A stretch of DNA of 64,000 nucleotides from a virus, in the IMG/VR virus record IMGVR_UViG_3300020185_004014, positions 1 to 64,000 of that record; one strand, given 5' to 3'. How positions within the stretch are numbered: the first letter of the stretch is position 1; each line of letters opens with the position of its first letter. Positions 1 to 64,000 of the stretch are shown here, piece by piece. The notes beneath the pieces were generated by a model that was given only the letters and a program-made list of their open reading frames with translations, did no database searches and had not been told where the DNA came from. The translations under genes and the position numbers were made by a program.

Positions 1-1
1 G

Positions 2-508
2 GGTGCAACAGGTCTTCAAGGTGCCACAGGTCTTCAGGGTGCTACAGGTCTCCAGGGTGCAACAGGTGCTCAAGGTGCAACAGGTCTCCAGGGTGCTACA
101 GGTCTCCAGGGTGCAACAGGTGCTCAAGGTGTAACAGGTGCTCAAGGTGCAACAGGTGCTCAAGGTGCTACAGGTCTCCAGGGTGCAACAGGTCTCCAGG
201 GTGCTACAGGTCTTCAGGGTGCAACAGGTGCTCAAGGTGCAACAGGTCTCCAGGGTGCTACAGGTCTCCAGGGTGCTACAGGTCTCCAGGGTGCTACAGG
301 TCTCCAGGGTGCAACAGGTGCTCAAGGTGCTACAGGCCTTCAGGGTGCTACAGGTCTCCAGGGTGCAACAGGTGCTCAAGGTGCTACAGGCCTCCAGGGT
401 GCAACAGGTCTCCAGGGTGCAACAGGTGCTCAAGGTGCTACAGGCCTTCAGGGTATCGAAGGTCCTACAGGTCTTACAGGTCCCACAGGTCCTACAGGCC
501 CCCAAGTT
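2..508 (+). repeat. First collagen-type tandem repeat block
   Basis: Near-identical 9 and 18 bp units encode Gly-Ala-Thr, Gly-Leu-Gln and Gly-Ala-Gln triplets. The copies are almost identical at DNA level, which implies recent expansion or recombination-driven homogenisation. The block begins before the window. Confidence 0.9.
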
Positions 509-2197
509 TGTTTTGAGTTAACTTTTGAAGATGATGGTTCTTCCACCGACCCTTCTTCACCGGGAATAGCTTTCTATGACAGTTCAGGCAACCAGACAGA
601 TGATATCAATAATGTAACAACTATTAAAATGGCATCTGCAATATATGCGGATTATTTTAATAGCTGTCTTAATGGGGGAGTAATTACAATTTCAAGATTC
701 CAACAACCTGGTACTCTTGCTGTATTCTCATACACAGCTAGTTCAGAATCCGCTTTTATAGTCACTTTTACAACTATAGTAAAACTAGCAAACACCTCAG
801 GTAGTCCCTTTTCAGATGGTGACAAAGTATGCATTGAACTAGTTTGTAGCCCTGAAGAAGGTGCAACAGGTGCTACAGGTGCTACAGGTGCACAAGGTAT
901 CCAAGGTGACACAGGTACTACAGGTGCTACAGGTGCAACAGGTAGACAAGGTGACACAGGTACTACAGGTGCTACAGGTATTCAAGGTATACAAGGTGAC
1001 ACAGGTACTACAGGTGCTACCGGCCCTCAGGGTATACAAGGTAACACAGGTACTACAGGTGCTACAGGTATTCAAGGTATACAAGGTGACACAGGTACTA
1101 CAGGTGCTACAGGTGCCACAGGTATTCAAGGTATACAAGGTAACACAGGTACTACAGGTGCTACAGGTGCCACAGGTATTCAAGGTATACAAGGTGACAC
1201 AGGTACTACAGGTGCTACAGGTGCTACAGGTATTCAAGGTATACAAGGTGACACAGGTACTACAGGTGCTACAGGTATTCAAGGTATACAAGGTGACACA
1301 GGTACTACAGGTGCTACAGGTGCTACAGGTATTCAAGGTATACAAGGTGACACAGGTACTACAGGTGCTACAGGTGCCACAGGTCCCCAGGGTGCTACAG
1401 GTATTTCTAACCCATTAGCAGATTGTTCTGAAAAAATTGAAGTAGGAGAACAACTATATAATGAAAAACAAAGAGTATCCCTCTTTACAGTAGAAAATGA
1501 TGATACTTGCCAATTTGTTTCTGGGAGTGATGATTTTGTAGTATTAGGGATACAAAATGGAGGATTTGAAGGAGAAAATACCCAGGAATTTATATTTGGT
1601 AAAAACAATTTTAATCAAGGGGACGATAATGTTACTCATGCATTAACTTCTAAAGTCCCTAATAGACAAGAAAGTGGGTCTTATTTAAATAGTACTACAA
1701 ATGCAGGTAATATATTTAAATATGATTGGGTCCAACAAAAATATCATACTGTATCAAATGATGGTAATATAGATTTAACAACATTCAAAGTTCCTAAAAG
1801 TATATTTTTTAATAAAGACTCAACCGATTACAGCTATACTCCTGTTCAAGGTGCTTTCTCTTCATCCTTTGATTATATAAGAATCCATCACATAGCCAAC
1901 ACAACTCCCGCCTCCTCAGTAACCCGCCATCAATCTTTTACACATACTATTACTTGGACAAGAGGAAATCAATCTGCTACAACAAATACAGGAGGTGTAG
2001 CTGCCAACATAATAATTAATACTGTAGAAGATACTAGGTTTCCTTTAAGTAGTATAATAGTATCTCCGTCTTCATTTGTTGCTAGTTTTGACACTAGTGG
2101 AAACTTAGTATTATCGGGATATCATTATAAAGTAGGTTATGCTAATCATATGTTTGATTATAAAGCAATAGGTAATATTAATAAGATAACATCATAA
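2..2197 (+). CDS. Collagen-like tail fibre/adhesin protein, 5'-truncated by window edge
   Basis: The reading frame is open from base 2, so the gene starts left of the window; at least 731 residues are present. The ATG at 629 lies inside this frame and is not the start. Order seen: Gly-X-Y repeats rich in GAT and GLQ (about residues 1-169), a globular segment of about 115 residues (509-859), a second Gly-X-Y block built on [15 protein letters not shown] units (860-1402), then a C-terminal domain of about 265 residues without recognisable motifs. Collagen-like triple helices are common in phage fibres as rigid shafts that impose trimerisation, so the C-terminal domain is probably the trimeric tip. 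It heads a run of fibre-type genes and overlaps the next gene by one base (TAATG). Function as a fibre is inferred from composition and context. Confidence 0.8.
860..1402 (+). repeat. Second collagen-type tandem repeat block
   Basis: Units of 36 to 54 bp encode [15 protein letters not shown] followed by a variable number of GAT triplets. About ten units are present, differing mainly in GAT count and in D or N after the second Gln-Gly. Copy-number change here would alter shaft length without breaking the frame. Confidence 0.9.
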
Positions 2198-2733
2198 TGC
2201 CAGGATATTCTTCATTTATAGGATTAACTCCTACTACAGAAATTGTTTTCCCTTTTAGTTCATCTGTAGAAACCTCAACCCTTTTATCAAATGTAGTAGC
2301 ACACAATGATATTGGTAATCCTTCTTATACTTACTTATTTAAACCTTTTCAAGCAATAGTTCCTGCGGGAACCCCCGATTATACACTAGTTGATTTATTT
2401 GAAGTACCTTCTAGAGAATATAATTATATAAAAGTATTAATGTGTACTTTTAGAGAAGACTTTACTGATAACGATGAAAGTGACTTTTTAATAGAGTATA
2501 GGGCAACATGGAATACTTTATCTACGTCCATCACCTTTAATACAATCTCACAAGAAACTAAAATACTACTTGCTCCCCCAGGCAATCAATCCCAAGGAAT
2601 AGCCCTCTATCCAAACACTCAAAATTGTTTTGGTATTGGAGCTAAGGTACCAACTACAACAAGTGATATAATAAAAATACAAGGTTATGGTATAAGAGGA
2701 GTAAGTTTTAGGGGAATATATGAAATAGTATAA
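2197..2733 (+). CDS. Hypothetical virion-associated protein (trio member 1)
   Basis: 178 residues, no recognised family. It is rich in Ser, Thr and aromatic residues and predicted mostly beta, with no signal peptide or membrane segment. The C-terminus reads IRGVSFRGIYEIV; the next two genes end with similar Gly-(I/T)-Tyr strands and are of like size, so the three may be diverged tandem copies. TAATG coupling to the collagen-like gene suggests a shared role in the fibre or tail tip. The start ATG overlaps the upstream stop. Confidence 0.6.
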   Translation: MPGYSSFIGLTPTTEIVFPFSSSVETSTLLSNVVAHNDIGNPSYTYLFKPFQAIVPAGTPDYTLVDLFEVPSREYNYIKVLMCTFREDFTDNDESDFLIEYRATWNTLSTSITFNTISQETKILLAPPGNQSQGIALYPNTQNCFGIGAKVPTTTSDIIKIQGYGIRGVSFRGIYEIV

Positions 2734-2734
2734 A

Positions 2735-3292
2735 GTGAGCATATTTAATAACATAAAACTAACTTCTCCTCTTATTAGAGTAGGTAGTACAGAGAATATA
2801 CCCCCCTTAGACTCAGGGTCCCTAGAACAAGTAGCTACTATGGCCCCTATCATGGGGAGTTTCCGGGCTACTTTAAAAGGTGATGCTGGAGGGGTATATA
2901 TTCCTTTAAAAATAACCCCCCCTAGAACTACTAATAGTTATTATCCTGCTACATATCCTTATAATACTATACGATTAAAAGGAATAGCTCTTAAAGAACA
3001 AACTCCTAACATAGCAACAGTTACAACAGGGTTTGATGTCTGGACTAATATAAGTAATCCTTTTATTGCAAATACAATTGAAGTCCCAACTACATCCACA
3101 GACACAATCCAATTCCCCATAGTAGGAGCAAATGATACCTTCCCCCTTCAGTCAGGAGCTACTTTTACAGATAACTCCCCTTATAATCAAATATTAGTAT
3201 CCTGGAATGGGGATGGTTTAAGGTTAGATTTTCAACAATCCCTCCAAACAAATGAACCTTATTTTATAAGAGGCACATATTTATTACTATAA
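2735..3292 (+). CDS. Hypothetical virion-associated protein (trio member 2)
   Basis: 185 residues, no recognised family. It begins at GTG one base after the previous stop; no nearby ATG gives a comparable length. Predicted beta-rich and soluble, ending in YFIRGTYLLL, which resembles the C-termini of the genes on either side. It lies within the fibre operon, so a structural role is likely but unproven. Confidence 0.6.
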   Translation: MSIFNNIKLTSPLIRVGSTENIPPLDSGSLEQVATMAPIMGSFRATLKGDAGGVYIPLKITPPRTTNSYYPATYPYNTIRLKGIALKEQTPNIATVTTGFDVWTNISNPFIANTIEVPTTSTDTIQFPIVGANDTFPLQSGATFTDNSPYNQILVSWNGDGLRLDFQQSLQTNEPYFIRGTYLLL

Positions 3293-3786
3293 TGATAGGT
3301 TTAAACAAATTACAACTTTTTTCACCACCTTTAAATATTTCTTCTGAAGGTAAAGATTTTTATGCTCCTCTCGTAAGATCTTTTGGATCATTCTATTCCC
3401 CCTCCCAAATCCCACCAGAGGGAGGTTATGAAACTTTTGAGTATTTAAGTGTAGATTTAAATATAAATAGCGAAAATAATGATACCAGTTACATATATAG
3501 AGGAGTATACATTGAAGGAATAATTAACCCTATTCTCCCCCAATCCCCTTATCGGAATCTTCCTTTTTTCCATTATGTCCTATATACATGGGACGGAAAT
3601 GTACTTAACAATTTTGAATTAATTGAAAATATTAACCCCTTTCTTGGTGAATCCCCCCTATCGGGAAATGGATTTACTGTAAATAATTCGTCCTTTTCAT
3701 TAGATTTTAATATTGATCTTTCTTGGGTCTCCACTCCCCAAGACGATCCTCTATTTAAAATATCAGGAATATATTATACAATTTAA
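3292..3786 (+). CDS. Hypothetical virion-associated protein (trio member 3)
   Basis: 164 residues, no recognised family. TAATG overlap with the gene upstream. Rich in Pro, Ser, Asn and aromatic residues, as virion surface proteins often are. It ends LFKISGIYYTI, echoing the ends of the two preceding proteins. Probably a small head domain or decoration of the fibre complex; this is inference from position. Confidence 0.6.
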   Translation: MIGLNKLQLFSPPLNISSEGKDFYAPLVRSFGSFYSPSQIPPEGGYETFEYLSVDLNINSENNDTSYIYRGVYIEGIINPILPQSPYRNLPFFHYVLYTWDGNVLNNFELIENINPFLGESPLSGNGFTVNNSSFSLDFNIDLSWVSTPQDDPLFKISGIYYTI

Positions 3787-3800
3787 AAAATACACTAGTT

Positions 3801-5237
3801 ATGCCTACATTCGGAACAATAGCATCAATCATAGCAAGCTCAGGTTCAATACCCACTTCATCATTTCAAATTTTACCTTTCTATGTAGCCGATCCTTCAT
3901 ATGGATTAGGAAGCACTTCTTCTATTGCTGCTAGTATAAATGCTAATATACTTACTCAAAGCAGTGCAGGGGTATCAGCAGAAATGACTTTTAACCTTTC
4001 TTCACCCCAAACTTCTAACACATCAGGAACCCCCATACTAATACTATCCGCTACAGGAAGCGTAAACGAACCTAGAGTAGGCATAGGAATCGCAGCTAGT
4101 GATGCTTTATATAGCCTGTTAGATATAAGATCCCCTACAGGTTCAGTTCCTGCTTCTATCATTCTTAGAACTAATGAAGATGGGATAATCGAAGTAGGGG
4201 AAGAAACAGGTAGAATCACGTTTGCCATAGAATCTTCATCCTATTTAAATACCGGATTTATAGCGAGTGGTTCAACAGCTGCTATATATTCTAGAGTAAT
4301 AGGCAGCTCTCCTCAAGGAACTTATGGATCTTTAATTTTTGAGGTTAATGATGCCAGTAATATTACTTCTCCTACTAAAGCTGTAGAAATAGGATATGGT
4401 TTAGGTGCTTCTAGTACTGAAGTAGGAATTCATATGTCTGGAACTTTAGAACTTGGAAGTACTTTTCCTTATTTGAGTATTGTAGAATCTAGCACATCTA
4501 ACCAAGTAGTTTATTTAGGAACAACTACTAGTCCAGGTGCTCCCTTTGACCAAGGTGAACTTTTTATAAAAGATGGAGGAACTACAACTATTAGATTGGA
4601 TAGTAATGGAGATTCTTATATAAACACAGGAAATAATTTCTCAATAGGAACTACAACTGCAACAGAAAAACTAACAGTAGATGGTAATATAAGTGTTACA
4701 GGAACTGTAGATGGAGTAGATGTATCTACTTTAAAAAGTGATTTTGACACTTTAGAGGGAAAAACTCTAGTTTCAAGCTCAGCCCAAATTAGTGTTAATG
4801 AATTAGATGGTCAGTATATAGAGTATCTTACTCGTGATTCGGTTTATACTAATAATTCCTATGAAGGTGAAATACTTAAGTTTGGAGCTGGTTCCTCTAT
4901 GTCTTTTGGTCAGCTTAGATATATGACCGCCGCAGGCTCCCCCCTTGCCGCACGATGGGCTAATACCGATGCCGATGCAGAGTCAACAACTGCTGGTATG
5001 CTAGGTATTGCATTAGGAACAAGTGCTACTACGGATGGTTTCCTCTTAAAAGGGGTTATTTCATTTGCAAATAGCTTTGATCCAGGAGATACACTTTATG
5101 TGAGTCTAACAGCTGGAGAAATAACGAATGATATTAGTTCTTACACTACAGGCGACATAGTTCGCATAGTAGGGCATGCTATGAGTACAGGTCTAATTTA
5201 TTTCAATCCTTCACCTGATTATATAGAATTAAGTTAA
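3801..5237 (+). CDS. Tail fibre protein with beta-repeat shaft
   Basis: 478 residues rich in Ser, Thr, Gly and Ile with short beta repeats. Around residues 285-305 it carries the segment IGTTTATEKLTVDGNISVTG, a motif found in phage fibres and bacterial adhesins just before a C-terminal head; related segments occur in the fibres at 7354 and 14239. The C-terminal 130 residues (from about SVYTNNSYEGEILKFG) form a compact domain likely to be the tip. I saw no S74 chaperone triad. Fibre assignment is by repeat style and neighbours; the receptor is unknown. Confidence 0.7.
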   Translation: MPTFGTIASIIASSGSIPTSSFQILPFYVADPSYGLGSTSSIAASINANILTQSSAGVSAEMTFNLSSPQTSNTSGTPILILSATGSVNEPRVGIGIAASDALYSLLDIRSPTGSVPASIILRTNEDGIIEVGEETGRITFAIESSSYLNTGFIASGSTAAIYSRVIGSSPQGTYGSLIFEVNDASNITSPTKAVEIGYGLGASSTEVGIHMSGTLELGSTFPYLSIVESSTSNQVVYLGTTTSPGAPFDQGELFIKDGGTTTIRLDSNGDSYINTGNNFSIGTTTATEKLTVDGNISVTGTVDGVDVSTLKSDFDTLEGKTLVSSSAQISVNELDGQYIEYLTRDSVYTNNSYEGEILKFGAGSSMSFGQLRYMTAAGSPLAARWANTDADAESTTAGMLGIALGTSATTDGFLLKGVISFANSFDPGDTLYVSLTAGEITNDISSYTTGDIVRIVGHAMSTGLIYFNPSPDYIELS

Positions 5238-5238
5238 T

Positions 5239-6210
5239 ATGGCTATAGCTAATAAAATAAACAATATCTCAATTTCAACTATGTCTAAACTGCAAGGGGT
5301 ATCCCTGGCAAGCATAGGAAAAATTACAGGTATTAATAGAACATCAAACCAACCTTCTATCATCACAACTAATCTAGTACAACATTTAGATGCTGGTGAT
5401 TCTAATAGTTATAGTGGTACTGGTACTACATGGTTTGACCTAACTTCAAATAATGTAGATGGTATTTTTAGAGGGTCCCCCACCTATAGTTCTACTGAGG
5501 GAGGTGGTTCTTTTTATTTTGATGGTGTTGATGATGCTATAAAATTTGATTATGATGATGCCGCCCCTATTCGTATTGGAGAAGAGTCTGGGGAGGTTGA
5601 TTGTATTACATCCCCCAATAGTTGTACAAGAACATATGGTAACCTCTCTTCTTATGGAGGTATAACTTTTCAAGCATGGGTTAGGACAGCAGGCACTGGA
5701 CATTTTAGATTTTTCAATAATAACATGTCTGTTACTACTTCAGAGGCAACAAGTAACAGGTATAAGTATTACCAAGGAGTAAACCTAGTAATAGCGTCGG
5801 ACGGTAGGGTAATTTGCCACCTCATGGATGGTAACGGAGGAAACTCTGGTGCTGATAGAAGAGGCAAGAGATCGTTAGCTTCAGGATTTTCTAGCTACCT
5901 AGGATCTTGGGCAAATGTAGCCTATGTAATACCTGGTGATACAGTAACGGACATCTCAAACATAAAAATTTATGTTCAGGGTATAGAAGTATCAACATAC
6001 GGGACTGATAATGGATCCGGATCGGGTTTAGGATATAGGGCTAAATTCTCCACTAGCCAGGGGAGTGATTATCATGGAGGACTTATGCTCTCAGCAGGCA
6101 ACTTTGCTAATGGTTATATGGCCCAAACTTTAATGTATAACGACACTTTAACAGACGCTGAGGTCTTACAAAATTTTAACGCAACAAAAACAAGATATGG
6201 TTATTCCTGA
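5239..6210 (+). CDS. LamG/concanavalin A-like lectin-fold protein
   Basis: 323 residues. After a short N-terminus comes a typical LamG-like start (LVQHLDAGDSNSYSGTGTTW, about residues 49-68), then YFDGVDDAIKF and, near the end, the strand MAQTLMYNDTLTDAEVLQNF. This is the jelly-roll signature seen in phage and flavobacterial laminin-G-like proteins, which bind carbohydrate. It follows the previous fibre by one base, so it probably decorates a fibre and binds host surface glycan. No catalytic residues were recognised. Confidence 0.75.
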   Translation: MAIANKINNISISTMSKLQGVSLASIGKITGINRTSNQPSIITTNLVQHLDAGDSNSYSGTGTTWFDLTSNNVDGIFRGSPTYSSTEGGGSFYFDGVDDAIKFDYDDAAPIRIGEESGEVDCITSPNSCTRTYGNLSSYGGITFQAWVRTAGTGHFRFFNNNMSVTTSEATSNRYKYYQGVNLVIASDGRVICHLMDGNGGNSGADRRGKRSLASGFSSYLGSWANVAYVIPGDTVTDISNIKIYVQGIEVSTYGTDNGSGSGLGYRAKFSTSQGSDYHGGLMLSAGNFANGYMAQTLMYNDTLTDAEVLQNFNATKTRYGYS

Positions 6211-6457
6211 CGATTCTCGACGATATGTAATTATTAGGACTGCAGATAAATCAAACGTTAATTTTACTGAAGTTTTAGAAGATGAAAACTACTTACGATA
6301 TTCTCTTGATGGGGTTTACTTCATTGTAAAGTTTGAAGGAAACACTCCCCCCAGTATATTAGCTTTATCCCCAACCGAATACACTTATGGAGAAATACAA
6401 TCCCTTTTAGAAGGACCAAATTGGAAACCTGACGAAGAAGGAGGACTTATTGATTAA
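6197..6457 (+). CDS. Small hypothetical protein
   Basis: 86 residues, acidic, no recognised family, no membrane segment. It overlaps the LamG gene by 14 bases in another frame, so translation is probably coupled. The position among fibre genes hints at a small tail or chaperone role, but nothing in the sequence shows function. Confidence 0.5.
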   Translation: MVIPDDSRRYVIIRTADKSNVNFTEVLEDENYLRYSLDGVYFIVKFEGNTPPSILALSPTEYTYGEIQSLLEGPNWKPDEEGGLID

Positions 6458-6480
6458 ATTTGTTTTTTTAAATTAAAATT

Positions 6481-6768
6481 ATGGCTACAAAAACACCTTT
6501 TAATTGGGATAATGCAAACTTTATATGGAGTCAAAATCCTTATACTTGGGATGATGTTGCTTTAGTTAAAGAAGTAGTAAGTGCTGGTTCTTCCTACCAA
6601 GAAGTTTTTAAAGATAAAAAAAAGAAAGAAAAGTTTATTAAACTCATCTGCAAAGTTGAAGGCACCGAATATAAAGAAACCAAAAAGATTAAGAAAAGGC
6701 AAATACGTATAACGGACATATCCCTAGTTGCTAAAGAAGTATTAGGCATTGACATAAAAATAGAATAA
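6481..6768 (+). CDS. Small hypothetical protein, Lys-rich
   Basis: 95 residues. The N-terminal third has repeated Trp-Asp/Trp-Ser segments (FNWDNANFIWSQNPYTWDD), followed by a strongly basic central part and a beta-like C-terminus. Family not recognised. Two bases separate it from the next gene, so the two are probably co-transcribed. Confidence 0.5.
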   Translation: MATKTPFNWDNANFIWSQNPYTWDDVALVKEVVSAGSSYQEVFKDKKKKEKFIKLICKVEGTEYKETKKIKKRQIRITDISLVAKEVLGIDIKIE

Positions 6769-6770
6769 TA

Positions 6771-7352
6771 ATGTATAAACTATTTACAGATAAAACTGAA
6801 CTCTTTGAGTGTAATATAAAATTAGAAGGTGCCTCTTTAAAAAAAAGCCATGCTCGTTTATTAATTGAGTCTGAATCTGAAGATATAGCTTTAGTATTTA
6901 AAGGAACCATCACAACAGATGGCAAATGTAAAATCCCAGTAAAAAAACTAAAGGGTCTTCTTCCTGAAAATACGGGGGGTAATATAAAATTAGAGGTAAT
7001 AGCAGAAGATACATATTTTACTCCTTGGGAATCCAAATTTACTGTAGATGCAGCTAGGAAAATTACTGTGGAAGTAAAATCTCAACAAGCTGAAAATATT
7101 ATAATGGAGGAATCATCTCCCAAAGTCTCTGTAAGTAATATTAACGAAAGCGTGTCTATTTACGAAAGGGAACATATCGTTAAACTACTACGTCTATTAA
7201 TAAAGGAAGATATTAATCTTAATAACCTTTCTGTAAAAAAAGATAGACTTAATAATTTAATAGGAACTTACCTCCAAGAAAATAGCATTGATAAAAAACA
7301 AAATAAAAATATTATCGAAGGCTTACTTAAAGGGTTATCTAAAATAAAGTAA
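6771..7352 (+). CDS. Conserved phage structural-type protein
   Basis: 193 residues. The N-terminal 110 residues look like an Ig-like beta domain (MYKLFTDKTELFECNIKLEG ... NIKLEVIAEDTYFTPWESKF). This resembles a conserved protein of T4-like marine phages whose exact role I cannot name. The C-terminal 60 residues are helical (REHIVKLLRLLIKEDINLNN). Two bases separate it from the following fibre gene. Likely virion or assembly protein; function not known. Confidence 0.55.
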   Translation: MYKLFTDKTELFECNIKLEGASLKKSHARLLIESESEDIALVFKGTITTDGKCKIPVKKLKGLLPENTGGNIKLEVIAEDTYFTPWESKFTVDAARKITVEVKSQQAENIIMEESSPKVSVSNINESVSIYEREHIVKLLRLLIKEDINLNNLSVKKDRLNNLIGTYLQENSIDKKQNKNIIEGLLKGLSKIK

Positions 7353-7353
7353 T

Positions 7354-9294
7354 ATGGCTGGACCCTTTGACTTTAAAGGTCAAAAAATACAAGATACCTA
7401 TGGTAGAGTAGTACAAATAGCTACTGGCAGTCTTTACGATGGTAAAGGTACACTTATTAATGCTAATATACAAGCAATAGCAGATGCGTCAGATCAACGT
7501 CAATCTGAATCTATCGAGCTGTCTGCTATATCTTCGAGTGTAGTTGAATTACAACACTTTAGTTCATCGTTAGACGCTAATTTTGCTACGGACGCTGAAC
7601 TATCAGCACTGTCATCATCTATTTTAGTAACTACTAATAATTTAGCTGATGATATAGATGAAAATGAAGAAGAACTTGATAACCAAGGTGCAAGAATAGC
7701 AACATTAACAGCAGCAACTTCTTCTTATGTAACTTTTCCATATACAGGAAGTGCTATAATTACTGGTAGCTTAATACTAACAGGAAGTATATTTGCTGAA
7801 ACAACAGCTGGATCCCAAACCTTAGTAATAAAATCTGCAGATGCTAGTATAAATAATAATGCTAGTGTGTATATTGGTAATACTACTAACCCCACAGTTA
7901 GAAATGTTGCAATTGGTTACATCAATTCCCCTAGATATGATAGTGTTCAAATAGGTGGTAGAAATGTAGGTGGGGGAATAGGTGGTGTAGCTATAGGAGA
8001 TAGTGCTGCTAGTAATAATAGTACTTATTCTACAATAGCAATTGGAGGTAGTGCAAATAGATTTTCAAATGGCGATATTGGTATAGGTCAAAGTGCATTA
8101 TATAATGATGGTAATGTTTATGGGAGTGCAGGAACCATAGCAATTGGTCACAACTCAGGAAATGGACAAGATGGTACCCAAAATGTTATACTAGGCTCCC
8201 AAGCTGCTAGAAATTCTTTAGGAATTAATAGCATTTTTGTAGGTTACCACTCAGGCAGATATAATATAGGTAGCAACAGTGTTATTTTAGGACATAGTGC
8301 TGGTTATAATGTTACTGGCTCAAATAATGTACTACTAGGCTACCAAGCCGGCTACAATCTTACAGGTTCAAACCAACTCATAATTGCTAACAATAGCTCA
8401 TCTGCTCTCATAACAGGTGACTTTGAAAATAATACCTTAGACATTTCAGGCTCTTCAACCATCATTGGTTCAGGGAATAATCCTTTAAATACAATCTTTT
8501 CAGTAAAAAATCCTTTTAGTTCTCAAACTAATTTATTTAATATAGGAGAAAAAGGTGATATTGCTTTTCAAGGAGGTCCCTTTAGTAATAGATTTATAAG
8601 TTCAATATACCCTGAAATGAGACTATGGGGTGGTCAGGGTACTATAGGATTTGATGGAGGTAGTTTCCTTTTAAGAGCAGGAAAAAGATTTGCTATTCAA
8701 CATCACCCCGGTTATACCGAAGGTATTAGGTTTGGAACATTTGGTGGTAGCTATTATGCTGGTTTTTACAATCAAAAATTAGGCATTGGAACCTCATCCC
8801 CAAGTGAAAAGCTTACAGTAAACGGAAACATCAGTGCAAGTGGTAACTTTATAACAGATTCCCACATTACAGCTTCAGGTTCAGTTAGCGCCTCAACATA
8901 CTATGGCGACGGCTCTAATCTCACAGGTATCTCAACTACCCCTTTCCCTTACATAGGAAGTGCTGTAATAACAGGCTCTCTTACAGTATCCGGATCTGTA
9001 GTTGACTTCACCTCAGCATCAACAGTTAATCTAAATATAGATTCTTTACCTCTAATAAATCCTATAGTAGAGTATTTAGATGTTACCTCTAGTATTGCTA
9101 GTGGTACAACTCTAACTTTACCTAATAACCTTTCATATATTTCTTCGTCAACATATGAATATATTGAAATATTTATGAACGGACTAAGAATAAGGTATGA
9201 TAGAGATTTTGTTCCTATGTCTAATACCACAATACAAACCCAAATCACTTTCCCTTCAGGAAGTGAGTTAACATTTAAATCCCTAAAAAGATGA
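7354..9294 (+). CDS. Long tail fibre with YadA-head-like repeats
   Basis: 646 residues. An N-terminal helical attachment region (about 1-125) is followed by GSAIITGSLILTGS strands. Next come about a dozen left-handed-helix repeats of the Hep/Hag or YadA-head type (IAIGGSANRF, IGIGQSALY, VILGSQAARN, IFVGYHSGRY; about 180-340). Then a beta region with GIGTSSPSEKLTVNGNISAS near 480-500 and a C-terminal domain. These features indicate a trimeric fibre. It is a paralogue of the fibre at 14239, sharing the segments GDSAASNN and NQLIIANNSSSALI. The stop overlaps the next start (ATGA). Confidence 0.8.
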   Translation: MAGPFDFKGQKIQDTYGRVVQIATGSLYDGKGTLINANIQAIADASDQRQSESIELSAISSSVVELQHFSSSLDANFATDAELSALSSSILVTTNNLADDIDENEEELDNQGARIATLTAATSSYVTFPYTGSAIITGSLILTGSIFAETTAGSQTLVIKSADASINNNASVYIGNTTNPTVRNVAIGYINSPRYDSVQIGGRNVGGGIGGVAIGDSAASNNSTYSTIAIGGSANRFSNGDIGIGQSALYNDGNVYGSAGTIAIGHNSGNGQDGTQNVILGSQAARNSLGINSIFVGYHSGRYNIGSNSVILGHSAGYNVTGSNNVLLGYQAGYNLTGSNQLIIANNSSSALITGDFENNTLDISGSSTIIGSGNNPLNTIFSVKNPFSSQTNLFNIGEKGDIAFQGGPFSNRFISSIYPEMRLWGGQGTIGFDGGSFLLRAGKRFAIQHHPGYTEGIRFGTFGGSYYAGFYNQKLGIGTSSPSEKLTVNGNISASGNFITDSHITASGSVSASTYYGDGSNLTGISTTPFPYIGSAVITGSLTVSGSVVDFTSASTVNLNIDSLPLINPIVEYLDVTSSIASGTTLTLPNNLSYISSSTYEYIEIFMNGLRIRYDRDFVPMSNTTIQTQITFPSGSELTFKSLKR

Positions 9295-9590
9295 GTCACG
9301 TACCACATGTCCCCTTACTAGATCTTTTGTCTGAAAATATAATGTTTTTATATGGTTCACTCCATCAAAGTGATATTACATACGATCTTGAAAATGGCTT
9401 AATGACATTAAATGGAGCAAGTATATCTTACGATGAAAGTACTATAGATAATAATATAGAAACTATAAATAATTTAATACAAGAATATAAAAATGAAAAT
9501 GAAGAAGAACATATTAATATAATTACTATGTTAGATGACATACAAAAAGTTTTATTAGACGCTAAAGATAGACTTTCATGGCTACAATAA
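9291..9590 (+). CDS. Small hypothetical protein between fibre genes
   Basis: 99 residues, acidic. The C-terminal half is helical and coiled-coil-like (NNLIQEYKNENEEEHINII). It overlaps the fibre upstream by 4 bases and the giant gene downstream by 13. The position suggests a fibre connector or assembly chaperone, but no homology was recognised. Confidence 0.5.
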   Translation: MSHVPHVPLLDLLSENIMFLYGSLHQSDITYDLENGLMTLNGASISYDESTIDNNIETINNLIQEYKNENEEEHINIITMLDDIQKVLLDAKDRLSWLQ

Positions 9591-12500
9591 GATCAGTATT
9601 TTCCCCAGGAACAACATTTAATGTTTTAGATCCTAATGCTTGGGTTGGAGGAGTAGTCCCTGGTCCTAATGACATAGCCCAAATTGGGGAAAATGGAGAT
9701 TATAGAGCATCCATTCATACGGACAGATCTCCTTATAGCACCTATGCTCCTCCTTTTTCAGGTTCTACTATAGTAAAAAACCAAGGAAGTGTTATTTTCC
9801 CTTGGGAAGGAAATGATGTTACTATTCCTGTTAATTCAAACGCTTATAATTTTAATAATGAGTATCAATGGCCCAATACTAATGGGAGTTTTTTAATATA
9901 CCCCAGGCAAAATACTCCTGATTTAAGGTTTCCTATTAAAATAGATTATATAAGTAAATCTATAGATAATACTTACACTTTTCAATCCTGCAGTATTGAT
10001 AGAACTTATAGTAATTGGGTATATAAAACTGGGTCTGATGATTTATATGATGCAGATCTAGATGAAAAAGGATACCCTAAAGAAATATATACTGTTGTAA
10101 GATATAATGATTATGTGTATCCACTTCATACTAAATTTGAGTTAACAGGTTCTGATACTTGGCACGTAGGCCAAATTGAAACCTTAGAAAGATGCCATTT
10201 TACCCTAAAAGATAATGCCACTTTAAAATTAGATGGCTCTACTGTAAACCCTAATGCTATTTACAACAATTCGGACTCTTATAACAATGAGATTAGGATT
10301 TTAAATAACGCTACTTTAGAATTAACTGGTAGTACCCAAAGAACCAATGCTGGCTTTTATTTTTATAATAGGGGAAACTCTTTTAACTTAATCCAAATCT
10401 CAGGAAGTGATTTAAACCCTGTTACTACTTTATCCCAATCCGCTAATGCTGGAGATAGTGTAATAACATTAACTAATACTTCAAGTATAGGAGAGGGGAG
10501 TATAATAAGTATCGATAACTTTAAAGAACCTCCTCCTAAGTACAGTGCCCCTGTATGGGATGATTCCCACAACCCCTATGGGTATCAGGGCCCCATAACT
10601 TACCCCACTGGTTCTTTATTTTCTTGGAGAAATGCTGCAAGAGGAGGCATAAATGTAGTTGAAGGTCTTACAGATAAGACAAACGAAGTTGTTCAAGTCA
10701 TATCCCAATCAGACCACGATTATACTATTGCTAAGTTATTTGGTAAAGAAGGTAAAATACAAGAAGATTTAGGAACTTATACTTATGAACAATTTGTTCA
10801 AACTTTTAGTGGAAGTTTACCTATTCCTTATGAAGGAAGCAAAAGAGCAGTATTAATAGATTCTTTACATAAAGACTTCCAACCTGGAGAAAAACTAATA
10901 ATAAGTAGATCTAAAGTAGTGGATATTCTCTACCAGGACTATTATTTATCAGAATCTTTATTTCTAGATTTTACTAATGGAGCAACCACAGAATCAATAC
11001 ATGTATCTCCCTATTCAGGATATACGGGGTCAATTGTAGATGTTACTACAAATGGTAATTATCACCTTTATTATGAAAATTATTTTAGGGCATCTCAACA
11101 TTGGGTTACTACCCCCCGGACAGGTTCGGATGGAGTAACTGTTACTTCTTCTCTTCATATAGAACAAGGGGCTGAAAATTTCCCTTACCAAACCAATAAC
11201 CCCGACTACCAGTATTCATATTTTTTACTCCCTAACACTTATTTTCATGAAGGGGAAATAACTATAAACTATGACAGAAACCAAAATTTAAATGGGCAAT
11301 GTAGAACCCAAGCAAGACTTTATTGTATTTTAGGTCATGGCCATAGATCTAATGGTTTATACCCCAACCAGGGTAGTGTATATAGTAGTACACAACTATA
11401 TAATTTTGGTAATCAAGATAGATACAATTATATTGGAGGAAGATTAGACCAAGGTTCTTCAACATTAATAGGGATGAGAACCTCAAGTTCATTAGGGTTC
11501 CCGGGACTTATGTTTCCTAATGCCACAGATGATTATGGAAGAAATTCTCAAGATGGTTACAAACAGGGGAAATTTACTTTTAAAGTAGATATTAAAAAAG
11601 GTCTAGCCAGTGGGTCTTTTAATGGTCAGCCTACTAGTGTACAACACAATGTTCAAGTTGATAGACAACCTATTTTATTTCATGCTCGTAGCTCAATTAA
11701 TATATTTGATATTAGAGTAAAAGAATATTATCAACTAGTTTTATTGGATACTGAAGAATCTTTTGATTATAAAGATGAAGTACTAGAAGGAGCACGATTA
11801 GAATATAACCAAACAGCAGGAAAACGTGTAAGAGCAAGTGGTAATAGGATAAAAGATCCTTTAGGTTATAGAAATCTAACTCGTGATATAAAACAAAACG
11901 GTAAAGAAGCTACCATATTACCTTATATGCATAGTTGTACCACCACAGTGGCACAAGATGGAAATTATAATAGTTTTTACAATTTTGCTAGTAGCCAAAC
12001 CCACGGTGGAGAATTAATAGACCATTATCTTCCTATATATGATTATGGTCCTTATCGATATGAAAAAACTGGAACGGGGTTTTATGTGATCTATGATTTA
12101 CAAACTGAAGTCTCTATGTCTGCTTTAGCATTTAAAAGTTATTATGACTATAACTATGAATACACAGAAATGGCTGGAGAGCCTGTAGGAATAGAAGTTT
12201 CTAATGATTTAGAAAATTGGACAACTGTATATGCTCCTACTAATGACCCTCGTTATACCACAAGAGGGGGGCAACTTAGATTTTATGATTTTACTAGTGG
12301 TAGCATTTCTGCTCGCTTTGTTAAATTTTCTAAAAATGGATCTTCTCGCACTACTAGAAACATTATTAGCTACTTAGGTTTATATAATTTCTACGATGAA
12401 AACAATCAGGATATGGGTAATACCATAGAATTATACAATGCTGATATGTTTGAAGTAGGAGATAGAATATTTTTTCACGAAGCTAAACAACCATATCATG

Positions 12501-14242
12501 GAGCCGCTCGTTTTAACTATGGAAATAACCAATCATACCCCGGAGTAGCTTGGCAAACCTTCCCAGGAGTAAGAGCAGGTACTACTACAGATGATGATGT
12601 ATGTGGTGGTTTAACATATCTACATACTATTACAGCTAAAAATGGTAATAGAATAACTCTTGATAGAAAAGTAGCAAATTATCCTATTTATAAAGATACC
12701 TTTGTATACAAATGGAATCAAGGTAGTATTAATTTTAAAGGTAATCATACTAATTTAGGAACTTGGTATAATAGAAGATTTTACCAAGGAGGAAATAATA
12801 ACTATCAATGCATAAATGCTAATTTTGATCACACTTACGTATTTAGCGGATTGGATGGGGGTGGGGCTGATAATAGTGTTTTAAATACTATAGCTGAAAA
12901 TGTATCTATAAATAACGTAGATGATGGTAATAGTAATGGATTAGGTGCTAATTTAATTAAAAATTGTAACCTAGTTGGAGGAGGATCGAGTGCAGGAATA
13001 GGAGGACAAAACAATCAATATGGATTGGGGTTATATAATGTATTAGTATTTAATAATGTTTTACATAATTTTTCTTGGAGACCAAATGGTACTTTTGGTC
13101 CTAGGATAGCATCTTATATAAATCATTATACTTTTAACTATAATAGACATTATGGGCAGGCTATTCAATATATAATGTCCCTAGATACTTCAACAAATAT
13201 ACAAGTACCTCAAGTTTATAACTATAAACATAATTTTGTAGAAGCTACTAATAGTGATTCTTTTACTTATATGAAATCTTATTTGGCATTAGAAAGTTTA
13301 TCTCAAAATTTTAAAAATGTATCCTATAAAGATAATTATACATTTTTCACCTACAGAAGAATGAACGGACATGGAAGTGGGTATGCTTCTCAAGCTAGAG
13401 CAGTTATAGCACAAAATAATCCTAATTTAGAACCATTTAAATATTATGGTTTAGGATCTGATTCTTTTTATCTACATAAAAGTATGTACAACTATGGGTC
13501 TCTTATCCCCCAGAATAGTCAAATAGGGGCTCCTGATTTATATAAAAACAATCCCCTCACTAAACGTGATGATTTAGTATTATTTTCTAGACAGTACCCC
13601 ATGGCTACCATATGTAAAGAAGAGTCCGGAAGGTATGGAATTTACCCTATAGATAATGCAGGATATGCAGTAAACAACCAGGCTAATTATAATCATCCTT
13701 TTCTTTATTATTGTAAATTTAGTATATATGATACTCAAGATTTAAAAATTTACACTAATTTTGATTATTTTAGACCCCAATATTTTGGGTATAGTGGGAA
13801 TTCTTGGGACAATAATAGAATTAGACGAGGGCAATATGTTGAAAAATCATATTATCCTCGAGTAACATTATTACATGGTGATACTAAAAAAATTATAGGT
13901 AAGGAAGAACTTTCTTATTATGGGGAAAACACTTTAACTTACAATAAAACCCACACCCTGACCCCAGGAGATTACATATTTACTTTATCTTATGAAGATA
14001 CTTCTATGTGGCGTGCTATTCAAATATTTAATCATGGACCTATAAAATTTAATTTATTTTCTACAAAACCCTCCAAAGCAGAGGTTCATTATAATAATTG
14101 GAATGTTTATGAACTTTTGGATGGCAAATCCCTAACCCCCACAGAAGACATGGTAGCAACTAATGCTGGAAAATTCAAACCGTTGAGAGCATCTAATACT
14201 CTCCCCACAGGAAATATAAAAATAAGAACACTCAAGCTATGA
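9578..14242 (+). CDS. Giant structural protein with G8-like, F5/8C-like and beta-helix regions
   Basis: 1554 residues, the largest gene here. The N-terminus contains NAWVGGVVPGPNDIAQIG (about residues 20-37), the Trp-Gly-x-x-Pro-x-x-x-Asp pattern of G8 domains. Around residues 840-930 there is an F5/8 type C (discoidin)-like segment with IEVSNDLENWTTVY and ARFVKFSKNG. Residues about 1040-1200 have short Asn/Gly-rich repeats (NCNLVGGGSSAGIGG) typical of a right-handed beta helix. In phages such proteins are usually long adhesins or glycan-binding tailspikes. No active-site triad was recognised. It overlaps both neighbours by a few bases, so it belongs to the fibre operon. Confidence 0.7.
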   Translation: MATIRSVFSPGTTFNVLDPNAWVGGVVPGPNDIAQIGENGDYRASIHTDRSPYSTYAPPFSGSTIVKNQGSVIFPWEGNDVTIPVNSNAYNFNNEYQWPNTNGSFLIYPRQNTPDLRFPIKIDYISKSIDNTYTFQSCSIDRTYSNWVYKTGSDDLYDADLDEKGYPKEIYTVVRYNDYVYPLHTKFELTGSDTWHVGQIETLERCHFTLKDNATLKLDGSTVNPNAIYNNSDSYNNEIRILNNATLELTGSTQRTNAGFYFYNRGNSFNLIQISGSDLNPVTTLSQSANAGDSVITLTNTSSIGEGSIISIDNFKEPPPKYSAPVWDDSHNPYGYQGPITYPTGSLFSWRNAARGGINVVEGLTDKTNEVVQVISQSDHDYTIAKLFGKEGKIQEDLGTYTYEQFVQTFSGSLPIPYEGSKRAVLIDSLHKDFQPGEKLIISRSKVVDILYQDYYLSESLFLDFTNGATTESIHVSPYSGYTGSIVDVTTNGNYHLYYENYFRASQHWVTTPRTGSDGVTVTSSLHIEQGAENFPYQTNNPDYQYSYFLLPNTYFHEGEITINYDRNQNLNGQCRTQARLYCILGHGHRSNGLYPNQGSVYSSTQLYNFGNQDRYNYIGGRLDQGSSTLIGMRTSSSLGFPGLMFPNATDDYGRNSQDGYKQGKFTFKVDIKKGLASGSFNGQPTSVQHNVQVDRQPILFHARSSINIFDIRVKEYYQLVLLDTEESFDYKDEVLEGARLEYNQTAGKRVRASGNRIKDPLGYRNLTRDIKQNGKEATILPYMHSCTTTVAQDGNYNSFYNFASSQTHGGELIDHYLPIYDYGPYRYEKTGTGFYVIYDLQTEVSMSALAFKSYYDYNYEYTEMAGEPVGIEVSNDLENWTTVYAPTNDPRYTTRGGQLRFYDFTSGSISARFVKFSKNGSSRTTRNIISYLGLYNFYDENNQDMGNTIELYNADMFEVGDRIFFHEAKQPYHGAARFNYGNNQSYPGVAWQTFPGVRAGTTTDDDVCGGLTYLHTITAKNGNRITLDRKVANYPIYKDTFVYKWNQGSINFKGNHTNLGTWYNRRFYQGGNNNYQCINANFDHTYVFSGLDGGGADNSVLNTIAENVSINNVDDGNSNGLGANLIKNCNLVGGGSSAGIGGQNNQYGLGLYNVLVFNNVLHNFSWRPNGTFGPRIASYINHYTFNYNRHYGQAIQYIMSLDTSTNIQVPQVYNYKHNFVEATNSDSFTYMKSYLALESLSQNFKNVSYKDNYTFFTYRRMNGHGSGYASQARAVIAQNNPNLEPFKYYGLGSDSFYLHKSMYNYGSLIPQNSQIGAPDLYKNNPLTKRDDLVLFSRQYPMATICKEESGRYGIYPIDNAGYAVNNQANYNHPFLYYCKFSIYDTQDLKIYTNFDYFRPQYFGYSGNSWDNNRIRRGQYVEKSYYPRVTLLHGDTKKIIGKEELSYYGENTLTYNKTHTLTPGDYIFTLSYEDTSMWRAIQIFNHGPIKFNLFSTKPSKAEVHYNNWNVYELLDGKSLTPTEDMVATNAGKFKPLRASNTLPTGNIKIRTLKL

Positions 14243-17200
14243 AATTCCAAATATTAAATAATGAAGAATTAGGTTTTTTTGATAACAATGGTGATAAAAA
14301 AGCCGTTTTAAAATTATCTGGATCTGATTTTATATTAGACCCCGTAGATACAGGAGCTAATATAATAATGGGTCAAGGGGAAACTGTTAATGATTTAGAA
14401 TTAGGTATAGTTTCTACTCCTATTAATATGACATTTTTAGGAGGAGGTACTATATCTTCAAATACTGGTACTTTATATATAGGGGATGGGGTTAATAGTG
14501 ATAAAGTCGTACTAACAGGGGTAACAATTTCATCCTCAGTAAATTTTGCTGCCGGCCTCACAGGCTCATTTCAAGGTAGTTTCTCGGGAGATGGGAGTAA
14601 TATAACAGGTATTACAGCAACTACTGCTCCTGGTGGTAATAATAAAACAATACAATTTAACGATAATAATACTGCTACCGGAGGAAATAGCAATTTTACA
14701 TTTGACAAAACCACAGATACTGTAGAACTTACAGGAAGCTTAAATGTAAGTGGTTCTGCAAGTGCTGATTTTTTCTTTGGTGATGGTTCTGGTTTAACAA
14801 ATATTGTAGGAGCTTTCCCCTTTACAGGTAGCGCAGGAGTAAGTGGTTCTGTAATAGTAGAAGGACCTGTTACTGCTAGTGGATTTTCAGGTGACGGATC
14901 TGGATTAACAAATGTAGCTGGGGTATTCCCATTTACAGGCAGTGCAGGTATAAGTGGCTCTTTAGATGTAAATGGTAATGTTACTGCTACTGAATTTTAT
15001 GGCAACGGTACTAATATTACAGGTGTAACCTCTACATTTGCCCCCACAGGTCAAGATAAATCCCTTCAATTCAATAAAGGAGGAACCGAAATATCAGGTA
15101 GTGGTGGTTTATTATTTGATTATGATAATGATTCTCTTTATGTAGCACAAGCAGTCACTGCTAGTGAATTTACAGGACACGGCTCCTTAAACACTCCTTT
15201 TATAGGAAATGCTGAAATTACAGGAAGTGCTATAATTTCTGGTAGTTTAAAGGTAACTGGTAGTTTAGAAATAACAGGTTCAGTTAGTGCTTCTAGTTTA
15301 AATATAGGAAACGAATTAAAAATTAATGGCCAAGCGGAACAAAGTGGAGATACCAGGGTTGGTATAGGTAATATTACTAACCCTACTTTTAGACAAATTG
15401 CCATAGGATCTGTAATTTCATCTAATGCATCTAATAGTGTAATGATTGGTGGTAGAGGTGTAGGAGGGGGGGGAGGATCAATAGTAATAGGAGATTCTGC
15501 AGCAAGTAATAATACTAACAGTAATATTGTAGCTGTGGGGAATAGTTCAAATAGATTTGCAGGCGCAGGGGGTGTTTTTGTAGGAAACGACGCTGGCTAT
15601 CTTGGGGGTAGTTATTCAACAGGTTTAGGATCCTCCGCAGGAGCTTATTTAAGAGGAACCTATAATGTTTCAATAGGGAATTTAGCAGGTAAAGGTGTAG
15701 CATATGTTTCAGATGTTGAATATAACACATTTATAGGGGCTAAAAGTGGAGAATCTATAACCTCAGGAAGTGGGAATGTGTTTATAGGATACGAGGCGGG
15801 GGCTAGTGAAGTTACAAGTTCAAATCAACTCATAATTGCTAATAATAGTTCATCCGCTCTTATTAGCGGTGATTTTAGTACTAAAACAATTGAACTCCCA
15901 GGAAATAGCTTTAAAGTAGGCACCAGCAAACCTGCTGGTCCTGTTTTTGAGGTAGGGAAGGGACCCATATCTAGTTATACAACAGACTTGATTTTACGCC
16001 CCCAAGCAAACTCCGCTTATAATTTCCATTATTGGGGTATTATTAGGTGGGATCCATCTGGAACTAATGGAGGTTTAAGATTATTAAGTGGGGATTACAT
16101 AAACTCAGTACAAATAGGAACAGGTTTATCAGGTTCTCCCACAGAATACATTATAGCTAATTTTACAAATTCAGGAGTAAGAATAGGAGATAGATCTACT
16201 CCTAACGCAGACTTAGATGTAAATGGAACTGCTATAGTAAGCGGAAATTTAGAGGTTAAAAACACTACCACAGATACAGGAGCTACAACTTTCGAAATAA
16301 AAAATAGTAATGGTGCTACATGTTTTAGAGTAAAAGATAATGGTCTTGTAGGTATAGGTTTAGGATCTAATGGAACTTTTAATATTGATGATAATGGGGG
16401 AAATAGGACTATAAATGTCATGAATTATGAGATTGTAGATCCTATATATAGTTTCAATATCACTGCGGGTGGAACATCCATAAACACCAACTCAGATACC
16501 CAAAATGTTGCTATAAACACAGTTAAATTTCAAAGGGGAAGTGGAGTAGATACTAATACCCCTAATACTCAAGCTTGGGAAATGGTAATGCCTACAAGTG
16601 CGGGTCACATTCGAAATTATAATATAATAAGGGGCAATGACTACTCCTCAGGTCAAGGATCTGCAGGAGGACCTCAAATGAATATATTTGCAGGAAGCGG
16701 AAGTGCTGGATGGGGTGATTTAGTACTCCAACACGATTTTGATCAAAGTAGAGGTAATGTTGGTATAGGAAAAGAACCTAACTATACTTTAGATATACAA
16801 AACGGTATTAGTTCTAACCTAAGATTAGGTAGTACTACTAGTAATCAAGGTGAACATAAAATAGGGTTTGGTTTCCATGATGGAGATAATGCTATGGGGG
16901 TTGCTATTATAGGTAAAGCGGATGGATCCTCTGGAAAAGGAACTTTATCTTTTGCTGCCCACAGCGGAGGGGATAATAATTCGGCTTCATATGCTGATAG
17001 GGCTTTAGAAATAGATTCCAATTATGTTACCACTTACACACCTGTAAGAGCTAAAAATGACTTATTTACAATAGGAGGCTCTAACACAGGGGATGTAGGA
17101 TTATTTTTACATGAAGAAACTAGAACAGCTATAGTATCTAAATTATTAGGAGCAAGTAATACTAGTGATATAAGATTAGTCACAGGTATACCTAAAAATG

Positions 17201-17421
17201 GAGGCATAGTGTCTGCCTCTGCTAACCAATATGCTCGTTTAACTATTACTCAAGATGGAAACACTGAAATTAGTGGCAGCTTAACTGTAGGTGGGTCTGA
17301 TGTTGATTTTAATAATTTACCCACCTCTAACCCTGGAGTAGCAGGCCGCTTATACCAAACAGGAAGTGCAGCTATAGGAGCCACTGCCGGATTCCAAGTC
17401 GTTTTAATATCAGAAGGATAA
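14239..17421 (+). CDS. Large tail fibre with duplicated shaft modules
   Basis: 1060 residues, starting at an ATGA overlap. Repeated shaft modules of about 45 residues are visible (FPFTGSAGVSGSV and FPFTGSAGISGSL, each followed by a GDGSGLTN or GNGTNITG turn; about 175-300). YadA-head-like repeats follow (IAIGSVISS, MIGGRGVGGGGG, IVIGDSAASNN; about 375-545), then a long beta-rich C-terminal region with GIGKEPNYTLDIQ. It is paralogous to the fibre at 7354. Probably the distal receptor-binding fibre. It is the last gene of the fibre run; a candidate promoter follows. Confidence 0.75.
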   Translation: MKFQILNNEELGFFDNNGDKKAVLKLSGSDFILDPVDTGANIIMGQGETVNDLELGIVSTPINMTFLGGGTISSNTGTLYIGDGVNSDKVVLTGVTISSSVNFAAGLTGSFQGSFSGDGSNITGITATTAPGGNNKTIQFNDNNTATGGNSNFTFDKTTDTVELTGSLNVSGSASADFFFGDGSGLTNIVGAFPFTGSAGVSGSVIVEGPVTASGFSGDGSGLTNVAGVFPFTGSAGISGSLDVNGNVTATEFYGNGTNITGVTSTFAPTGQDKSLQFNKGGTEISGSGGLLFDYDNDSLYVAQAVTASEFTGHGSLNTPFIGNAEITGSAIISGSLKVTGSLEITGSVSASSLNIGNELKINGQAEQSGDTRVGIGNITNPTFRQIAIGSVISSNASNSVMIGGRGVGGGGGSIVIGDSAASNNTNSNIVAVGNSSNRFAGAGGVFVGNDAGYLGGSYSTGLGSSAGAYLRGTYNVSIGNLAGKGVAYVSDVEYNTFIGAKSGESITSGSGNVFIGYEAGASEVTSSNQLIIANNSSSALISGDFSTKTIELPGNSFKVGTSKPAGPVFEVGKGPISSYTTDLILRPQANSAYNFHYWGIIRWDPSGTNGGLRLLSGDYINSVQIGTGLSGSPTEYIIANFTNSGVRIGDRSTPNADLDVNGTAIVSGNLEVKNTTTDTGATTFEIKNSNGATCFRVKDNGLVGIGLGSNGTFNIDDNGGNRTINVMNYEIVDPIYSFNITAGGTSINTNSDTQNVAINTVKFQRGSGVDTNTPNTQAWEMVMPTSAGHIRNYNIIRGNDYSSGQGSAGGPQMNIFAGSGSAGWGDLVLQHDFDQSRGNVGIGKEPNYTLDIQNGISSNLRLGSTTSNQGEHKIGFGFHDGDNAMGVAIIGKADGSSGKGTLSFAAHSGGDNNSASYADRALEIDSNYVTTYTPVRAKNDLFTIGGSNTGDVGLFLHEETRTAIVSKLLGASNTSDIRLVTGIPKNGGIVSASANQYARLTITQDGNTEISGSLTVGGSDVDFNNLPTSNPGVAGRLYQTGSAAIGATAGFQVVLISEG

Positions 17422-17426
17422 AAATT

Positions 17427-17440
17427 AATATTTATAAATA
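17427..17440 (+). promoter_or_regulatory. Candidate late-type promoter
   Basis: The sequence AATATTTATAAATA contains a perfect match to the T4 late promoter element TATAAATA (17433-17440) and one copy of the AATATTTAT motif seen before several other genes here. It lies 10 bases before the ATG at 17450. No TTTG element is visible at -33. Confidence 0.4.
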
Positions 17441-17449
17441 AAATAGATT

Positions 17450-17791
17450 ATGCATAAACTAACTTCAAACCAATCTGTAATATATAACTCGGAAAATCAA
17501 TCTTCGGGTGTATTAGAGATTATTCCCGAACAAATTATTTATCAAAATGATGGCTCTAACCACCATAATGTAATGTTAATATTTCCTATAAAAGTTAGTG
17601 AAACTAACACTTTTGTGGGAGGTTTAAATTATATTTTAAATGAAGATGAATGGGATACTTTCTTTGCTTCTTTAACTTTAACCTCTACTAACGAGTTTGA
17701 TAAACAAGAAGAAGCAGCTTTGTTATACGCTAAATCCCAAATAGAGGGAAATTGGGGATTAACAGCTGATGATTGGATTTATTCAAGTTAA
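17450..17791 (+). CDS. Hypothetical protein
   Basis: 113 residues, acidic, no signal peptide or membrane segment, family not recognised. It stands alone between a late-type promoter motif and the promoter of the polymerase-like gene. It may be a last small virion gene. Confidence 0.55.
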   Translation: MHKLTSNQSVIYNSENQSSGVLEIIPEQIIYQNDGSNHHNVMLIFPIKVSETNTFVGGLNYILNEDEWDTFFASLTLTSTNEFDKQEEAALLYAKSQIEGNWGLTADDWIYSS

Positions 17792-17793
17792 GT

Positions 17794-17824
17794 TTTGAAC
17801 CCCGAATTCCATTTCATATATTGA
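17794..17824 (+). promoter_or_regulatory. Bacteroidota-type promoter for polymerase-like gene
   Basis: TTTG (17794-17797), 19 bases, then TATATTGA (17817-17824). This matches the Bacteroidota sigma-A form TTTG-N19/20-TAnnTTTG. The GTG start at 17828 lies only 3 bases after the -7 element, which would give a leaderless transcript. Confidence 0.5.
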
Positions 17825-17827
17825 AGT

Positions 17828-19084
17828 GTGTTTTGGCTTGTAGAAACTAACGAACAATTAGCCCAACTTAGGGCAAAGGATTTTAAGAACGTTTTTGTTG
17901 AACCTATATGGTCCAATGAAAACGTTCATCCTTACCATAGGGGAATACAAGGTTTCTACATAAGGGAAATCAACCATAGAAAAGGATTTATAGTAATATT
18001 ACAACATAGTGAAGCTACTAGCTGTGGTATGGATGAAATTTATGAGCTCATATATAGCTTTGATGAGATATTTGTAAGGGATAGGAAAGCATTTATAAAC
18101 ATAGCACCTAGCCAAAAGCTTAGCGACATAGACTATATATATCCTACGGATATCCCAGACTCATTTCCATGCCACGAGTTTTTTTATAGGCAATACCCCA
18201 ATATAGGTAATATAGGTAGCATTATCCCGATAGTAAAGCATTATGAACGTTGTGAAACGATATTTAACGCGGTTAAACATGTGTTTTCCATGGAGAAACC
18301 ACCACACTTTGAGTTTTATAACACTAAGGCTACAAATGTGTTCTATTGGATTGAACAAGAGGGAATTAAGGCAGATCCCGAGTTATTTGAAAAGTATTTT
18401 AAAGCTAATGTTACTCCTTGGGACCATGTTTACACGTGTTTTAACCTAAAAACAACTACTACACGTCCCTCAAACACTTATGGTGGTGTAAATTATATGG
18501 CGTTGGATAAAAAAAGTGGTTGTCGAGAAGCGTTTATACCTAAGAATGACTTTTTGTTAGAGATTGATATTAGTGCCTACCACCCAACATTGGCGGCACA
18601 ATTAGTAGATTATGAATTTGAGCATGAAGATATACACCAAGCATTTGCTGACATGTATGGGGTGGATTATAAAAAGGCTAAGGAGTTAACTTTTAAGCAG
18701 CTATATGGAGGGGTATTTAAAGAGTATAAAGAGTTAGAGTTCTTTAAGCGTGTAGAAAAATATATAGAGGATATAAGTAGTAAAGAAGAGTACAAGTGTA
18801 AGTCTGGATATGTTTTTAAAACAGATATGAAACCTCAAAAGCTGTTTAATTACATACTTCAAAATACCGAAACGTATTATAATATACTTATACTTGAGGA
18901 AATGATACATATACTTAAGAACAGTGAAACTAAGATTGTTCATTATACTTATGATTCATTCTTGTTAGATGTAAACAAGTCAGAAAAGGATATAATAATG
19001 TCTATCCTAGAGATATTTGGGAGGTATGGATTCTCCACCAAAATGGAGGCAGGTAGTAATTATAATTCTTTGGAAAGGGTGTAA
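17828..19084 (+). CDS. Family A DNA polymerase-like protein
   Basis: 418 residues. The C-terminal 200 residues carry the three polymerase motifs of family A. Motif A is LLEIDISAYHPTLAAQL (about 242-258, Asp kept). Motif B is KELTFKQLYGG (about 285-295, with exact K-x3-F-x3-YG spacing of the O-helix). Motif C is HYTYDSFLLD (about 371-380, where the usual HDE is YDS). An upstream TTTTRPSNTYGG matches the T-G-R-x-x-S region. The N-terminal 200 residues show no clear 3'-5' exonuclease motifs. It is much shorter than PolI. A T4-type family B polymerase is also encoded at 45612-48483, so this may serve repair, recombination or a special initiation step. Start is GTG; no good ATG precedes the conserved part. 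Confidence 0.75.
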   Translation: MFWLVETNEQLAQLRAKDFKNVFVEPIWSNENVHPYHRGIQGFYIREINHRKGFIVILQHSEATSCGMDEIYELIYSFDEIFVRDRKAFINIAPSQKLSDIDYIYPTDIPDSFPCHEFFYRQYPNIGNIGSIIPIVKHYERCETIFNAVKHVFSMEKPPHFEFYNTKATNVFYWIEQEGIKADPELFEKYFKANVTPWDHVYTCFNLKTTTTRPSNTYGGVNYMALDKKSGCREAFIPKNDFLLEIDISAYHPTLAAQLVDYEFEHEDIHQAFADMYGVDYKKAKELTFKQLYGGVFKEYKELEFFKRVEKYIEDISSKEEYKCKSGYVFKTDMKPQKLFNYILQNTETYYNILILEEMIHILKNSETKIVHYTYDSFLLDVNKSEKDIIMSILEIFGRYGFSTKMEAGSNYNSLERV

Positions 19085-19091
19085 TATTTAT
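19083..19091 (+). promoter_or_regulatory. AATATTTAT motif, candidate promoter
   Basis: AATATTTAT overlaps the stop of the polymerase-like gene and lies 17 bases before the ATG at 19109. Identical 9-mers occur before at least five other genes in this window. Confidence 0.35.
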
Positions 19092-19108
19092 ACGTAAACC
19101 CCCCAACC

Positions 19109-19495
19109 ATGAACAACAAGCTATTTTGTACCTTTACCTCTCTTGAAAATATGGAGAGGACATTATTAGAGGTAAAATCTAGCTACGACATACTCTATAA
19201 GAAGATTTTTGTTTTGTATATAAAGAGTAACGACGAATATGTTTGCACATATAATGTAGAGCCGAGCAGCGTAGAGAGAATTTTACCCGAAACCATATTA
19301 GTACATAGAAAAAAAGAGTCTAATACTTTATATACAATCAATGCACTTAACGAGTTAATTAAATCCCTAAACGGAGGGGTGGTTGATGTACGTTATAGGG
19401 TTAATTGGCAACACTATAGAAATACCATTTTGCTAACCCAGCACAATGAGTTAAACCAATTAAAGACAAAGATCCACAAGATTATTGAGCTCTAA
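19109..19495 (+). CDS. Hypothetical protein
   Basis: 128 residues, mixed alpha/beta, no recognised family, no signal or membrane segment. It has its own candidate promoter and lies between the polymerase-like gene and another orphan. Function unknown. Confidence 0.55.
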   Translation: MNNKLFCTFTSLENMERTLLEVKSSYDILYKKIFVLYIKSNDEYVCTYNVEPSSVERILPETILVHRKKESNTLYTINALNELIKSLNGGVVDVRYRVNWQHYRNTILLTQHNELNQLKTKIHKIIEL

Positions 19496-19503
19496 TTTTT
19501 TTT

Positions 19504-19512
19504 AATATTTAT
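19504..19512 (+). promoter_or_regulatory. AATATTTAT motif, candidate promoter
   Basis: AATATTTAT lies 16 bases before the ATG at 19529, in the short gap after the previous stop, preceded by a run of T. Confidence 0.35.
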
Positions 19513-19528
19513 CAATAAAAAATATATT

Positions 19529-19978
19529 ATGAACTTTGATTTTAAAAAATATTTAGCAGAAGGTGGTGTTCAAGGTTATTTGCTAACTGAAAACACTTTA
19601 GGTGCTCTAGCTAAAGCATCCCAAGAAAAACCCCTCTCAGATGAGGATAAACAGGCACTTGCATCCCCTGTGTCGGCTTTAGATTTAGTAACTAATGCTA
19701 AACTTCATAATATTTTACCTAAACTTCCGGAGTTAGTAAAAAAATATAATGTAAAGTTTATTCCCCATAAAAAACCATTTAAAGGAGTAGAACCTCTTCA
19801 TGTAGCCTTATTTCTAAAGTACTTTAAAAATACCGGTTTGATGAAAACTGAGGATTTAAAAGGAAAGTGGATTTATATGGAAGACGAGACCTTTAAAAAA
19901 CAAATTCCCGGGACAGCAAAACAGTTTGGTTTAAGTGATGGAGAACTTGATGCCGCTCTTCAAATGCTTAAAAAATAG
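19529..19978 (+). CDS. Hypothetical protein
   Basis: 149 residues, largely helical and Lys-rich. The segment MNFDFKKYLAEGGV at the start resembles the N-termini of small internal phage proteins, but no family was recognised. It is followed by a strong terminator, so it ends a transcription unit. Confidence 0.55.
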   Translation: MNFDFKKYLAEGGVQGYLLTENTLGALAKASQEKPLSDEDKQALASPVSALDLVTNAKLHNILPKLPELVKKYNVKFIPHKKPFKGVEPLHVALFLKYFKNTGLMKTEDLKGKWIYMEDETFKKQIPGTAKQFGLSDGELDAALQMLKK

Positions 19979-20000
19979 TCTTAAAAAAATATTTAAAATT

Positions 20001-20028
20001 AAGCTTGGCTTCGGTCAAGCTTTTTTTT
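20001..20028 (+). terminator. Rho-independent terminator with UUCG tetraloop
   Basis: Nine-base-pair stem AAGCTTGGC/GTCAAGCTT (one G-U pair) closed by the extra-stable C(UUCG)G loop and followed by eight T. It separates the fibre/orphan region from the replication operon. Confidence 0.9.
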
Positions 20029-20035
20029 ATATTTA
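20004..20035 (+). promoter_or_regulatory. Candidate promoter of gp32 operon, overlapping terminator
   Basis: CTTG (20004-20007), 20 bases, then TATATTTA (20028-20035). This has the same geometry as the TTTG-N20-TATATT promoters elsewhere in the window, with one mismatch in the -33 element. The -33 half lies inside the terminator stem. Confidence 0.35.
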
Positions 20036-20064
20036 GTAAAAGTTATATTTTAAACAGTTACATT

Positions 20065-20877
20065 ATGGATTTAAATGCAATTCGCAGTAAGCTGAATTCC
20101 CTGCAGCAACAAAACAAGGGAAATGGAGGTTCTAACCAGAGCCTATTTTGGAAACCAAGCATTGGTAAACAGGTAGTACGTATTGTACCCAATAAGTTTA
20201 ACAAAGCAAATCCTTTTACGGAAGTATACTTCCATTATGGGATTGGTGAACGTGTTATGATTTCACCCATTAATTATGGTGAAAAGGACCCCATTGTGGA
20301 GTTCGCGAAACAACTTCGCACAACCAGTGACAAAGAGAACTGGCGTTTGGCTAAAAAGCTTGACCCCAAAATGCGTATCTTTGTTCCTGTGATTGTTCGT
20401 GGTGAAGAAAGTGAAGGTGTCAAACTTTGGCAGTTTGGTAAAAATACTTACCTCGAATTCTTGTCACTTGCTGACGATGATGATATTGGTGATTTCACTG
20501 ACATCCATCAGGGACGTGATATTACAGTTGATACTGTAGGCCCCGATGTTACAGGAACTGCTTATAACAAGTCCTCGGTTCGTGTAAAGACAAAGCAAAC
20601 TCCACTTGGTGATGCTGACCAAATTCAGGGATGGTTGGAAAACCAATCAAACCCAACTGAGGTGTTCAAGCGTTATTCGTTCGAGGATATGAAAAATAAC
20701 CTTCAATCCTTCTTGGCTCCTGAAGAACAGGAACAAGAGCAGGTTACAGGTAATATTCCTGATTCAAAGGGAGACGATCTCCCTTTTGATAAAGGGGGGT
20801 CTCAAAACAATTATGCTCTAAAGACTCCCCTAACGAAAACGAGCAAAGCAGACCAATTTGATCAATTATTTAACTAA
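20065..20877 (+). CDS. gp32: Single-stranded DNA-binding protein (T4 gp32-like)
   Basis: 270 residues. It coats single-stranded DNA during replication and recombination. Visible gp32-type features are an N-terminal basic start (MDLNAIRSKLNSLQQQ), the OB-fold entry SLFWKPSIGKQVVRIVPN (about 27-44), and an acidic C-terminal tail ending KADQFDQLFN used to dock partner proteins. The Cys/His zinc site of T4 gp32 is not present. I chose ATG 20065: an ORF start at 20005 would sit inside the terminator stem. It overlaps uvsX by one base and heads the replication operon. Confidence 0.9.
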   Translation: MDLNAIRSKLNSLQQQNKGNGGSNQSLFWKPSIGKQVVRIVPNKFNKANPFTEVYFHYGIGERVMISPINYGEKDPIVEFAKQLRTTSDKENWRLAKKLDPKMRIFVPVIVRGEESEGVKLWQFGKNTYLEFLSLADDDDIGDFTDIHQGRDITVDTVGPDVTGTAYNKSSVRVKTKQTPLGDADQIQGWLENQSNPTEVFKRYSFEDMKNNLQSFLAPEEQEQEQVTGNIPDSKGDDLPFDKGGSQNNYALKTPLTKTSKADQFDQLFN

Positions 20878-21956
20878 TGCCTAGAGGAAAAAAAGCATCA
20901 CTAACGGAGGCAGTCTCCCAAGAACTTAAAGCAGGTTTTGACCTTAATAAATTTAAGGAAAAGAAAATGCTTAATGCTAATGCTAAGTTCAAGCCCCAAC
21001 AATGGATACCACTTTCCCAAGCATTCCAGGATGTAACTTCAATCCCTGGCATCCCTGCAGGACATATTGTCTTGTTAAGAGGCCATTCTGATACCGGTAA
21101 GACAACCGCCTTGATTGAGGCGGCTGTCTCCGGTCAGAAAAGGGGAATACTCCCTGTGTTTATTATCACAGAGATGAAATGGAGTTGGGAACATGCTAAG
21201 CAAATGGGTCTAGAAATCAACGAAGTAGTTGATAAAGAAACAGGTGAAGTTACTGATTATAATGGTAATTTCATTTATGTAGATAGAGAAGCTATTCATT
21301 CAATTGAGGATGTAGCAGCGTTTATTTTAGATTTGATTGATGAACAGAAAAAAGGTAACCTACCTTATGACCTATTGTTCCTATGGGACTCAATTGGTTC
21401 AGTCCCTTGTGAAATGTCTATCAAATCAAATAAAAATAACAATGAGTGGAATGCTGGTGCTATGTCAACTCAATTTGGTAATAGTGTAAACCAACGCATT
21501 ACTCTTTCCCGTAAAGAAAGTAGCCCACATACTAATACATTGGTGTGTATTAATAAAGTATGGACTCTTAAACCTGAATCACCTATGGGTCAACCCAAGT
21601 TGATGAATAAGGGTGGGTATGCTATGTGGTTTGATTCAACATTTGTAGTTACATTTGGTAATGTAATGTCAGCAGGTACATCTAAAATTAAAGCAATTAA
21701 AGATGGCAAGCAGGTAGAATTTGCTAAACGTACTAATCTACAAATTGACAAAAACCACATTAATGGAGTTACTACTAGAGGTAAAATTGTTATGACGCCT
21801 CATGGGTTCATTAATGATGATGATAAAGAAATTAAAGCCTATAAAAACGACCATGCAGAAGCTTGGAGGGAAGTTTTAGGAGGTGTAGATTTTGACATTA
21901 TTGAAGAAGATCAAGAAATACAAGATATTTCTCACTTCGCAAAAGAACCTGACTAA
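20877..21956 (+). CDS. uvsX: UvsX-type RecA recombinase
   Basis: 359 residues. Catalyses ATP-dependent strand exchange, which in T4 drives recombination-dependent replication. The P-loop is GHSDTGKTT (about 66-74), the Walker B region LLFLWDSIGSVP (about 163-174). A RecA-like core follows with MNKGGYAMWFDSTFVVTFG. The N-terminal basic stretch PRGKKASL is normal for the family. TAATG overlaps on both sides place it in a gp32-uvsX-rnh operon, so production with gp32 is expected. Confidence 0.92.
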   Translation: MPRGKKASLTEAVSQELKAGFDLNKFKEKKMLNANAKFKPQQWIPLSQAFQDVTSIPGIPAGHIVLLRGHSDTGKTTALIEAAVSGQKRGILPVFIITEMKWSWEHAKQMGLEINEVVDKETGEVTDYNGNFIYVDREAIHSIEDVAAFILDLIDEQKKGNLPYDLLFLWDSIGSVPCEMSIKSNKNNNEWNAGAMSTQFGNSVNQRITLSRKESSPHTNTLVCINKVWTLKPESPMGQPKLMNKGGYAMWFDSTFVVTFGNVMSAGTSKIKAIKDGKQVEFAKRTNLQIDKNHINGVTTRGKIVMTPHGFINDDDKEIKAYKNDHAEAWREVLGGVDFDIIEEDQEIQDISHFAKEPD

Positions 21957-22993
21957 TGAATAAGAAGGATTATTTGGAGATGCTCAATAACATTGAGCAA
22001 GGGGAACCTACTGCCAAACCAGGACAACATGAGAGAGTGGTGTTTATTGATGGGTTAAATTTATTTTTGCGTAATTTTGCTATGCTTAAATTTGTTAACC
22101 ATACTGGAACACATATAGGGGGGTTGTCTGGGTTTTTACGTTCGTTGGGAGCCCTTATCAACCAAATTCAACCTACTTCTATATATATAGTATTCGATGG
22201 AGTGGGTGCCTCCACTAATAGGAGGTACCTACTCCCCGAATATAAGTCGGGTAGAAATTTGAGTAGAATTACTAATTGGGATATTTTTGATAGCATTGAT
22301 GATGAAAATGACTCCAAAGTGGATCAAATTACACGACTGATCCAATACTTAAAATGCTTACCAGTTAAAGTAGTTTCTATAAATAAAGTAGAAGCGGATG
22401 ACATTATAGCTTACATGTCAAAAGATATGGCTAAACGCTTTAATACTAAGTCATATATTGTTTCTAGTGATAGAGATTTTCTCCAATTGGTAGATGATAA
22501 TGTAACAGTTTACCGTCCTATAGAACGAGAATTTTATAGTCCTGTTACTGTACAAGAAAAATTTGGTATTGTCCCTGAAAATTTTATACATTATAAGGTA
22601 TTATTAGGAGATGCTTCTGATAAAGTACCTGGTGTTAAAGGTTTAGGTAAAAAAGGTGTATTGAAACGTTTCCCTGAATTGGCTGACGGACCTATGCCCT
22701 TTGATAGGTTGTTTGATTTAAGCGAAAAACGTCTTAAAGAGAGTGTAGTTTATGCTAGGGTGATTCAAAACTGGGATCAATTACTTAATACTAAAAAAAT
22801 CATGGACTTAGAAATTCCAATGGTATCTGATGAAGAAAAAGAATTTTTATCACAGTTTCCCGAGGAACCTTTAAATGAACTTCGTATACTTGAGTTTATG
22901 AGTTTATACAACGAAGATGGTATGACCCATATTATTAAAAACACCGAGTTTTGGTTAAAAGATACATTTACAAGATTAGTTTATGACGCTTAA
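21956..22993 (+). CDS. rnh: RNase H / 5'-3' exonuclease (T4 Rnh-like, FLAP family)
   Basis: 345 residues. Removes RNA primers and adjacent DNA from lagging-strand fragments. Acidic FLAP-family motifs are visible: VVFIDGLNLFLRN (about 28-40), IYIVFDG, KVEADDIIAYMS, VSSDRDFLQLV, and the helix-hairpin-helix region LLGDASDKVPGVKGLGKKG (about 218-236). The first 25 residues are an extra N-terminal extension. It overlaps gp41 by 11 bases, in keeping with replisome co-expression. Confidence 0.9.
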   Translation: MNKKDYLEMLNNIEQGEPTAKPGQHERVVFIDGLNLFLRNFAMLKFVNHTGTHIGGLSGFLRSLGALINQIQPTSIYIVFDGVGASTNRRYLLPEYKSGRNLSRITNWDIFDSIDDENDSKVDQITRLIQYLKCLPVKVVSINKVEADDIIAYMSKDMAKRFNTKSYIVSSDRDFLQLVDDNVTVYRPIEREFYSPVTVQEKFGIVPENFIHYKVLLGDASDKVPGVKGLGKKGVLKRFPELADGPMPFDRLFDLSEKRLKESVVYARVIQNWDQLLNTKKIMDLEIPMVSDEEKEFLSQFPEEPLNELRILEFMSLYNEDGMTHIIKNTEFWLKDTFTRLVYDA

Positions 22994-24344
22994 TAGTCTC
23001 TCCACATATGGTACTGCCTTTCAAGTAAAGGTTTTATCCTCCTTACTCACACATAAGGAATTCCTTCAAAATATACATGATGTATTAACTGAGGAATATT
23101 TTGATAATACTGCCCATAAATGGATTATAGGGCAAATATTAGATTATTATGAACAATACCATACAACACCAACAATGGAGGTGTTGAAGGTAGAAATGAA
23201 AAAAGTTGAAAATGAAGTATTGCAACTATCTATTAAAGAACAACTTAGAGAGGCATACCAGTCTTCAAACGAAGATTTAGAATATGTTGAAAACGAATTT
23301 TCATCTTTTTGTAAAAACCAACAACTTAAAAAAGCTCTCCTTAATTCCGTTGACCTTCTTAATTCTGGTGATTTTGAGTCTATTAGGAACCTTATTGATA
23401 GTGCTTTAAAAGCAGGTGCTACTAAAAACATAGGACATGAATATATTAAAGATACTGAAGCACGTTATAGGGAAGATGCAAGAGCAGTTGTACCAACCCC
23501 TTGGGATAAATTTAATGACCTTATGCAGGGGGGTCTGGGTAATGGAGACTTTGGTCTTATTTTTGGCAATCCTGGGGGAGGTAAGTCGTGGACTTTGGTT
23601 GCAATGGGGGGCCACGCCGTTAAACTAGGTTTTAATGTAGTTCACTATACGTTAGAATTAGGCGAAGATTATGTAGGACGACGCTATGATGCCTTCTTCA
23701 CAAATAAGCCAGTAGATACACTATTTAAAAATAGGGATAAAGTAGATGACGTAGTAAAAGAACTACCAGGTCAGCTTATTATTAAGGAATATGCCCCTGG
23801 TCAAGCTACTATAAATACTATACGTGCTCATATCCAAAAATGTGAGGATTTGGATTTTAAACCTGACTTGGTAATCATTGATTACGTAGACCTTCTCTCA
23901 TCAAAAAAGCGAACCCAGGATCGTAAGGGAGAAATTGACGATATTTATGTTAGCACTAAAGGTCTTGCTAAGGAACTACAGTTACCTGTTTGGTCTGTTT
24001 CCCAAGTAAATAGAGCTGGAGCAAAGGATGATGTAATCGAGGGCGATAAAGCTGCTGGGAGTTATGATAAAATCATGATTACTGATATAGCAATATCACT
24101 CTCACGAAAACGAGAAGATAAAGTAAATGGCACAGGTAGATTCCACATTATGAAAAATAGATACGGCATGGATGGAATGACCTACTCGGTAGTTGCTGAT
24201 ACTTCAACTGGACACTTTGAGGTTACAGACCATCATTTTGATGATAGTGATAGCCCCCAACCAGTCCAAAGACTAGAAGGGACAAGTATGAATACTCTGG
24301 ATCGAGACCAATTAGCGCAACAATTTTTCCAACTTAATTCTTAA
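22983..24344 (+). CDS. gp41: Replicative DNA helicase (DnaB/T4 gp41-like)
   Basis: 453 residues. Hexameric 5'-3' helicase of the fork. The N-terminal helical domain spans about 1-150. RecA-type motor: Walker A FGNPGGGKSW (about 193-202), conserved Glu after HYTLELGED, Walker B LVIIDYVDLLSS (about 296-307), and motif WSVSQVNRAGAKDD. The C-terminal tail is acidic and Gln-rich. It sits between rnh and nrdB, coupling fork enzymes with dNTP supply. Confidence 0.93.
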   Translation: MTLNSLSTYGTAFQVKVLSSLLTHKEFLQNIHDVLTEEYFDNTAHKWIIGQILDYYEQYHTTPTMEVLKVEMKKVENEVLQLSIKEQLREAYQSSNEDLEYVENEFSSFCKNQQLKKALLNSVDLLNSGDFESIRNLIDSALKAGATKNIGHEYIKDTEARYREDARAVVPTPWDKFNDLMQGGLGNGDFGLIFGNPGGGKSWTLVAMGGHAVKLGFNVVHYTLELGEDYVGRRYDAFFTNKPVDTLFKNRDKVDDVVKELPGQLIIKEYAPGQATINTIRAHIQKCEDLDFKPDLVIIDYVDLLSSKKRTQDRKGEIDDIYVSTKGLAKELQLPVWSVSQVNRAGAKDDVIEGDKAAGSYDKIMITDIAISLSRKREDKVNGTGRFHIMKNRYGMDGMTYSVVADTSTGHFEVTDHHFDDSDSPQPVQRLEGTSMNTLDRDQLAQQFFQLNS

Positions 24345-24356
24345 TAACCAAACCAA

Positions 24357-25337
24357 ATGACAAGTAAATTACTTACTGAAAGGATTGTATATAAACCTTT
24401 CGAATACCCAGAGGCAGCAGATTACTGGCTTAAACAACAGCAAGCCCATTGGATTCATACTGAAGTCCCAATGATGAGTGATATTAATGATTGGAAACAA
24501 AATTTAAACGAAACTGAAAAGAATATAATTGGGTCTATCCTTAAGGGATTTGCCCAAACCGAAACAGTAGTAAATGACTACTGGACGGGTCTGGTAACTA
24601 AATGGTTTAGGAAACCAGAAATCATAGCAATGGCGACCACCTTTGGGGCTATGGAAACAATACACGCCGAAGCATATTCACTATTAAATGAAGAACTTGG
24701 ACTTGATGACTTCTCGGAATTCCTTGAAGATGAAACTACGATGGCTAAAATTGAAAACCTTATGTCTGTTAGGGATAGTTTTGGTGATGAAAAAGATTGG
24801 CATGAAATTGCTAAGTCACTCGCTATCTTTTCCGCATTTACCGAGGGAGTTAACTTATTTAGTTCCTTCGCCATACTCTTATCTTTTAAAATGCGAAACA
24901 AGCTTAAGGGAGTGGGTCAAATTGTTGAATGGAGCATTAGAGACGAATCAATGCACTCCGAAGCGGGATGCTGGTTATTTAGAACACTTATCGAGGAAAA
25001 CCCTGAGCTCAAGACTCCGGAACTCCAAACCGCAATAACTGAAGCTGCCCTTCTTTCCTTACAACTTGAACTTGATTTTATTGAAAAAGTATATGAAATG
25101 GGAGATTTAGAAGGATGTAATAAAGAAGATTTAATCTCATTTATTAAGCATAGAGTTAATACTAAAATGGGTGATCTCGGTTACGAAGGTGTAGTTAATG
25201 GGATTGATCCAAATGCACTTAAAAGAATGAAATGGTTCGATAGCTTATCAGCAGGAAAACAACACACAGACTTCTTTGCAAGTCGAGTAACTAACTATTC
25301 TAAGGGCAACATGTCCTGGGATGAATCAATATTTTAA
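24357..25337 (+). CDS. nrdB: Ribonucleotide reductase class I small subunit
   Basis: 326 residues. Houses the di-iron/tyrosyl radical that drives reduction of ribonucleotides to deoxyribonucleotides. Ligand motifs seen: TEVPMMSD region, METIHAEAYS (Glu, His and the radical Tyr with E-x2-H-x3-Y spacing as in E. coli), FTEGVNLFSSFA, and WSIRDESMHSEAG. All needed residues look intact, so it should be active. It is directly upstream of nrdA, spaced by 3 bases. Confidence 0.95.
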   Translation: MTSKLLTERIVYKPFEYPEAADYWLKQQQAHWIHTEVPMMSDINDWKQNLNETEKNIIGSILKGFAQTETVVNDYWTGLVTKWFRKPEIIAMATTFGAMETIHAEAYSLLNEELGLDDFSEFLEDETTMAKIENLMSVRDSFGDEKDWHEIAKSLAIFSAFTEGVNLFSSFAILLSFKMRNKLKGVGQIVEWSIRDESMHSEAGCWLFRTLIEENPELKTPELQTAITEAALLSLQLELDFIEKVYEMGDLEGCNKEDLISFIKHRVNTKMGDLGYEGVVNGIDPNALKRMKWFDSLSAGKQHTDFFASRVTNYSKGNMSWDESIF

Positions 25338-25340
25338 ATT

Positions 25341-27050
25341 ATGGACGGAAATTTAGTAGCAGATACAACCCAATGGGTTAAGGGTAAAGATTACCCTGAA
25401 TGGATGGATGAAGTTGGTGTAGCAACCATCTCTAAGGGATACTTATTACCAGATGAAACACCCCGAAAAGCATACCGGAGAGTTGCAAAGGCAATCGCGG
25501 AAAGAATACATCGCCCTGAACTTGAAAGTAAGTTTTATAAATACATTTGGAACGGTTGGATTGGGCTTGCTAGCCCTGTACTCTCAAACACCGGTACAGA
25601 TCGTGGCTTACCCATTTCTTGTTTTGGGATTGATACACCTGATTCTGTCCGTGGGATTGGTCTTACAAATGCGGAACTTATGAAATTAACCGCCCTTGGC
25701 GGGGGTGTAGGCATTTCAACTAGTAGAATACGCCCAAGAGGAACTACAATTACGGGTAATGGTAAATCCGAAGGAGTAGTACCATGGTGTAAAATCTATG
25801 ATTCTGCCATTATAGCCACAAACCAAGGTTCAGTCCGTAGAGGGGCTGCTTCCGTAAACTTAGATATTAACCACCCTGATATCAAAGAATTTATGCAAAT
25901 TCGAAGACCAAAGGGTGACCCAAATAGACAATGTCTTAATCTCCACCAGTGTGTAGTAGTAGATGATTCGTTTATGAGACGTCTCCAAGATAGGGATTCG
26001 GAAGCTATGTCACTATGGCTTGATATATTGAAGACAAGAGTAGAGACAGGGGAACCGTACATTATGTTTAAGGACAACGTTAACAAAAATAATCCATTGG
26101 CATATGCCATGAATAATTTAGATGTTAGCATGACCAACATCTGTACTGAAATTACCCTTCATACTGATGAAGAGCATAGTTTTATCTGCTGCCTCAGTTC
26201 TCTTAATCTTGCAAAATATGATGAATGGAAAGATACAGATGTAGTAGAAACATCTATCCGTTTCTTAGATGGTGTAATGCAAGAGTTTATTGACAAATCT
26301 AATGGTAAAGATTCTCTTATTAGAACTCATAGACATGCTTTAAAAGGTAGAGCATTAGGTCTGGGAGTAATGGGTTGGCACTCACTTCTCCAAAAGAAAA
26401 ACCTACCATTTAATTCTATAGCTTCAACAGCATGGACCCACACCATTTTTAGTGATATTAGAAGTAAAGCTGAAGCAACTTCTAGAGAATTAGCCCAAGA
26501 ATATGGAGAACCAGTATGGTGCAGAGGAACAGGCATGAGAAATACTCATCTACTAGCCATTGCCCCCACTGTATCTAATTCACGACTAAATAGCTGCTCA
26601 GCGGGTATTGAACCCATTCCTGCTAATATTTACACTTTTAATGGTGCTAAAGGAACTTTTATTGTAAAAAATAAAGAGCTAGAATGCTTATTAGAGGGTA
26701 AGGGATATAACACTGAAAAAGTTTGGGACCAAATACTAGCAGATAATGGCTCGGTTCAAAATCTTTCGGATAATATATTAACCCCTGATGAGAAGGAGAT
26801 ATATTTAACTTTTAGTGAGGTAAATCAACTTGAATTAGTTAGACAAGCTGCTATTAGGCAAAAATATATTGATCAAACCCAATCCTTAAATCTTTCATTT
26901 GACCCTACAGACTCCCCAAAATGGATTAACCAATGTCATATGGAAGCTCATAGATTGGGAATTAAAACGCTCTATTATTTACGTACAGACAGCGTTATAA
27001 AAGGCGATTTGGGCAGTAGAACAGCAGAATGCGTTTCTTGTGACGGTTGA
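25341..27050 (+). CDS. nrdA: Ribonucleotide reductase class I large subunit
   Basis: 569 residues. Catalytic subunit. Seen are the redox Cys in ISCFGI, the catalytic loop MTNICTEI (Asn-x-Cys-x-Glu), the second redox Cys in FICCLSSLNLA, the radical-transfer motif TLYYLRTDS near the C-terminus, and a terminal ECVSCDG pair that receives electrons from thioredoxin. It is shorter than E. coli NrdA because the N-terminal ATP cone is missing, so dATP feedback inhibition is probably weakened. That would suit phage DNA synthesis. Thioredoxins at 41966 and 44297 could be its reductants. Confidence 0.95.
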   Translation: MDGNLVADTTQWVKGKDYPEWMDEVGVATISKGYLLPDETPRKAYRRVAKAIAERIHRPELESKFYKYIWNGWIGLASPVLSNTGTDRGLPISCFGIDTPDSVRGIGLTNAELMKLTALGGGVGISTSRIRPRGTTITGNGKSEGVVPWCKIYDSAIIATNQGSVRRGAASVNLDINHPDIKEFMQIRRPKGDPNRQCLNLHQCVVVDDSFMRRLQDRDSEAMSLWLDILKTRVETGEPYIMFKDNVNKNNPLAYAMNNLDVSMTNICTEITLHTDEEHSFICCLSSLNLAKYDEWKDTDVVETSIRFLDGVMQEFIDKSNGKDSLIRTHRHALKGRALGLGVMGWHSLLQKKNLPFNSIASTAWTHTIFSDIRSKAEATSRELAQEYGEPVWCRGTGMRNTHLLAIAPTVSNSRLNSCSAGIEPIPANIYTFNGAKGTFIVKNKELECLLEGKGYNTEKVWDQILADNGSVQNLSDNILTPDEKEIYLTFSEVNQLELVRQAAIRQKYIDQTQSLNLSFDPTDSPKWINQCHMEAHRLGIKTLYYLRTDSVIKGDLGSRTAECVSCDG

Positions 27051-27083
27051 CATATGTATACCCGAATTTCAAAACAAATTATT

Positions 27084-27260
27084 ATGAAAGAAAAAACATT
27101 AGGAATTATTAGACACGCTTTAACCTTTGTAGGTGGTGTCTTAGTAACACAAGGTGTCCTTGATGATGCCATGTTTATGGAATTATTTGGTGCAGTAATG
27201 ACACTCGTTGGTGGTGTTTGGTCTGTAGTAGATAAAGTTAAGCCTGAAGCAGAAGCTTAA
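27084..27260 (+). CDS. Small two-helix membrane protein, holin-like
   Basis: 58 residues from ATG 27084. An in-frame ATG at 27054 would add 10 residues, but 27084 follows an A-rich leader and gives a normal short N-terminus. Two hydrophobic helices (ALTFVGGVLVTQGV and LFGAVMTLVGGVWSVV) joined by a short acidic turn and ending in a charged tail form a class II holin-like layout. It is followed by a terminator and then by spanin-like genes, which supports a lysis role. Homology was not confirmed. Confidence 0.55.
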   Translation: MKEKTLGIIRHALTFVGGVLVTQGVLDDAMFMELFGAVMTLVGGVWSVVDKVKPEAEA

Positions 27261-27280
27261 GAAGTAAACAATTAACTTGT

Positions 27281-27323
27281 GAGGGTCTAATCAGTTATAA
27301 AATACTGGTTAGACCCTCTTTTT
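27281..27323 (+). terminator. Rho-independent terminator, 14-bp stem
   Basis: GAGGGTCTAATCAG pairs with CTGGTTAGACCCTC (one G-U pair) around a 10-base AT loop, followed by five T. It ends the gp32-to-holin operon. Confidence 0.9.
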
Positions 27324-27335
27324 ATCTAAAAATAA

Positions 27336-27602
27336 ATGAAGTCACCTATAACATTTGAACAGTTTACCAAAAATCCAGTTGCAGCAATAGCATTCGCAGC
27401 GCTAGCAGTAATAGGGTATTTGTATGTGGACATGATGGATATTCATGAATCCCAACTCGAAAATTTAGAATCTTCTTGTGTGCAGAGAATCGAGGATCAT
27501 AAGGAAAGGATTGAATCCTTAGAAGAGACCATTCTTAGATATGAAGATAAACTAGAAGCCATTAACGAAAAGTTACTAGAATGTTTAGATACAAACAACT
27601 AA
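27336..27602 (+). CDS. Putative inner-membrane spanin (Rz-like)
   Basis: 88 residues: a short cytoplasmic N-terminus, one membrane helix (VAAIAFAALAVIGYLYV, about 14-30), then a charged coiled coil to the end. This is the i-spanin layout. The next gene starts inside its 3' end (22-base overlap) and encodes a lipoprotein, the usual Rz/Rz1 arrangement. Spanins fuse inner and outer membranes in the last step of lysis of Gram-negative hosts. Assigned by architecture only. Confidence 0.55.
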   Translation: MKSPITFEQFTKNPVAAIAFAALAVIGYLYVDMMDIHESQLENLESSCVQRIEDHKERIESLEETILRYEDKLEAINEKLLECLDTNN

Positions 27603-28123
27603 TATTTGTAGTATTATTAACCGGTTGTACTACACAAGCGGGAGAAACTACACACCAACCTTTAGAACTCCCTATAGAATCTACCAAATTCCATCCTAAT
27701 GATGATTTGTTAGCAACAGTAGAAGCTACTCTAGATGTAGCTGATGAAGCTATTGAAGGAATTCTTGAGGAAAAAATAAAAACCAAAAACAAAATTTCTA
27801 CACTCCAGAATACTGTGGACTATGAAGAATCTTTACTTGAAAATTTAGAGGGTTCTTTAGGAGCCAAAGATAGTTTACTTCTTGCCTATCAATCAACAAA
27901 TCAAGTTCTTGGAGAAAAAGTTCAAGAAATAGAAAATAACCTAAATCATGCATTACATAGATGTAGTAATGAATGTTACCCTACAATCATAAAATTGAAT
28001 CAAGAAAATCAAGATTTGTTATATAGCATTGATTCTTTACAAACTTGGGTTTTTTATTTGGATTCATTAATTTCCACCAATAGGAGGTTAAGCAAAAAAC
28101 TCACCCCACATGAAATTAGATGA
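27581..28123 (+). CDS. Putative outer-membrane lipoprotein spanin (Rz1-like)
   Basis: 180 residues with a lipoprotein signal (MFRYKQLIFVVLLTGC, lipobox LTGC, mature Cys at 16) and long helical/coiled-coil segments thereafter. Together with the gene upstream it fits a spanin pair, though it is longer than typical Rz1. Alternative: an unrelated phage lipoprotein. It overlaps the next gene by 14 bases. Confidence 0.5.
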   Translation: MFRYKQLIFVVLLTGCTTQAGETTHQPLELPIESTKFHPNDDLLATVEATLDVADEAIEGILEEKIKTKNKISTLQNTVDYEESLLENLEGSLGAKDSLLLAYQSTNQVLGEKVQEIENNLNHALHRCSNECYPTIIKLNQENQDLLYSIDSLQTWVFYLDSLISTNRRLSKKLTPHEIR

Positions 28124-28418
28124 TGATACAAGTTTTGGAATTAATATTAAATGGTTAATTCAAATTGTAGTAGGTGTTGGAGGAGCAGTTTGGGGTTATT
28201 TTACTATAATGGCTGCCATTTCCCATCTCGAAATTGAAACAATGAGACACAACCAGGAAATAGAGCTTAATTCTGAATTTAGGATTAAATGGCCTAGAGG
28301 AGAAATGGGGTCTTTACCTGATGATGCAGAACAAAATTTAAGACTTAATCATTTAGAAAGAGATTTAGAATATCTTGAAGTATTAGTTGATGAGTTAAGA
28401 CAAAAAAATTGTAATTAA
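28110..28418 (+). CDS. Small membrane protein with C-terminal coiled coil
   Basis: 102 residues: one membrane helix (IQIVVGVGGAVWGYFTIMAA, about 17-36) then an acidic helical domain (RLNHLERDLEYLEVLVDELR). The layout resembles i-spanins or lysis accessory proteins, and it is coupled to the lipoprotein upstream. Function not established. Confidence 0.5.
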   Translation: MKLDDDTSFGINIKWLIQIVVGVGGAVWGYFTIMAAISHLEIETMRHNQEIELNSEFRIKWPRGEMGSLPDDAEQNLRLNHLERDLEYLEVLVDELRQKNCN

Positions 28419-28419
28419 A

Positions 28420-28785
28420 ATGGTTTTATATTATTATAATGCTAAACTCGATAGAGTTGTAGACGGTGATACCATAGATGCTATGGTTGACTTAGGTTTC
28501 ACTACTTGGAAACATGTACGGATTCGCCTAAACGGAATAGATGCTTATGAATCTCGAACTAGAGACCTAGTAGAAAAAGCAAAAGGTTTAAAAGCTAAAG
28601 CACGAGTAGAAGAACTTTTAGCTCTTACAGAAGGTAAGTTTTTTTTATTCTCTAAAGGTGTAGACAAATACGGTAGATGCTTAGGTGATGTTAGAATAGA
28701 ACCTAATATCCATAACCATATTAATTTAAGTGAAAGGTTATTAGCTGAAAATCTAGCAGTGCCCTATTACGGAGGTAAAAGATAA
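28420..28785 (+). CDS. Staphylococcal nuclease-like (SNase) protein
   Basis: 121 residues. SNase fold motifs: VVDGDTIDAMVDL (about 13-25), VRIRLNGIDAYESR (about 31-44), DKYGRCLGDV (about 82-91), and LSERLLAENLAVPYY (about 103-117). The Asp, Arg and Glu residues of the calcium-dependent site appear present. It has no signal peptide, so it likely acts in the cytoplasm; degradation of host DNA or RNA is a possible role. Confidence 0.8.
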   Translation: MVLYYYNAKLDRVVDGDTIDAMVDLGFTTWKHVRIRLNGIDAYESRTRDLVEKAKGLKAKARVEELLALTEGKFFLFSKGVDKYGRCLGDVRIEPNIHNHINLSERLLAENLAVPYYGGKR

Positions 28786-28786
28786 G

Positions 28787-28818
28787 TTTGGGAACTTAAA
28801 TTTTATTTCGTATATTCA
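28787..28818 (+). promoter_or_regulatory. Bacteroidota-type promoter
   Basis: TTTG (28787-28790), 20 bases, then TATATTCA (28811-28818), embedded in TTTCGTATATTC. The ATG at 28823 is 4 bases further on, giving a probable leaderless mRNA. This would drive the deazaguanine operon. Confidence 0.55.
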
Positions 28819-28822
28819 CCTC

Positions 28823-29323
28823 ATGCACACGATTGAGGATATTGAAAAACAGTTATCTCAACTTCAAAAGTTGAATTACAATCAATTTTTTTGGTGGCGC
28901 CGTTGGGGTCGAAAATCCCAACCACTTCACAATTATTCTCCCCTGATTGAAAAAATCCGCAATGGGGATTATGATCCAAGCCCATATCTTTTTCAAATTT
29001 ATTATTGTAATTGGGAAATTGAACAAAAGTACAAACAGTTTGAAGGCGATAGTCGTGCTCAAGCTTCCGAAACTCGTGTTGATAAAGAACGCCGTCGACG
29101 TCTTACTGCTGACCACGAAAAATATGAAAAAGAAAATCTTGCCCAATTGCAAAAAGATTTTCTTACGGTTTTTCGTATGACCAAAACAGATTACAAAAGA
29201 GATTCAATTGAGGTTGGAGGCACGCCTGAGGAATTTTATAATTATTGTGATGACACTTACGGCCGATTCAATCGTCCCTCAAATATACCCCGTAGAGGTC
29301 GACCACCAAAAATTAAACAATGA
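28823..29323 (+). CDS. Hypothetical protein with C-terminal AT-hook-like motif
   Basis: 166 residues, strongly charged and helical in the middle (about 75-115, Arg/Lys/Glu-rich). The C-terminus reads IPRRGRPPKIKQ, matching the AT-hook core (R-G-R-P) that binds the minor groove of AT-rich DNA. The rest is not recognised. It is the first gene after a strong promoter and overlaps the DpdA-like gene by 4 bases, so it may be linked to DNA modification. Confidence 0.6.
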   Translation: MHTIEDIEKQLSQLQKLNYNQFFWWRRWGRKSQPLHNYSPLIEKIRNGDYDPSPYLFQIYYCNWEIEQKYKQFEGDSRAQASETRVDKERRRRLTADHEKYEKENLAQLQKDFLTVFRMTKTDYKRDSIEVGGTPEEFYNYCDDTYGRFNRPSNIPRRGRPPKIKQ

Positions 29324-30138
29324 GTATACAAGCAACAGTAAAAGGAGTAAAAGTTTCACATGAAACCCCCTTTGCATACCTCCAATCAAGTTTGGAGTAT
29401 AATGATTATGATTATCTCCTTCCTCACCTATATGATGAATACAAGGAATATAAAGAATTCTTCCAAAGAGATAATCATAGGGGAAGACGTTATATTATAA
29501 TGGATAATTCCCTTCATGAATTGGGGGTGCCTTATTCAAAGGGTAGAATGATTTCTATTATTGAAGAAATTAAACCCGATGAATTCATAGTGCCAGATGC
29601 TTGGGAAGATGCTACTTTGTCTATGAGACAAGCTAAAGAGTGGAGTTTTATTGAGTTACCTAAAGGAGTAACTAAAGTTGCGGTAGTTCAAGGTAAATCG
29701 TTTGATGACGTAGTAAAGTGTTATCAAACGTATAAATGGCTGGGTTATACGAAGATTGCATTCTCATATGGGGCTAGCTATTATAACGATATATTCCCAC
29801 ACCCCAATAAGGATGTAGGTAAAGCTTTAGGCAGGCAATTAGTTATTAGCAAAATGATTAATATGGGTCTTATAGGAAAAACCGATAGAATCCACCTTTT
29901 AGGTTGTTCTCTTCCACAGGAATTCTTATATTATAAAGATATAAAACAAATAGAAACTATAGATACATCCAACCCAGTAATGGCGGCCTTTGATGGTACC
30001 TTATATAAGGGTTGGGGGTTAAACTCCAAACCCAAAACTAAAATTGATGAAGTAATCAACTCAGAATGGGATGAAAGTATCTATGAAGGAATAAAACATA
30101 ACACTACATATTTTAAATTAATTAATAATATAACATGA
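29320..30138 (+). CDS. dpdA: DpdA-like DNA 7-deazaguanine transglycosylase (TGT fold)
   Basis: 272 residues. Features of the tRNA-guanine transglycosylase barrel: IIMDNSLHELG (about 60-70, in place of the TGT motif with Asp102), DEFIVPDAWEDA, KVAVVQGKSFDDVV, KIAFSYGA, RIHLLGCSLPQEFLYY (about 191-206, matching the TGT LMGVGTP segment), and IETIDTSNP, whose Asp sits where the catalytic nucleophile lies. The TGT zinc Cys cluster is not seen. Phage DpdA proteins exchange guanine in DNA for a 7-deazaguanine. Adjacent queC, queD and queE plus folE supply the base, which strongly supports this over a tRNA enzyme. Confidence 0.8.
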   Translation: MSIQATVKGVKVSHETPFAYLQSSLEYNDYDYLLPHLYDEYKEYKEFFQRDNHRGRRYIIMDNSLHELGVPYSKGRMISIIEEIKPDEFIVPDAWEDATLSMRQAKEWSFIELPKGVTKVAVVQGKSFDDVVKCYQTYKWLGYTKIAFSYGASYYNDIFPHPNKDVGKALGRQLVISKMINMGLIGKTDRIHLLGCSLPQEFLYYKDIKQIETIDTSNPVMAAFDGTLYKGWGLNSKPKTKIDEVINSEWDESIYEGIKHNTTYFKLINNIT

Positions 30139-30932
30139 AAAAACAAGCAGTACTATCATTAAGTGGAGGTATGGATAGCTCCACTGTGTTACTTAGGTTA
30201 TTGGCGGATGGCTATGAAGTAACAGCACTATCCTTTGACTATGGGCAGAAACACAGAGTAGAACTTGAACGAGCCCAAGCACTAGTAGATTATCTTAACG
30301 ATAATGGTCAAAATGTAAAATATGGAACTATTAAGCTTGATGGTTTGGCTCCTATGCTCAACAGTGCCCTTGTAGAAGGTGGTGATGAAGTACCTGAAGG
30401 TCACTATGAGCAAGAAAACATGAAAGAAACAGTTGTTCCTAACCGCAACAAAATATTTTCTTCAATTATTCAAGCAGTAGCATTATCAATAGCAAATGAA
30501 AAAAATACAGAGGTCCATATTGCGATGGGTATTCATGCAGGTGATCACGCAATTTACCCTGATTGCAGACAAGAATTCAGGGACGCTGACTATACAGCCT
30601 TCACCGAAGGCAATTGGGACGCTGAGCGCGTTAGCTATGTTACCCCTTATCTTAATGGGGACAAGTATGATATCTTGGTCGACGGGGCCAAGTGCTGCAA
30701 CGAATTGGGGTTACAATTTGGAAGCGTTTATAAGAACACAAATACTAGTTACAAGCCCATTAATATTGATGGTACTTGGTACAGCGATTATAAATCTGCT
30801 TCATCGGTGGAAAGGGTTGAAGCTTTTCTCAAATTGGGAAAACCAGATCCGGTATCATATGCTGATGAATCAGGACCTGTTACCTGGGACGTTGTACAGA
30901 AGCATGTTAAAAACATTTTAGCTGAAGCCTAA
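30135..30932 (+). CDS. queC: QueC, 7-cyano-7-deazaguanine (preQ0) synthase
   Basis: 265 residues. Converts 7-carboxy-7-deazaguanine with ammonia and ATP to preQ0. PP-loop LSGGMDSSTVLL (about 8-19), FDYGQKHRVEL, VVPNRNKIF, and YPDCRQEF identify it. The C-terminal zinc-binding Cys cluster normal for QueC (C-x8-C-x2-C-x2-C) is missing: the matching segment reads SYKPINIDGTWYSDYKSA with no Cys. Fold and catalytic loop are otherwise normal. ATGA overlaps with the DpdA-like gene and TAATG with queD show one operon. Confidence 0.92.
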   Translation: MKKQAVLSLSGGMDSSTVLLRLLADGYEVTALSFDYGQKHRVELERAQALVDYLNDNGQNVKYGTIKLDGLAPMLNSALVEGGDEVPEGHYEQENMKETVVPNRNKIFSSIIQAVALSIANEKNTEVHIAMGIHAGDHAIYPDCRQEFRDADYTAFTEGNWDAERVSYVTPYLNGDKYDILVDGAKCCNELGLQFGSVYKNTNTSYKPINIDGTWYSDYKSASSVERVEAFLKLGKPDPVSYADESGPVTWDVVQKHVKNILAEA

Positions 30933-31390
30933 TGTTTATATCAACTAAAGTATTTGACGGATTTAGCTGTGTGTTCCGTCAAGCTAAAGCAGAAGGTACA
31001 CATTGTAGATTTCTCCATGGATATGGAATCAGCTTTAAAGTATGGTTTGAAGGTGAACCCGATGAACGTAATTGGGTTTGGGATTTCGGGGGTATGAAAC
31101 GTGCTAAAACCGAAATTGATGGTATGAGTGCTAAAATGTGGATGGATCATATGTTCGATCACACTATGCTTGTAGCAACTGATGACCCTTTCCTTGAATC
31201 ATTTAGAAGGATGGATGAAGCAGGTGTAATCCAACTTAGAGAAATACCAGCAACAGGTGCAGAAAAATTTGCTGAGTATATTTATGGTAAGCTTAACCCA
31301 TTCGTTCAGGAAGAAACCAATGGTAGAGTTAGAGTTAAACAAGTAGAATTTAGAGAACATGGAAAAAACACAGCAATTTATGCTGAATAA
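30932..31390 (+). CDS. queD: QueD, 6-carboxy-tetrahydropterin synthase
   Basis: 152 residues. Turns dihydroneopterin triphosphate into 6-carboxytetrahydropterin, the second step to preQ0. Motifs: GTHCRFLHGYGISFKVWF (catalytic Cys and zinc His), NWVWDFGGMK, MFDHTMLV (Asp-His), and FREHGKNTAIY (Glu-His) near the C-terminus. The first zinc His of classic QueD is Ser and the HGH motif is HGY. I believe this pattern is typical of the phage and alternative QueD subgroup rather than a lesion. It overlaps queC by one base. Confidence 0.9.
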   Translation: MFISTKVFDGFSCVFRQAKAEGTHCRFLHGYGISFKVWFEGEPDERNWVWDFGGMKRAKTEIDGMSAKMWMDHMFDHTMLVATDDPFLESFRRMDEAGVIQLREIPATGAEKFAEYIYGKLNPFVQEETNGRVRVKQVEFREHGKNTAIYAE

Positions 31391-31424
31391 ATAAAAGTTA
31401 ATAATCAAAATCAAAATCAAAATT

Positions 31425-32060
31425 ATGAAAAATGTTTTAATGGCCCTTGGGTTGGCCTTAACTACCCTAGTTAGTTCTGCACAAACAACAGTTGTAGATA
31501 TTATTGTAAATAGTGAAGATCACACTTTGTTAGAAGCTGCAGTTGTAGAAGCCGGATTAGTTGAAGCTTTAAGTGATACAACAGGTACATTTACAGTATT
31601 TGCACCGACTGATAGTGCATTTATTGCGTTAGCAACTTCACTTCAACTCGAACCTACTGACCTATTAGAGCTACAAAATTTAACAGATATTCTTTTATAT
31701 CACGTACTTCCGGAAGTATATTTAGGAGAGGTGCTTCTTCCACCATCAATTAATTCTATGTTAACCACTTTACTCCCTGAAGAACCAATGTACATACAAT
31801 CAGATGGCATGACTATTACAATAAATGGCATAGCTTCAGTAACTGTGGCAGATCTTATTACTGACAATGGTGTTGTTCATGTTATTGATGCAGTTCTTGT
31901 ACCTAATAGTACCAACTCAGTATCAGAGCTAGAAAATAAAATCCCACAAAATAATATTTACTACAATATTATGGGTCAAGAAATTGATAGTTATGATCAA
32001 ATCCCTTTTAACTCCATTTACATTAAAAATGGTGAAAAGTTCTTAAAGATCGAAAGATAA
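31425..32060 (+). CDS. Secreted fasciclin (FAS1) domain protein with T9SS-like C-terminus
   Basis: 211 residues. Signal peptide MKNVLMALGLALTTLVSSAQ. One FAS1 domain (about 22-165): VVDIIVNSEDHTLLEAAV, GTFTVFAPTDSAFIAL, LLYHVLPE, and NGVVHVIDAVLVP. The last 35 residues (IYYNIMGQEIDSYD...SIYIKNGEKFLKIER) match the end of type A sorting domains of Bacteroidota type IX secretion. So the protein is probably exported and attached to the host surface, where FAS1 proteins act in adhesion. It lies between queD and queE in the same run. The leader holds three ATCAAA repeats. The sorting domain is shorter than usual. Confidence 0.82.
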   Translation: MKNVLMALGLALTTLVSSAQTTVVDIIVNSEDHTLLEAAVVEAGLVEALSDTTGTFTVFAPTDSAFIALATSLQLEPTDLLELQNLTDILLYHVLPEVYLGEVLLPPSINSMLTTLLPEEPMYIQSDGMTITINGIASVTVADLITDNGVVHVIDAVLVPNSTNSVSELENKIPQNNIYYNIMGQEIDSYDQIPFNSIYIKNGEKFLKIER

Positions 32061-32061
32061 T

Positions 32062-32835
32062 ATGCTTAAAAGGATAGAAGATTACGATAAAGTATTACCT
32101 GTATTAGAGGTATATCGATGCGTGCAAAGTGAGGGCTCCCGTTTCGGGCGCCCCACTATTGCCGTTCGAACCACAGGATGCACTCATAGGTGCTACTTTG
32201 GTGAAGGTGGATGGTGCGACAGTTGGTACACATCAATTCACCCTGAAAAAGGTACATTTACATTTAATGACATTATCAATATTTATGATGAGAACCCTCA
32301 AGTAAAAGAGATGATGTTAACAGGGGGTTCACCAACAATGCATCCTGCTTTAGTAAATGAACTTACCCACTTTGCCAACGAAAGAGGAATCCTCATTACA
32401 ATTGAAACCGAAGGGTCTCACTTCGTGGAAACGGATTTTCCACTTGGTCTCATATCCCTTAGCCCTAAGTTTTCTAATTCTATCCCTGTTGTGGGTGTTA
32501 CTACTCCCGGTGGTAAAGTTGTTGATGAAAGGTTTGTCAAACAGCATAACAAGTTTAGACTCCATTATGAAAATATTCAAAAAATGATCGACTTCCATAG
32601 TGACTATCACTATAAACCAGTGTGGGATGGAACTGATGAAGGTTTAGCCGAAATTGAAGAATTTAGAGTTAAAATGGATATTCCTAAGGACAAAACATTC
32701 GTAATGCCAGCAGGTGATACAAGAGAAACATTAATTGAAATGTATCCCAAAGTATTTGAGATGGTAGCAGAGCATGGTTATAATATGACTGGTCGTGATC
32801 ACATTATAGCATATGATACAGAACGAGGAGTATAA
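32062..32835 (+). CDS. queE: QueE, 7-carboxy-7-deazaguanine synthase (radical SAM)
   Basis: 257 residues. Radical SAM ring contraction of carboxytetrahydropterin. LEVYRCVQSEGSRFGRPT (about 16-33) is the QueE substrate-binding start, followed by the cluster motif TTGCTHRCYFGEGGWCDSWY (about 38-57). Cys spacing is C-x3-C-x7-C instead of C-x3-C-x2-C, as I recall from other phage QueE proteins. MMLTGGSPTMHP matches the SAM-binding GGEP region with Ser in place of Glu. It completes the preQ0 route with FolE at 42768. A terminator follows. Confidence 0.9.
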   Translation: MLKRIEDYDKVLPVLEVYRCVQSEGSRFGRPTIAVRTTGCTHRCYFGEGGWCDSWYTSIHPEKGTFTFNDIINIYDENPQVKEMMLTGGSPTMHPALVNELTHFANERGILITIETEGSHFVETDFPLGLISLSPKFSNSIPVVGVTTPGGKVVDERFVKQHNKFRLHYENIQKMIDFHSDYHYKPVWDGTDEGLAEIEEFRVKMDIPKDKTFVMPAGDTRETLIEMYPKVFEMVAEHGYNMTGRDHIIAYDTERGV

Positions 32836-32860
32836 TATCTGAATACAAAATAAAATTGAG

Positions 32861-32885
32861 AAAGGCACCTTTGGGTGCCTTTTTT
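32861..32885 (+). terminator. Rho-independent terminator
   Basis: AAAGGCACC pairs with GGTGCCTTT around a TTTG loop, followed by more T. It ends the deazaguanine operon. Confidence 0.9.
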
Positions 32886-32894
32886 AATATTTAT
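32886..32894 (+). promoter_or_regulatory. AATATTTAT motif, candidate promoter
   Basis: AATATTTAT immediately after the terminator T run and 25 bases before the metalloprotease ATG at 32920. Same 9-mer as at 17427, 19083, 19504, 49234 and 62274. Confidence 0.4.
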
Positions 32895-32919
32895 TATAGA
32901 ACGTTTTAAACAACAAGCT

Positions 32920-34896
32920 ATGAATAAATTATTTACTTTACTTTTACTGTTACTAACTCTTCCCCTTTTTGGACAAGATAGATGTGGAACCGATATATTA
33001 TTTGAACAACAACTACAAGATCCCAAATTTAAACGAAGCTATTTAAAACTTGAAAAATTAGCAAAGAAGGCAGAAGAAGCTAAAAAAGTTTTATCTATGC
33101 CTGATCTTCCCATTACAATTCCTGTAATAGTTCATGTAATTCACTTTGGTGAACCTTACGGAACTGATTACCATTTACCTGTGGAATTTATACAAGAAGC
33201 TTTTGATAATTTAAATGATAATTTTGCGGGAGAATTTAGTGATGACCCTACAACAAATACTCAAATAGACTTTTGTATAGCAAATGCTTCTACTGATGGA
33301 GAACCTATTGAAGGTATTAGATATTACGACTGGGATAATTTAGATATAGAGGAGTGGGATGCTACCGCTTTTTATAATAACCATATTGCAGTATCTAATT
33401 TATTGGGGTATGATAGGAATAATTATTGTAATGTGTTTGTTGCCCCTTTTGGTAGCCCTTTAGGATTTGCTTACCTCCCCTCGTCTAATTTTGGGGTTTT
33501 TGTAGGTACTAATGCTTTTGGTATTACTAATACAGGGAATTATGGGTTAAATAGAACTTTAGTCCATGAAATGGGGCACTATTGTGGATTATACCACACA
33601 TTCCATCAAACAAATACATGTACTCCTACTAATACTAATTGTACATCACAAGGAGATAAAGTATGTGATACACCTATTACTACAGGAAACTTTGGGTGCC
33701 CCTTAAATGGGGGTGCTTGTGGGAATTCTTTAGTAGAGAATTTTATGGATTATACTAATGATGGATGTATGGATAGTTTTACTCAAGGGCAATCCTTAAG
33801 GATGTTATCACAACTAGAAACCTTTAGACCAGGAGTGGTAAATAATAGTTTGGCATGTGGGGCTATTAATGGAGTAGATGTAGGGGTAAGTGGTTTAGCA
33901 GTACCTGATATTGGATGCTCTAATATTAAAGATATAACTTTTAATTTACAAAATTTTGGGGATAGTATAAGTGAAGCTACTATTAATTATTCTATAAATG
34001 GTGAAGATAATTTTATTACTTGGATGGGTAATTTAGGCTTTGCTGAAAGTGAGATAGTGACTATACCTAATATTAATATGGGGTATGGTATTGTTGATAT
34101 AGAGGTTAATGTAGAAGCATTAGGTGACGTATATGAAGATAATAATATTAATACCCTCCAAATTAATAATTATGAAGGTACTTTTATAGACATTACTATA
34201 GAATTTGATGCTTTACCTTATGGATTCGAATGGAGTCTATATAACTCAGATACTGAGGAATTAATTGATGAGGGGGGTTACTATGATAATGAGATATACG
34301 CATGTGAGGTTGAAACTAACACCTATTGCTTAGAAGAAGGGAATTATGTTTTAGTTTTAGAAGACCTATTCGGAAATGGTATGTTTTACCCTTGTGGGGG
34401 TCCAACTTCTATTATAAATGGTAATGATACTCTAAACACAGTAACAGGAAATTGGGGAGATGAAGAGATATTACCTTTTTATGTAGGTCCTCCTGACCCT
34501 TGCCCCCTATCAGATTGCCCTTGGGATGTAGATGGGAATGGGTACGTTTGGACTAATGACATACTTGTGATATTACAATATTATGGACTCGAAACAGAAT
34601 GTAGTCCTTTTGATATTAACCAAGATGGTGTAGTAGGAGTTGATGATATATTAGATGCTATTGCTAACTTCAACACAGAATGTACTACTGGTGAATTAAC
34701 ACCTGAAGGGGGATTTGATGCTTTTTTGAAAAATGAACAAGAGGGTAAATTAGTAACAACTACTTTATATAACATGATGGGTCAAAAGGTCCAAGAGGGA
34801 AACCACCTAGACACAGGTATATATATTATAGTTAAAGAATGGAATGTCCCTGAAGTGGGTGTTTTTGTTACTAAAGAAAAAATCTTCCGTGAATGA
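32920..34896 (+). CDS. Secreted M43 (pappalysin/cytophagalysin) metalloprotease with dockerin-like repeats and T9SS-A-type C-terminus
   Basis: 658 residues from ATG 32920; an ORF start at GTG 32875 lies inside the terminator and would spoil the signal peptide MNKLFTLLLLLLTLPLFGQ. The catalytic zinc motif LVHEMGHYCGLYHTF (about 222-236, HExxHxxGxxH) is followed by the Met-turn NFMDYTNDGCM, as in M43B. A CARDB-like region follows (about 320-420). Near 535-585 are two Asp-rich loops (DVDGNGYVWTNDIL, DINQDGVVGVDDIL), a calcium-binding dockerin pair. The end (LYNMMGQKVQEGNHLDTGIY... to KEKIFRE) fits a type A sorting domain. Likely exported through the host T9SS to cut surface or environmental protein. 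ATGA overlap with the next gene. Confidence 0.88.
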   Translation: MNKLFTLLLLLLTLPLFGQDRCGTDILFEQQLQDPKFKRSYLKLEKLAKKAEEAKKVLSMPDLPITIPVIVHVIHFGEPYGTDYHLPVEFIQEAFDNLNDNFAGEFSDDPTTNTQIDFCIANASTDGEPIEGIRYYDWDNLDIEEWDATAFYNNHIAVSNLLGYDRNNYCNVFVAPFGSPLGFAYLPSSNFGVFVGTNAFGITNTGNYGLNRTLVHEMGHYCGLYHTFHQTNTCTPTNTNCTSQGDKVCDTPITTGNFGCPLNGGACGNSLVENFMDYTNDGCMDSFTQGQSLRMLSQLETFRPGVVNNSLACGAINGVDVGVSGLAVPDIGCSNIKDITFNLQNFGDSISEATINYSINGEDNFITWMGNLGFAESEIVTIPNINMGYGIVDIEVNVEALGDVYEDNNINTLQINNYEGTFIDITIEFDALPYGFEWSLYNSDTEELIDEGGYYDNEIYACEVETNTYCLEEGNYVLVLEDLFGNGMFYPCGGPTSIINGNDTLNTVTGNWGDEEILPFYVGPPDPCPLSDCPWDVDGNGYVWTNDILVILQYYGLETECSPFDINQDGVVGVDDILDAIANFNTECTTGELTPEGGFDAFLKNEQEGKLVTTTLYNMMGQKVQEGNHLDTGIYIIVKEWNVPEVGVFVTKEKIFRE

Positions 34897-36428
34897 AAAA
34901 GTTAATATTAATTTTACTACTTTTACCCTTTAATTTATTAGGTCAATGTGATGTAGCAATTACTGATGTAAACCTTAATACTTATGAGGTTACTATTGAA
35001 GTAATTAACTCTGAAGGATGCACAGCTAATGGACCTGGTGGAGTAGATGGTGCTGTAACCATGTTACAGATAGGATACCACTTACCAGAAGCCATTGATC
35101 CTAATAATGAAGTTGTAGATTTATTAACCCTACCTGATGCTCCTTGTAGCCCCCAATGGGTAGCCAATGGGTTCACTTTAGGAATGGTAGCAAACCAATA
35201 CTCGGGATGGTGGTATAGCCCAACAGCAACCGTTACTTTTGACCCGGATTTAATGGGGGATGGTTTGGTAACAGGTGATGTGGTAGTAGTTCCACTTAAT
35301 CCCCCTGGAGATTATGTAAATACCCCATACCCCTTAGCGGAATGTGGTGATGATTTAATTGACTATTGGTTGTCTGAAGGTGAATGTATTGAATTTGTTG
35401 TATGGCAGTTAAATTATGGTGCTACTTGGCATACTGCTAATGGAGGATGGGCTGAAACTGCTAATGGCTACGTGCCTGACCCCTCTACTTACCAAGACCC
35501 TAACTGTAATAATTCATGGTACTTATGTAGAGATGAAAACCCAGGAGCAGCTGTAGCAAACCCTGATTTTTGTGAAACTATTTTAGACGAATGTAACGAT
35601 CCCATAGCATGTAATTACAATGAAAATTGGGGTGAACCTGGTGGGTTTTGTATATATTGTGATACACCTAATGGTGAAGAACTGTGTGAGGAGTATCAAA
35701 ATGTAGGGGGTTATTGGAATTTCTATTTTAATGCTTTTGACTGTTTAGAAGAAACAGAAAATGATACTATCTATATAGAATTACCTCCTGATACTATTAT
35801 AGTTACTGAAATAGATACTATTTATATAGAGTTACCTTCTGATACAATATATGAAATTGATACTCTTATAATTACTGTTACTGAAGTAGATACTTTATAT
35901 ATAGAATTACCTCCTGATACTATTACTATAATAGAAATGGATACTCTTTATATAGAGTTACCCCCTGACACAATCATAGAAACTGAATTTATATTTGTAA
36001 CTGATACTATAGTTGAAACTGAATTTATAGTGTCAGTGGATACAGTTTATGTACTTTACACTGATACAGTTACAGTATATGAGTTTATAGAAATAAACTG
36101 TGAAACAGGATTACCTTGTAGTGAATTTAGAAATGAATGTAGTATTTACATACCAAATGCTTTCACCCCAGACAATGATGGGTATAATGATGCTTGGGAA
36201 ATAGTGTTAGACCCTGAATGTTGGACTGATGTTAAAGCTAAAGTAATAAGTAGATGGGGGGATGTTGTATGGGAATCTAACGATCCCAACAATTTAATTT
36301 GGAATGGCAGTTATGAAGGGGGAGATTATTATGTACAAGAAGAAATGTATATGTGGGTGTTTCAAGCACGAAAAAAAGGAACAACTGAAATTAAAGACTT
36401 AAAAGGATATATTACAGTTATACGTTAA
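34893..36428 (+). CDS. Secreted surface protein with CHU_C (T9SS type B) sorting domain
   Basis: 511 residues. Signal peptide MKKLILILLLLPFNLLGQ. The N-terminal 210 residues form a Trp/Gly/Pro-rich beta domain. Near 230-262 is a Cys motif (CNDPIACNYNENWGEPGGFC) like those repeated in flavobacterial secreted proteins. Then come about six repeats of DTLYIELPPDTI (about 289-390), a Thr/Pro stalk. The C-terminal 95 residues (IPNAFTPDNDGYNDAWEI, SRWGDVVWES, KGYITVIR) are a full gliding-motility type B sorting domain. Probably a stalked adhesin or partner of the protease, since the two genes overlap by 4 bases. No enzymatic motif was recognised. Confidence 0.85.
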   Translation: MKKLILILLLLPFNLLGQCDVAITDVNLNTYEVTIEVINSEGCTANGPGGVDGAVTMLQIGYHLPEAIDPNNEVVDLLTLPDAPCSPQWVANGFTLGMVANQYSGWWYSPTATVTFDPDLMGDGLVTGDVVVVPLNPPGDYVNTPYPLAECGDDLIDYWLSEGECIEFVVWQLNYGATWHTANGGWAETANGYVPDPSTYQDPNCNNSWYLCRDENPGAAVANPDFCETILDECNDPIACNYNENWGEPGGFCIYCDTPNGEELCEEYQNVGGYWNFYFNAFDCLEETENDTIYIELPPDTIIVTEIDTIYIELPSDTIYEIDTLIITVTEVDTLYIELPPDTITIIEMDTLYIELPPDTIIETEFIFVTDTIVETEFIVSVDTVYVLYTDTVTVYEFIEINCETGLPCSEFRNECSIYIPNAFTPDNDGYNDAWEIVLDPECWTDVKAKVISRWGDVVWESNDPNNLIWNGSYEGGDYYVQEEMYMWVFQARKKGTTEIKDLKGYITVIR

Positions 36429-36478
36429 CTTGATTTTTTAAATTTTTATATTTACTTTTATGGTAAATTATTAACTAA

Positions 36479-37129
36479 ATGAAAGTCACACTATTAAATG
36501 TTACCCCAAATGCTGAAGACCACATTGTGGAGGTTGCACGTGTATCTAGTTCACGTAAGGATAAGAAAGCTAAACCGGAAGGCCTTTTATCATACCTGGT
36601 ACGACACAAACACTGGTCACCGTTTGAGCATGGGCACGCAACCTTCGAGATTGAAACTTCCAAAGCCATCGGTATCCAGCTCATTCGTCACCGTTCCTTT
36701 TCTTTTCAAGAGTTTAGTCAACGATATCAAGATGTTAATAAGCTAGAAGACATTTTTGAGCCAATTGAACTTAGAGCACAATGTGAAGACAACAGACAAA
36801 GCTCAACAGAAGTAATTGACCCTTCTCTCCTTGCTTCAGGAGGTCCCATTAAAATCAGTACGATGATTGAAAATCACTTAACATCAGCACACAACTTATA
36901 TAATAATTTATTAAAAGTGGGTGTTGCACGTGAACAAGCTCGTATGATTCTCCCACTTGCTACAACTACTAAAATTCATATGACAGGTAGTATTCGTAGC
37001 TGGATTCATTTTCTTGAATTGAGGGATGATGAACATGCCCAAAAAGAAATTCAATTAATAGCTAAAGAAATCAAAAAACACTTTGCTAAAGAATTCCCAG
37101 TAATAGCTAAGGCCCTAGGGTACGTATAA
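36479..37129 (+). CDS. thyX: Flavin-dependent thymidylate synthase
   Basis: 216 residues. Makes dTMP from dUMP using FAD and methylene-tetrahydrofolate. The ThyX signature RHRSFSFQEFSQRY (RHR-x7-S, about 73-86) is intact. Substrate-binding segments HWSPFEHGHATFEI and REQARMILPLATTTKIHMTG are also present. It follows the CHU_C gene by 50 bases, with a TATATTTA element (36447-36454) in the gap. It provides thymidine for phage DNA alongside the ribonucleotide reductase. Confidence 0.95.
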   Translation: MKVTLLNVTPNAEDHIVEVARVSSSRKDKKAKPEGLLSYLVRHKHWSPFEHGHATFEIETSKAIGIQLIRHRSFSFQEFSQRYQDVNKLEDIFEPIELRAQCEDNRQSSTEVIDPSLLASGGPIKISTMIENHLTSAHNLYNNLLKVGVAREQARMILPLATTTKIHMTGSIRSWIHFLELRDDEHAQKEIQLIAKEIKKHFAKEFPVIAKALGYV

Positions 37130-37131
37130 GC

Positions 37132-37575
37132 ATGAAACATTTATTTGTATTATTTAATTTAGTTTTTTTAGTTGTTATTGGTTGCCATTCCCAAAAAATA
37201 GGGTATGAGTTAAGAACAAACGGTAAATCATACCTTACTATAAGTCATAAAATACACGATAAAGGTGGATTAGAATTAAGACACAAAACTGACTTAGGCG
37301 AAAACCGATTTACTTATAGACACAATTTTAAAGTAACAGACAAAGTAGTGTTTAGTGTTCCACTTCACTACAAAAAAGAAAAAAACGAACCTACTTGGGA
37401 ACCTCGTTTAATTTATAAATTTGATAAATTTAAACTTTGGGTGCAACAAGAATTTTGGTTTGACGAGATATATAATTTAGCAATCGCAACCGACATACCT
37501 TATAAAAATTATGTTTACCGAGTTGGTTGGGATACATCAAACACAATACGATTTAGAATTTCAATTAAAATTTAA
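37132..37575 (+). CDS. Predicted lipoprotein, beta-rich
   Basis: 147 residues. Lipoprotein signal LFVLFNLVFLVVIGC (lipobox VIGC, Cys about 18) then alternating beta strands without a recognised family (GLELRHKTDL, FTYRHNFKV, WVQQEFWF). It could be a small outer-membrane barrel or periplasmic-face lipoprotein. It sits two bases after thyX and just before the phosphate transporter, within the group of envelope genes. Confidence 0.6.
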   Translation: MKHLFVLFNLVFLVVIGCHSQKIGYELRTNGKSYLTISHKIHDKGGLELRHKTDLGENRFTYRHNFKVTDKVVFSVPLHYKKEKNEPTWEPRLIYKFDKFKLWVQQEFWFDEIYNLAIATDIPYKNYVYRVGWDTSNTIRFRISIKI

Positions 37576-37584
37576 CACAACAAA

Positions 37585-38523
37585 ATGAGTTTATTAGCAA
37601 TGGTAGGTTTTGCACTTGCCGGTTATTCAGTTATCGCTAACGATAGCGTTCAAACATTAGGCACTTGGATTGCCTCTAACAGAGAAAAATTTAAATGGTA
37701 CGTAATGTGGGCTGCTGCCTCAGCAGTAATGATAGGCACCTTAGTTTATGGATGGGTTACATATGATGGAGATATTTCATTTGGAAGATTAACCAAAATA
37801 CCATTCCAAGAAGTACAATGGTATCATGCATTAGCTCCATTAGCACTAGTTGCTCTTACTAGAAAAGGTATTCCTGTATCCACTTCATTCCTTGTACTTT
37901 CAGCATTTGCTTCTACTTTTGTACTTGAAAAAATGCTACTTAAAAGTGTAGTAGGATATGGATTGGCAGCTATTGCAGCTTATACTTTATGGTTTATTGT
38001 TTCAAATTTCTTTAATGAAGACAAAGACATTAAAGAAGAAAATAAAAAATATTGGAGAATAGGACAATGGTTTACTACAGGTTTCCTTTGGTTCACTTGG
38101 CTTTCACATGATGTAGCTAATATTGCTGTATTCCTCCCCCGCCAACTTTCAGTTGTAGAACTTATAGGAGTAATTACTTTCTTTACAGCTGGTTTAGGAT
38201 GGATTTTCTACCAACAAGGGGGTAAAATTCAACAAATTGTTCTTGACAAACAAAACACTAAATATGTTAGATCAGCTACCTTTATTGATTTAGTGTATGC
38301 TTTCCTATTACTTTATTTTAAACAGATAAATAACATTCCTATGTCAACTACTTGGGTATTTGTTGGATTGTTGTGTGGTAGAGAATTAGCATTGAATACA
38401 TACCTTACTAAAAAGGGTAATCTTAAACAAGTATTCCCAATTGTTGCTAAAGACTTCCTTAAACTTTTAGTTGGACTGGTAGTATCAGTTGCAATTGTAT
38501 TGTTAATACATTACGTTTTATAA
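37585..38523 (+). CDS. PiT-family inorganic phosphate transporter (PHO4-like)
   Basis: 312 residues with about eight to nine hydrophobic helices. The inverted PiT signature repeats are present in altered form: YSVIANDSVQTLGTW (about 14-28) and LSHDVANIAVFLPRQ (about 172-186), each followed later by a ProxSerThr helix (GIPVSTSFLVLSAF and NIPMSTTWVFVGLL). The protein is shorter than usual PiT permeases and lacks the large central loop. In the family this is proton- or sodium-driven phosphate uptake across the inner membrane. Phage DNA synthesis in phosphate-poor sea water would benefit. Confidence 0.8.
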   Translation: MSLLAMVGFALAGYSVIANDSVQTLGTWIASNREKFKWYVMWAAASAVMIGTLVYGWVTYDGDISFGRLTKIPFQEVQWYHALAPLALVALTRKGIPVSTSFLVLSAFASTFVLEKMLLKSVVGYGLAAIAAYTLWFIVSNFFNEDKDIKEENKKYWRIGQWFTTGFLWFTWLSHDVANIAVFLPRQLSVVELIGVITFFTAGLGWIFYQQGGKIQQIVLDKQNTKYVRSATFIDLVYAFLLLYFKQINNIPMSTTWVFVGLLCGRELALNTYLTKKGNLKQVFPIVAKDFLKLLVGLVVSVAIVLLIHYVL

Positions 38524-38537
38524 TAAATTATCTTTTC

Positions 38538-38587
38538 ATTGCTATGGCAGTCACAGTCATTACTGGGTCTGTCATAGCAATTATTTT
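38538..38587 (+). terminator. Long inverted repeat, probable terminator
   Basis: ATTGCTATGGCAG pairs over 13 bases (one G-U) with CTGTCATAGCAAT. The 18-base loop can form a further 4-bp stem CAGT/ACTG. The following run TTATTTTA is only weakly T-rich, so it may also act in mRNA processing or protection. Confidence 0.6.
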
Positions 38588-38602
38588 AAAAAACAATAAA
38601 AA

Positions 38603-39076
38603 ATGAAACTAAGTAAAAATCTATCACTAAGTGAAGTAATTAAATCAAACACTGCTTTACGTAGGGGTATTGATAACACTCCCACAGAAAGCCATATCAA
38701 AAACTTAAAGTATGTGGCTGAAAAAGTGTTCCAACCTATTAGAGATCATTTTGATGCCCCCATTTACATCTCAAGTGGCTATAGAAGTCAGGCACTAAAT
38801 GAAGCTATTGGGGGGTCTACCCGTAGTTTCCACTCCCATGGAATGGCACTTGATTTAGACCAAGATGATAGGAATCGAGGAGTTAGTAATGCTGATGTTT
38901 TCTTTTATATTAAAGAATGTCTTCCCTTTACTGAATTAATTTGGGAATTTGGTGATGAAAATAATCCTAATTGGGTTCACGTAGCAATTGCTAAAGGAAG
39001 GGAAGATGAAAAGAATACTAAAATTGCTAAAAAAGTAGATAATCGAACTATTTATAGTAAATTTGATTTAAAATAA
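38603..39076 (+). CDS. M15-family peptidase, putative endolysin
   Basis: 157 residues. Zinc peptidase motifs of M15A: ISSGYRSQALNEAIGGS (about 56-72), SFHSHGMALDLD (about 76-87, zinc His and Asp), and WVHVAI (about 132-137, zinc His). Such enzymes cut peptide cross-links in peptidoglycan; in phages they are endolysins or tail lysins. No signal peptide, so release would depend on a holin, for which the candidate is at 27084. Flanked by hairpins on both sides, so it forms a separate transcription unit. Confidence 0.85.
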   Translation: MKLSKNLSLSEVIKSNTALRRGIDNTPTESHIKNLKYVAEKVFQPIRDHFDAPIYISSGYRSQALNEAIGGSTRSFHSHGMALDLDQDDRNRGVSNADVFFYIKECLPFTELIWEFGDENNPNWVHVAIAKGREDEKNTKIAKKVDNRTIYSKFDLK

Positions 39077-39079
39077 TAC

Positions 39080-39102
39080 AGGGGGGACGTAAGTCCCCCT
39101 TT
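39080..39102 (+). terminator. Terminator hairpin with GNRA-type loop
   Basis: AGGGGGGAC pairs with GTCCCCCTT (one G-U) around a GTAA tetraloop. The T run after it is short. Confidence 0.75.
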
Positions 39103-39108
39103 GTGTCA

Positions 39109-39116
39109 CATAAATA
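39109..39116 (+). promoter_or_regulatory. Candidate T4-late-like promoter of receptor gene
   Basis: CATAAATA matches the NATAAATA late element of T4-type phages and lies between the terminator and the ATG at 39153, which is preceded by the A-rich leader AACCAAAAACAAAAACAA. Confidence 0.35.
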
Positions 39117-39152
39117 CAATCCAATTTAATTTTTAACCAAAAACAAAAACAA

Positions 39153-41891
39153 ATGAGACAAATCTCAAAATTTGCTTTAGTGGGAGTTCTTTGCATGATC
39201 TCTTCACTATCCTTTGCCCAAATTACGGGTAAAGTCACTGATGCTACTACAGGCGATGGCCTACCTGGAGCAACAGTTTTAATAGAAGGTAACACTACTG
39301 GTATTTCAACCACTGTAGATGGTACCTTTAAACTAGATGCTACACCAGAGGGAACTTTGGTGGTCAGCTTTATCGGTTATGAAACTGCTAATTTGACAGC
39401 TAAAACTGATATGGGAAATATTTCCTTACAACCTACAGCATTAGGCTTAGCAGCAGCTTCAGTTGTTGCTAATGTAATTGATGTAGCTAAGGTTAGAGAA
39501 ACCCCTGTAGCTGTATCTACAATCTCCCCTCAAGAGATTGCACTAAAAGTAGGAAACCAAGAGTTTCCTGAAATTATGAATTCCACCCCTGGTGTTTATG
39601 CTACAAAGCAGGGAGGTGGATATGGTGACTCACGTATTAGTTTACGTGGTTTTGACCAACGTAACACATCTTTCCTTATTAATGGTCAACCTGTTAATGA
39701 TATGGAAAATGGGTGGGTTTATTGGTCCAATTGGCAAGGTCTAACTGATGTTGCCTCTGGTATCCAAATCCAAAGAGGTTTAGGTGCTTCTAGACTCGCA
39801 GTGCCTTCTGTTGGAGGTACTGTTTCTATTTTCACTAAAGCTGCTGATAAAGAACAGGGTGGTAGTGTTTCCCAAACCATTGGTAACGATGGTTACACTA
39901 AAACTTCTGCTAACTATAATAGTGGTAAAAATGAAAACGGATGGGCTACATCTTTCTTGTTAAGCAAATGGGCTGGTAACGGCTATGTTGACAACACCTC
40001 AGGAGAGGGTTGGACATACTTTGGTGCTGTAGGTTATGAACCAGAAGGATCAAAACATGCCCTTAATTTATCTGTTTTAGGAGCAGGTCAGTGGCACCAT
40101 CAAAGAGATGTTTGGGTATCAATCCGTGACGCTCAAACTTTTGGAGAACAAAATAGTGATGGTATTAATACCCGTTGGAATTCAAATGGAGGTACTTTAA
40201 ATGGTGAGGAGTTTAGCATGCGTAGAAATTTCTATAATAAACCACTTGCTACTTTTAACTGGGATTGGGATATTAATGAAAATCTAGCCCTCAATACTTC
40301 ACTTTACGGCTCAGCTGGTAGAGGTGGTGGAACAGGTCCTCGTGGTAAAAATTACAATGTCCACCCTTATAGAAAGGATTTGTATGAATTTATGTACGAG
40401 GATAGTATTACACAATTCCGTAATGAGGATGGTACTATTGATTTTGATGCTATTGTTGCTGATAACCAAGCGGGTGCCAGTGCTGGATATGGAACAGGTG
40501 ATTCATTGTTAATGGGTAGTGATTTTTATGGCCAGTTAATTGGTTCTAATGGTTATAATGAAAATGGTGTTTACAAAAGTGGTATGGTTCGTAGAGCTTC
40601 TATGAATTCACATGACTGGGTAGGTGCAATTTCAAACCTCGAATATGATAAAGATAATTGGAGAGCATCTATTGGTTTAGATCTTCGTAGATATAAAGGA
40701 TATCACTATCGTACTATTAATAACTTAATGGGATTTGATGCTTATTACTCTACAGGTAATGATAACAGTAACGGTCAATTTGTTAATACAACTGTTGAAG
40801 CTAGCCCATTCCAAAACACCGGTTTAAACGGTCCTAAAATTGATTACTACAATGTTGGTAATGTTGGATGGGCTGGTGTCAATGGTTTAGTTGAATACAG
40901 TGATGACGATAAATTAACAGCAGTTGTCCAAGCTGGTCTATCTAACCAATCTTTCCAACGTGAAGATTATTTCGACCAAGCACAAAACCCCATCTCAGAA
41001 ACTGCCAACTTAACTGGAGGGTATCTCAAGGGAGGTGCTAACTATAACTTAGATGAGGCTAGTAACGTATTTTTTAATGCCGGCTTTATCTCACGTCAAC
41101 CTAACTTTGGAGGTGTTTTCCCAAGCTATGCTAACAATATTAATGACGAACTCCAAAATGAAGAAATTACATCATTTGAGTTAGGATATGGTTATAATAG
41201 TGATGTATTAACACTTAATGCTAACGTTTATGCTACTACATGGGGTAATAGGTTCCGTTCATTATCTTTGACAAACGCTCAAGGTATTGATGGATTTGCC
41301 CAATTTAGGGACATTGACGTGCAGCATAATGGTGTTGAACTAGAAGGCGTTTATCGTCCAACTAACCGTTTAAAAGTTAAAGGTGCTCTATCTATAGGTG
41401 ATTGGAGATACACTAAGAACTTTGAAGCTGAATTGTTTGATGACCAACAGCAATCTATTGGTACTGGTACTCTTTACACTGAAGGTGCTAAAGTTGGTGA
41501 TGCTGCTCAATTTGTAGCGAATGCCGGTGTAGATTATAGAATCGGAAATAATATTAATGTTGACTTAGCCTATAGATTTGTAGATGGGTTATACGCTGAT
41601 TATGGAATTACTGATTCTGATTTTGCTAATCCTGATAACTTAGGTGCTTTGAAATTACCTTCATATGGTTTGGTAGATTTGGGTGCAACAGCTCGTTTTA
41701 ATCTGTTTGACCACGATGCTTCATTCAGAGTTAACTGTAATAACTTACTAAATACAACCTATATCGCTGAGTCTAATACTAACATCCATGCTGATGAAAA
41801 TTCAACTACATGGAACGGTGTTGACACACAGAACTTTGTATGGTTTGGATTTGGGCGCACTTGGAATGCTTCGTTGAAATACACATTCTAA
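39153..41891 (+). CDS. TonB-dependent outer-membrane receptor
   Basis: 912 residues, full length for the family. Signal peptide MRQISKFALVGVLCMISSLSFAQ. A carboxypeptidase regulatory-like domain follows (about 24-95: ITGKVTDATTGDGLPGATVL, FKLDATPEGTLVVSFIGYET), the arrangement typical of Bacteroidota receptors. Plug domain about 110-225 (VRETPVAVSTISPQEIA, ISLRGFDQRNTSFLINGQPV, VGGTVSIFTKAA). Then a long 22-strand barrel region ending NASLKYTF with the terminal Phe of outer-membrane proteins. Such receptors import siderophores, vitamins or glycans using TonB energy. No SusD partner follows. It has its own promoter and terminator. Ligand unknown; alternatives to uptake are superinfection exclusion or phage decoy. 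Confidence 0.93.
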   Translation: MRQISKFALVGVLCMISSLSFAQITGKVTDATTGDGLPGATVLIEGNTTGISTTVDGTFKLDATPEGTLVVSFIGYETANLTAKTDMGNISLQPTALGLAAASVVANVIDVAKVRETPVAVSTISPQEIALKVGNQEFPEIMNSTPGVYATKQGGGYGDSRISLRGFDQRNTSFLINGQPVNDMENGWVYWSNWQGLTDVASGIQIQRGLGASRLAVPSVGGTVSIFTKAADKEQGGSVSQTIGNDGYTKTSANYNSGKNENGWATSFLLSKWAGNGYVDNTSGEGWTYFGAVGYEPEGSKHALNLSVLGAGQWHHQRDVWVSIRDAQTFGEQNSDGINTRWNSNGGTLNGEEFSMRRNFYNKPLATFNWDWDINENLALNTSLYGSAGRGGGTGPRGKNYNVHPYRKDLYEFMYEDSITQFRNEDGTIDFDAIVADNQAGASAGYGTGDSLLMGSDFYGQLIGSNGYNENGVYKSGMVRRASMNSHDWVGAISNLEYDKDNWRASIGLDLRRYKGYHYRTINNLMGFDAYYSTGNDNSNGQFVNTTVEASPFQNTGLNGPKIDYYNVGNVGWAGVNGLVEYSDDDKLTAVVQAGLSNQSFQREDYFDQAQNPISETANLTGGYLKGGANYNLDEASNVFFNAGFISRQPNFGGVFPSYANNINDELQNEEITSFELGYGYNSDVLTLNANVYATTWGNRFRSLSLTNAQGIDGFAQFRDIDVQHNGVELEGVYRPTNRLKVKGALSIGDWRYTKNFEAELFDDQQQSIGTGTLYTEGAKVGDAAQFVANAGVDYRIGNNINVDLAYRFVDGLYADYGITDSDFANPDNLGALKLPSYGLVDLGATARFNLFDHDASFRVNCNNLLNTTYIAESNTNIHADENSTTWNGVDTQNFVWFGFGRTWNASLKYTF

Positions 41892-41915
41892 TAGCGTATA
41901 ATACAATTTTAAGAA

Positions 41916-41941
41916 GGCTACTCCCTTAACGGGGAGTAGCC
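41916..41941 (+). terminator. Rho-independent terminator
   Basis: GGCTACTCCC pairs over ten bases with GGGAGTAGCC around a short loop; a T-rich stretch follows after a few bases. It ends the receptor transcript. Confidence 0.85.
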
Positions 41942-41965
41942 CTCTAAATTTTATATTTTTACCAA

Positions 41966-42274
41966 ATGATTAAAATTTTTGAAGAAAGTACCCTCCAACA
42001 AGATTTGGATACAAATCAAAAACTTTACCTTTATTTTTATTCTACTAGCTGTGGACCTTGTAAAATAACAACCCCCTTAATAGAAGAATTTGGGAATACT
42101 ACTAATAATATAGTATATCCTATAGCCTCCTTTGAAGGAGAGGAATTACAAAAACAGCTAAATGTAGCAGCCTACCCTAGTATAATTGTAATAAAAAATA
42201 ATAAGGTAGTAAAAGGAGCAATTGGACAAGAAGAAGTAAAAAAAATTATAGAAAATGACCCCAGCAATAAGTGA
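41966..42274 (+). CDS. Thioredoxin-like protein (CGPC)
   Basis: 102 residues, thioredoxin fold, active site YSTSCGPCKITTP (about 27-39) and cis-proline segment VAAYPSIIVI (about 69-78). The Trp before the first Cys is replaced by Ser. Probably a phage reductant for ribonucleotide reductase, whose NrdA ends with a CxxC pair. Overlaps the HPRT gene by 20 bases. Confidence 0.88.
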   Translation: MIKIFEESTLQQDLDTNQKLYLYFYSTSCGPCKITTPLIEEFGNTTNNIVYPIASFEGEELQKQLNVAAYPSIIVIKNNKVVKGAIGQEEVKKIIENDPSNK

Positions 42275-42767
42275 AAAAGAGTTAGACTTTAAATTAAAGT
42301 TAATCGCTAAAAAAATAAATGACGAACATAAAGATGATCCTGTTCCTGTAGTACTTGTTTGTATTTTAAATGGAGGATTTATGTTTTTTAGTGATTTAGT
42401 AAAACAAATCACGGTACCAATTGAAATAGATTTTATTAGGTGTAAGTCTTATCTTGGAAGACAACAAGGTGATTTAGTTATTACTAAAGATCTAGAAACT
42501 AAAATTAAAAACAAACATGTTTACCTTGTGGATGATATCTTAGACTCAGGGAATACTATGAAAGCGGTATCTAAATTTTTGCAAGTAAAAGAACCTAAAT
42601 CTATTACCCCAATTGCGGCCATTTATAAAGAAAACGGGGATTTTGATAAAGTACTTCATATATTACATCAACCAACTGATTCCACATCTAACCCATGGTA
42701 TATAGGGTATGGTATGGATGATGAAAATGGACATAATAGAAATTTAAGCACAATTTATATAATTTAA
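42255..42767 (+). CDS. Hypoxanthine/guanine phosphoribosyltransferase-like protein
   Basis: 170 residues. PRPP-binding motif VYLVDDILDSGNTM (about 92-105), and the type I PRTase hood and strands VVLVCILNGGFMFFSDLV (about 32-49) and IEIDFIRCKSYLG. This is the HPRT subgroup, which salvages hypoxanthine or guanine to IMP or GMP. It directly precedes folE, the consumer of GTP, so it may feed the deazaguanine pathway as well as the nucleotide pool. Confidence 0.85.
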   Translation: MTPAISEKELDFKLKLIAKKINDEHKDDPVPVVLVCILNGGFMFFSDLVKQITVPIEIDFIRCKSYLGRQQGDLVITKDLETKIKNKHVYLVDDILDSGNTMKAVSKFLQVKEPKSITPIAAIYKENGDFDKVLHILHQPTDSTSNPWYIGYGMDDENGHNRNLSTIYII

Positions 42768-43463
42768 ATGGAAAATAAAAGAAGAAAGTTGCACAACGAT
42801 ATTGAGTGTGTGCCTGTGGGTTATGCCAATGGATCAGCAATGGATCGACCCCTTACATCTCATGAAAAGGAGGTAATGATTAATGAAGCAGCAGATGCTT
42901 ATAGTAAATTTTTAGATGCCTTAAAATGTGATTGGAGAAACGACCCTAATTCAATGGAAACACCTAAAAGGGTAGCTAAAGCATATGTAAATGACTTATG
43001 GGCGGGTAGGTATAACGGATTCACAGATATTACGTCTTTTCCTAGTGATGGTTATGACGGTATTGTCATTGAACGTAATATTCCCCTTACTAGTATGTGT
43101 TCCCATCATCACCAAACTATTAGAGGTGTTGTTCATATTGGTTACGTCGCAGGAGCCGAAGGAAGAGTAATTGGTTTATCTAAACTTAACCGAATTGTAG
43201 AACATTTTGGAAGAAGGGGAGCAATCCAAGAACAACTCACCTCAGCTATCCATGGGGGTGTAGAAAAGGTATGTGAAGGTAATTTAGGAGTTATTGTTAC
43301 TATAGTTGCTACCCACAACTGCGTAAGTTGTAGAGGCATTAAACATTCAGGAGCAGCTATGGTAACAACTAAAGCATCTGGTGTATTTAGAGATGATACA
43401 AATCAAGCACGTAAAGAATTTTTCGATAGCTTGAAAATTAACAATGGAGGACATCAAATTTAA
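42768..43463 (+). CDS. folE: GTP cyclohydrolase I
   Basis: 231 residues. Converts GTP to dihydroneopterin triphosphate, the entry to preQ0. Zinc and active-site motifs are SMCSHHHQTIRGVVHIGY (about 108-125), VIGLSKLNRIVEHFGRR, and THNCVSCRGIKHSGA (about 184-198). An N-terminal extension of about 40 residues is present. It is separate from queC, queD and queE but together they complete the route. Adjacent to HPRT with no gap. Confidence 0.95.
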   Translation: MENKRRKLHNDIECVPVGYANGSAMDRPLTSHEKEVMINEAADAYSKFLDALKCDWRNDPNSMETPKRVAKAYVNDLWAGRYNGFTDITSFPSDGYDGIVIERNIPLTSMCSHHHQTIRGVVHIGYVAGAEGRVIGLSKLNRIVEHFGRRGAIQEQLTSAIHGGVEKVCEGNLGVIVTIVATHNCVSCRGIKHSGAAMVTTKASGVFRDDTNQARKEFFDSLKINNGGHQI

Positions 43464-43468
43464 AAGTT

Positions 43469-43987
43469 ATGAATAAACAGTTAGAATTATTTACAAAAGT
43501 TCCATTTGTGGACGAGGTAGAAGAGTTTAATGATTTAATGAATAAACCCAATAATTATGAACCTATTATACCCGAAACAAAAGAATGGGAGTTCGTTTAC
43601 AACTTCGTATTGGAAGAACTTGAAGAATATAGAGAGGCATGTCAACGAGGTGACATCGTTGAAGTTTTGGACGCTTTGTGCGACATTGCTTATGTCTCAT
43701 TGGGGAATGGAACTATGCTACACGGTCTTAAGGATAAAATTTGGCCCGCCTATCAAGAAGTCCAAGCCTCTAACTTATCAAAAGCTTGCTCGACTGAAGA
43801 TGAAGCACGAGCAACAGTTGAAAAAAGATCCGAAGAGCAAGGTGAGTCCTGCCACTATGAAAAGGTTGGTAGTAAGTATATTGTTTATCGCACGCGTGAC
43901 CGTAAAGTAATGAAAAATATTAACTACTTTAGACCAGACCTCAAACAGTTTTTTACTGAAAATGAAATAAAAAATGTCACTACGTGA
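43469..43987 (+). CDS. MazG-like nucleotide pyrophosphohydrolase
   Basis: 172 residues. All-alpha NTP pyrophosphatase motifs: LEELEEYREAC (about 48-58, ExxE) and VLDALCDIAYVSLGNG (about 66-81, with the acidic D-x3-D positions). A C-terminal part follows (EVQASNLSKAC, SCHYEKVGSKYIVYR) seen in phage members. They hydrolyse dNTPs or ppGpp-like nucleotides; the exact substrate is not clear. Overlaps the next gene by 14 bases. Confidence 0.78.
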   Translation: MNKQLELFTKVPFVDEVEEFNDLMNKPNNYEPIIPETKEWEFVYNFVLEELEEYREACQRGDIVEVLDALCDIAYVSLGNGTMLHGLKDKIWPAYQEVQASNLSKACSTEDEARATVEKRSEEQGESCHYEKVGSKYIVYRTRDRKVMKNINYFRPDLKQFFTENEIKNVTT

Positions 43988-44300
43988 TTATGAGGGTTGG
44001 AGACGTTACTCTAAATGGAAGCGTGAAAACCGTGATGCTTGGGAACGTAGTATTAAAAAACAAGAACAAATGAGTGATGGACTAACAGAAGCTTTAAAAG
44101 GAGCTAAGTATACACGGCATAAAGCCATACCCGTAAAAAATATCAGCCAAATGCCAGACCAAAAATGGCATCGTATAGTTTCATTTGTTAAGTCTGGGGT
44201 ACGTATATTGGGGTATTGTTTTATTCCTTTTAATTTAATAATCGCCACAATTTTACTTATAATTAGTGAAGTTGTAGGCATAATCGAAGAATTAGTATGA
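43974..44300 (+). CDS. Small single-pass membrane protein
   Basis: 108 residues: a basic, Trp/Arg-rich N-terminal region (YEGWRRYSKWKRENRDAW) then one C-terminal hydrophobic helix (VRILGYCFIPFNLIIATILL). Not recognised. It overlaps the thioredoxin start by 4 bases. Confidence 0.5.
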   Translation: MSLRDYEGWRRYSKWKRENRDAWERSIKKQEQMSDGLTEALKGAKYTRHKAIPVKNISQMPDQKWHRIVSFVKSGVRILGYCFIPFNLIIATILLIISEVVGIIEELV

Positions 44301-44548
44301 AAAAATTATTATACTTTAGCGCGCCATGGTGCTCACCTTGTAAAACACTAGGCCCTATCATGGAACAAGTAAGCCAACAAGTTAACGTTAAAAAAATTAA
44401 TGTTGATGATAGCCCTGAAATGGCATCTCATTATGGAGTACGAAACGTCCCCACTGTAATTTCAATCACAGAACTTGGGGAAGAAAAAGGTAGACTTGTA
44501 GGAGTACAATCAGGTCAAACCTATATCGATATGTATAATCAAATTTAA
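44297..44548 (+). CDS. Thioredoxin (WCSPC)
   Basis: 83 residues, a minimal thioredoxin with active site FSAPWCSPCKTLGP (about 7-20) and cis-Pro segment GVRNVPTVISI. The active-site dipeptide is SP rather than GP. Second thioredoxin of the window; the two may serve different partners. TAATG coupling to the next gene. Confidence 0.9.
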   Translation: MKKLLYFSAPWCSPCKTLGPIMEQVSQQVNVKKINVDDSPEMASHYGVRNVPTVISITELGEEKGRLVGVQSGQTYIDMYNQI

Positions 44549-45591
44549 TGTTTAAGAAGCTACAAGAGAGAATATTCCCCTTTGTAATAGCCTTAAGTGC
44601 CCTATCAGTATCGGCATCTGCAGCATTTTACTCAGTCACTGGACTAAGTAAATTGTTTGCAGGTGCTTCAACTGAGGTGTTCATAATGGCGGGGTCATTA
44701 GAAATTTCTAAACTTGTAATAGCTTCACTATTATACCAATATTGGGATACTCTTAATAAATTACTTAAAATTTATTTAAGTATAGCTTGTTTAGTATTAA
44801 TATTGATAACATCTGCTGGTATTTATGGGTTCTTATCGGCTGCTTATCAAGAAACTGCGGCCCTAGCGGGTAATATTGATGCTCAAATTTCTTTAGTAGA
44901 AGTTAAAAGGGATAATATTCAAGAACAGTTAGCGGTTTATAATGAAGAAAAATCTTCTATTAACGAGGCCGTAACTGAATTAAGATCGGGGTTATCCAAC
45001 AATGTAATACAGTATAAAGACAAGGAAACCGGTGAGATTATAACAACTACTTCATCTTCTACTCGCAGAGCATTAGAAAAACAACTTGATCAGGCTATTG
45101 ATAGACAAACTAAAATTAATAATAAAGTTGACGAACTGAATACCCAACTATTTGAATATGAAACTGAAATAGTTGAAATCCAATCAGGGAGTGAAGTTGC
45201 AAGCGAGCTAGGTCCCCTTAAATACCTCTCTGGATTAACAGATGTAGGTATGGATTCTATTATAAATTATCTTCTTTTAATAATAATTTTTGTTTTTGAC
45301 CCTTTGGCCATAGCTTTAGTAGTAGCTGCAAATTTTGCTTTTGCCCAATTAAAATCTAAAAATAAACCTAATGAGGCTTTAAAGCAAGCCTATGAAAGAC
45401 ATAAAAAAGAAGTTATAAAAGAAGAGGATTTAGATTTAGATGAATTAGTATTAAAAAGTCAAGTTTCAAAAATCAAAAAGGAGAAACCATTAGAGGTATA
45501 CGGGGAAACTAATCCCCCATCAACCCAATCCCCCCCTCCTCCACCTCCTCATTCTTTTAAAAAAAAAAGAGGAGCAACCCCACAGATTTAA
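44548..45591 (+). CDS. Multi-pass membrane protein with central coiled coil
   Basis: 347 residues. Three hydrophobic helices in the first 100 residues (VIALSALSVSASAAFYSVTG, VFIMAGSLEISKLVIASLL, IYLSIACLVLILITSAGIYG). A long coiled coil follows (about 105-215), then another helix pair (IINYLLLIIIFVFDPLAIAL) and a charged tail with seven consecutive Pro. Similar unnamed membrane proteins occur in T4-like phages. Function unknown; it may anchor a complex at the inner membrane. Confidence 0.6.
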   Translation: MFKKLQERIFPFVIALSALSVSASAAFYSVTGLSKLFAGASTEVFIMAGSLEISKLVIASLLYQYWDTLNKLLKIYLSIACLVLILITSAGIYGFLSAAYQETAALAGNIDAQISLVEVKRDNIQEQLAVYNEEKSSINEAVTELRSGLSNNVIQYKDKETGEIITTTSSSTRRALEKQLDQAIDRQTKINNKVDELNTQLFEYETEIVEIQSGSEVASELGPLKYLSGLTDVGMDSIINYLLLIIIFVFDPLAIALVVAANFAFAQLKSKNKPNEALKQAYERHKKEVIKEEDLDLDELVLKSQVSKIKKEKPLEVYGETNPPSTQSPPPPPPHSFKKKRGATPQI

Positions 45592-45611
45592 CAATAGATT
45601 ATAATTAAGTT

Positions 45612-47297
45612 ATGTTTAAGAAATGCTACGCTGAGTATGCTGGTAAGAACCAGTATAAGATACACCTATGGGAGGAGAATGATTACAATATTATTCCTTA
45701 CCGCGTCCCCGCTTATATAGAGTGTTCTGAAAATGAAGCCGAATACCAAGGTCTAAAGGGTGAATGGTTAAAAAAGACTTATAACTGGGATAAAGACAAT
45801 CCACGTCTTCATTTTCATGATATGCCTGCTTACCAAAAATTTCTTATTGAAAAATATGGGGTTGATGATAATATATCTAAAGGACACCGTGAAGTATTTT
45901 TTGATATAGAGATTGAAATGGGTGGGGCACTTACAGAAGAATATATCCAATCTGCTCCCAAACCAGTAACATCAATTGCTTGGTATGATAAAACCCCTGA
46001 TGAATGGGTTATCCTTATTTTAGATAAGAAAGGCCAAATTAAACATACTAAGGGGCATAAAGAAATCATCCCTGTAGCTACTGAAGAAGAACTATTAGCC
46101 ACATTTATTGAGAAGTTTAGAGAAATTAATCCCGATATTCTCGTAGGGTGGAATAGTGACTATTTTGATATTCCTTATCTCTATTTTAGAATTTGTAATG
46201 TGTTAGGGGAGGAATTTGCTAATGCTTTATCTCCTATAGATGTTGTAAAGGATGAAAGTCAATGGAACCGCAATGGATGGCTTAACATTGCGGGAGTTGA
46301 ATCACTAGACTATATGAAATTACATAAAAAGTTTAGTTTTAGAGATGAACCATCAATGAGGTTAGATGCCATTGGAGAAAAATATGTTAATTTAGGTAAG
46401 ATTGAGTACGATGGTAATCTAGATAGACTATTTGAAGATGACATCCAGAAGTTTATTCAATATAACTTTAGGGATGTAGAAATACTTAAAGAACTTGATG
46501 AAAAATTTGAATATATTGGTCTAGTAAAAAACCTATCACATAAGGGTAAACACAACTATGGGGAGGTATATGCTAACACCAAAACCCAAGACGGAGCCAT
46601 CTCAGCTTACTTGCTAAGCCAGAACATTATTCCTCCTTCTCGGGATAGAAATCCTATATTTAAAAAAGGGTATGCTGGTGGGTATTTATTTTGCCCCCAG
46701 GCGGGTCTTTATAAGTATATGTTTGATGAGGATTTAACTTCATTGTATCCTTCTATTATTATGTCCCTTAATATAGGTAAAGAAACTTATGTAGGTAGAA
46801 TATTAGATTTATTTGATGATAGAAATAATCGTTTAGGATTAAATGATTTACAAGCAATGGATCCTGATAAAAAATTATGTGTTGAAAATCCCCAACGCAA
46901 ACAAACTTATATTGAGTGTGGTAAAATTATTGAAACTATAACAACTAATAACCTAGCCATATCAGCAAATGGGGTAATGTTTAGAACTGATAAACAATCA
47001 GTGCTGTCAACCATACTTGCTAAATGGTTTGATGAAAGAGTAGAATACAAAGGTTATATGAAAAAAGCATACAAATCTGGTAATAAAGAAAAGGGTGCAT
47101 TTTGGCACCAACGTCAACACACCATGAAAATTTTGTTGAACAGTTTGTATGGTGCAACCGCCCTTGGTAGCTTTAGATATGGAAATGTAATTTTAAGTGA
47201 AGCTATAACTTTAAGTGGTCAACGCATTATTCAAGAGAGTGCTTTATGTGCCAATCGACACATGAACAAAGTAATTAAAAATGAAATAACATTATGA
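45612..47297 (+). CDS. gp43A: Replicative DNA polymerase, family B, N-terminal part (exo, motifs A and B)
   Basis: 561 residues. Exonuclease motifs: EVFFDIEIE (about 95-103), ILVGWNSDYFDIPYL (about 176-190), YNFRDVEI. Polymerase motif A DLTSLYPSIIMSLNIG (about 374-389) and motif B KILLNSLYGATALG (about 507-520). The gene stops after the helix following motif B, before motif C, which lies in the separate gene at 47557. Proofreading and nucleotide-binding residues look intact, so the two parts presumably assemble to a working enzyme. Split gp43 genes are known in some T4-like Aeromonas phages. ATGA overlap with a small intervening ORF. Confidence 0.93.
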   Translation: MFKKCYAEYAGKNQYKIHLWEENDYNIIPYRVPAYIECSENEAEYQGLKGEWLKKTYNWDKDNPRLHFHDMPAYQKFLIEKYGVDDNISKGHREVFFDIEIEMGGALTEEYIQSAPKPVTSIAWYDKTPDEWVILILDKKGQIKHTKGHKEIIPVATEEELLATFIEKFREINPDILVGWNSDYFDIPYLYFRICNVLGEEFANALSPIDVVKDESQWNRNGWLNIAGVESLDYMKLHKKFSFRDEPSMRLDAIGEKYVNLGKIEYDGNLDRLFEDDIQKFIQYNFRDVEILKELDEKFEYIGLVKNLSHKGKHNYGEVYANTKTQDGAISAYLLSQNIIPPSRDRNPIFKKGYAGGYLFCPQAGLYKYMFDEDLTSLYPSIIMSLNIGKETYVGRILDLFDDRNNRLGLNDLQAMDPDKKLCVENPQRKQTYIECGKIIETITTNNLAISANGVMFRTDKQSVLSTILAKWFDERVEYKGYMKKAYKSGNKEKGAFWHQRQHTMKILLNSLYGATALGSFRYGNVILSEAITLSGQRIIQESALCANRHMNKVIKNEITL

Positions 47298-47557
47298 GTT
47301 TAAAACCACAATCAATACGAAATAACGTAAAAATTCTCTGTAATGATGATCCTATCTCTAAACAGGAAATTATAGATATGAGTGCCCTTTGGAGTGAAAA
47401 ACAAATCATTTTCTTTAAAAAAATGTTAAAACAGGGAGGTACTGCTAAAATTAATAATACAAAATTTAAAATTATTATTGATGATCCTATTTTAACCTCT
47501 AGAGGAGAAAAAGATGGAGGTATAATACAAGTTCCTGACGCTGATACTAGATTTTAA
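47294..47557 (+). CDS. Small ORF inserted between polymerase halves
   Basis: 87 residues (begins MSLKPQSIRNNVKILC). It starts in the ATGA stop of gp43A and its stop overlaps the ATG of gp43B (TAATG), so it is translationally coupled to both. It contains no polymerase motif. The adjoining polymerase ends line up with the gap between motif B and motif C without it, so it is an insertion and not a lost piece. No homing endonuclease motif is visible. Looks like a small conserved phage protein of unknown function; it could be a remnant of the event that split the gene. Confidence 0.65.
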   Translation: MSLKPQSIRNNVKILCNDDPISKQEIIDMSALWSEKQIIFFKKMLKQGGTAKINNTKFKIIIDDPILTSRGEKDGGIIQVPDADTRF

Positions 47558-48483
47558 TGATACACTTAGAAGAAACCCCGTGGTGGATTTGTGATGAGGG
47601 TGATTATAACTTCTGTGCCTATGTGGATACAGACTCTAATTATTTTAATGCTGAACCTCTTTTAAAACATTTATATCCTAATTTTGAGGAAATGAGTGAT
47701 GAAGAAAAAGATAATGTATTAGAACAAGTAGCACTCAAGTACCAAGACATTATCACAGCTGATTATGATAGATTGGCTAGGGATTGTTTTAATATACAAG
47801 AGCACCGTCTTGAAATGAAAACTGAGTGCGTTATTCGTTCTGCATATTTTAGAGCTACCCGTAGATATGCACAGTGGATAACTAAACAAGAGGGTATTGC
47901 TAAAGAATCACTTGATGTTAAGGGACTTGAATTTAAAAAAGCTAATTTTCCCCCTATATTTGGAGAGTTTTTTAATGATATCTTAGAACAGATTCTAAAA
48001 GGTGCTGAACAAAAACATATTGATAAGTTAATTATGGATTTTAGAAACCATGTTATGTCTAAAGATTTAGATATTGTCCAACTAGGCAACCCAACATCAG
48101 TAAAAACACTAAATGAGTATGTAGTTCGTAAACCCCGAGCAGGAGAAGTGATGACTGAATTAAAAAAAGGTGCTCCTGTTAATGTCAAAGCAGCAGTAAA
48201 ATATAATGATTTACTTAACTTTTGGGGTATAAAAGACCATAGTGAAATAGTACAAGGTGATAAAATCAAATGGATATACCTAAAAGATAACCCTTACAAA
48301 ATTGAACAATTAGGATTCCTAACCTTTGACATGCCAGATAAAATTCGTACATTCCTTGAAGACCATGCTGATAGGAAGAAATCATTTGAGACTATACTAC
48401 AAAGTAAGTTAGAAAATTTTTATCGTGATCTTGGTTGGACCCTTAACTTGAACCCTAATATTAACAAATTCTTTAGTTTCTAA
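47557..48483 (+). CDS. gp43B: Replicative DNA polymerase, family B, C-terminal part (motif C, thumb)
   Basis: 308 residues. Motif C AYVDTDSNYF (about 22-31) supplies the second catalytic Asp pair. The thumb and the C-terminal peptide follow. The end NINKFFSF is like the clamp-binding tail of T4-type polymerases. The start at 47557 leaves 21 residues before motif C, consistent with a natural separate N-terminus. TAATG coupling with gp45 downstream places the clamp beside it. Confidence 0.92.
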   Translation: MIHLEETPWWICDEGDYNFCAYVDTDSNYFNAEPLLKHLYPNFEEMSDEEKDNVLEQVALKYQDIITADYDRLARDCFNIQEHRLEMKTECVIRSAYFRATRRYAQWITKQEGIAKESLDVKGLEFKKANFPPIFGEFFNDILEQILKGAEQKHIDKLIMDFRNHVMSKDLDIVQLGNPTSVKTLNEYVVRKPRAGEVMTELKKGAPVNVKAAVKYNDLLNFWGIKDHSEIVQGDKIKWIYLKDNPYKIEQLGFLTFDMPDKIRTFLEDHADRKKSFETILQSKLENFYRDLGWTLNLNPNINKFFSF

Positions 48484-49235
48484 TGATATCAAAAAATAAA
48501 TTACAATCAGTTATCTCTAAGTACCATCTTGGGGGTAAAGTAGAATCAGTTAAGTGGGTAGTTGAAGGAAATACTTTAACTATTGATTTTATGGCTCCCA
48601 CTAAAGATATGATAGGTAGAGTAATAGCATGGGAATTCCCCATTGCCCAAGATGGCACCCTGGCCATTTTTAATACCAGCCAACTTAACAGATTAATGGG
48701 GGTGTTAACCGGTGATTTAGTACTTGATGCTGAAAAAACTAAAGCAGTATTAACTAAACTAAACATCCAAGATGCTAAGTCTACTATTAACTATTCACTT
48801 GCTGATCCACTTATGATACAAAAAGTAGGTGAAGTAGATGAAAATGTTGAATGGCAAGTAAACGCTACTCTTGAAAATGAAGATTTTCACACTTTTGTTA
48901 GAGCAGCAAATGCTATCCAAGGGAATGAAATTGTAGCCCTTACCCCTACAGAAGATATTGTGGGTAGCAATGTGCTTCAATTTACATTTGGTGAGCGAAT
49001 GGAGTTTTCCAATAAAGTAGAATTCCATGTAGCTGCTAACTTTGAGGATAACGTTAGACAGGATAATAAAATCCCTTTCAGTAGCGAAATGTTACGAGAA
49101 GTATTTAATGCCAATAAAACGTCAGATGAATGTCAACTAAGTTTTACGGATACTGGTCTTTTACGCCTTATATTTAGATCCGAAGATGAAAACATAGACT
49201 CTACATACTTCGTTGTACGAAAAGCAGATTATTAA
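48483..49235 (+). CDS. gp45: Sliding clamp (T4 gp45-like)
   Basis: 250 residues. Ring-forming processivity factor. The gp45-type pattern is seen: the start SKNKLQSVISKYHLGGKVES, the acidic central part, and VEFHVAANFEDNVRQDNKIP near 180. It is somewhat longer than the T4 clamp. It lies between gp43B and the chaperone genes; in T4-type late transcription the clamp also activates late promoters, relevant to the AATATTTAT and TATAAATA motifs here. Confidence 0.9.
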   Translation: MISKNKLQSVISKYHLGGKVESVKWVVEGNTLTIDFMAPTKDMIGRVIAWEFPIAQDGTLAIFNTSQLNRLMGVLTGDLVLDAEKTKAVLTKLNIQDAKSTINYSLADPLMIQKVGEVDENVEWQVNATLENEDFHTFVRAANAIQGNEIVALTPTEDIVGSNVLQFTFGERMEFSNKVEFHVAANFEDNVRQDNKIPFSSEMLREVFNANKTSDECQLSFTDTGLLRLIFRSEDENIDSTYFVVRKADY

Positions 49236-49242
49236 TATTTAT
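49234..49242 (+). promoter_or_regulatory. AATATTTAT motif, candidate promoter
   Basis: AATATTTAT overlaps the gp45 stop and ends 4 bases before the ATG at 49247, so a transcript from it would be leaderless. Confidence 0.35.
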
Positions 49243-49246
49243 TGAC

Positions 49247-49588
49247 ATGCAAAAAGAAGAAACAACATACGGGGAAATGGCATTTGGAACCCCTGCTTGG
49301 AAAGTAGGACCTATAGAAGGTTTTCTTAAAAGAAAATTCCCTAATGAAGATAAAGATATAGATGCTTTTTTATATAATGAAGCCCCTACAACAAATTCTG
49401 AAAGATTAGAATACAACGGGTTTTATAAAGGGTGGGATGGCTCAGATAGTGAAATTCAACCTTTAGAAATGACAGACCTAGAAGCAGAAGCTTATTTTGT
49501 TAAGGACTATAATAGGTTTAAAGAGGAAAAAAACCTAAACGAATGGACAAAGCGCCAATGGCAGCTTCGTGCAGGAATTATTAAATAA
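49247..49588 (+). CDS. Hypothetical protein
   Basis: 113 residues, acidic and Trp/Tyr-rich, no recognised family, no membrane segment. It stands between the clamp and the Hsp20 promoter. Function unknown. Confidence 0.55.
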   Translation: MQKEETTYGEMAFGTPAWKVGPIEGFLKRKFPNEDKDIDAFLYNEAPTTNSERLEYNGFYKGWDGSDSEIQPLEMTDLEAEAYFVKDYNRFKEEKNLNEWTKRQWQLRAGIIK

Positions 49589-49620
49589 TTTGGTAATTTT
49601 CTAAAAGTTTCGTATATTTA
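49589..49620 (+). promoter_or_regulatory. Bacteroidota-type promoter of hsp20
   Basis: TTTG (49589-49592), 20 bases, TATATTTA (49613-49620) within TTTCGTATATTTA. The spacing is identical to the promoter at 28787. A 73-base leader follows before the ATG at 49694, containing the candidate operator repeats. Confidence 0.6.
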
Positions 49621-49625
49621 TTAGT

Positions 49626-49639
49626 GATCTTAGGACACC
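49626..49639 (+). repeat. Left arm of inverted repeat flanking hsp20
   Basis: GATCTTAGGACACC just after the -7 box; its reverse complement recurs, with one extra base, at 50143-50157. A related direct copy CTTAGGGGACAC lies at 49669-49680. Position at the start of transcription fits an operator. Confidence 0.45.
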
Positions 49640-49693
49640 AATCTAGTTATCGTATTATTAACCGTCACCTTAGGGGACACAAAACAAAACAAA

Positions 49694-50128
49694 ATGACAC
49701 ATTTAATGTTAAACCCGGACTTTGCAAGTCCACTTGACGTACTCGTCAAAAACTTTTTCGACTCACAAGGCAAATTTGAAGCCCCAAGTCGCCCAAACGT
49801 AACACATCCCATTGATGTGTTTGAAGATGAAAACGGTCTTACACTCGAAGTAGCTTGTACCGGCATCGATAAAAAAGACGTAAAAATTAGTATTGAAGGA
49901 GATATCCTTAGACTTTCTTATGATAAAGGAAAACCCATGCCTAAAAAGGAAGAAAATGGGGTCCGATACTATCATGCAGGTATTAAAAAAAGCAATTTTA
50001 ATTTAGGCTGGAAAATCTCTCGTAGATTTAACCTAACCAAATCCAGTGCTGAAATGGTGAATGGTTTACTTGTACTTAGTATTCCTTTTGCTACTGAAGC
50101 AAAACCTAAATCAATTACTATAAAGTAA
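49694..50128 (+). CDS. Small heat-shock protein (Hsp20/alpha-crystallin)
   Basis: 144 residues. Alpha-crystallin domain about 38-140: HPIDVFEDENGLTLEVACTG, DILRLSYDKG, and the signature SAEMVNGLLVLSIPF near the end. Such proteins hold unfolded client proteins in the cytoplasm. T4-like cyanophages also carry one. Its own promoter, flanking repeats and nearness to GroES/GroEL suggest a coordinated chaperone unit. Confidence 0.93.
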   Translation: MTHLMLNPDFASPLDVLVKNFFDSQGKFEAPSRPNVTHPIDVFEDENGLTLEVACTGIDKKDVKISIEGDILRLSYDKGKPMPKKEENGVRYYHAGIKKSNFNLGWKISRRFNLTKSSAEMVNGLLVLSIPFATEAKPKSITIK

Positions 50129-50139
50129 TCCACTTTAGG

Positions 50140-50171
50140 GTTGGTGTCCTGAAGATCCCTTCGTATATTCC
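50140..50171 (+). promoter_or_regulatory. Bacteroidota-type promoter of chaperonin operon
   Basis: GTTG (50140-50143), 20 bases, TATATTCC (50164-50171) within CTTCGTATATTC. The spacer holds the right arm of the inverted repeat, so a repressor bound there would block RNA polymerase. The ATG at 50195 follows. Confidence 0.5.
50143..50157 (+). repeat. Right arm of inverted repeat, candidate operator
   Basis: GGTGTCCTGAAGATC is the reverse complement of the left arm at 49626-49639 apart from one inserted base. It sits between the -33 and -7 elements of the chaperonin promoter. Confidence 0.45.
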
Positions 50172-50194
50172 CGCATAAAGCAAAAATAAGTTAC

Positions 50195-50448
50195 ATGAAT
50201 CACATCAAAGACCCCATTCTGGGAGAATATTTCATCCAAATTGATGATTACAATTACTCAGCGTTTAAAACTATTACGCCTGATAGTGGGATTACGTATG
50301 ATCATAACATTGGTCATTTTTCTAGTTTAGGAAATGCCCTTAAAAGGATTGCCGAGCATAAAGTTCGTCAACAATCCTATAGTAGTATTAGAACTTATAT
50401 TACTGAATTAAATAACATTTATAACGAATTTAAACAAAACTTTTTGTA

Positions 50449-50449
<1 letters not shown>
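50195..50449 (+). CDS. Hypothetical protein upstream of groES
   Basis: 84 residues, mixed alpha/beta, with SSLGNALKRIAEHKV in the middle. No family recognised. First gene of the chaperonin operon, TAATG-coupled to groES. Confidence 0.55.
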
Positions 50450-52358
<1,909 letters not shown>

Positions 52359-52368
52359 TTTTAGCTAA

Positions 52369-52644
52369 ATGGCTGAATTTGAAACAATAGAGCAAAAGCA
52401 ATTAATTGCTAAAAGAGTACCCCCAGGGGATTCTTGGAAGTTGATGGACGACCCAAATGGGGTCGTCCACTCTTCCCTCACAGAAACTCTAGAGACATAT
52501 TTCCAAAAGACTAAATTTAATAAAGCATTTTATTTAGATCCTATTGGAAGTGCTTTGTATGCTGTAGATAGAGTAGAAATTGAGGTTGAGCAAGAACCAG
52601 TTAAGGAATATAGTTTTTACGGAGAATTCAAACAAGGAAGATAA
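52369..52644 (+). CDS. Hypothetical protein upstream of clamp loader
   Basis: 91 residues, acidic, no recognised family. An internal perfect hairpin lies at 52445-52469. TAATG-coupled to gp44. Function unknown. Confidence 0.55.
   Translation: MAEFETIEQKQLIAKRVPPGDSWKLMDDPNGVVHSSLTETLETYFQKTKFNKAFYLDPIGSALYAVDRVEIEVEQEPVKEYSFYGEFKQGR
52445..52469 (+). other. Perfect 10-bp hairpin inside coding sequence
   Basis: TGGACGACCC pairs with GGGTCGTCCA around a 5-base loop. No T run follows, so it is not a classical terminator. It may be an RNA processing or stability element between groEL and gp44. Confidence 0.5.
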
Positions 52645-53558
52645 TGGAAAATTCACTTTGGGTTGAAAAATATCGCCCTGATGTACTTACAAATTATGTA
52701 GGTAATGAACACTTAAAAAACATTGTTAAGCGATATTTAGAAGAGAATGATATTCAAAATCTAATCTTCTATGGACCCGCTGGCACAGGAAAAACAACAC
52801 TTGCTAAACTCCTTGTTAAAAATCTCGATTGTGAGCATCTTTATATTAATGCCAGTGATGAAAGAGGCATTGAGACTATTAGGGATAAAGTATCGGGGTT
52901 TGCTAGTACGATGTCGTTTAAACCACTTAAAGTGGTTATTTTGGATGAGGCTGATTTTCTTACTATCCAAGCGCAAGCTTCTCTCCGGAATGTTATTGAA
53001 ACCTTTTCAAAGAGCACTAGGTTTATTTTAACTTGTAATTATGTAGAGCGTATTATTGACCCCCTACAATCCCGTTGCCAAGTACTTAAAATTGTACCCC
53101 CTAGTAAAGGTGAGGTTGCTAAACATATTTTTAGTATCCTTTCAAAGGAGAATGTACAACATAGTACAGACCACCTTAAAGATTTGGTAAATCAATACTA
53201 CCCAGATGTACGTAAAATGCTTAACGTATGTCAGATGTCTGCTAAAGAGGGTGAACTTATTTTAGATAAACAAACCCTTGTATCTTCCAATTACATTGAT
53301 AAAGTAATTGAATTGCTTCCTAATAAAAAATCATTTAAGCAAATTCGTCAAGTTATTGCCGATTCCAATGTAAATGATTTTGAAGCGCTATATAAAGCTT
53401 TATATGCGCGTATGGACGAGTATACATCACGCCCCGCAGAAGCTATTATTATTATTGAAGAATATATGTACCATTCAAATTTTCGTATTGATAAAGAGAT
53501 AAATATAATGGCGTGTATTTCTAAACTACTTGAAGTCTCTGGTAAAGTTGTTATATAA
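52644..53558 (+). CDS. gp44: Clamp loader ATPase subunit (T4 gp44-like)
   Basis: 304 residues. AAA+ ATPase that opens and loads the gp45 ring. Start WVEKYRPDVLTNYVG, Walker A YGPAGTGKTTLA (about 42-53), Walker B VVILDEADFL (about 96-105), and the SRCQ arginine finger (about 146-149). Acts with gp62, encoded three genes downstream. Confidence 0.94.
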   Translation: MENSLWVEKYRPDVLTNYVGNEHLKNIVKRYLEENDIQNLIFYGPAGTGKTTLAKLLVKNLDCEHLYINASDERGIETIRDKVSGFASTMSFKPLKVVILDEADFLTIQAQASLRNVIETFSKSTRFILTCNYVERIIDPLQSRCQVLKIVPPSKGEVAKHIFSILSKENVQHSTDHLKDLVNQYYPDVRKMLNVCQMSAKEGELILDKQTLVSSNYIDKVIELLPNKKSFKQIRQVIADSNVNDFEALYKALYARMDEYTSRPAEAIIIIEEYMYHSNFRIDKEINIMACISKLLEVSGKVVI

Positions 53559-53760
53559 AGATTTAATACAATTTGGAGACCGAACATTTCTATTGTATCG
53601 TACCGTTAAGGTTACAGATAAAATAGAACCTAACACACTAAAAGAACATTGGCACTGTGATACGGTGCTAAAAAAAGAAAACTTATACTATTTTTGTAAC
53701 GAAATTAAAGAAATAAACTATGAAGAAATCAGACATGACAACCCAACAACCACAACTTGA
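53530..53760 (+). CDS. Small hypothetical protein
   Basis: 76 residues, starting at TTG 53530 inside the end of gp44; no in-frame ATG upstream fits. Basic and aromatic, not recognised. Overlaps both neighbours, so existence rests on the open frame filling the gap. Confidence 0.4.
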   Translation: MKSLVKLLYKDLIQFGDRTFLLYRTVKVTDKIEPNTLKEHWHCDTVLKKENLYYFCNEIKEINYEEIRHDNPTTTT

Positions 53761-53962
53761 TTTGGGCAAAACCACTTCCATTACAACCGAATCTGGAGGT
53801 GAAATTTTTAAGCAAGGATTCATCCTGCGCAAAGTATCCCGTTTCATCACAGGTGGAGAAGACGCTGTCCTCCCCATTCCAGTATTTTATGATGGGGAAA
53901 CAGGTAAAATCTACTCAGAAACTCTCCCACCTGAATTGAGAGACGAGTATGACACTTTTTGA
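53720..53962 (+). CDS. Small hypothetical protein
   Basis: 80 residues. Beta-rich (EIFKQGFILRKVSRFIT, VLPIPVFYDGETGKIY), with an acidic end. Similar small proteins occur next to clamp-loader genes in T4-like phages; function unknown. Overlaps gp62 by 14 bases. Confidence 0.55.
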   Translation: MKKSDMTTQQPQLDLGKTTSITTESGGEIFKQGFILRKVSRFITGGEDAVLPIPVFYDGETGKIYSETLPPELRDEYDTF

Positions 53963-54359
53963 TTGGCTCAAAGAGCTAACAGGTAAAAAACGAGATTGGG
54001 ACTCCTTCACCGATAAGGAGAAGGAGTCCTTTAATCCTTATATGGTTAATAGATTTATATCTATGCATCAACCATTTGCTGAATTAGCAAATTACGTACA
54101 AACTATACCTTATACTGAAAAAGAAAAATATTATAAGGTGTATTGTGGTTTACTTCCCAAACAAAATGTTTGGTTAAAATATATTAAATCAAGTATGAAA
54201 CAACCTAATAAAAAATTGTTAGAAACAATTGCTTCTTTATATGAGGTTTCTACTGCTCAAGCAGTGGATTGGGTAAATATACTTGATAAAAAGTACATTA
54301 AAGAAGCTTTACAACAACAAGGCTTACAAAAAGATGAAATCAAAGAATTATTTAAATAA
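53949..54359 (+). CDS. gp62: Clamp loader small subunit (T4 gp62-like)
   Basis: 136 residues, shorter than T4 gp62. The middle and end follow the gp62 pattern: YVQTIPYTEKEKYYKVYCGL, LPKQNVWLKYIKSSM, KLLETIASLYEVSTAQAVDW (about 95-114), matching the T4 stretch with its Lys-Arg-Tyr-x-Val and Ile-Asn-Tyr residues. Position soon after gp44 supports it. Forms the pentameric loader with gp44. Confidence 0.75.
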   Translation: MTLFDWLKELTGKKRDWDSFTDKEKESFNPYMVNRFISMHQPFAELANYVQTIPYTEKEKYYKVYCGLLPKQNVWLKYIKSSMKQPNKKLLETIASLYEVSTAQAVDWVNILDKKYIKEALQQQGLQKDEIKELFK

Positions 54360-54362
54360 AAA

Positions 54363-55091
54363 ATGACAACTTTAGCACTACCTACTTATAATTCTTCCCC
54401 TATACTTTGGCTCCAACTAGAAAGTCTTTGTAGGCAAGAAACCCAATATGAATGGGAACTTATAGTTTGTGAAGATCCCTCTAAACATTATGCTGGGGAA
54501 TCTTATTTAGATTCTTATAGATATAAGTTAGAAAAAGCAGGATGTAAACAAATCACCTACATCAGTTTAGATAGGTGGGTTCCTTTAAGTTATAAATGGA
54601 AATTATTAGCTTCTTTAGCAGAAGGGGATAATTTTTTATTAGTTGCTTCTGATAATTATTCTCCTCCTAATAGGATTGAAACTACAGTAGAATATTTAAA
54701 ATCTTATGATTGGGTAGATTGGTCTCACGGAGTATTTTTAGATTTAGATAGTGGAAAATCAGCAAAGTGGAATAGACCAAACTCCTCTTTAACAGGATTA
54801 TATATGGGTACTAAAACCAAATTTATAAAACCCCTTCAAGGTCCCTATCCTAAAAAAAATATTGATAATTGGATAAGAAACCAACAAAAAATAAATAATA
54901 GAAAATCCATAGAAGAAACCCCTCAAGGAATTCATACGGATGGAGCTAATCAAATATCTTTAAATAGGAAGAAATTATACGATGATCTTGCTTTTTTTAC
55001 TCGATATTGGTCTAATCTGGATAATCTTATCCCCCAAGAAGTTATTACTAAATTAAAATTTAATTTTCCTAAAATAAGAACTAATGGATAG
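54363..55091 (+). CDS. Glycosyltransferase family 2-like protein
   Basis: 242 residues. GT-A fold start TTLALPTYNSSPILWLQLES, then WELIVCEDPS (about 32-41), and FLLVASDNYSPPNRIE in place of the DxD region (about 90-105). Sugar and acceptor are unknown. First of five glycosyltransferases between 54.4 and 62.3 kb. Confidence 0.75.
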   Translation: MTTLALPTYNSSPILWLQLESLCRQETQYEWELIVCEDPSKHYAGESYLDSYRYKLEKAGCKQITYISLDRWVPLSYKWKLLASLAEGDNFLLVASDNYSPPNRIETTVEYLKSYDWVDWSHGVFLDLDSGKSAKWNRPNSSLTGLYMGTKTKFIKPLQGPYPKKNIDNWIRNQQKINNRKSIEETPQGIHTDGANQISLNRKKLYDDLAFFTRYWSNLDNLIPQEVITKLKFNFPKIRTNG

Positions 55092-55284
55092 TATTGTAAA
55101 ATCAGTTATAGAACAATTTACTAAACGAGCAGAGTTTGGTAAAGAAAAGTATGGTGTTGATTTGGATAGAGAGGATTTAGTATTTGGGGAATGGGTTACT
55201 CATATGAAAGAGGAACTTATGGACGCTATACTTTATTTAGAAAAATTAGAAAAATTATATAATAATGGGAAAAGAACAGAATAA
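55084..55284 (+). CDS. Small MazG-like/phage protein
   Basis: 66 residues with KYGVDLDREDL and HMKEELMDAILYLEKLE, resembling the acidic helices of small MazG-type pyrophosphohydrolases (E-E-x2-D). Too short for a secure call. Overlaps both neighbours. Confidence 0.5.
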   Translation: MDSIVKSVIEQFTKRAEFGKEKYGVDLDREDLVFGEWVTHMKEELMDAILYLEKLEKLYNNGKRTE

Positions 55285-55825
55285 TAAATGGTATAATACT
55301 GCATTTAAAAATTCACACAGTTATCATCAATCTTGGGATAAAGTAAATCCTTCTTATAAAATCTTATGGGAAAAGTCTATTGATCTTCTTATCCAAAATA
55401 ATATTAAGAATATTTTAGATATAGGATGTGGGATGGGGCAAATGGCTGAATTAGCCCATACCCATAACATCCAATATAAAGGTATAGATTTCTCAGAGTA
55501 TGCTATTGAATTTTGCAAAAATAAAAATTACCTAAACCAAACTTTTGAAGTAGCTGATGCTTTAAAATATAATTATAAAGATGAAATAGAAGGCTATACA
55601 ACCCATGAATTTTTGGAACATATTAAAGGTGACCTTCAAGTATTAGATAATTTAAAACCTAACAAATTTATTTTGCTTTCAGTCCCTAACTTTGATAGTG
55701 CAGGTCATGTTAGATGGTTTATAGATATAAAAAATGTCCAAGATAGATATTCTCCATATATTAAAAATTTCATTGTTGAAAAAGTTACACCACAACATTA
55801 TCTTGGGTGGGGATATACCATATAA
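55265..55825 (+). CDS. SAM-dependent methyltransferase (class I)
   Basis: 186 residues. SAM-binding motif I NILDIGCGMGQMAEL (about 42-56), motif II YKGIDFSEYAIEF, then a post-motif THEFLEHIKGDLQVL. Nothing indicates the substrate. It lies among glycosyltransferases, so a sugar or small molecule acceptor is more likely than DNA. Confidence 0.8.
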   Translation: MGKEQNNKWYNTAFKNSHSYHQSWDKVNPSYKILWEKSIDLLIQNNIKNILDIGCGMGQMAELAHTHNIQYKGIDFSEYAIEFCKNKNYLNQTFEVADALKYNYKDEIEGYTTHEFLEHIKGDLQVLDNLKPNKFILLSVPNFDSAGHVRWFIDIKNVQDRYSPYIKNFIVEKVTPQHYLGWGYTI

Positions 55826-55827
55826 GA

Positions 55828-56763
55828 ATGACTAAAAAACCCCAAATACTTAAGGAGATACAAAATAAGGAATTGCCTGAGGTAAATTATGCTTACCAAA
55901 AAACAATTTCTTACTCCCAAATGTCAATGTACAGGAGTTGCCCACACAAGTGGGCACTTCAGTATAAAGATGGACATTACCAGAATGAGCAATCTATTCA
56001 TTTTACTTTTGGTACTGCTATGCATGAAGTAATCCAAGATTGGCTTACAGTATTATATGAGCAGTCAGGGGTAAAAGCAGATGCTATAGATTTAGAGGAA
56101 CAATTTCAAGAAAAATTCATAGGATTATATAAAGAAGGTTATACTAAAAACAAGGACACTCACTACTCATCCCCAGAGGAATTACGTGAATTTTTTGAAG
56201 ATGGAGTAGCCATACTTGACTTTTTAAAAAAGAAACGTAAACATTACTTTAGAAACCGGGGTTGGCATCTTGCAGGCATCGAATTACCTATTGTAATGAA
56301 CGTTGGTAACAATTTGGTATACAAGGGCTTTATTGACCTCGTATTATACCATGAACCCACAAATAAATTTTATGTATACGATATAAAAACGTCTACTAGA
56401 GGATGGAATGTTAAAGCTAAGTCTGATGAAACTAAACAGATGCAGCTTGTACTTTACAAAAAGTTTTTTAATGAACAGTATGGGATCCCACTTGAAAATA
56501 TAGAAGTAGAATTTTTTATTGTACGTAGAAAAGTATGGGAAAGCAGTGAATACCCCATTCATAGAGTACAACTCCATAGACCGGCTGCAGGTAGAAATAA
56601 GCTAAGAAAAGCGGATCGCATATTAGAAGAATTTATTAGTGATTGTTTTACCCCTAAGGGAAAATATCAAGATAAAGAACACCCCAAAGTAGTATCATCT
56701 ATGTGTAAGTGGTGCCCTTTTAATGATAATAAAGAATTATGCAATAAACACGTATCTTCTTGA
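55828..56763 (+). CDS. PD-(D/E)XK nuclease (Cas4/RecB-like)
   Basis: 311 residues from ATG 55828; a GTG at 55807 lies inside the previous gene and is less likely. Motifs: SYSQMSMYRSCPHKWAL (first cluster Cys and helix), FTFGTAMHEVIQDWL (motif I His), VYKGFIDLVLYH (Asp), KFYVYDIKTSTRGW (Asp-x-Lys), QMQLVLYKKFF (Gln-x3-Tyr), and SSMCKWCPFNDNKELC with three Cys at the end. The Cys pattern suggests a 4Fe-4S cluster as in Cas4/AddB. Likely role in recombination or end processing. Confidence 0.85.
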   Translation: MTKKPQILKEIQNKELPEVNYAYQKTISYSQMSMYRSCPHKWALQYKDGHYQNEQSIHFTFGTAMHEVIQDWLTVLYEQSGVKADAIDLEEQFQEKFIGLYKEGYTKNKDTHYSSPEELREFFEDGVAILDFLKKKRKHYFRNRGWHLAGIELPIVMNVGNNLVYKGFIDLVLYHEPTNKFYVYDIKTSTRGWNVKAKSDETKQMQLVLYKKFFNEQYGIPLENIEVEFFIVRRKVWESSEYPIHRVQLHRPAAGRNKLRKADRILEEFISDCFTPKGKYQDKEHPKVVSSMCKWCPFNDNKELCNKHVSS

Positions 56764-56806
56764 CTCCATACATATTTATATACGCAAATTATATAAAATA
56801 TACATT

Positions 56807-56995
56807 ATGAGTAAAAAAGATTTAACATTAACAAGCGTAAAAATCCAAAGTGATTTATTTGAAGAGTTTAAAGTAGCATGTGTTAGACATAAGTTTTCTT
56901 TCCAAAAACTTGCTGACCGATGTGTTCATTTGTACCTTACAGACGAGGACTTTAAACGACAAGTTCACAATCACATTAATTTAGATTTAAAATAA
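56807..56995 (+). CDS. Small ribbon-helix-helix-like DNA-binding protein
   Basis: 62 residues from ATG 56807 (an ORF start at 56723 would lie inside the nuclease gene). LTLTSVKIQSDLFEEFKVAC forms a strand and helix, followed by SFQKLADRCVHLYL, the Arc/MetJ-type layout. Candidate transcriptional regulator of phage genes. A CATATTTAT element precedes it at 56771-56779. Confidence 0.6.
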   Translation: MSKKDLTLTSVKIQSDLFEEFKVACVRHKFSFQKLADRCVHLYLTDEDFKRQVHNHINLDLK

Positions 56996-57004
56996 AAATA
57001 AAAA

Positions 57005-58456
57005 ATGGTTACGAAAATGAAAGGATATGTTCCCAAAGAGGAACGTAAAAAAATACTTCTGATGTGCGATGACATTAGAACCCATTCAGGGATAGCAACT
57101 GTTGCTAAAGAAATAGTACTTCACACTGCACATAAGTATAACTATTTAAACATAGGGGCAGCTATCAAACACCCAGAAGCGGGTCAAAGACTTACTTTGA
57201 ACTCTGATATATCTCAAGCCACAGGCATTCCAGATCCTTCTGTAGAAGTAATCCCTAATGATGGTTATGGGAACCCAGATTTATTGAGGCAACTCATTAA
57301 GCATGAGAAACCTGATGCCATTTTTATAATTACAGATCCTAGATATTGGACTTGGTTGTTTCAAATGGAAAATGAAATTAGGAAACATACCCCTATAATT
57401 TATCTAAATATTTGGGATGATTATCCTGCTCCTTTATATAATAAGGAATATTATGAATCATGTGATTTATTAATGGGTATCTCTAAACAAACTGTTAATA
57501 TTAATAAGTTGGTATTAGGGGATAAAGCAGAAAATAAGATTATTTCCTATGTACCCCATGGATTAAATGATAAAGCATTTTATCCCATTGACGAGTCCCA
57601 TGCTGAGTATGATAAACTTAAAAAATTTAAAACTGAATTATTTAAGGGTAAAGAATATGAGTACGTAGTCCATTTTAATTCTAGAAACATTAGAAGAAAA
57701 CAAATTCCTGATACCATATGGGCTTATAAGCAATTCATAGATAGACTAACTTTAGACCAAGCCCAAAAATGTGCCATGGTTTTACACACACAAGTTGTAG
57801 ACAACAATGGAACTAATTTAAAGGCTGTAGTAGAAATGCTTTGTGGGGATGATGAGAAATACAACATTATCTTCTCAGAAAAAAAACTCCCAACTGCCCA
57901 GATGAATTATTTATATAATTCTACTGATGTACAAATCCAACTTACTTCTAATGAAGGTTGGGGTCTAAGTTTAACTGAAGCTTTACTTGTAGGTAATCCT
58001 ATTATAGCCAATGTTACAGGAGGGATGCAAGACCAAATGCGTTTTATTGATGAAAAGGGAGAATGGTTTACACCTAGTAAGGAAGTCCCCTCTAACCATA
58101 GAGGTACTTATAAACAGCATGGTAAGTGGGCTTTCCCAGTCTTCCCCACTAATATCTCTATTCAAGGATCAGTTCCTACCCCCTATATTTTTGATGACAG
58201 ATGCAACGCCTCAGATGCAGCGGACAGTATTTCTGAAGTTTGGGAAATGGGTTCTGTAGAAAGAAAATTTAGGGGAAATTCAGGAAGAGAATGGGCTTTA
58301 GGAGAAGAAGCAGGATTTACTTCTGAAAAGATGGGCTATAGAGTTATAGATAACATTGAACGTTTATTTACCACCTGGAAACCCCGAGAAAAATACGAAT
58401 TAATTAAGATAGAAGCTGGGAAGCCTAAGAAAATGTTACATACCTTAGAATACTAA
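57005..58456 (+). CDS. Glycosyltransferase, GT4-like (GT-B fold)
   Basis: 483 residues. N-terminal half starts KKILLMCDDIRTHSGIATVA (Gly-rich loop). The C-terminal nucleotide-sugar half carries VQIQLTSNEGWGLSLTEALL (about 311-330), the E-x7-E motif of GT4 enzymes. A C-terminal extension is present. No signal peptide: acts in the cytoplasm. Paired with a second GT4-like gene 5 bases downstream. Confidence 0.8.
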   Translation: MVTKMKGYVPKEERKKILLMCDDIRTHSGIATVAKEIVLHTAHKYNYLNIGAAIKHPEAGQRLTLNSDISQATGIPDPSVEVIPNDGYGNPDLLRQLIKHEKPDAIFIITDPRYWTWLFQMENEIRKHTPIIYLNIWDDYPAPLYNKEYYESCDLLMGISKQTVNINKLVLGDKAENKIISYVPHGLNDKAFYPIDESHAEYDKLKKFKTELFKGKEYEYVVHFNSRNIRRKQIPDTIWAYKQFIDRLTLDQAQKCAMVLHTQVVDNNGTNLKAVVEMLCGDDEKYNIIFSEKKLPTAQMNYLYNSTDVQIQLTSNEGWGLSLTEALLVGNPIIANVTGGMQDQMRFIDEKGEWFTPSKEVPSNHRGTYKQHGKWAFPVFPTNISIQGSVPTPYIFDDRCNASDAADSISEVWEMGSVERKFRGNSGREWALGEEAGFTSEKMGYRVIDNIERLFTTWKPREKYELIKIEAGKPKKMLHTLEY

Positions 58457-58461
58457 TAAAA

Positions 58462-59748
58462 ATGGAAATAAGACCACTATTTATAATAAGCTGCCCTATT
58501 GATACCTATTCGGGTTATGGAGCACGCTCTCGAGATTTAGTTAAAGCTATTATTAGCTTTGGTAAATATAATGTACAAATCCTTCCCCAAAGATGGGGAA
58601 ATTGTCCTTGGGGATTTATTGAGGATCACCCCGAAGATTGGGGATTCCTTACCCCTCACCTTCTCCCCCCTGTAAACCAACTCCCATCAAAACCTGCGGT
58701 TTGGGCCCAAATTTCAGTACCTAATGAATTCCAGCCTATGGGGGAATATAATATAGGATTTACTGCAGGTATTGAAACTACGGTTTGTGATCCTAAATGG
58801 ATTGAGGGGTTAAATAGAATGGATGTTAATTTTGTTTCTTCAGAACACTCAAAAAAGATTTTCCAAGATAGTAAATTTGAAAAAAGAGATCCTAGAACTG
58901 AAACTACAGTAGGTAGCATTGAGTTAGAAAAACCTGTAGAAGTATTGTTGGAAGGGGCAAATTTATCTACTTATTTACCTAAATCTTCTACTTTCAATTT
59001 AGATTCTGTAGAAGAAGATTTTGCTTACTTATTTATGGGCCATTGGATGTCAGGGGCTATAGGAGAAGATAGAAAAAATGTAGGAATGTTAGTCCATTCA
59101 TTTTTAGAAACTTTTAAAAATAAAAAGAAATGCCCTGCTTTAATATTAAAAACAAGTGGTGCAGGTTCTTCTTATATGGATAGAGAATCTATTATTGATA
59201 AAATTGATTTTATTAGGAATAATGTTAAAGATGCTCGTTCCCTTCCCAATATTTACCTTTTACATGGAGAATTTACTGATAAAGAAATAAATGAACTTTA
59301 TAACCATAAAAAGATAAAAGCTTTAGTTAGTTTAACTAAAGGAGAGGGATTTGGTAGGCCTTTACTTGAATTTAGTTTAACCAAAAAACCCATTATTACG
59401 ACAAACTGGTCAGGTCATCTAGACTTCTTATCCCCAGAATTTACTACTTTAATTAATGGGGAATTAAAACCAGTCCATCAATCTGCACTTGTTCCAAATA
59501 TAATTTTACCTGAAAGCCAATGGTTTTCTCCTAACGTGTATGAATTTATGCACTACTTAAAAGATATGTTTGAGGATTATAAACCCTATAAGGAAAAAGC
59601 AACACGTCAAGCCTATAAAAGTAAAACAGAATTTAGTTATGAAATAATGGAATCCAAACTTCATAACTTTATTAAAAACGCCATCCCAGCTTCCCCCACA
59701 CAAATCAAATTGAAATTACCCAAACTCAAAAAATTAGAAAATGTCTAA
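58462..59748 (+). CDS. Glycosyltransferase, GT4-like (GT-B fold)
   Basis: 428 residues. The start PLFIISCPIDTYSGYGARSR gives the Gly loop, and VSLTKGEGFGRPLLEFSLTK (about 292-311) matches the E-x7-E region. Related in plan to the gene before it, with which it may act on the same glycan. Overlaps the zinc-ribbon gene by 8 bases. Confidence 0.8.
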   Translation: MEIRPLFIISCPIDTYSGYGARSRDLVKAIISFGKYNVQILPQRWGNCPWGFIEDHPEDWGFLTPHLLPPVNQLPSKPAVWAQISVPNEFQPMGEYNIGFTAGIETTVCDPKWIEGLNRMDVNFVSSEHSKKIFQDSKFEKRDPRTETTVGSIELEKPVEVLLEGANLSTYLPKSSTFNLDSVEEDFAYLFMGHWMSGAIGEDRKNVGMLVHSFLETFKNKKKCPALILKTSGAGSSYMDRESIIDKIDFIRNNVKDARSLPNIYLLHGEFTDKEINELYNHKKIKALVSLTKGEGFGRPLLEFSLTKKPIITTNWSGHLDFLSPEFTTLINGELKPVHQSALVPNIILPESQWFSPNVYEFMHYLKDMFEDYKPYKEKATRQAYKSKTEFSYEIMESKLHNFIKNAIPASPTQIKLKLPKLKKLENV

Positions 59749-60166
59749 GGATAAATTAACAATATGCCCCCGTTGTGGAAGTGATGCTTGCTATGAACAA
59801 GATATGGGATCTGATTATGTTATAAATCTATGTTATGGGTGTGGGTTTACCACTAATACCCTTATGCATTCTGAAAGTAAATTTTTAGAGGAACAAATAG
59901 AAGTACTCCCGGAGTTATATAAAGATCTTATTTATGTAAGTGATGACGGATTAAATTGGATGCCCTCTGCTGTAAATAACCCTGAAAAAGGGATGGTATA
60001 TGCTGATGGGAAAAACCCCAAAGAGTGGAAGTGGGCAGCTGTAAAAGCCTTATCAAATGATGGGGATAAGCCTAAAATGGACATGAAAAATTTAAAACAC
60101 TTTAGTGAAAAAGACTATATGGAAGCTTTAGATTATATTGGGATGTTTGAAAAAGTAAAAAAATGA
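59741..60166 (+). CDS. Zinc-ribbon protein
   Basis: 141 residues. An N-terminal zinc ribbon, TICPRCGSDACYEQ ... LCYGCGFTT (two CxxC pairs, about 9-36), followed by an acidic helical domain seen in T4-like phage proteins of unknown role. Overlaps the next glycosyltransferase by 4 bases. Confidence 0.6.
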   Translation: MSKDKLTICPRCGSDACYEQDMGSDYVINLCYGCGFTTNTLMHSESKFLEEQIEVLPELYKDLIYVSDDGLNWMPSAVNNPEKGMVYADGKNPKEWKWAAVKALSNDGDKPKMDMKNLKHFSEKDYMEALDYIGMFEKVKK

Positions 60167-60894
60167 AGAATTGTGTAGTAATCCCTGGTTATAACAATTA
60201 TAAAGAAAAGTTACCTTTTGGATTAAAATCTTGGGAGTATTATTGTAATAAATATAATTTAGAATTAACTGTCCTAGATAGTGAAAGTTCTTTTAATCGC
60301 AACCAAGCAATTTGGCAATGTTGGTTTGATATAGAAAAGATTTTTACTAAACATGATAGGATGCTTTTAGTAGATTTAGATACTATAGTAAGGTGGGATA
60401 CTCCTAACTTATTTGAAATATTCTCCTCCCATTTTAATTGCATCAATCATTGCCCACATTTTGGAGAATCGCCGGGTGAATATCATTATGAGGAATGGAA
60501 AAACTTTATAGATTTTATTCCTAATAACTCATTTTATTTCAATACAGGAGTACTTCTATTTAATAAATCTCATTATAAAACTATTAAAAAATATCTACTT
60601 CCTTATTATGAATATTATATGGATCAAGAGTTAGTAGGAAACAACCCCCCTCCTAATAAACAACGTTTAAGTGCTTATGAACAAACCCCTATAAATTTAG
60701 TAGTACAAAAACATTTAACATCCGAAATAAGATTTAAACCTCTTCTTTTTAATGACTTAGTTATGACTAAGTATAATGATTATAAATTTATTGATGAATC
60801 ATATATATGGCATTTTACGGGTAATAACATGGGTAATGATAGAGCACAAGTAATGAACCAAACCTGGAACCAGGTAAAACAATATTATAAATGA
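60163..60894 (+). CDS. Nucleotide-sugar glycosyltransferase (GT-A)
   Basis: 243 residues. DxD motif in RMLLVDLDTIVRWDTPNLFE (about 66-85), preceded by RNQAIWQCWFDIEKIF, and later NTGVLLFNKSHY and DQELVGNN. Pattern of a GT8-like or related transferase. Acceptor unknown. Overlaps both neighbours. Confidence 0.7.
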   Translation: MKNCVVIPGYNNYKEKLPFGLKSWEYYCNKYNLELTVLDSESSFNRNQAIWQCWFDIEKIFTKHDRMLLVDLDTIVRWDTPNLFEIFSSHFNCINHCPHFGESPGEYHYEEWKNFIDFIPNNSFYFNTGVLLFNKSHYKTIKKYLLPYYEYYMDQELVGNNPPPNKQRLSAYEQTPINLVVQKHLTSEIRFKPLLFNDLVMTKYNDYKFIDESYIWHFTGNNMGNDRAQVMNQTWNQVKQYYK

Positions 60895-61535
60895 AAATAA
60901 GTTATCAAATATTATGTAAAAATGAAGATAGTTCATTAGAAAAATTATTAGATTTTTTAGTAACTCACAAAAGAGATGAGGATGAAATTAATGTGTGTAG
61001 AGATAGTTTAGGTAAAAATCCCACAACTCTACAAGTAATTGATAATTTCAAAAACCACATTAATTACTTCGAAAGAGAAATTACCCACACCATTCACAAC
61101 CAAAAAAATTGGCTAGCTGAACAAGCTTCAGGGGATTACCTATTCTATTTAGATGCTGATGAATTACTATATGAAGAATTTATTAGTGCCCTCCCAACTA
61201 TTATCGAAACTAACCCTGATGTTGATATTTACTTCCTTCCTCGAATAAACATTGTGGAGGGAATTACCCAAGAATACATTAGCCAAAGAGGATGGCAAGT
61301 AAATGAAAAAGGATGGATCAACTTCCCAGACGTACAAGATAGACTATTCAAACATGGTGGAGGAATAAAATTTAATGAAATTCCTCATGGTAGATTGCTA
61401 AATGAGGGTAAAAAATATTCTTTCCTACCTGCAGAAGAATTGTACTCTATTATCCATATTAAATCGTTTGAAAAGCAAACAAGTGATAATAGCTGGCATG
61501 ATAATAAAGAGAGGGAATTAGGATTACGTAAGTAA
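60891..61535 (+). CDS. Glycosyltransferase family 2-like protein
   Basis: 214 residues. Start ISYQILCKNEDSSLEKLLDF, acceptor region NWLAEQASGDYLFYLDADEL (about 73-92, with the DxD). This is the layout of short GT2 enzymes that add a sugar to a glycan chain. The last residues are polar; no membrane helix. Confidence 0.75.
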   Translation: MKISYQILCKNEDSSLEKLLDFLVTHKRDEDEINVCRDSLGKNPTTLQVIDNFKNHINYFEREITHTIHNQKNWLAEQASGDYLFYLDADELLYEEFISALPTIIETNPDVDIYFLPRINIVEGITQEYISQRGWQVNEKGWINFPDVQDRLFKHGGGIKFNEIPHGRLLNEGKKYSFLPAEELYSIIHIKSFEKQTSDNSWHDNKERELGLRK

Positions 61536-61536
61536 A

Positions 61537-62259
61537 ATGGGTAAAATTTTAACTATTATTCCTGTCTATAATAAAGAAGAATTTTTAGAGGGGGCAATTG
61601 AAAGTGTACTTCAACAAACCCATAAAAATATAGAGCTAGTACTTGTAGATGATTGTTCTACTGATAAGTCTCTAGAAATAGCTAAATCATATGAACATTT
61701 AGATAATGTAACAATACTACAAAATTCTGAAAATAGAGGGTGCTATTATACTATTAATAGAGGATTAGAGCATTTTAAAGATAAAGAATGGGATTACTTC
61801 ACGGCGCATGGTGCTGATGATCTTTCGGATGTAACTAGGTTTGAAACTCTTTTAAAATATTTTGATAAACCTAATTTATTAGGCTTAAAGTCTACTTACA
61901 TAAGAGTCAATACTGATTTAGAACCCCAAATAGATCCCCAAAGTGGTCAATACCGAATACGTGCTTCTGAAGGAATAGCTATGTTCCCTAGAAAAACATT
62001 TGAAATTTTAGGTTATTATGACAATACTAAAGTTTCTGGGGATACTGATTACTGGTGGAGGTGTGAAGCTTATTGTAAAATTAATCCCACATATACTTTA
62101 ACAGAGTCTTTAGAGCATTTATATTTGGCTATAGTACATGGGGAAAATTTAACTACAAAAATACCCCCCTCTACTAGAGGGGGATACTTCCAAAAATCTC
62201 GGAATGAAATACAGCAAATGATTCAAACTGGTAATTTTTACAGAAATATTTTTAAATAA
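61537..62259 (+). CDS. Glycosyltransferase family 2
   Basis: 240 residues. A classic GT2 start TIIPVYNKEEFLEGAIESVL (about 6-25), LVLVDDCSTDKSLEIAK, NRGCYYTINRGL, and YFTAHGADDLS at the DxD position. Clear family. One base after the previous gene. Last of five glycosyltransferases. Confidence 0.9.
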   Translation: MGKILTIIPVYNKEEFLEGAIESVLQQTHKNIELVLVDDCSTDKSLEIAKSYEHLDNVTILQNSENRGCYYTINRGLEHFKDKEWDYFTAHGADDLSDVTRFETLLKYFDKPNLLGLKSTYIRVNTDLEPQIDPQSGQYRIRASEGIAMFPRKTFEILGYYDNTKVSGDTDYWWRCEAYCKINPTYTLTESLEHLYLAIVHGENLTTKIPPSTRGGYFQKSRNEIQQMIQTGNFYRNIFK

Positions 62260-62273
62260 AAATAAACACTTGC

Positions 62274-62282
62274 AATATTTAT
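62274..62282 (+). promoter_or_regulatory. AATATTTAT motif, candidate promoter
   Basis: AATATTTAT ends 4 bases before the ATG at 62287, with no TTTG at -33. A transcript would be essentially leaderless. Confidence 0.35.
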
Positions 62283-62286
62283 TATT

Positions 62287-62634
62287 ATGGATAAGGAAAA
62301 GAAAAAACGTGAAATCCTTTCTGTGGAAATACTTTATGATGATAAAGAAGATTTAGATATATTAACTGAATCTGAAGATTTCCACAAATTATTGTTTGAT
62401 GAAGTTGTAACTGGAATAGGGGAAGCATTAGAAACCAATTCTACTACAGCTAAAATAATTTATATACCTAATCTAGAATGCTCTGTAACCATATACAGAC
62501 GTAATTTTAAAGCCGCTATCGAGGGGGTTATTAAATTTTATGAAAAACAGGAAGATTATAAAAAATGTGCTGAATTAGTTAAATTAAAGGAAAAGGTTGA
62601 TGGGACAAAAAAAAGAAGTAAAGGAGATTCTTGA
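62287..62634 (+). CDS. Hypothetical protein
   Basis: 115 residues, acidic start with a Lys-rich end, helical. No recognised family. Overlaps the next gene by about 35 bases. Confidence 0.55.
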   Translation: MDKEKKKREILSVEILYDDKEDLDILTESEDFHKLLFDEVVTGIGEALETNSTTAKIIYIPNLECSVTIYRRNFKAAIEGVIKFYEKQEDYKKCAELVKLKEKVDGTKKRSKGDS

Positions 62635-63016
62635 ATCTATTTTAGGTACTACTATTCATTTTACTAGTGATAAAGCAGATGCTGCAACTAGGATAAAAAA
62701 TGAATTTATTAGAATAATGGATATGTTTGAAGAAGCTTGGCAACGTCAACACGATTTATATTCTAACTACAAAATAGATACTTCTTCAATGGATGATATA
62801 TTTTTTCAAGTTATAGAAAGTTTAATCCATTTTTGTTTTGAACCCCTAGCAGCTGAAGCAATATTATTTTACGTATACACTAGGTTTGATAGTGGTGAAG
62901 AGATAGTACCTTTTTTAGATGATGAAGGGGTAGAACATATTTTCAATAATAAAGAAGAATTATGGGATTATTTAGTAGATTTAAGAATTAAAATAGATAA
63001 AAATGCCAAAAGCTAA
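62600..63016 (+). CDS. Hypothetical protein
   Basis: 138 residues from ATG 62600 (a TTG one codon earlier is less likely). Helical and acidic with FIRIMDMFEEAWQRQHDLY. Not recognised. Overlaps the HNH-like gene by 14 bases. Confidence 0.55.
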   Translation: MGQKKEVKEILESILGTTIHFTSDKADAATRIKNEFIRIMDMFEEAWQRQHDLYSNYKIDTSSMDDIFFQVIESLIHFCFEPLAAEAILFYVYTRFDSGEEIVPFLDDEGVEHIFNNKEELWDYLVDLRIKIDKNAKS

Positions 63017-63626
63017 ACCCCTAAGCAAACAGCAGATACAAGCAGCTATGAATAAGACTATGTCTAATAGAGCGGCTTCAAGATACTTAGGGGTATCCTA
63101 CATTCATTACAAAAAATGGGCTCAAAACTATGACAGTGAAACCCATGAAAATTTATTTGAACAACATAAAAACCAATCAGGTAAAGGTATACCTAAATTT
63201 TTAAATGGTAGTGTAAAACAACCTGCTGTATTGGATATTATAGAAGGTAGAGTTGACAGCTCCCACTTCTCAGCATCTAAAATCCGTGAGAGGATGATAG
63301 GGGAAGGTTATCTAAACGATTGTTGTTCCAATTGTAATTTTAATGAACGAAGGGTATTAGACTATAAAGTTCCGTTAATAATGAACTTTAAAGACGCTAA
63401 TAAAAAAAACTATAAGCTGGATAATGTAGAACTTCTTTGTTACAACTGCTATTTTTTAACAGTAGGGGATATATTTAGTGACAAACAGATTCAAACAATG
63501 GAGGAACACAAACCAGTTAATGAAGGTAAAGTAGATTGGGAAATTAATGATTACCACTTACAACGCTTAAAAGAACTAGGTTTGGGAGATGATGAAAATG
63601 AATTTGATTTAATATCAAGAATATGA
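63003..63626 (+). CDS. Helix-turn-helix/zinc-finger protein, HNH-like
   Basis: 207 residues. The N-terminal segment [20 protein letters not shown] (about 20-39) looks like a helix-turn-helix. The central part [15 protein letters not shown] ... [15 protein letters not shown] (about 107-155) has two CxxC pairs around an N-residue core as in HNH endonucleases, but the catalytic His is not evident. Possibly a DNA-binding protein derived from a nuclease. Its stop overlaps the GH16 start (ATGA). Confidence 0.6.
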
Positions 63627-64000
63627 ATGACGTAATTGAATGGTCCGGGTATAAATGGTTAACCCAAGAAAGGTGGGGACGAGTTCATAAGGATAAGTCC
63701 TACTGTTGGTATGATCCTAGTGCAGTAGAAATTACTCTAAAAAACCATCTAAATCTAAAAACCCAGTATAACCCCAAAGAATTCCCTGAGTTAGGAATTA
63801 GATCTAAAATGGGAGTAGGGTTAGTTTCATGTGCCACAGAATTTGGTCCTGGAACTTTTGAAATAGAAGCCAAATTACCCTATGGCAAACATTTATGGCC
63901 AGCCTTTTGGATGTGGAGCTGGGATAGTTGGCCACCTGAGATTGACATATTTGAAGGTTATTCACATAAAAATCCTAATTATTTTAGATTTAATTGGAAT
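63623..64000 (+). CDS. GH16 family glycoside hydrolase, 3'-truncated by window edge
   Basis: 126 residues are present, open to the end of the window; this reading comes from translating the last bases directly. The GH16 active-site strand [10 protein letters not shown] (E-x-D-x-x-E) lies at about residues 106-115, after [15 protein letters not shown], the usual preceding strand. GH16 enzymes cut beta-1,3- or beta-1,4-glucans, agar, carrageenan or similar. No signal peptide, so it may be a virion component that opens host polysaccharide, or act at lysis. ATGA overlap upstream. Confidence 0.85.

Follow-up and report, generated by a model that had tools for sequence, protein, structure and literature searches.

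Three genes on the plus strand of a 64,000-nt window of the viral record IMGVR_UViG_3300020185_004014 (66.6 kb in full) encode a fasciclin protein (FAS), an M43 metalloprotease and a stalked protein, CHU_C. An earlier note on this DNA had placed them at these coordinates and described them as cargo for the host type IX secretion system (T9SS), each with a signal peptide and a type A or type B C-terminus. All three open reading frames were confirmed there; their order and strand hold, but they are not contiguous, as a QueE gene lies between FAS and M43. Signal peptides were called with a simple home-made rule, which predicts one on each of the three proteins and also underlies the assignment of CHU_C to the type B substrates. 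Four further exported or membrane proteins encoded downstream are listed with them in the table.

Table. Features of the cargo cluster and of the downstream envelope genes, with positions in the window.
Feature	Position	Strand	Support or remark
FAS: signal peptide, one fasciclin domain, short C-terminal tail	31425..32060	+	PF02469 1.3e-24
FAS short tail, possible short type A-like sorting signal	31914..32057	+	residues 164-211; HMM seed 176-211
QueE	32062..32835	+	TIGR03365 2.3e-14, below curated cut-off; 1-nt gap after FAS
M43: signal peptide, prosegment region, catalytic domain, dockerin-like repeats (by eye), type A-like tail	32920..34896	+	PF05572 2.8e-14
M43 zinc motif HEMGHYCGLYH	33565..33597	+	
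M43 type A-like tail LYNMMGQKV...GIYIIV...EKIFRE	34765..34893	+	shuffle test, hhalign
CHU_C: signal peptide, N-domain, Cys-rich ACNYN segment, DTIYIELPPDT stalk, type B C-terminal domain	34893..36428	+	start overlaps M43 stop
Stalk repeats, DTIYIELPPDT type	35763..36098	+	
T9SS type B C-terminal domain	36147..36425	+	TIGR04131 1.3e-9, over cut-off
Small exported OMP-like protein (beta-barrel by eye), next to PiT	37132..37575	+	72% in 270-kb phage
PiT/PHO4-type phosphate permease	37585..38523	+	PF01384 5.4e-9, over cut-off; 89% in 270-kb phage
TonB-dependent receptor (CarboxypepD_reg, Plug, barrel)	39153..41891	+	80% in 270-kb phage
Multi-TM membrane protein	44548..45591	+	61% in 270-kb phage

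The type B end of CHU_C scores 38.1 bits against TIGR04131 (cut-off 35), in a match that reaches the C-terminus, which sets aside the earlier note's concern that all three C-termini might fail against the family models. The protein also matches PF13585 (4.4e-13; 49.6 against 27 bits), and the type B domain was found at 6.3e-12 in a genome search, with none in 14 control genomes. Its structure model is poor (pLDDT 48). A query of IMG/VR with the single CHU_C sequence returned no relatives, and an alignment query found some. In two related contigs (L131 and L132) the M43 protease, the CHU_C N-domain and the type B domain are fused into one polypeptide, and in two others (L133 and L151) the M43 and CHU_C genes are adjacent. 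Phage-encoded T9SS cargo seems the best reading of CHU_C. Type B secretion needs PorP/SprF shuttles (PMC12618676), and no PorP/SprF was found in the 66.6-kb record; the type B cargo would therefore need a shuttle of the host, which could serve CHU_C. Orphan type B substrates exist, and a cognate shuttle nearby is usual, not universal (PMC12618676).

The M43 protease carries both the family profile and the HExxHxxGxxH motif, as the earlier note had supposed. Its start is more plausibly the ATG at 32920 than the GTG at 32875. It matches ulilysin (2.3e-20) and mirolysin (2.5e-18), and the matches begin ahead of the catalytic core; these M43B peptidases share with it the catalytic motif and a match covering the prosegment side, whereas the dockerin-like repeats and the type A-like tail are extras of the phage protein, and a relative is fused to a type B domain. 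The type A end claimed for it fared less simply. TIGR04183 gave no match, either in a scan of the whole protein or across the whole record at E<=1, but weaker tests were positive: with a type A HMM trained on 26 C-termini the tail scored 8.4 bits, best among the C-termini of the window and unequalled in 200 shuffles, and hhalign gave a probability of 89% (E 2.4e-6). The tail appears to be a weak but above-chance type A match, and M43 is a probable phage-encoded T9SS cargo.

The window's genes were compared with those of an unrelated phage of 270 kb. Only FAS, M43, the small OMP, PiT, the TonB receptor and the membrane protein reach 60% identity or more between the two (61-89%), and the products of all six are exported or lie in a membrane (P about 7e-6, with a rough classifier); core genes stand at 27-49%. 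At the DNA level, windows reach 93-98% in M43 and 94-96% in FAS. The giant phage also encodes a PorP/SprF protein (PF11751 4e-45; 154.9 against 22.3 bits; residues 3-271 of 273). The small OMP of the window was considered as a PorP/SprF and rejected for lack of Pfam support. The earlier note had overlooked QueE, this wider envelope set and the giant phage's shuttle. In INPHARED, FAS was not found, M43 was weak, and type B tails occurred only in two huge uncultured phages. We consider it about an even chance that unrelated marine Bacteroidota phages share and recombine a set of envelope-rebuilding genes, and that some of them, with PorP/SprF and type B cargo, bring part of the T9SS pathway with them instead of just borrowing it.

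Altogether, we find it fairly likely that the three genes encode cargo which the infected Bacteroidota cell exports with Sec and type IX systems of its own. The type A/PorV route would be taken by M43, in zymogen form, and probably by FAS, each directed by its short C-terminal tail, and a PorP/SprF shuttle of the host would carry the stalked CHU_C protein along the type B route. The cargo would then sit on the infected cell's surface or be shed from it, as part of a larger envelope set (the small OMP, PiT, the TonB receptor and the protein at 44548) that is exchanged among unrelated phages, which presumably infect the same hosts. As an unrelated giant phage shares the cargo and other envelope genes, phages of this kind probably give the infected cell a new surface. 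The likeliest purpose, put forward tentatively, is to modify the surface in a way that acts on competing phages or on the adsorption of progeny.

Nutrient capture follows closely and is possible at somewhat longer odds. Surface M43 would digest outside protein, the TonB receptor would import the products, and the OMP and PiT would bring phosphate for phage DNA synthesis. The OMP and PiT pair and the TonB receptor are kept in both phage lineages (72-89%), which fits, and a SusC-type receptor in a marine megaphage has been read as serving nutrient uptake (PMC9723777). The SusC-type receptor of Mar_Mega_1 and LR745206 (PMC9723777), like the one here, is a phage-encoded TonB-dependent receptor, but the present one belongs to a large family spread over T4-like phages of the sea, with 421 related stretches in IMG/VR, and lies far below the SusC/RagA cut-off (TIGR04056, 72.5 against 368 bits, N-terminal part only), with the Plug and barrel Pfam domains both found. 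Its cellular relatives are at most 47% identical over the full length in a sample of 295 Bacteroidia genomes, beyond which closer ones may exist. The weak receptor model (pLDDT 52) matches siderophore, copper and PQQ transporters in a fold search, which supports only a TonB-dependent transporter and does not pin the substrate. The cargo passengers, moreover, evolve fast and recombine (dN/dS 0.18-0.25 against 0.04-0.12 for 13 neighbours), while PiT and the OMP are conserved, which speaks against nutrient capture.

It is rather unlikely that FAS, and perhaps M43, is merely periplasmic or otherwise exported, with CHU_C as the sole T9SS cargo. The fasciclin domain itself is clear (87.2 against 22 bits), and FAS relatives are present in IMG/VR contigs L006-L025. 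The claimed type A end found no match to TIGR04183 in a whole-protein scan, and the tail by itself is not significant against canonical type A profiles, as this alternative would have it. What stands of the claim is a conserved short-tail family with a bridge to type A. Over the last 46 codons the FAS tail is 93% identical between the window and contig L007, against 79% for the entire protein. The same tail family ends an unrelated exported phage protein (L152/L143) and a secreted cellular protein (L282), and the L152 tail reaches 23.7 bits against the short-tail HMM and 15.8 bits against the type A one, which would link the family to type A indirectly. FAS homologues in L020 and L021 end in canonical type A domains (TIGR04183 5.5e-14 and 2.2e-15). 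FAS would probably be T9SS cargo by this indirect link, and the cargo interpretation as a whole is graded: best reading for CHU_C, probable for M43, indirect for FAS.

The three proteins are quite improbable as virion parts, that is, adhesins or decorations with structural C-terminal domains. Phages often carry Ig-like decorations, and the adhesin-like domains and the stalk would suit such a role, but all three proteins have predicted signal peptides, the genes sit amid queuosine and metabolic genes away from the tail-like genes at 1-17 kb, and M43 is fused to a type B domain in relatives. Assembly chimera or host contamination, suggested by the bacterial style of the genes and the lack of any PHROGs family for FAS, M43 and CHU_C, can be dismissed, because the gene order recurs in separately assembled IMG/VR phage contigs (L006-L008 and L011, partly L147 and L151, some perhaps from related samples), codon use is phage-like across the cluster with no shift of the kind the earlier note had proposed looking for, and M43 is 65-75% identical to phage copies against at most 36% to the cellular relatives found in the sampled Bacteroidia genomes.

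The earlier note knew of no previous description of such cargo, but Bellas et al. 2020 (PMC7468147) had reported T9SS type A sorting domains on a range of passengers encoded by cryophages, took them as hijacking the host T9SS and found the cargo genes variable, as here. Their passengers were endoglucanase, GH39 and PA14 in a cryoconite phage; those described here are an M43 protease, a fasciclin protein and a stalked type B protein, carried by marine phages and exchanged with a giant phage that has a shuttle gene too. New here are cargo that is conserved and recombines in marine phages, the occurrence of type A-like with type B ends, relatives in which M43 and CHU_C are fused, and the fast evolution of the cargo. 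In F. johnsoniae, SprB and SprF (PMC12618676) similarly pair a type B domain on a putative adhesin with a PorP/SprF shuttle, and in the giant phage about 7 kb separates cargo from shuttle; unlike that system, the present one is phage-encoded, and the window phage has no shuttle in its available sequence. The short tails may resemble the 40-55-aa C-terminal domains of Prevotella intermedia, which are cleaved and glycosylated (PMC11969387), in length, in a Y..G motif B, Tyr-Ile in motif D, a basic motif E and the signal peptide. By eye, motif D (G-x-Y-I) is GIYI in M43 and F-N-S-I-Y-I in FAS, where the spacing is G-x-x-Y (N-x-x-Y in the window) and not G-x-Y.

If such short tails act beyond Prevotella, they would widen the known T9SS signal. 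Should the cargo arrive at the surface, competing phages, neighbours and grazers would, during infection, meet marine Bacteroidota that look and behave like other cells, and the food that these cells digest and take up might change as well. With the shared envelope genes and the phage PorP/SprF, this surface reading can be tested in a model Flavobacterium.

The virus record is 66,619 bases long, of which the window covers 64 kb, with almost all genes on the + strand. The fasciclin-domain protein (FAS), M43 metalloprotease and CHU_C protein that the earlier note had read as phage-encoded cargo for the host type IX secretion system (T9SS) were all found. QueE lies between FAS and M43, and the start of CHU_C overlaps the stop of M43. 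The QueC, QueD-like, QueE, FolE-like and phrog_19058/DUF6610-like genes of the window are likely for synthesis of 7-deazaguanine, perhaps used for DNA modification.

Features of the window and of the compared phage contigs
Feature	Location	Strand	Basis
FAS, 211 aa	31425-32060	+	PF02469, 1.3e-24
QueE	32062-32835	+	
M43, 658 aa from ATG 32920	32920-34896	+	PF05572, 2.8e-14; motif HEMGHYCGLYH
CHU_C protein, 511 aa	34893-36428	+	TIGR04131 passed, 38.1 vs 35 bits; PF13585 passed
TonB-dependent receptor	39153-41891		
Tail-like proteins	1-17 kb		names partly by eye, some profile-supported
RecA-like, primase, DnaB, ribonucleotide reductase, queuosine genes, chaperonins, clamp loader	window		names partly by eye, some profile-supported
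Low-complexity repeats	1-505, in an open frame extending to 2197		
Set with QueC, QueD-like, QueE, FolE-like and phrog_19058/DUF6610-like genes	29320-31390, 32062-32835, 42768-43463		
HSP20-, GroES-, GroEL-like genes	49694-52358		by eye
PorP/SprF T9SS shuttle	L294:7458-8447 (270-kb phage contig G004, 147458-148447)	-	PF11751, 4e-45
PEP carboxykinase-like ORF	L009:8405-9877 (same 270-kb phage)		by eye
Short proteins, scarcely beyond signal peptide and type B C-terminal domain (CTD)	L046:1393-1770, L045:1171-1770		
Type B CTD-like matches, two uncultured phages of 634-642 kb	LR756502.1 418040-418381, LR745206.1 27691-27963		

An assembly chimera, which by the earlier note would show as a coverage break or a codon shift, was ruled out by recurring gene order and codon usage. 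The order QueC-QueD-FAS-QueE-M43-CHU_C-ThyX-OMP-PiT is kept in three contigs (L007, L008, L011), whose loci are near-identical and whose sample numbers are neighbouring, so that they are not fully independent. L006, from another sample (as is L147; L151 is from yet another), keeps the order from QueC to the M43 start, where the contig ends, and L017-L019 carry FAS alone between QueC and QueE. Codon usage correlates with that of the remaining genes at 0.96 for M43, 0.94 for CHU_C and 0.84 for FAS (mean 0.875, sd 0.066).

The type B reading of the CHU_C tail held under its HMM; the tail was graded good, with matches in 0 of 14 control genomes. The short proteins of L045 and L046, their passenger nearly absent, are possible decoys or shuttle ligands. 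In L131 and L132 a single polypeptide of about 950 aa joins an M43 domain with both the N-domain of CHU_C and a type B CTD, and in L133 and L151 the two genes adjoin; these arrangements tie M43 to the CHU_C protein both functionally and in position.

The type A ends claimed for FAS and M43 fared less evenly: no part of the record matched TIGR04183, even with the threshold relaxed to E<=1, and only the M43 tail was recovered by other models. With a custom HMM of 26 C-termini (23 sampled from Bacteroidia genomes, three from cellular M43 relatives), it topped all C-termini of the window at 8.4 bits, a score reached by 0 of 200 shuffles, and hhalign of three phage M43 tails against 12 canonical CTDs gave 89% (E 2.4e-6, one comparison without database correction). 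The FAS tail was not significant with the custom HMM (8 of 200 shuffles equalled its score) and reached 0.8% by hhalign. Its type A-like reading is indirect: over its final 46 codons FAS is 93% identical to L007 (79% for the entire protein); a FAS-tail model matches L152, an exported phage protein of 179 aa that the custom HMM also matches (15.8 bits vs a shuffled maximum of 7.9), and weakly a cellular secreted protein, L282, ending in NKYYNIMGMNVKNPVKGLFIYNGKKIIK; and FAS homologues of L020 and L021 bear canonical type A CTDs. In Prevotella intermedia, CTDs as short as 40-55 aa have been described (PMC11969387). From the failed direct tests, these indirect points and the known short CTDs, the FAS tail is therefore placed outside TIGR04183 and described as possibly a short signal of type A-like form.

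The unrelated G004 has a T4-type terminase (phrog_2, 2.4e-38) and T4-like replication genes. Six genes are at least 60% identical to the window's: FAS (78%), M43 (75%), a small OMP (72%), PiT (89%), the TonB receptor (80%) and the membrane protein at 44548 (61%); the remaining common genes stand at 25-49%. All six encode exported or membrane proteins, with a chance of about 7e-6 under a rough classifier that places 13 of 77 in that class. DNA windows are 93-98% identical in M43 and 94-96% in FAS beside adjoining ones at 42-87%, which suggests recent recombination. The PorP/SprF gene of G004 is separated by about 7 kb from the gene for a type B cargo of 998 aa, has copies 82-100% identical in three further contigs (four IMG/VR contigs in total), and is at most 39% identical to cellular copies among the matches listed from 295 sampled genomes. 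Such shuttles are required for type B secretion in F. johnsoniae (PMC12618676); no earlier report of a phage PorP/SprF was found in the titles and abstracts searched.

Phage genes of this kind are already known: on record are phage-encoded T9SS cargo of Cryophage (PMC7468147), of which the earlier note was unaware, T9SS sorting domains close to crAss-BACON ORFs (PMC6949934) and a SusC-type receptor of megaphages (PMC9723777). Within the literature searched, this cargo variant, the phage shuttle and the common envelope set appear new. The sequence features and comparative patterns are observed, and the route is proposed from them: the cargo would leave the cytoplasm by host Sec export, M43 and probably FAS would then cross by PorV and the CHU_C protein through host PorP/SprF, and all would be displayed on the cell surface.

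Two purposes are favoured. A contest at the cell surface, by superinfection exclusion or receptor removal, fits the fast-changing, recombining passengers: against L007, dN/dS is 0.18-0.25 for the cargo genes and 0.04-0.12 for 13 other genes (approximate values, dS being high at 0.4-1.5), so that the cargo genes, judged by substitution rates, are under purifying selection yet change fast, like exposed proteins. Nutrient uptake fits the conservation of the OMP-PiT pair and of the TonB receptor. Relatives of the receptor are encoded by 421 IMG/VR stretches, a count in which some records, inspected in part, may be contaminated; the best 80 of the 421 (L141-L220) are 63-93% identical to it and in most cases lie close to T4-like genes belonging to the same phage group, and among 295 sampled Bacteroidia genomes full-length matches reach 47% at best. 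Surface contest and nutrient uptake may be two separate jobs within one envelope set.
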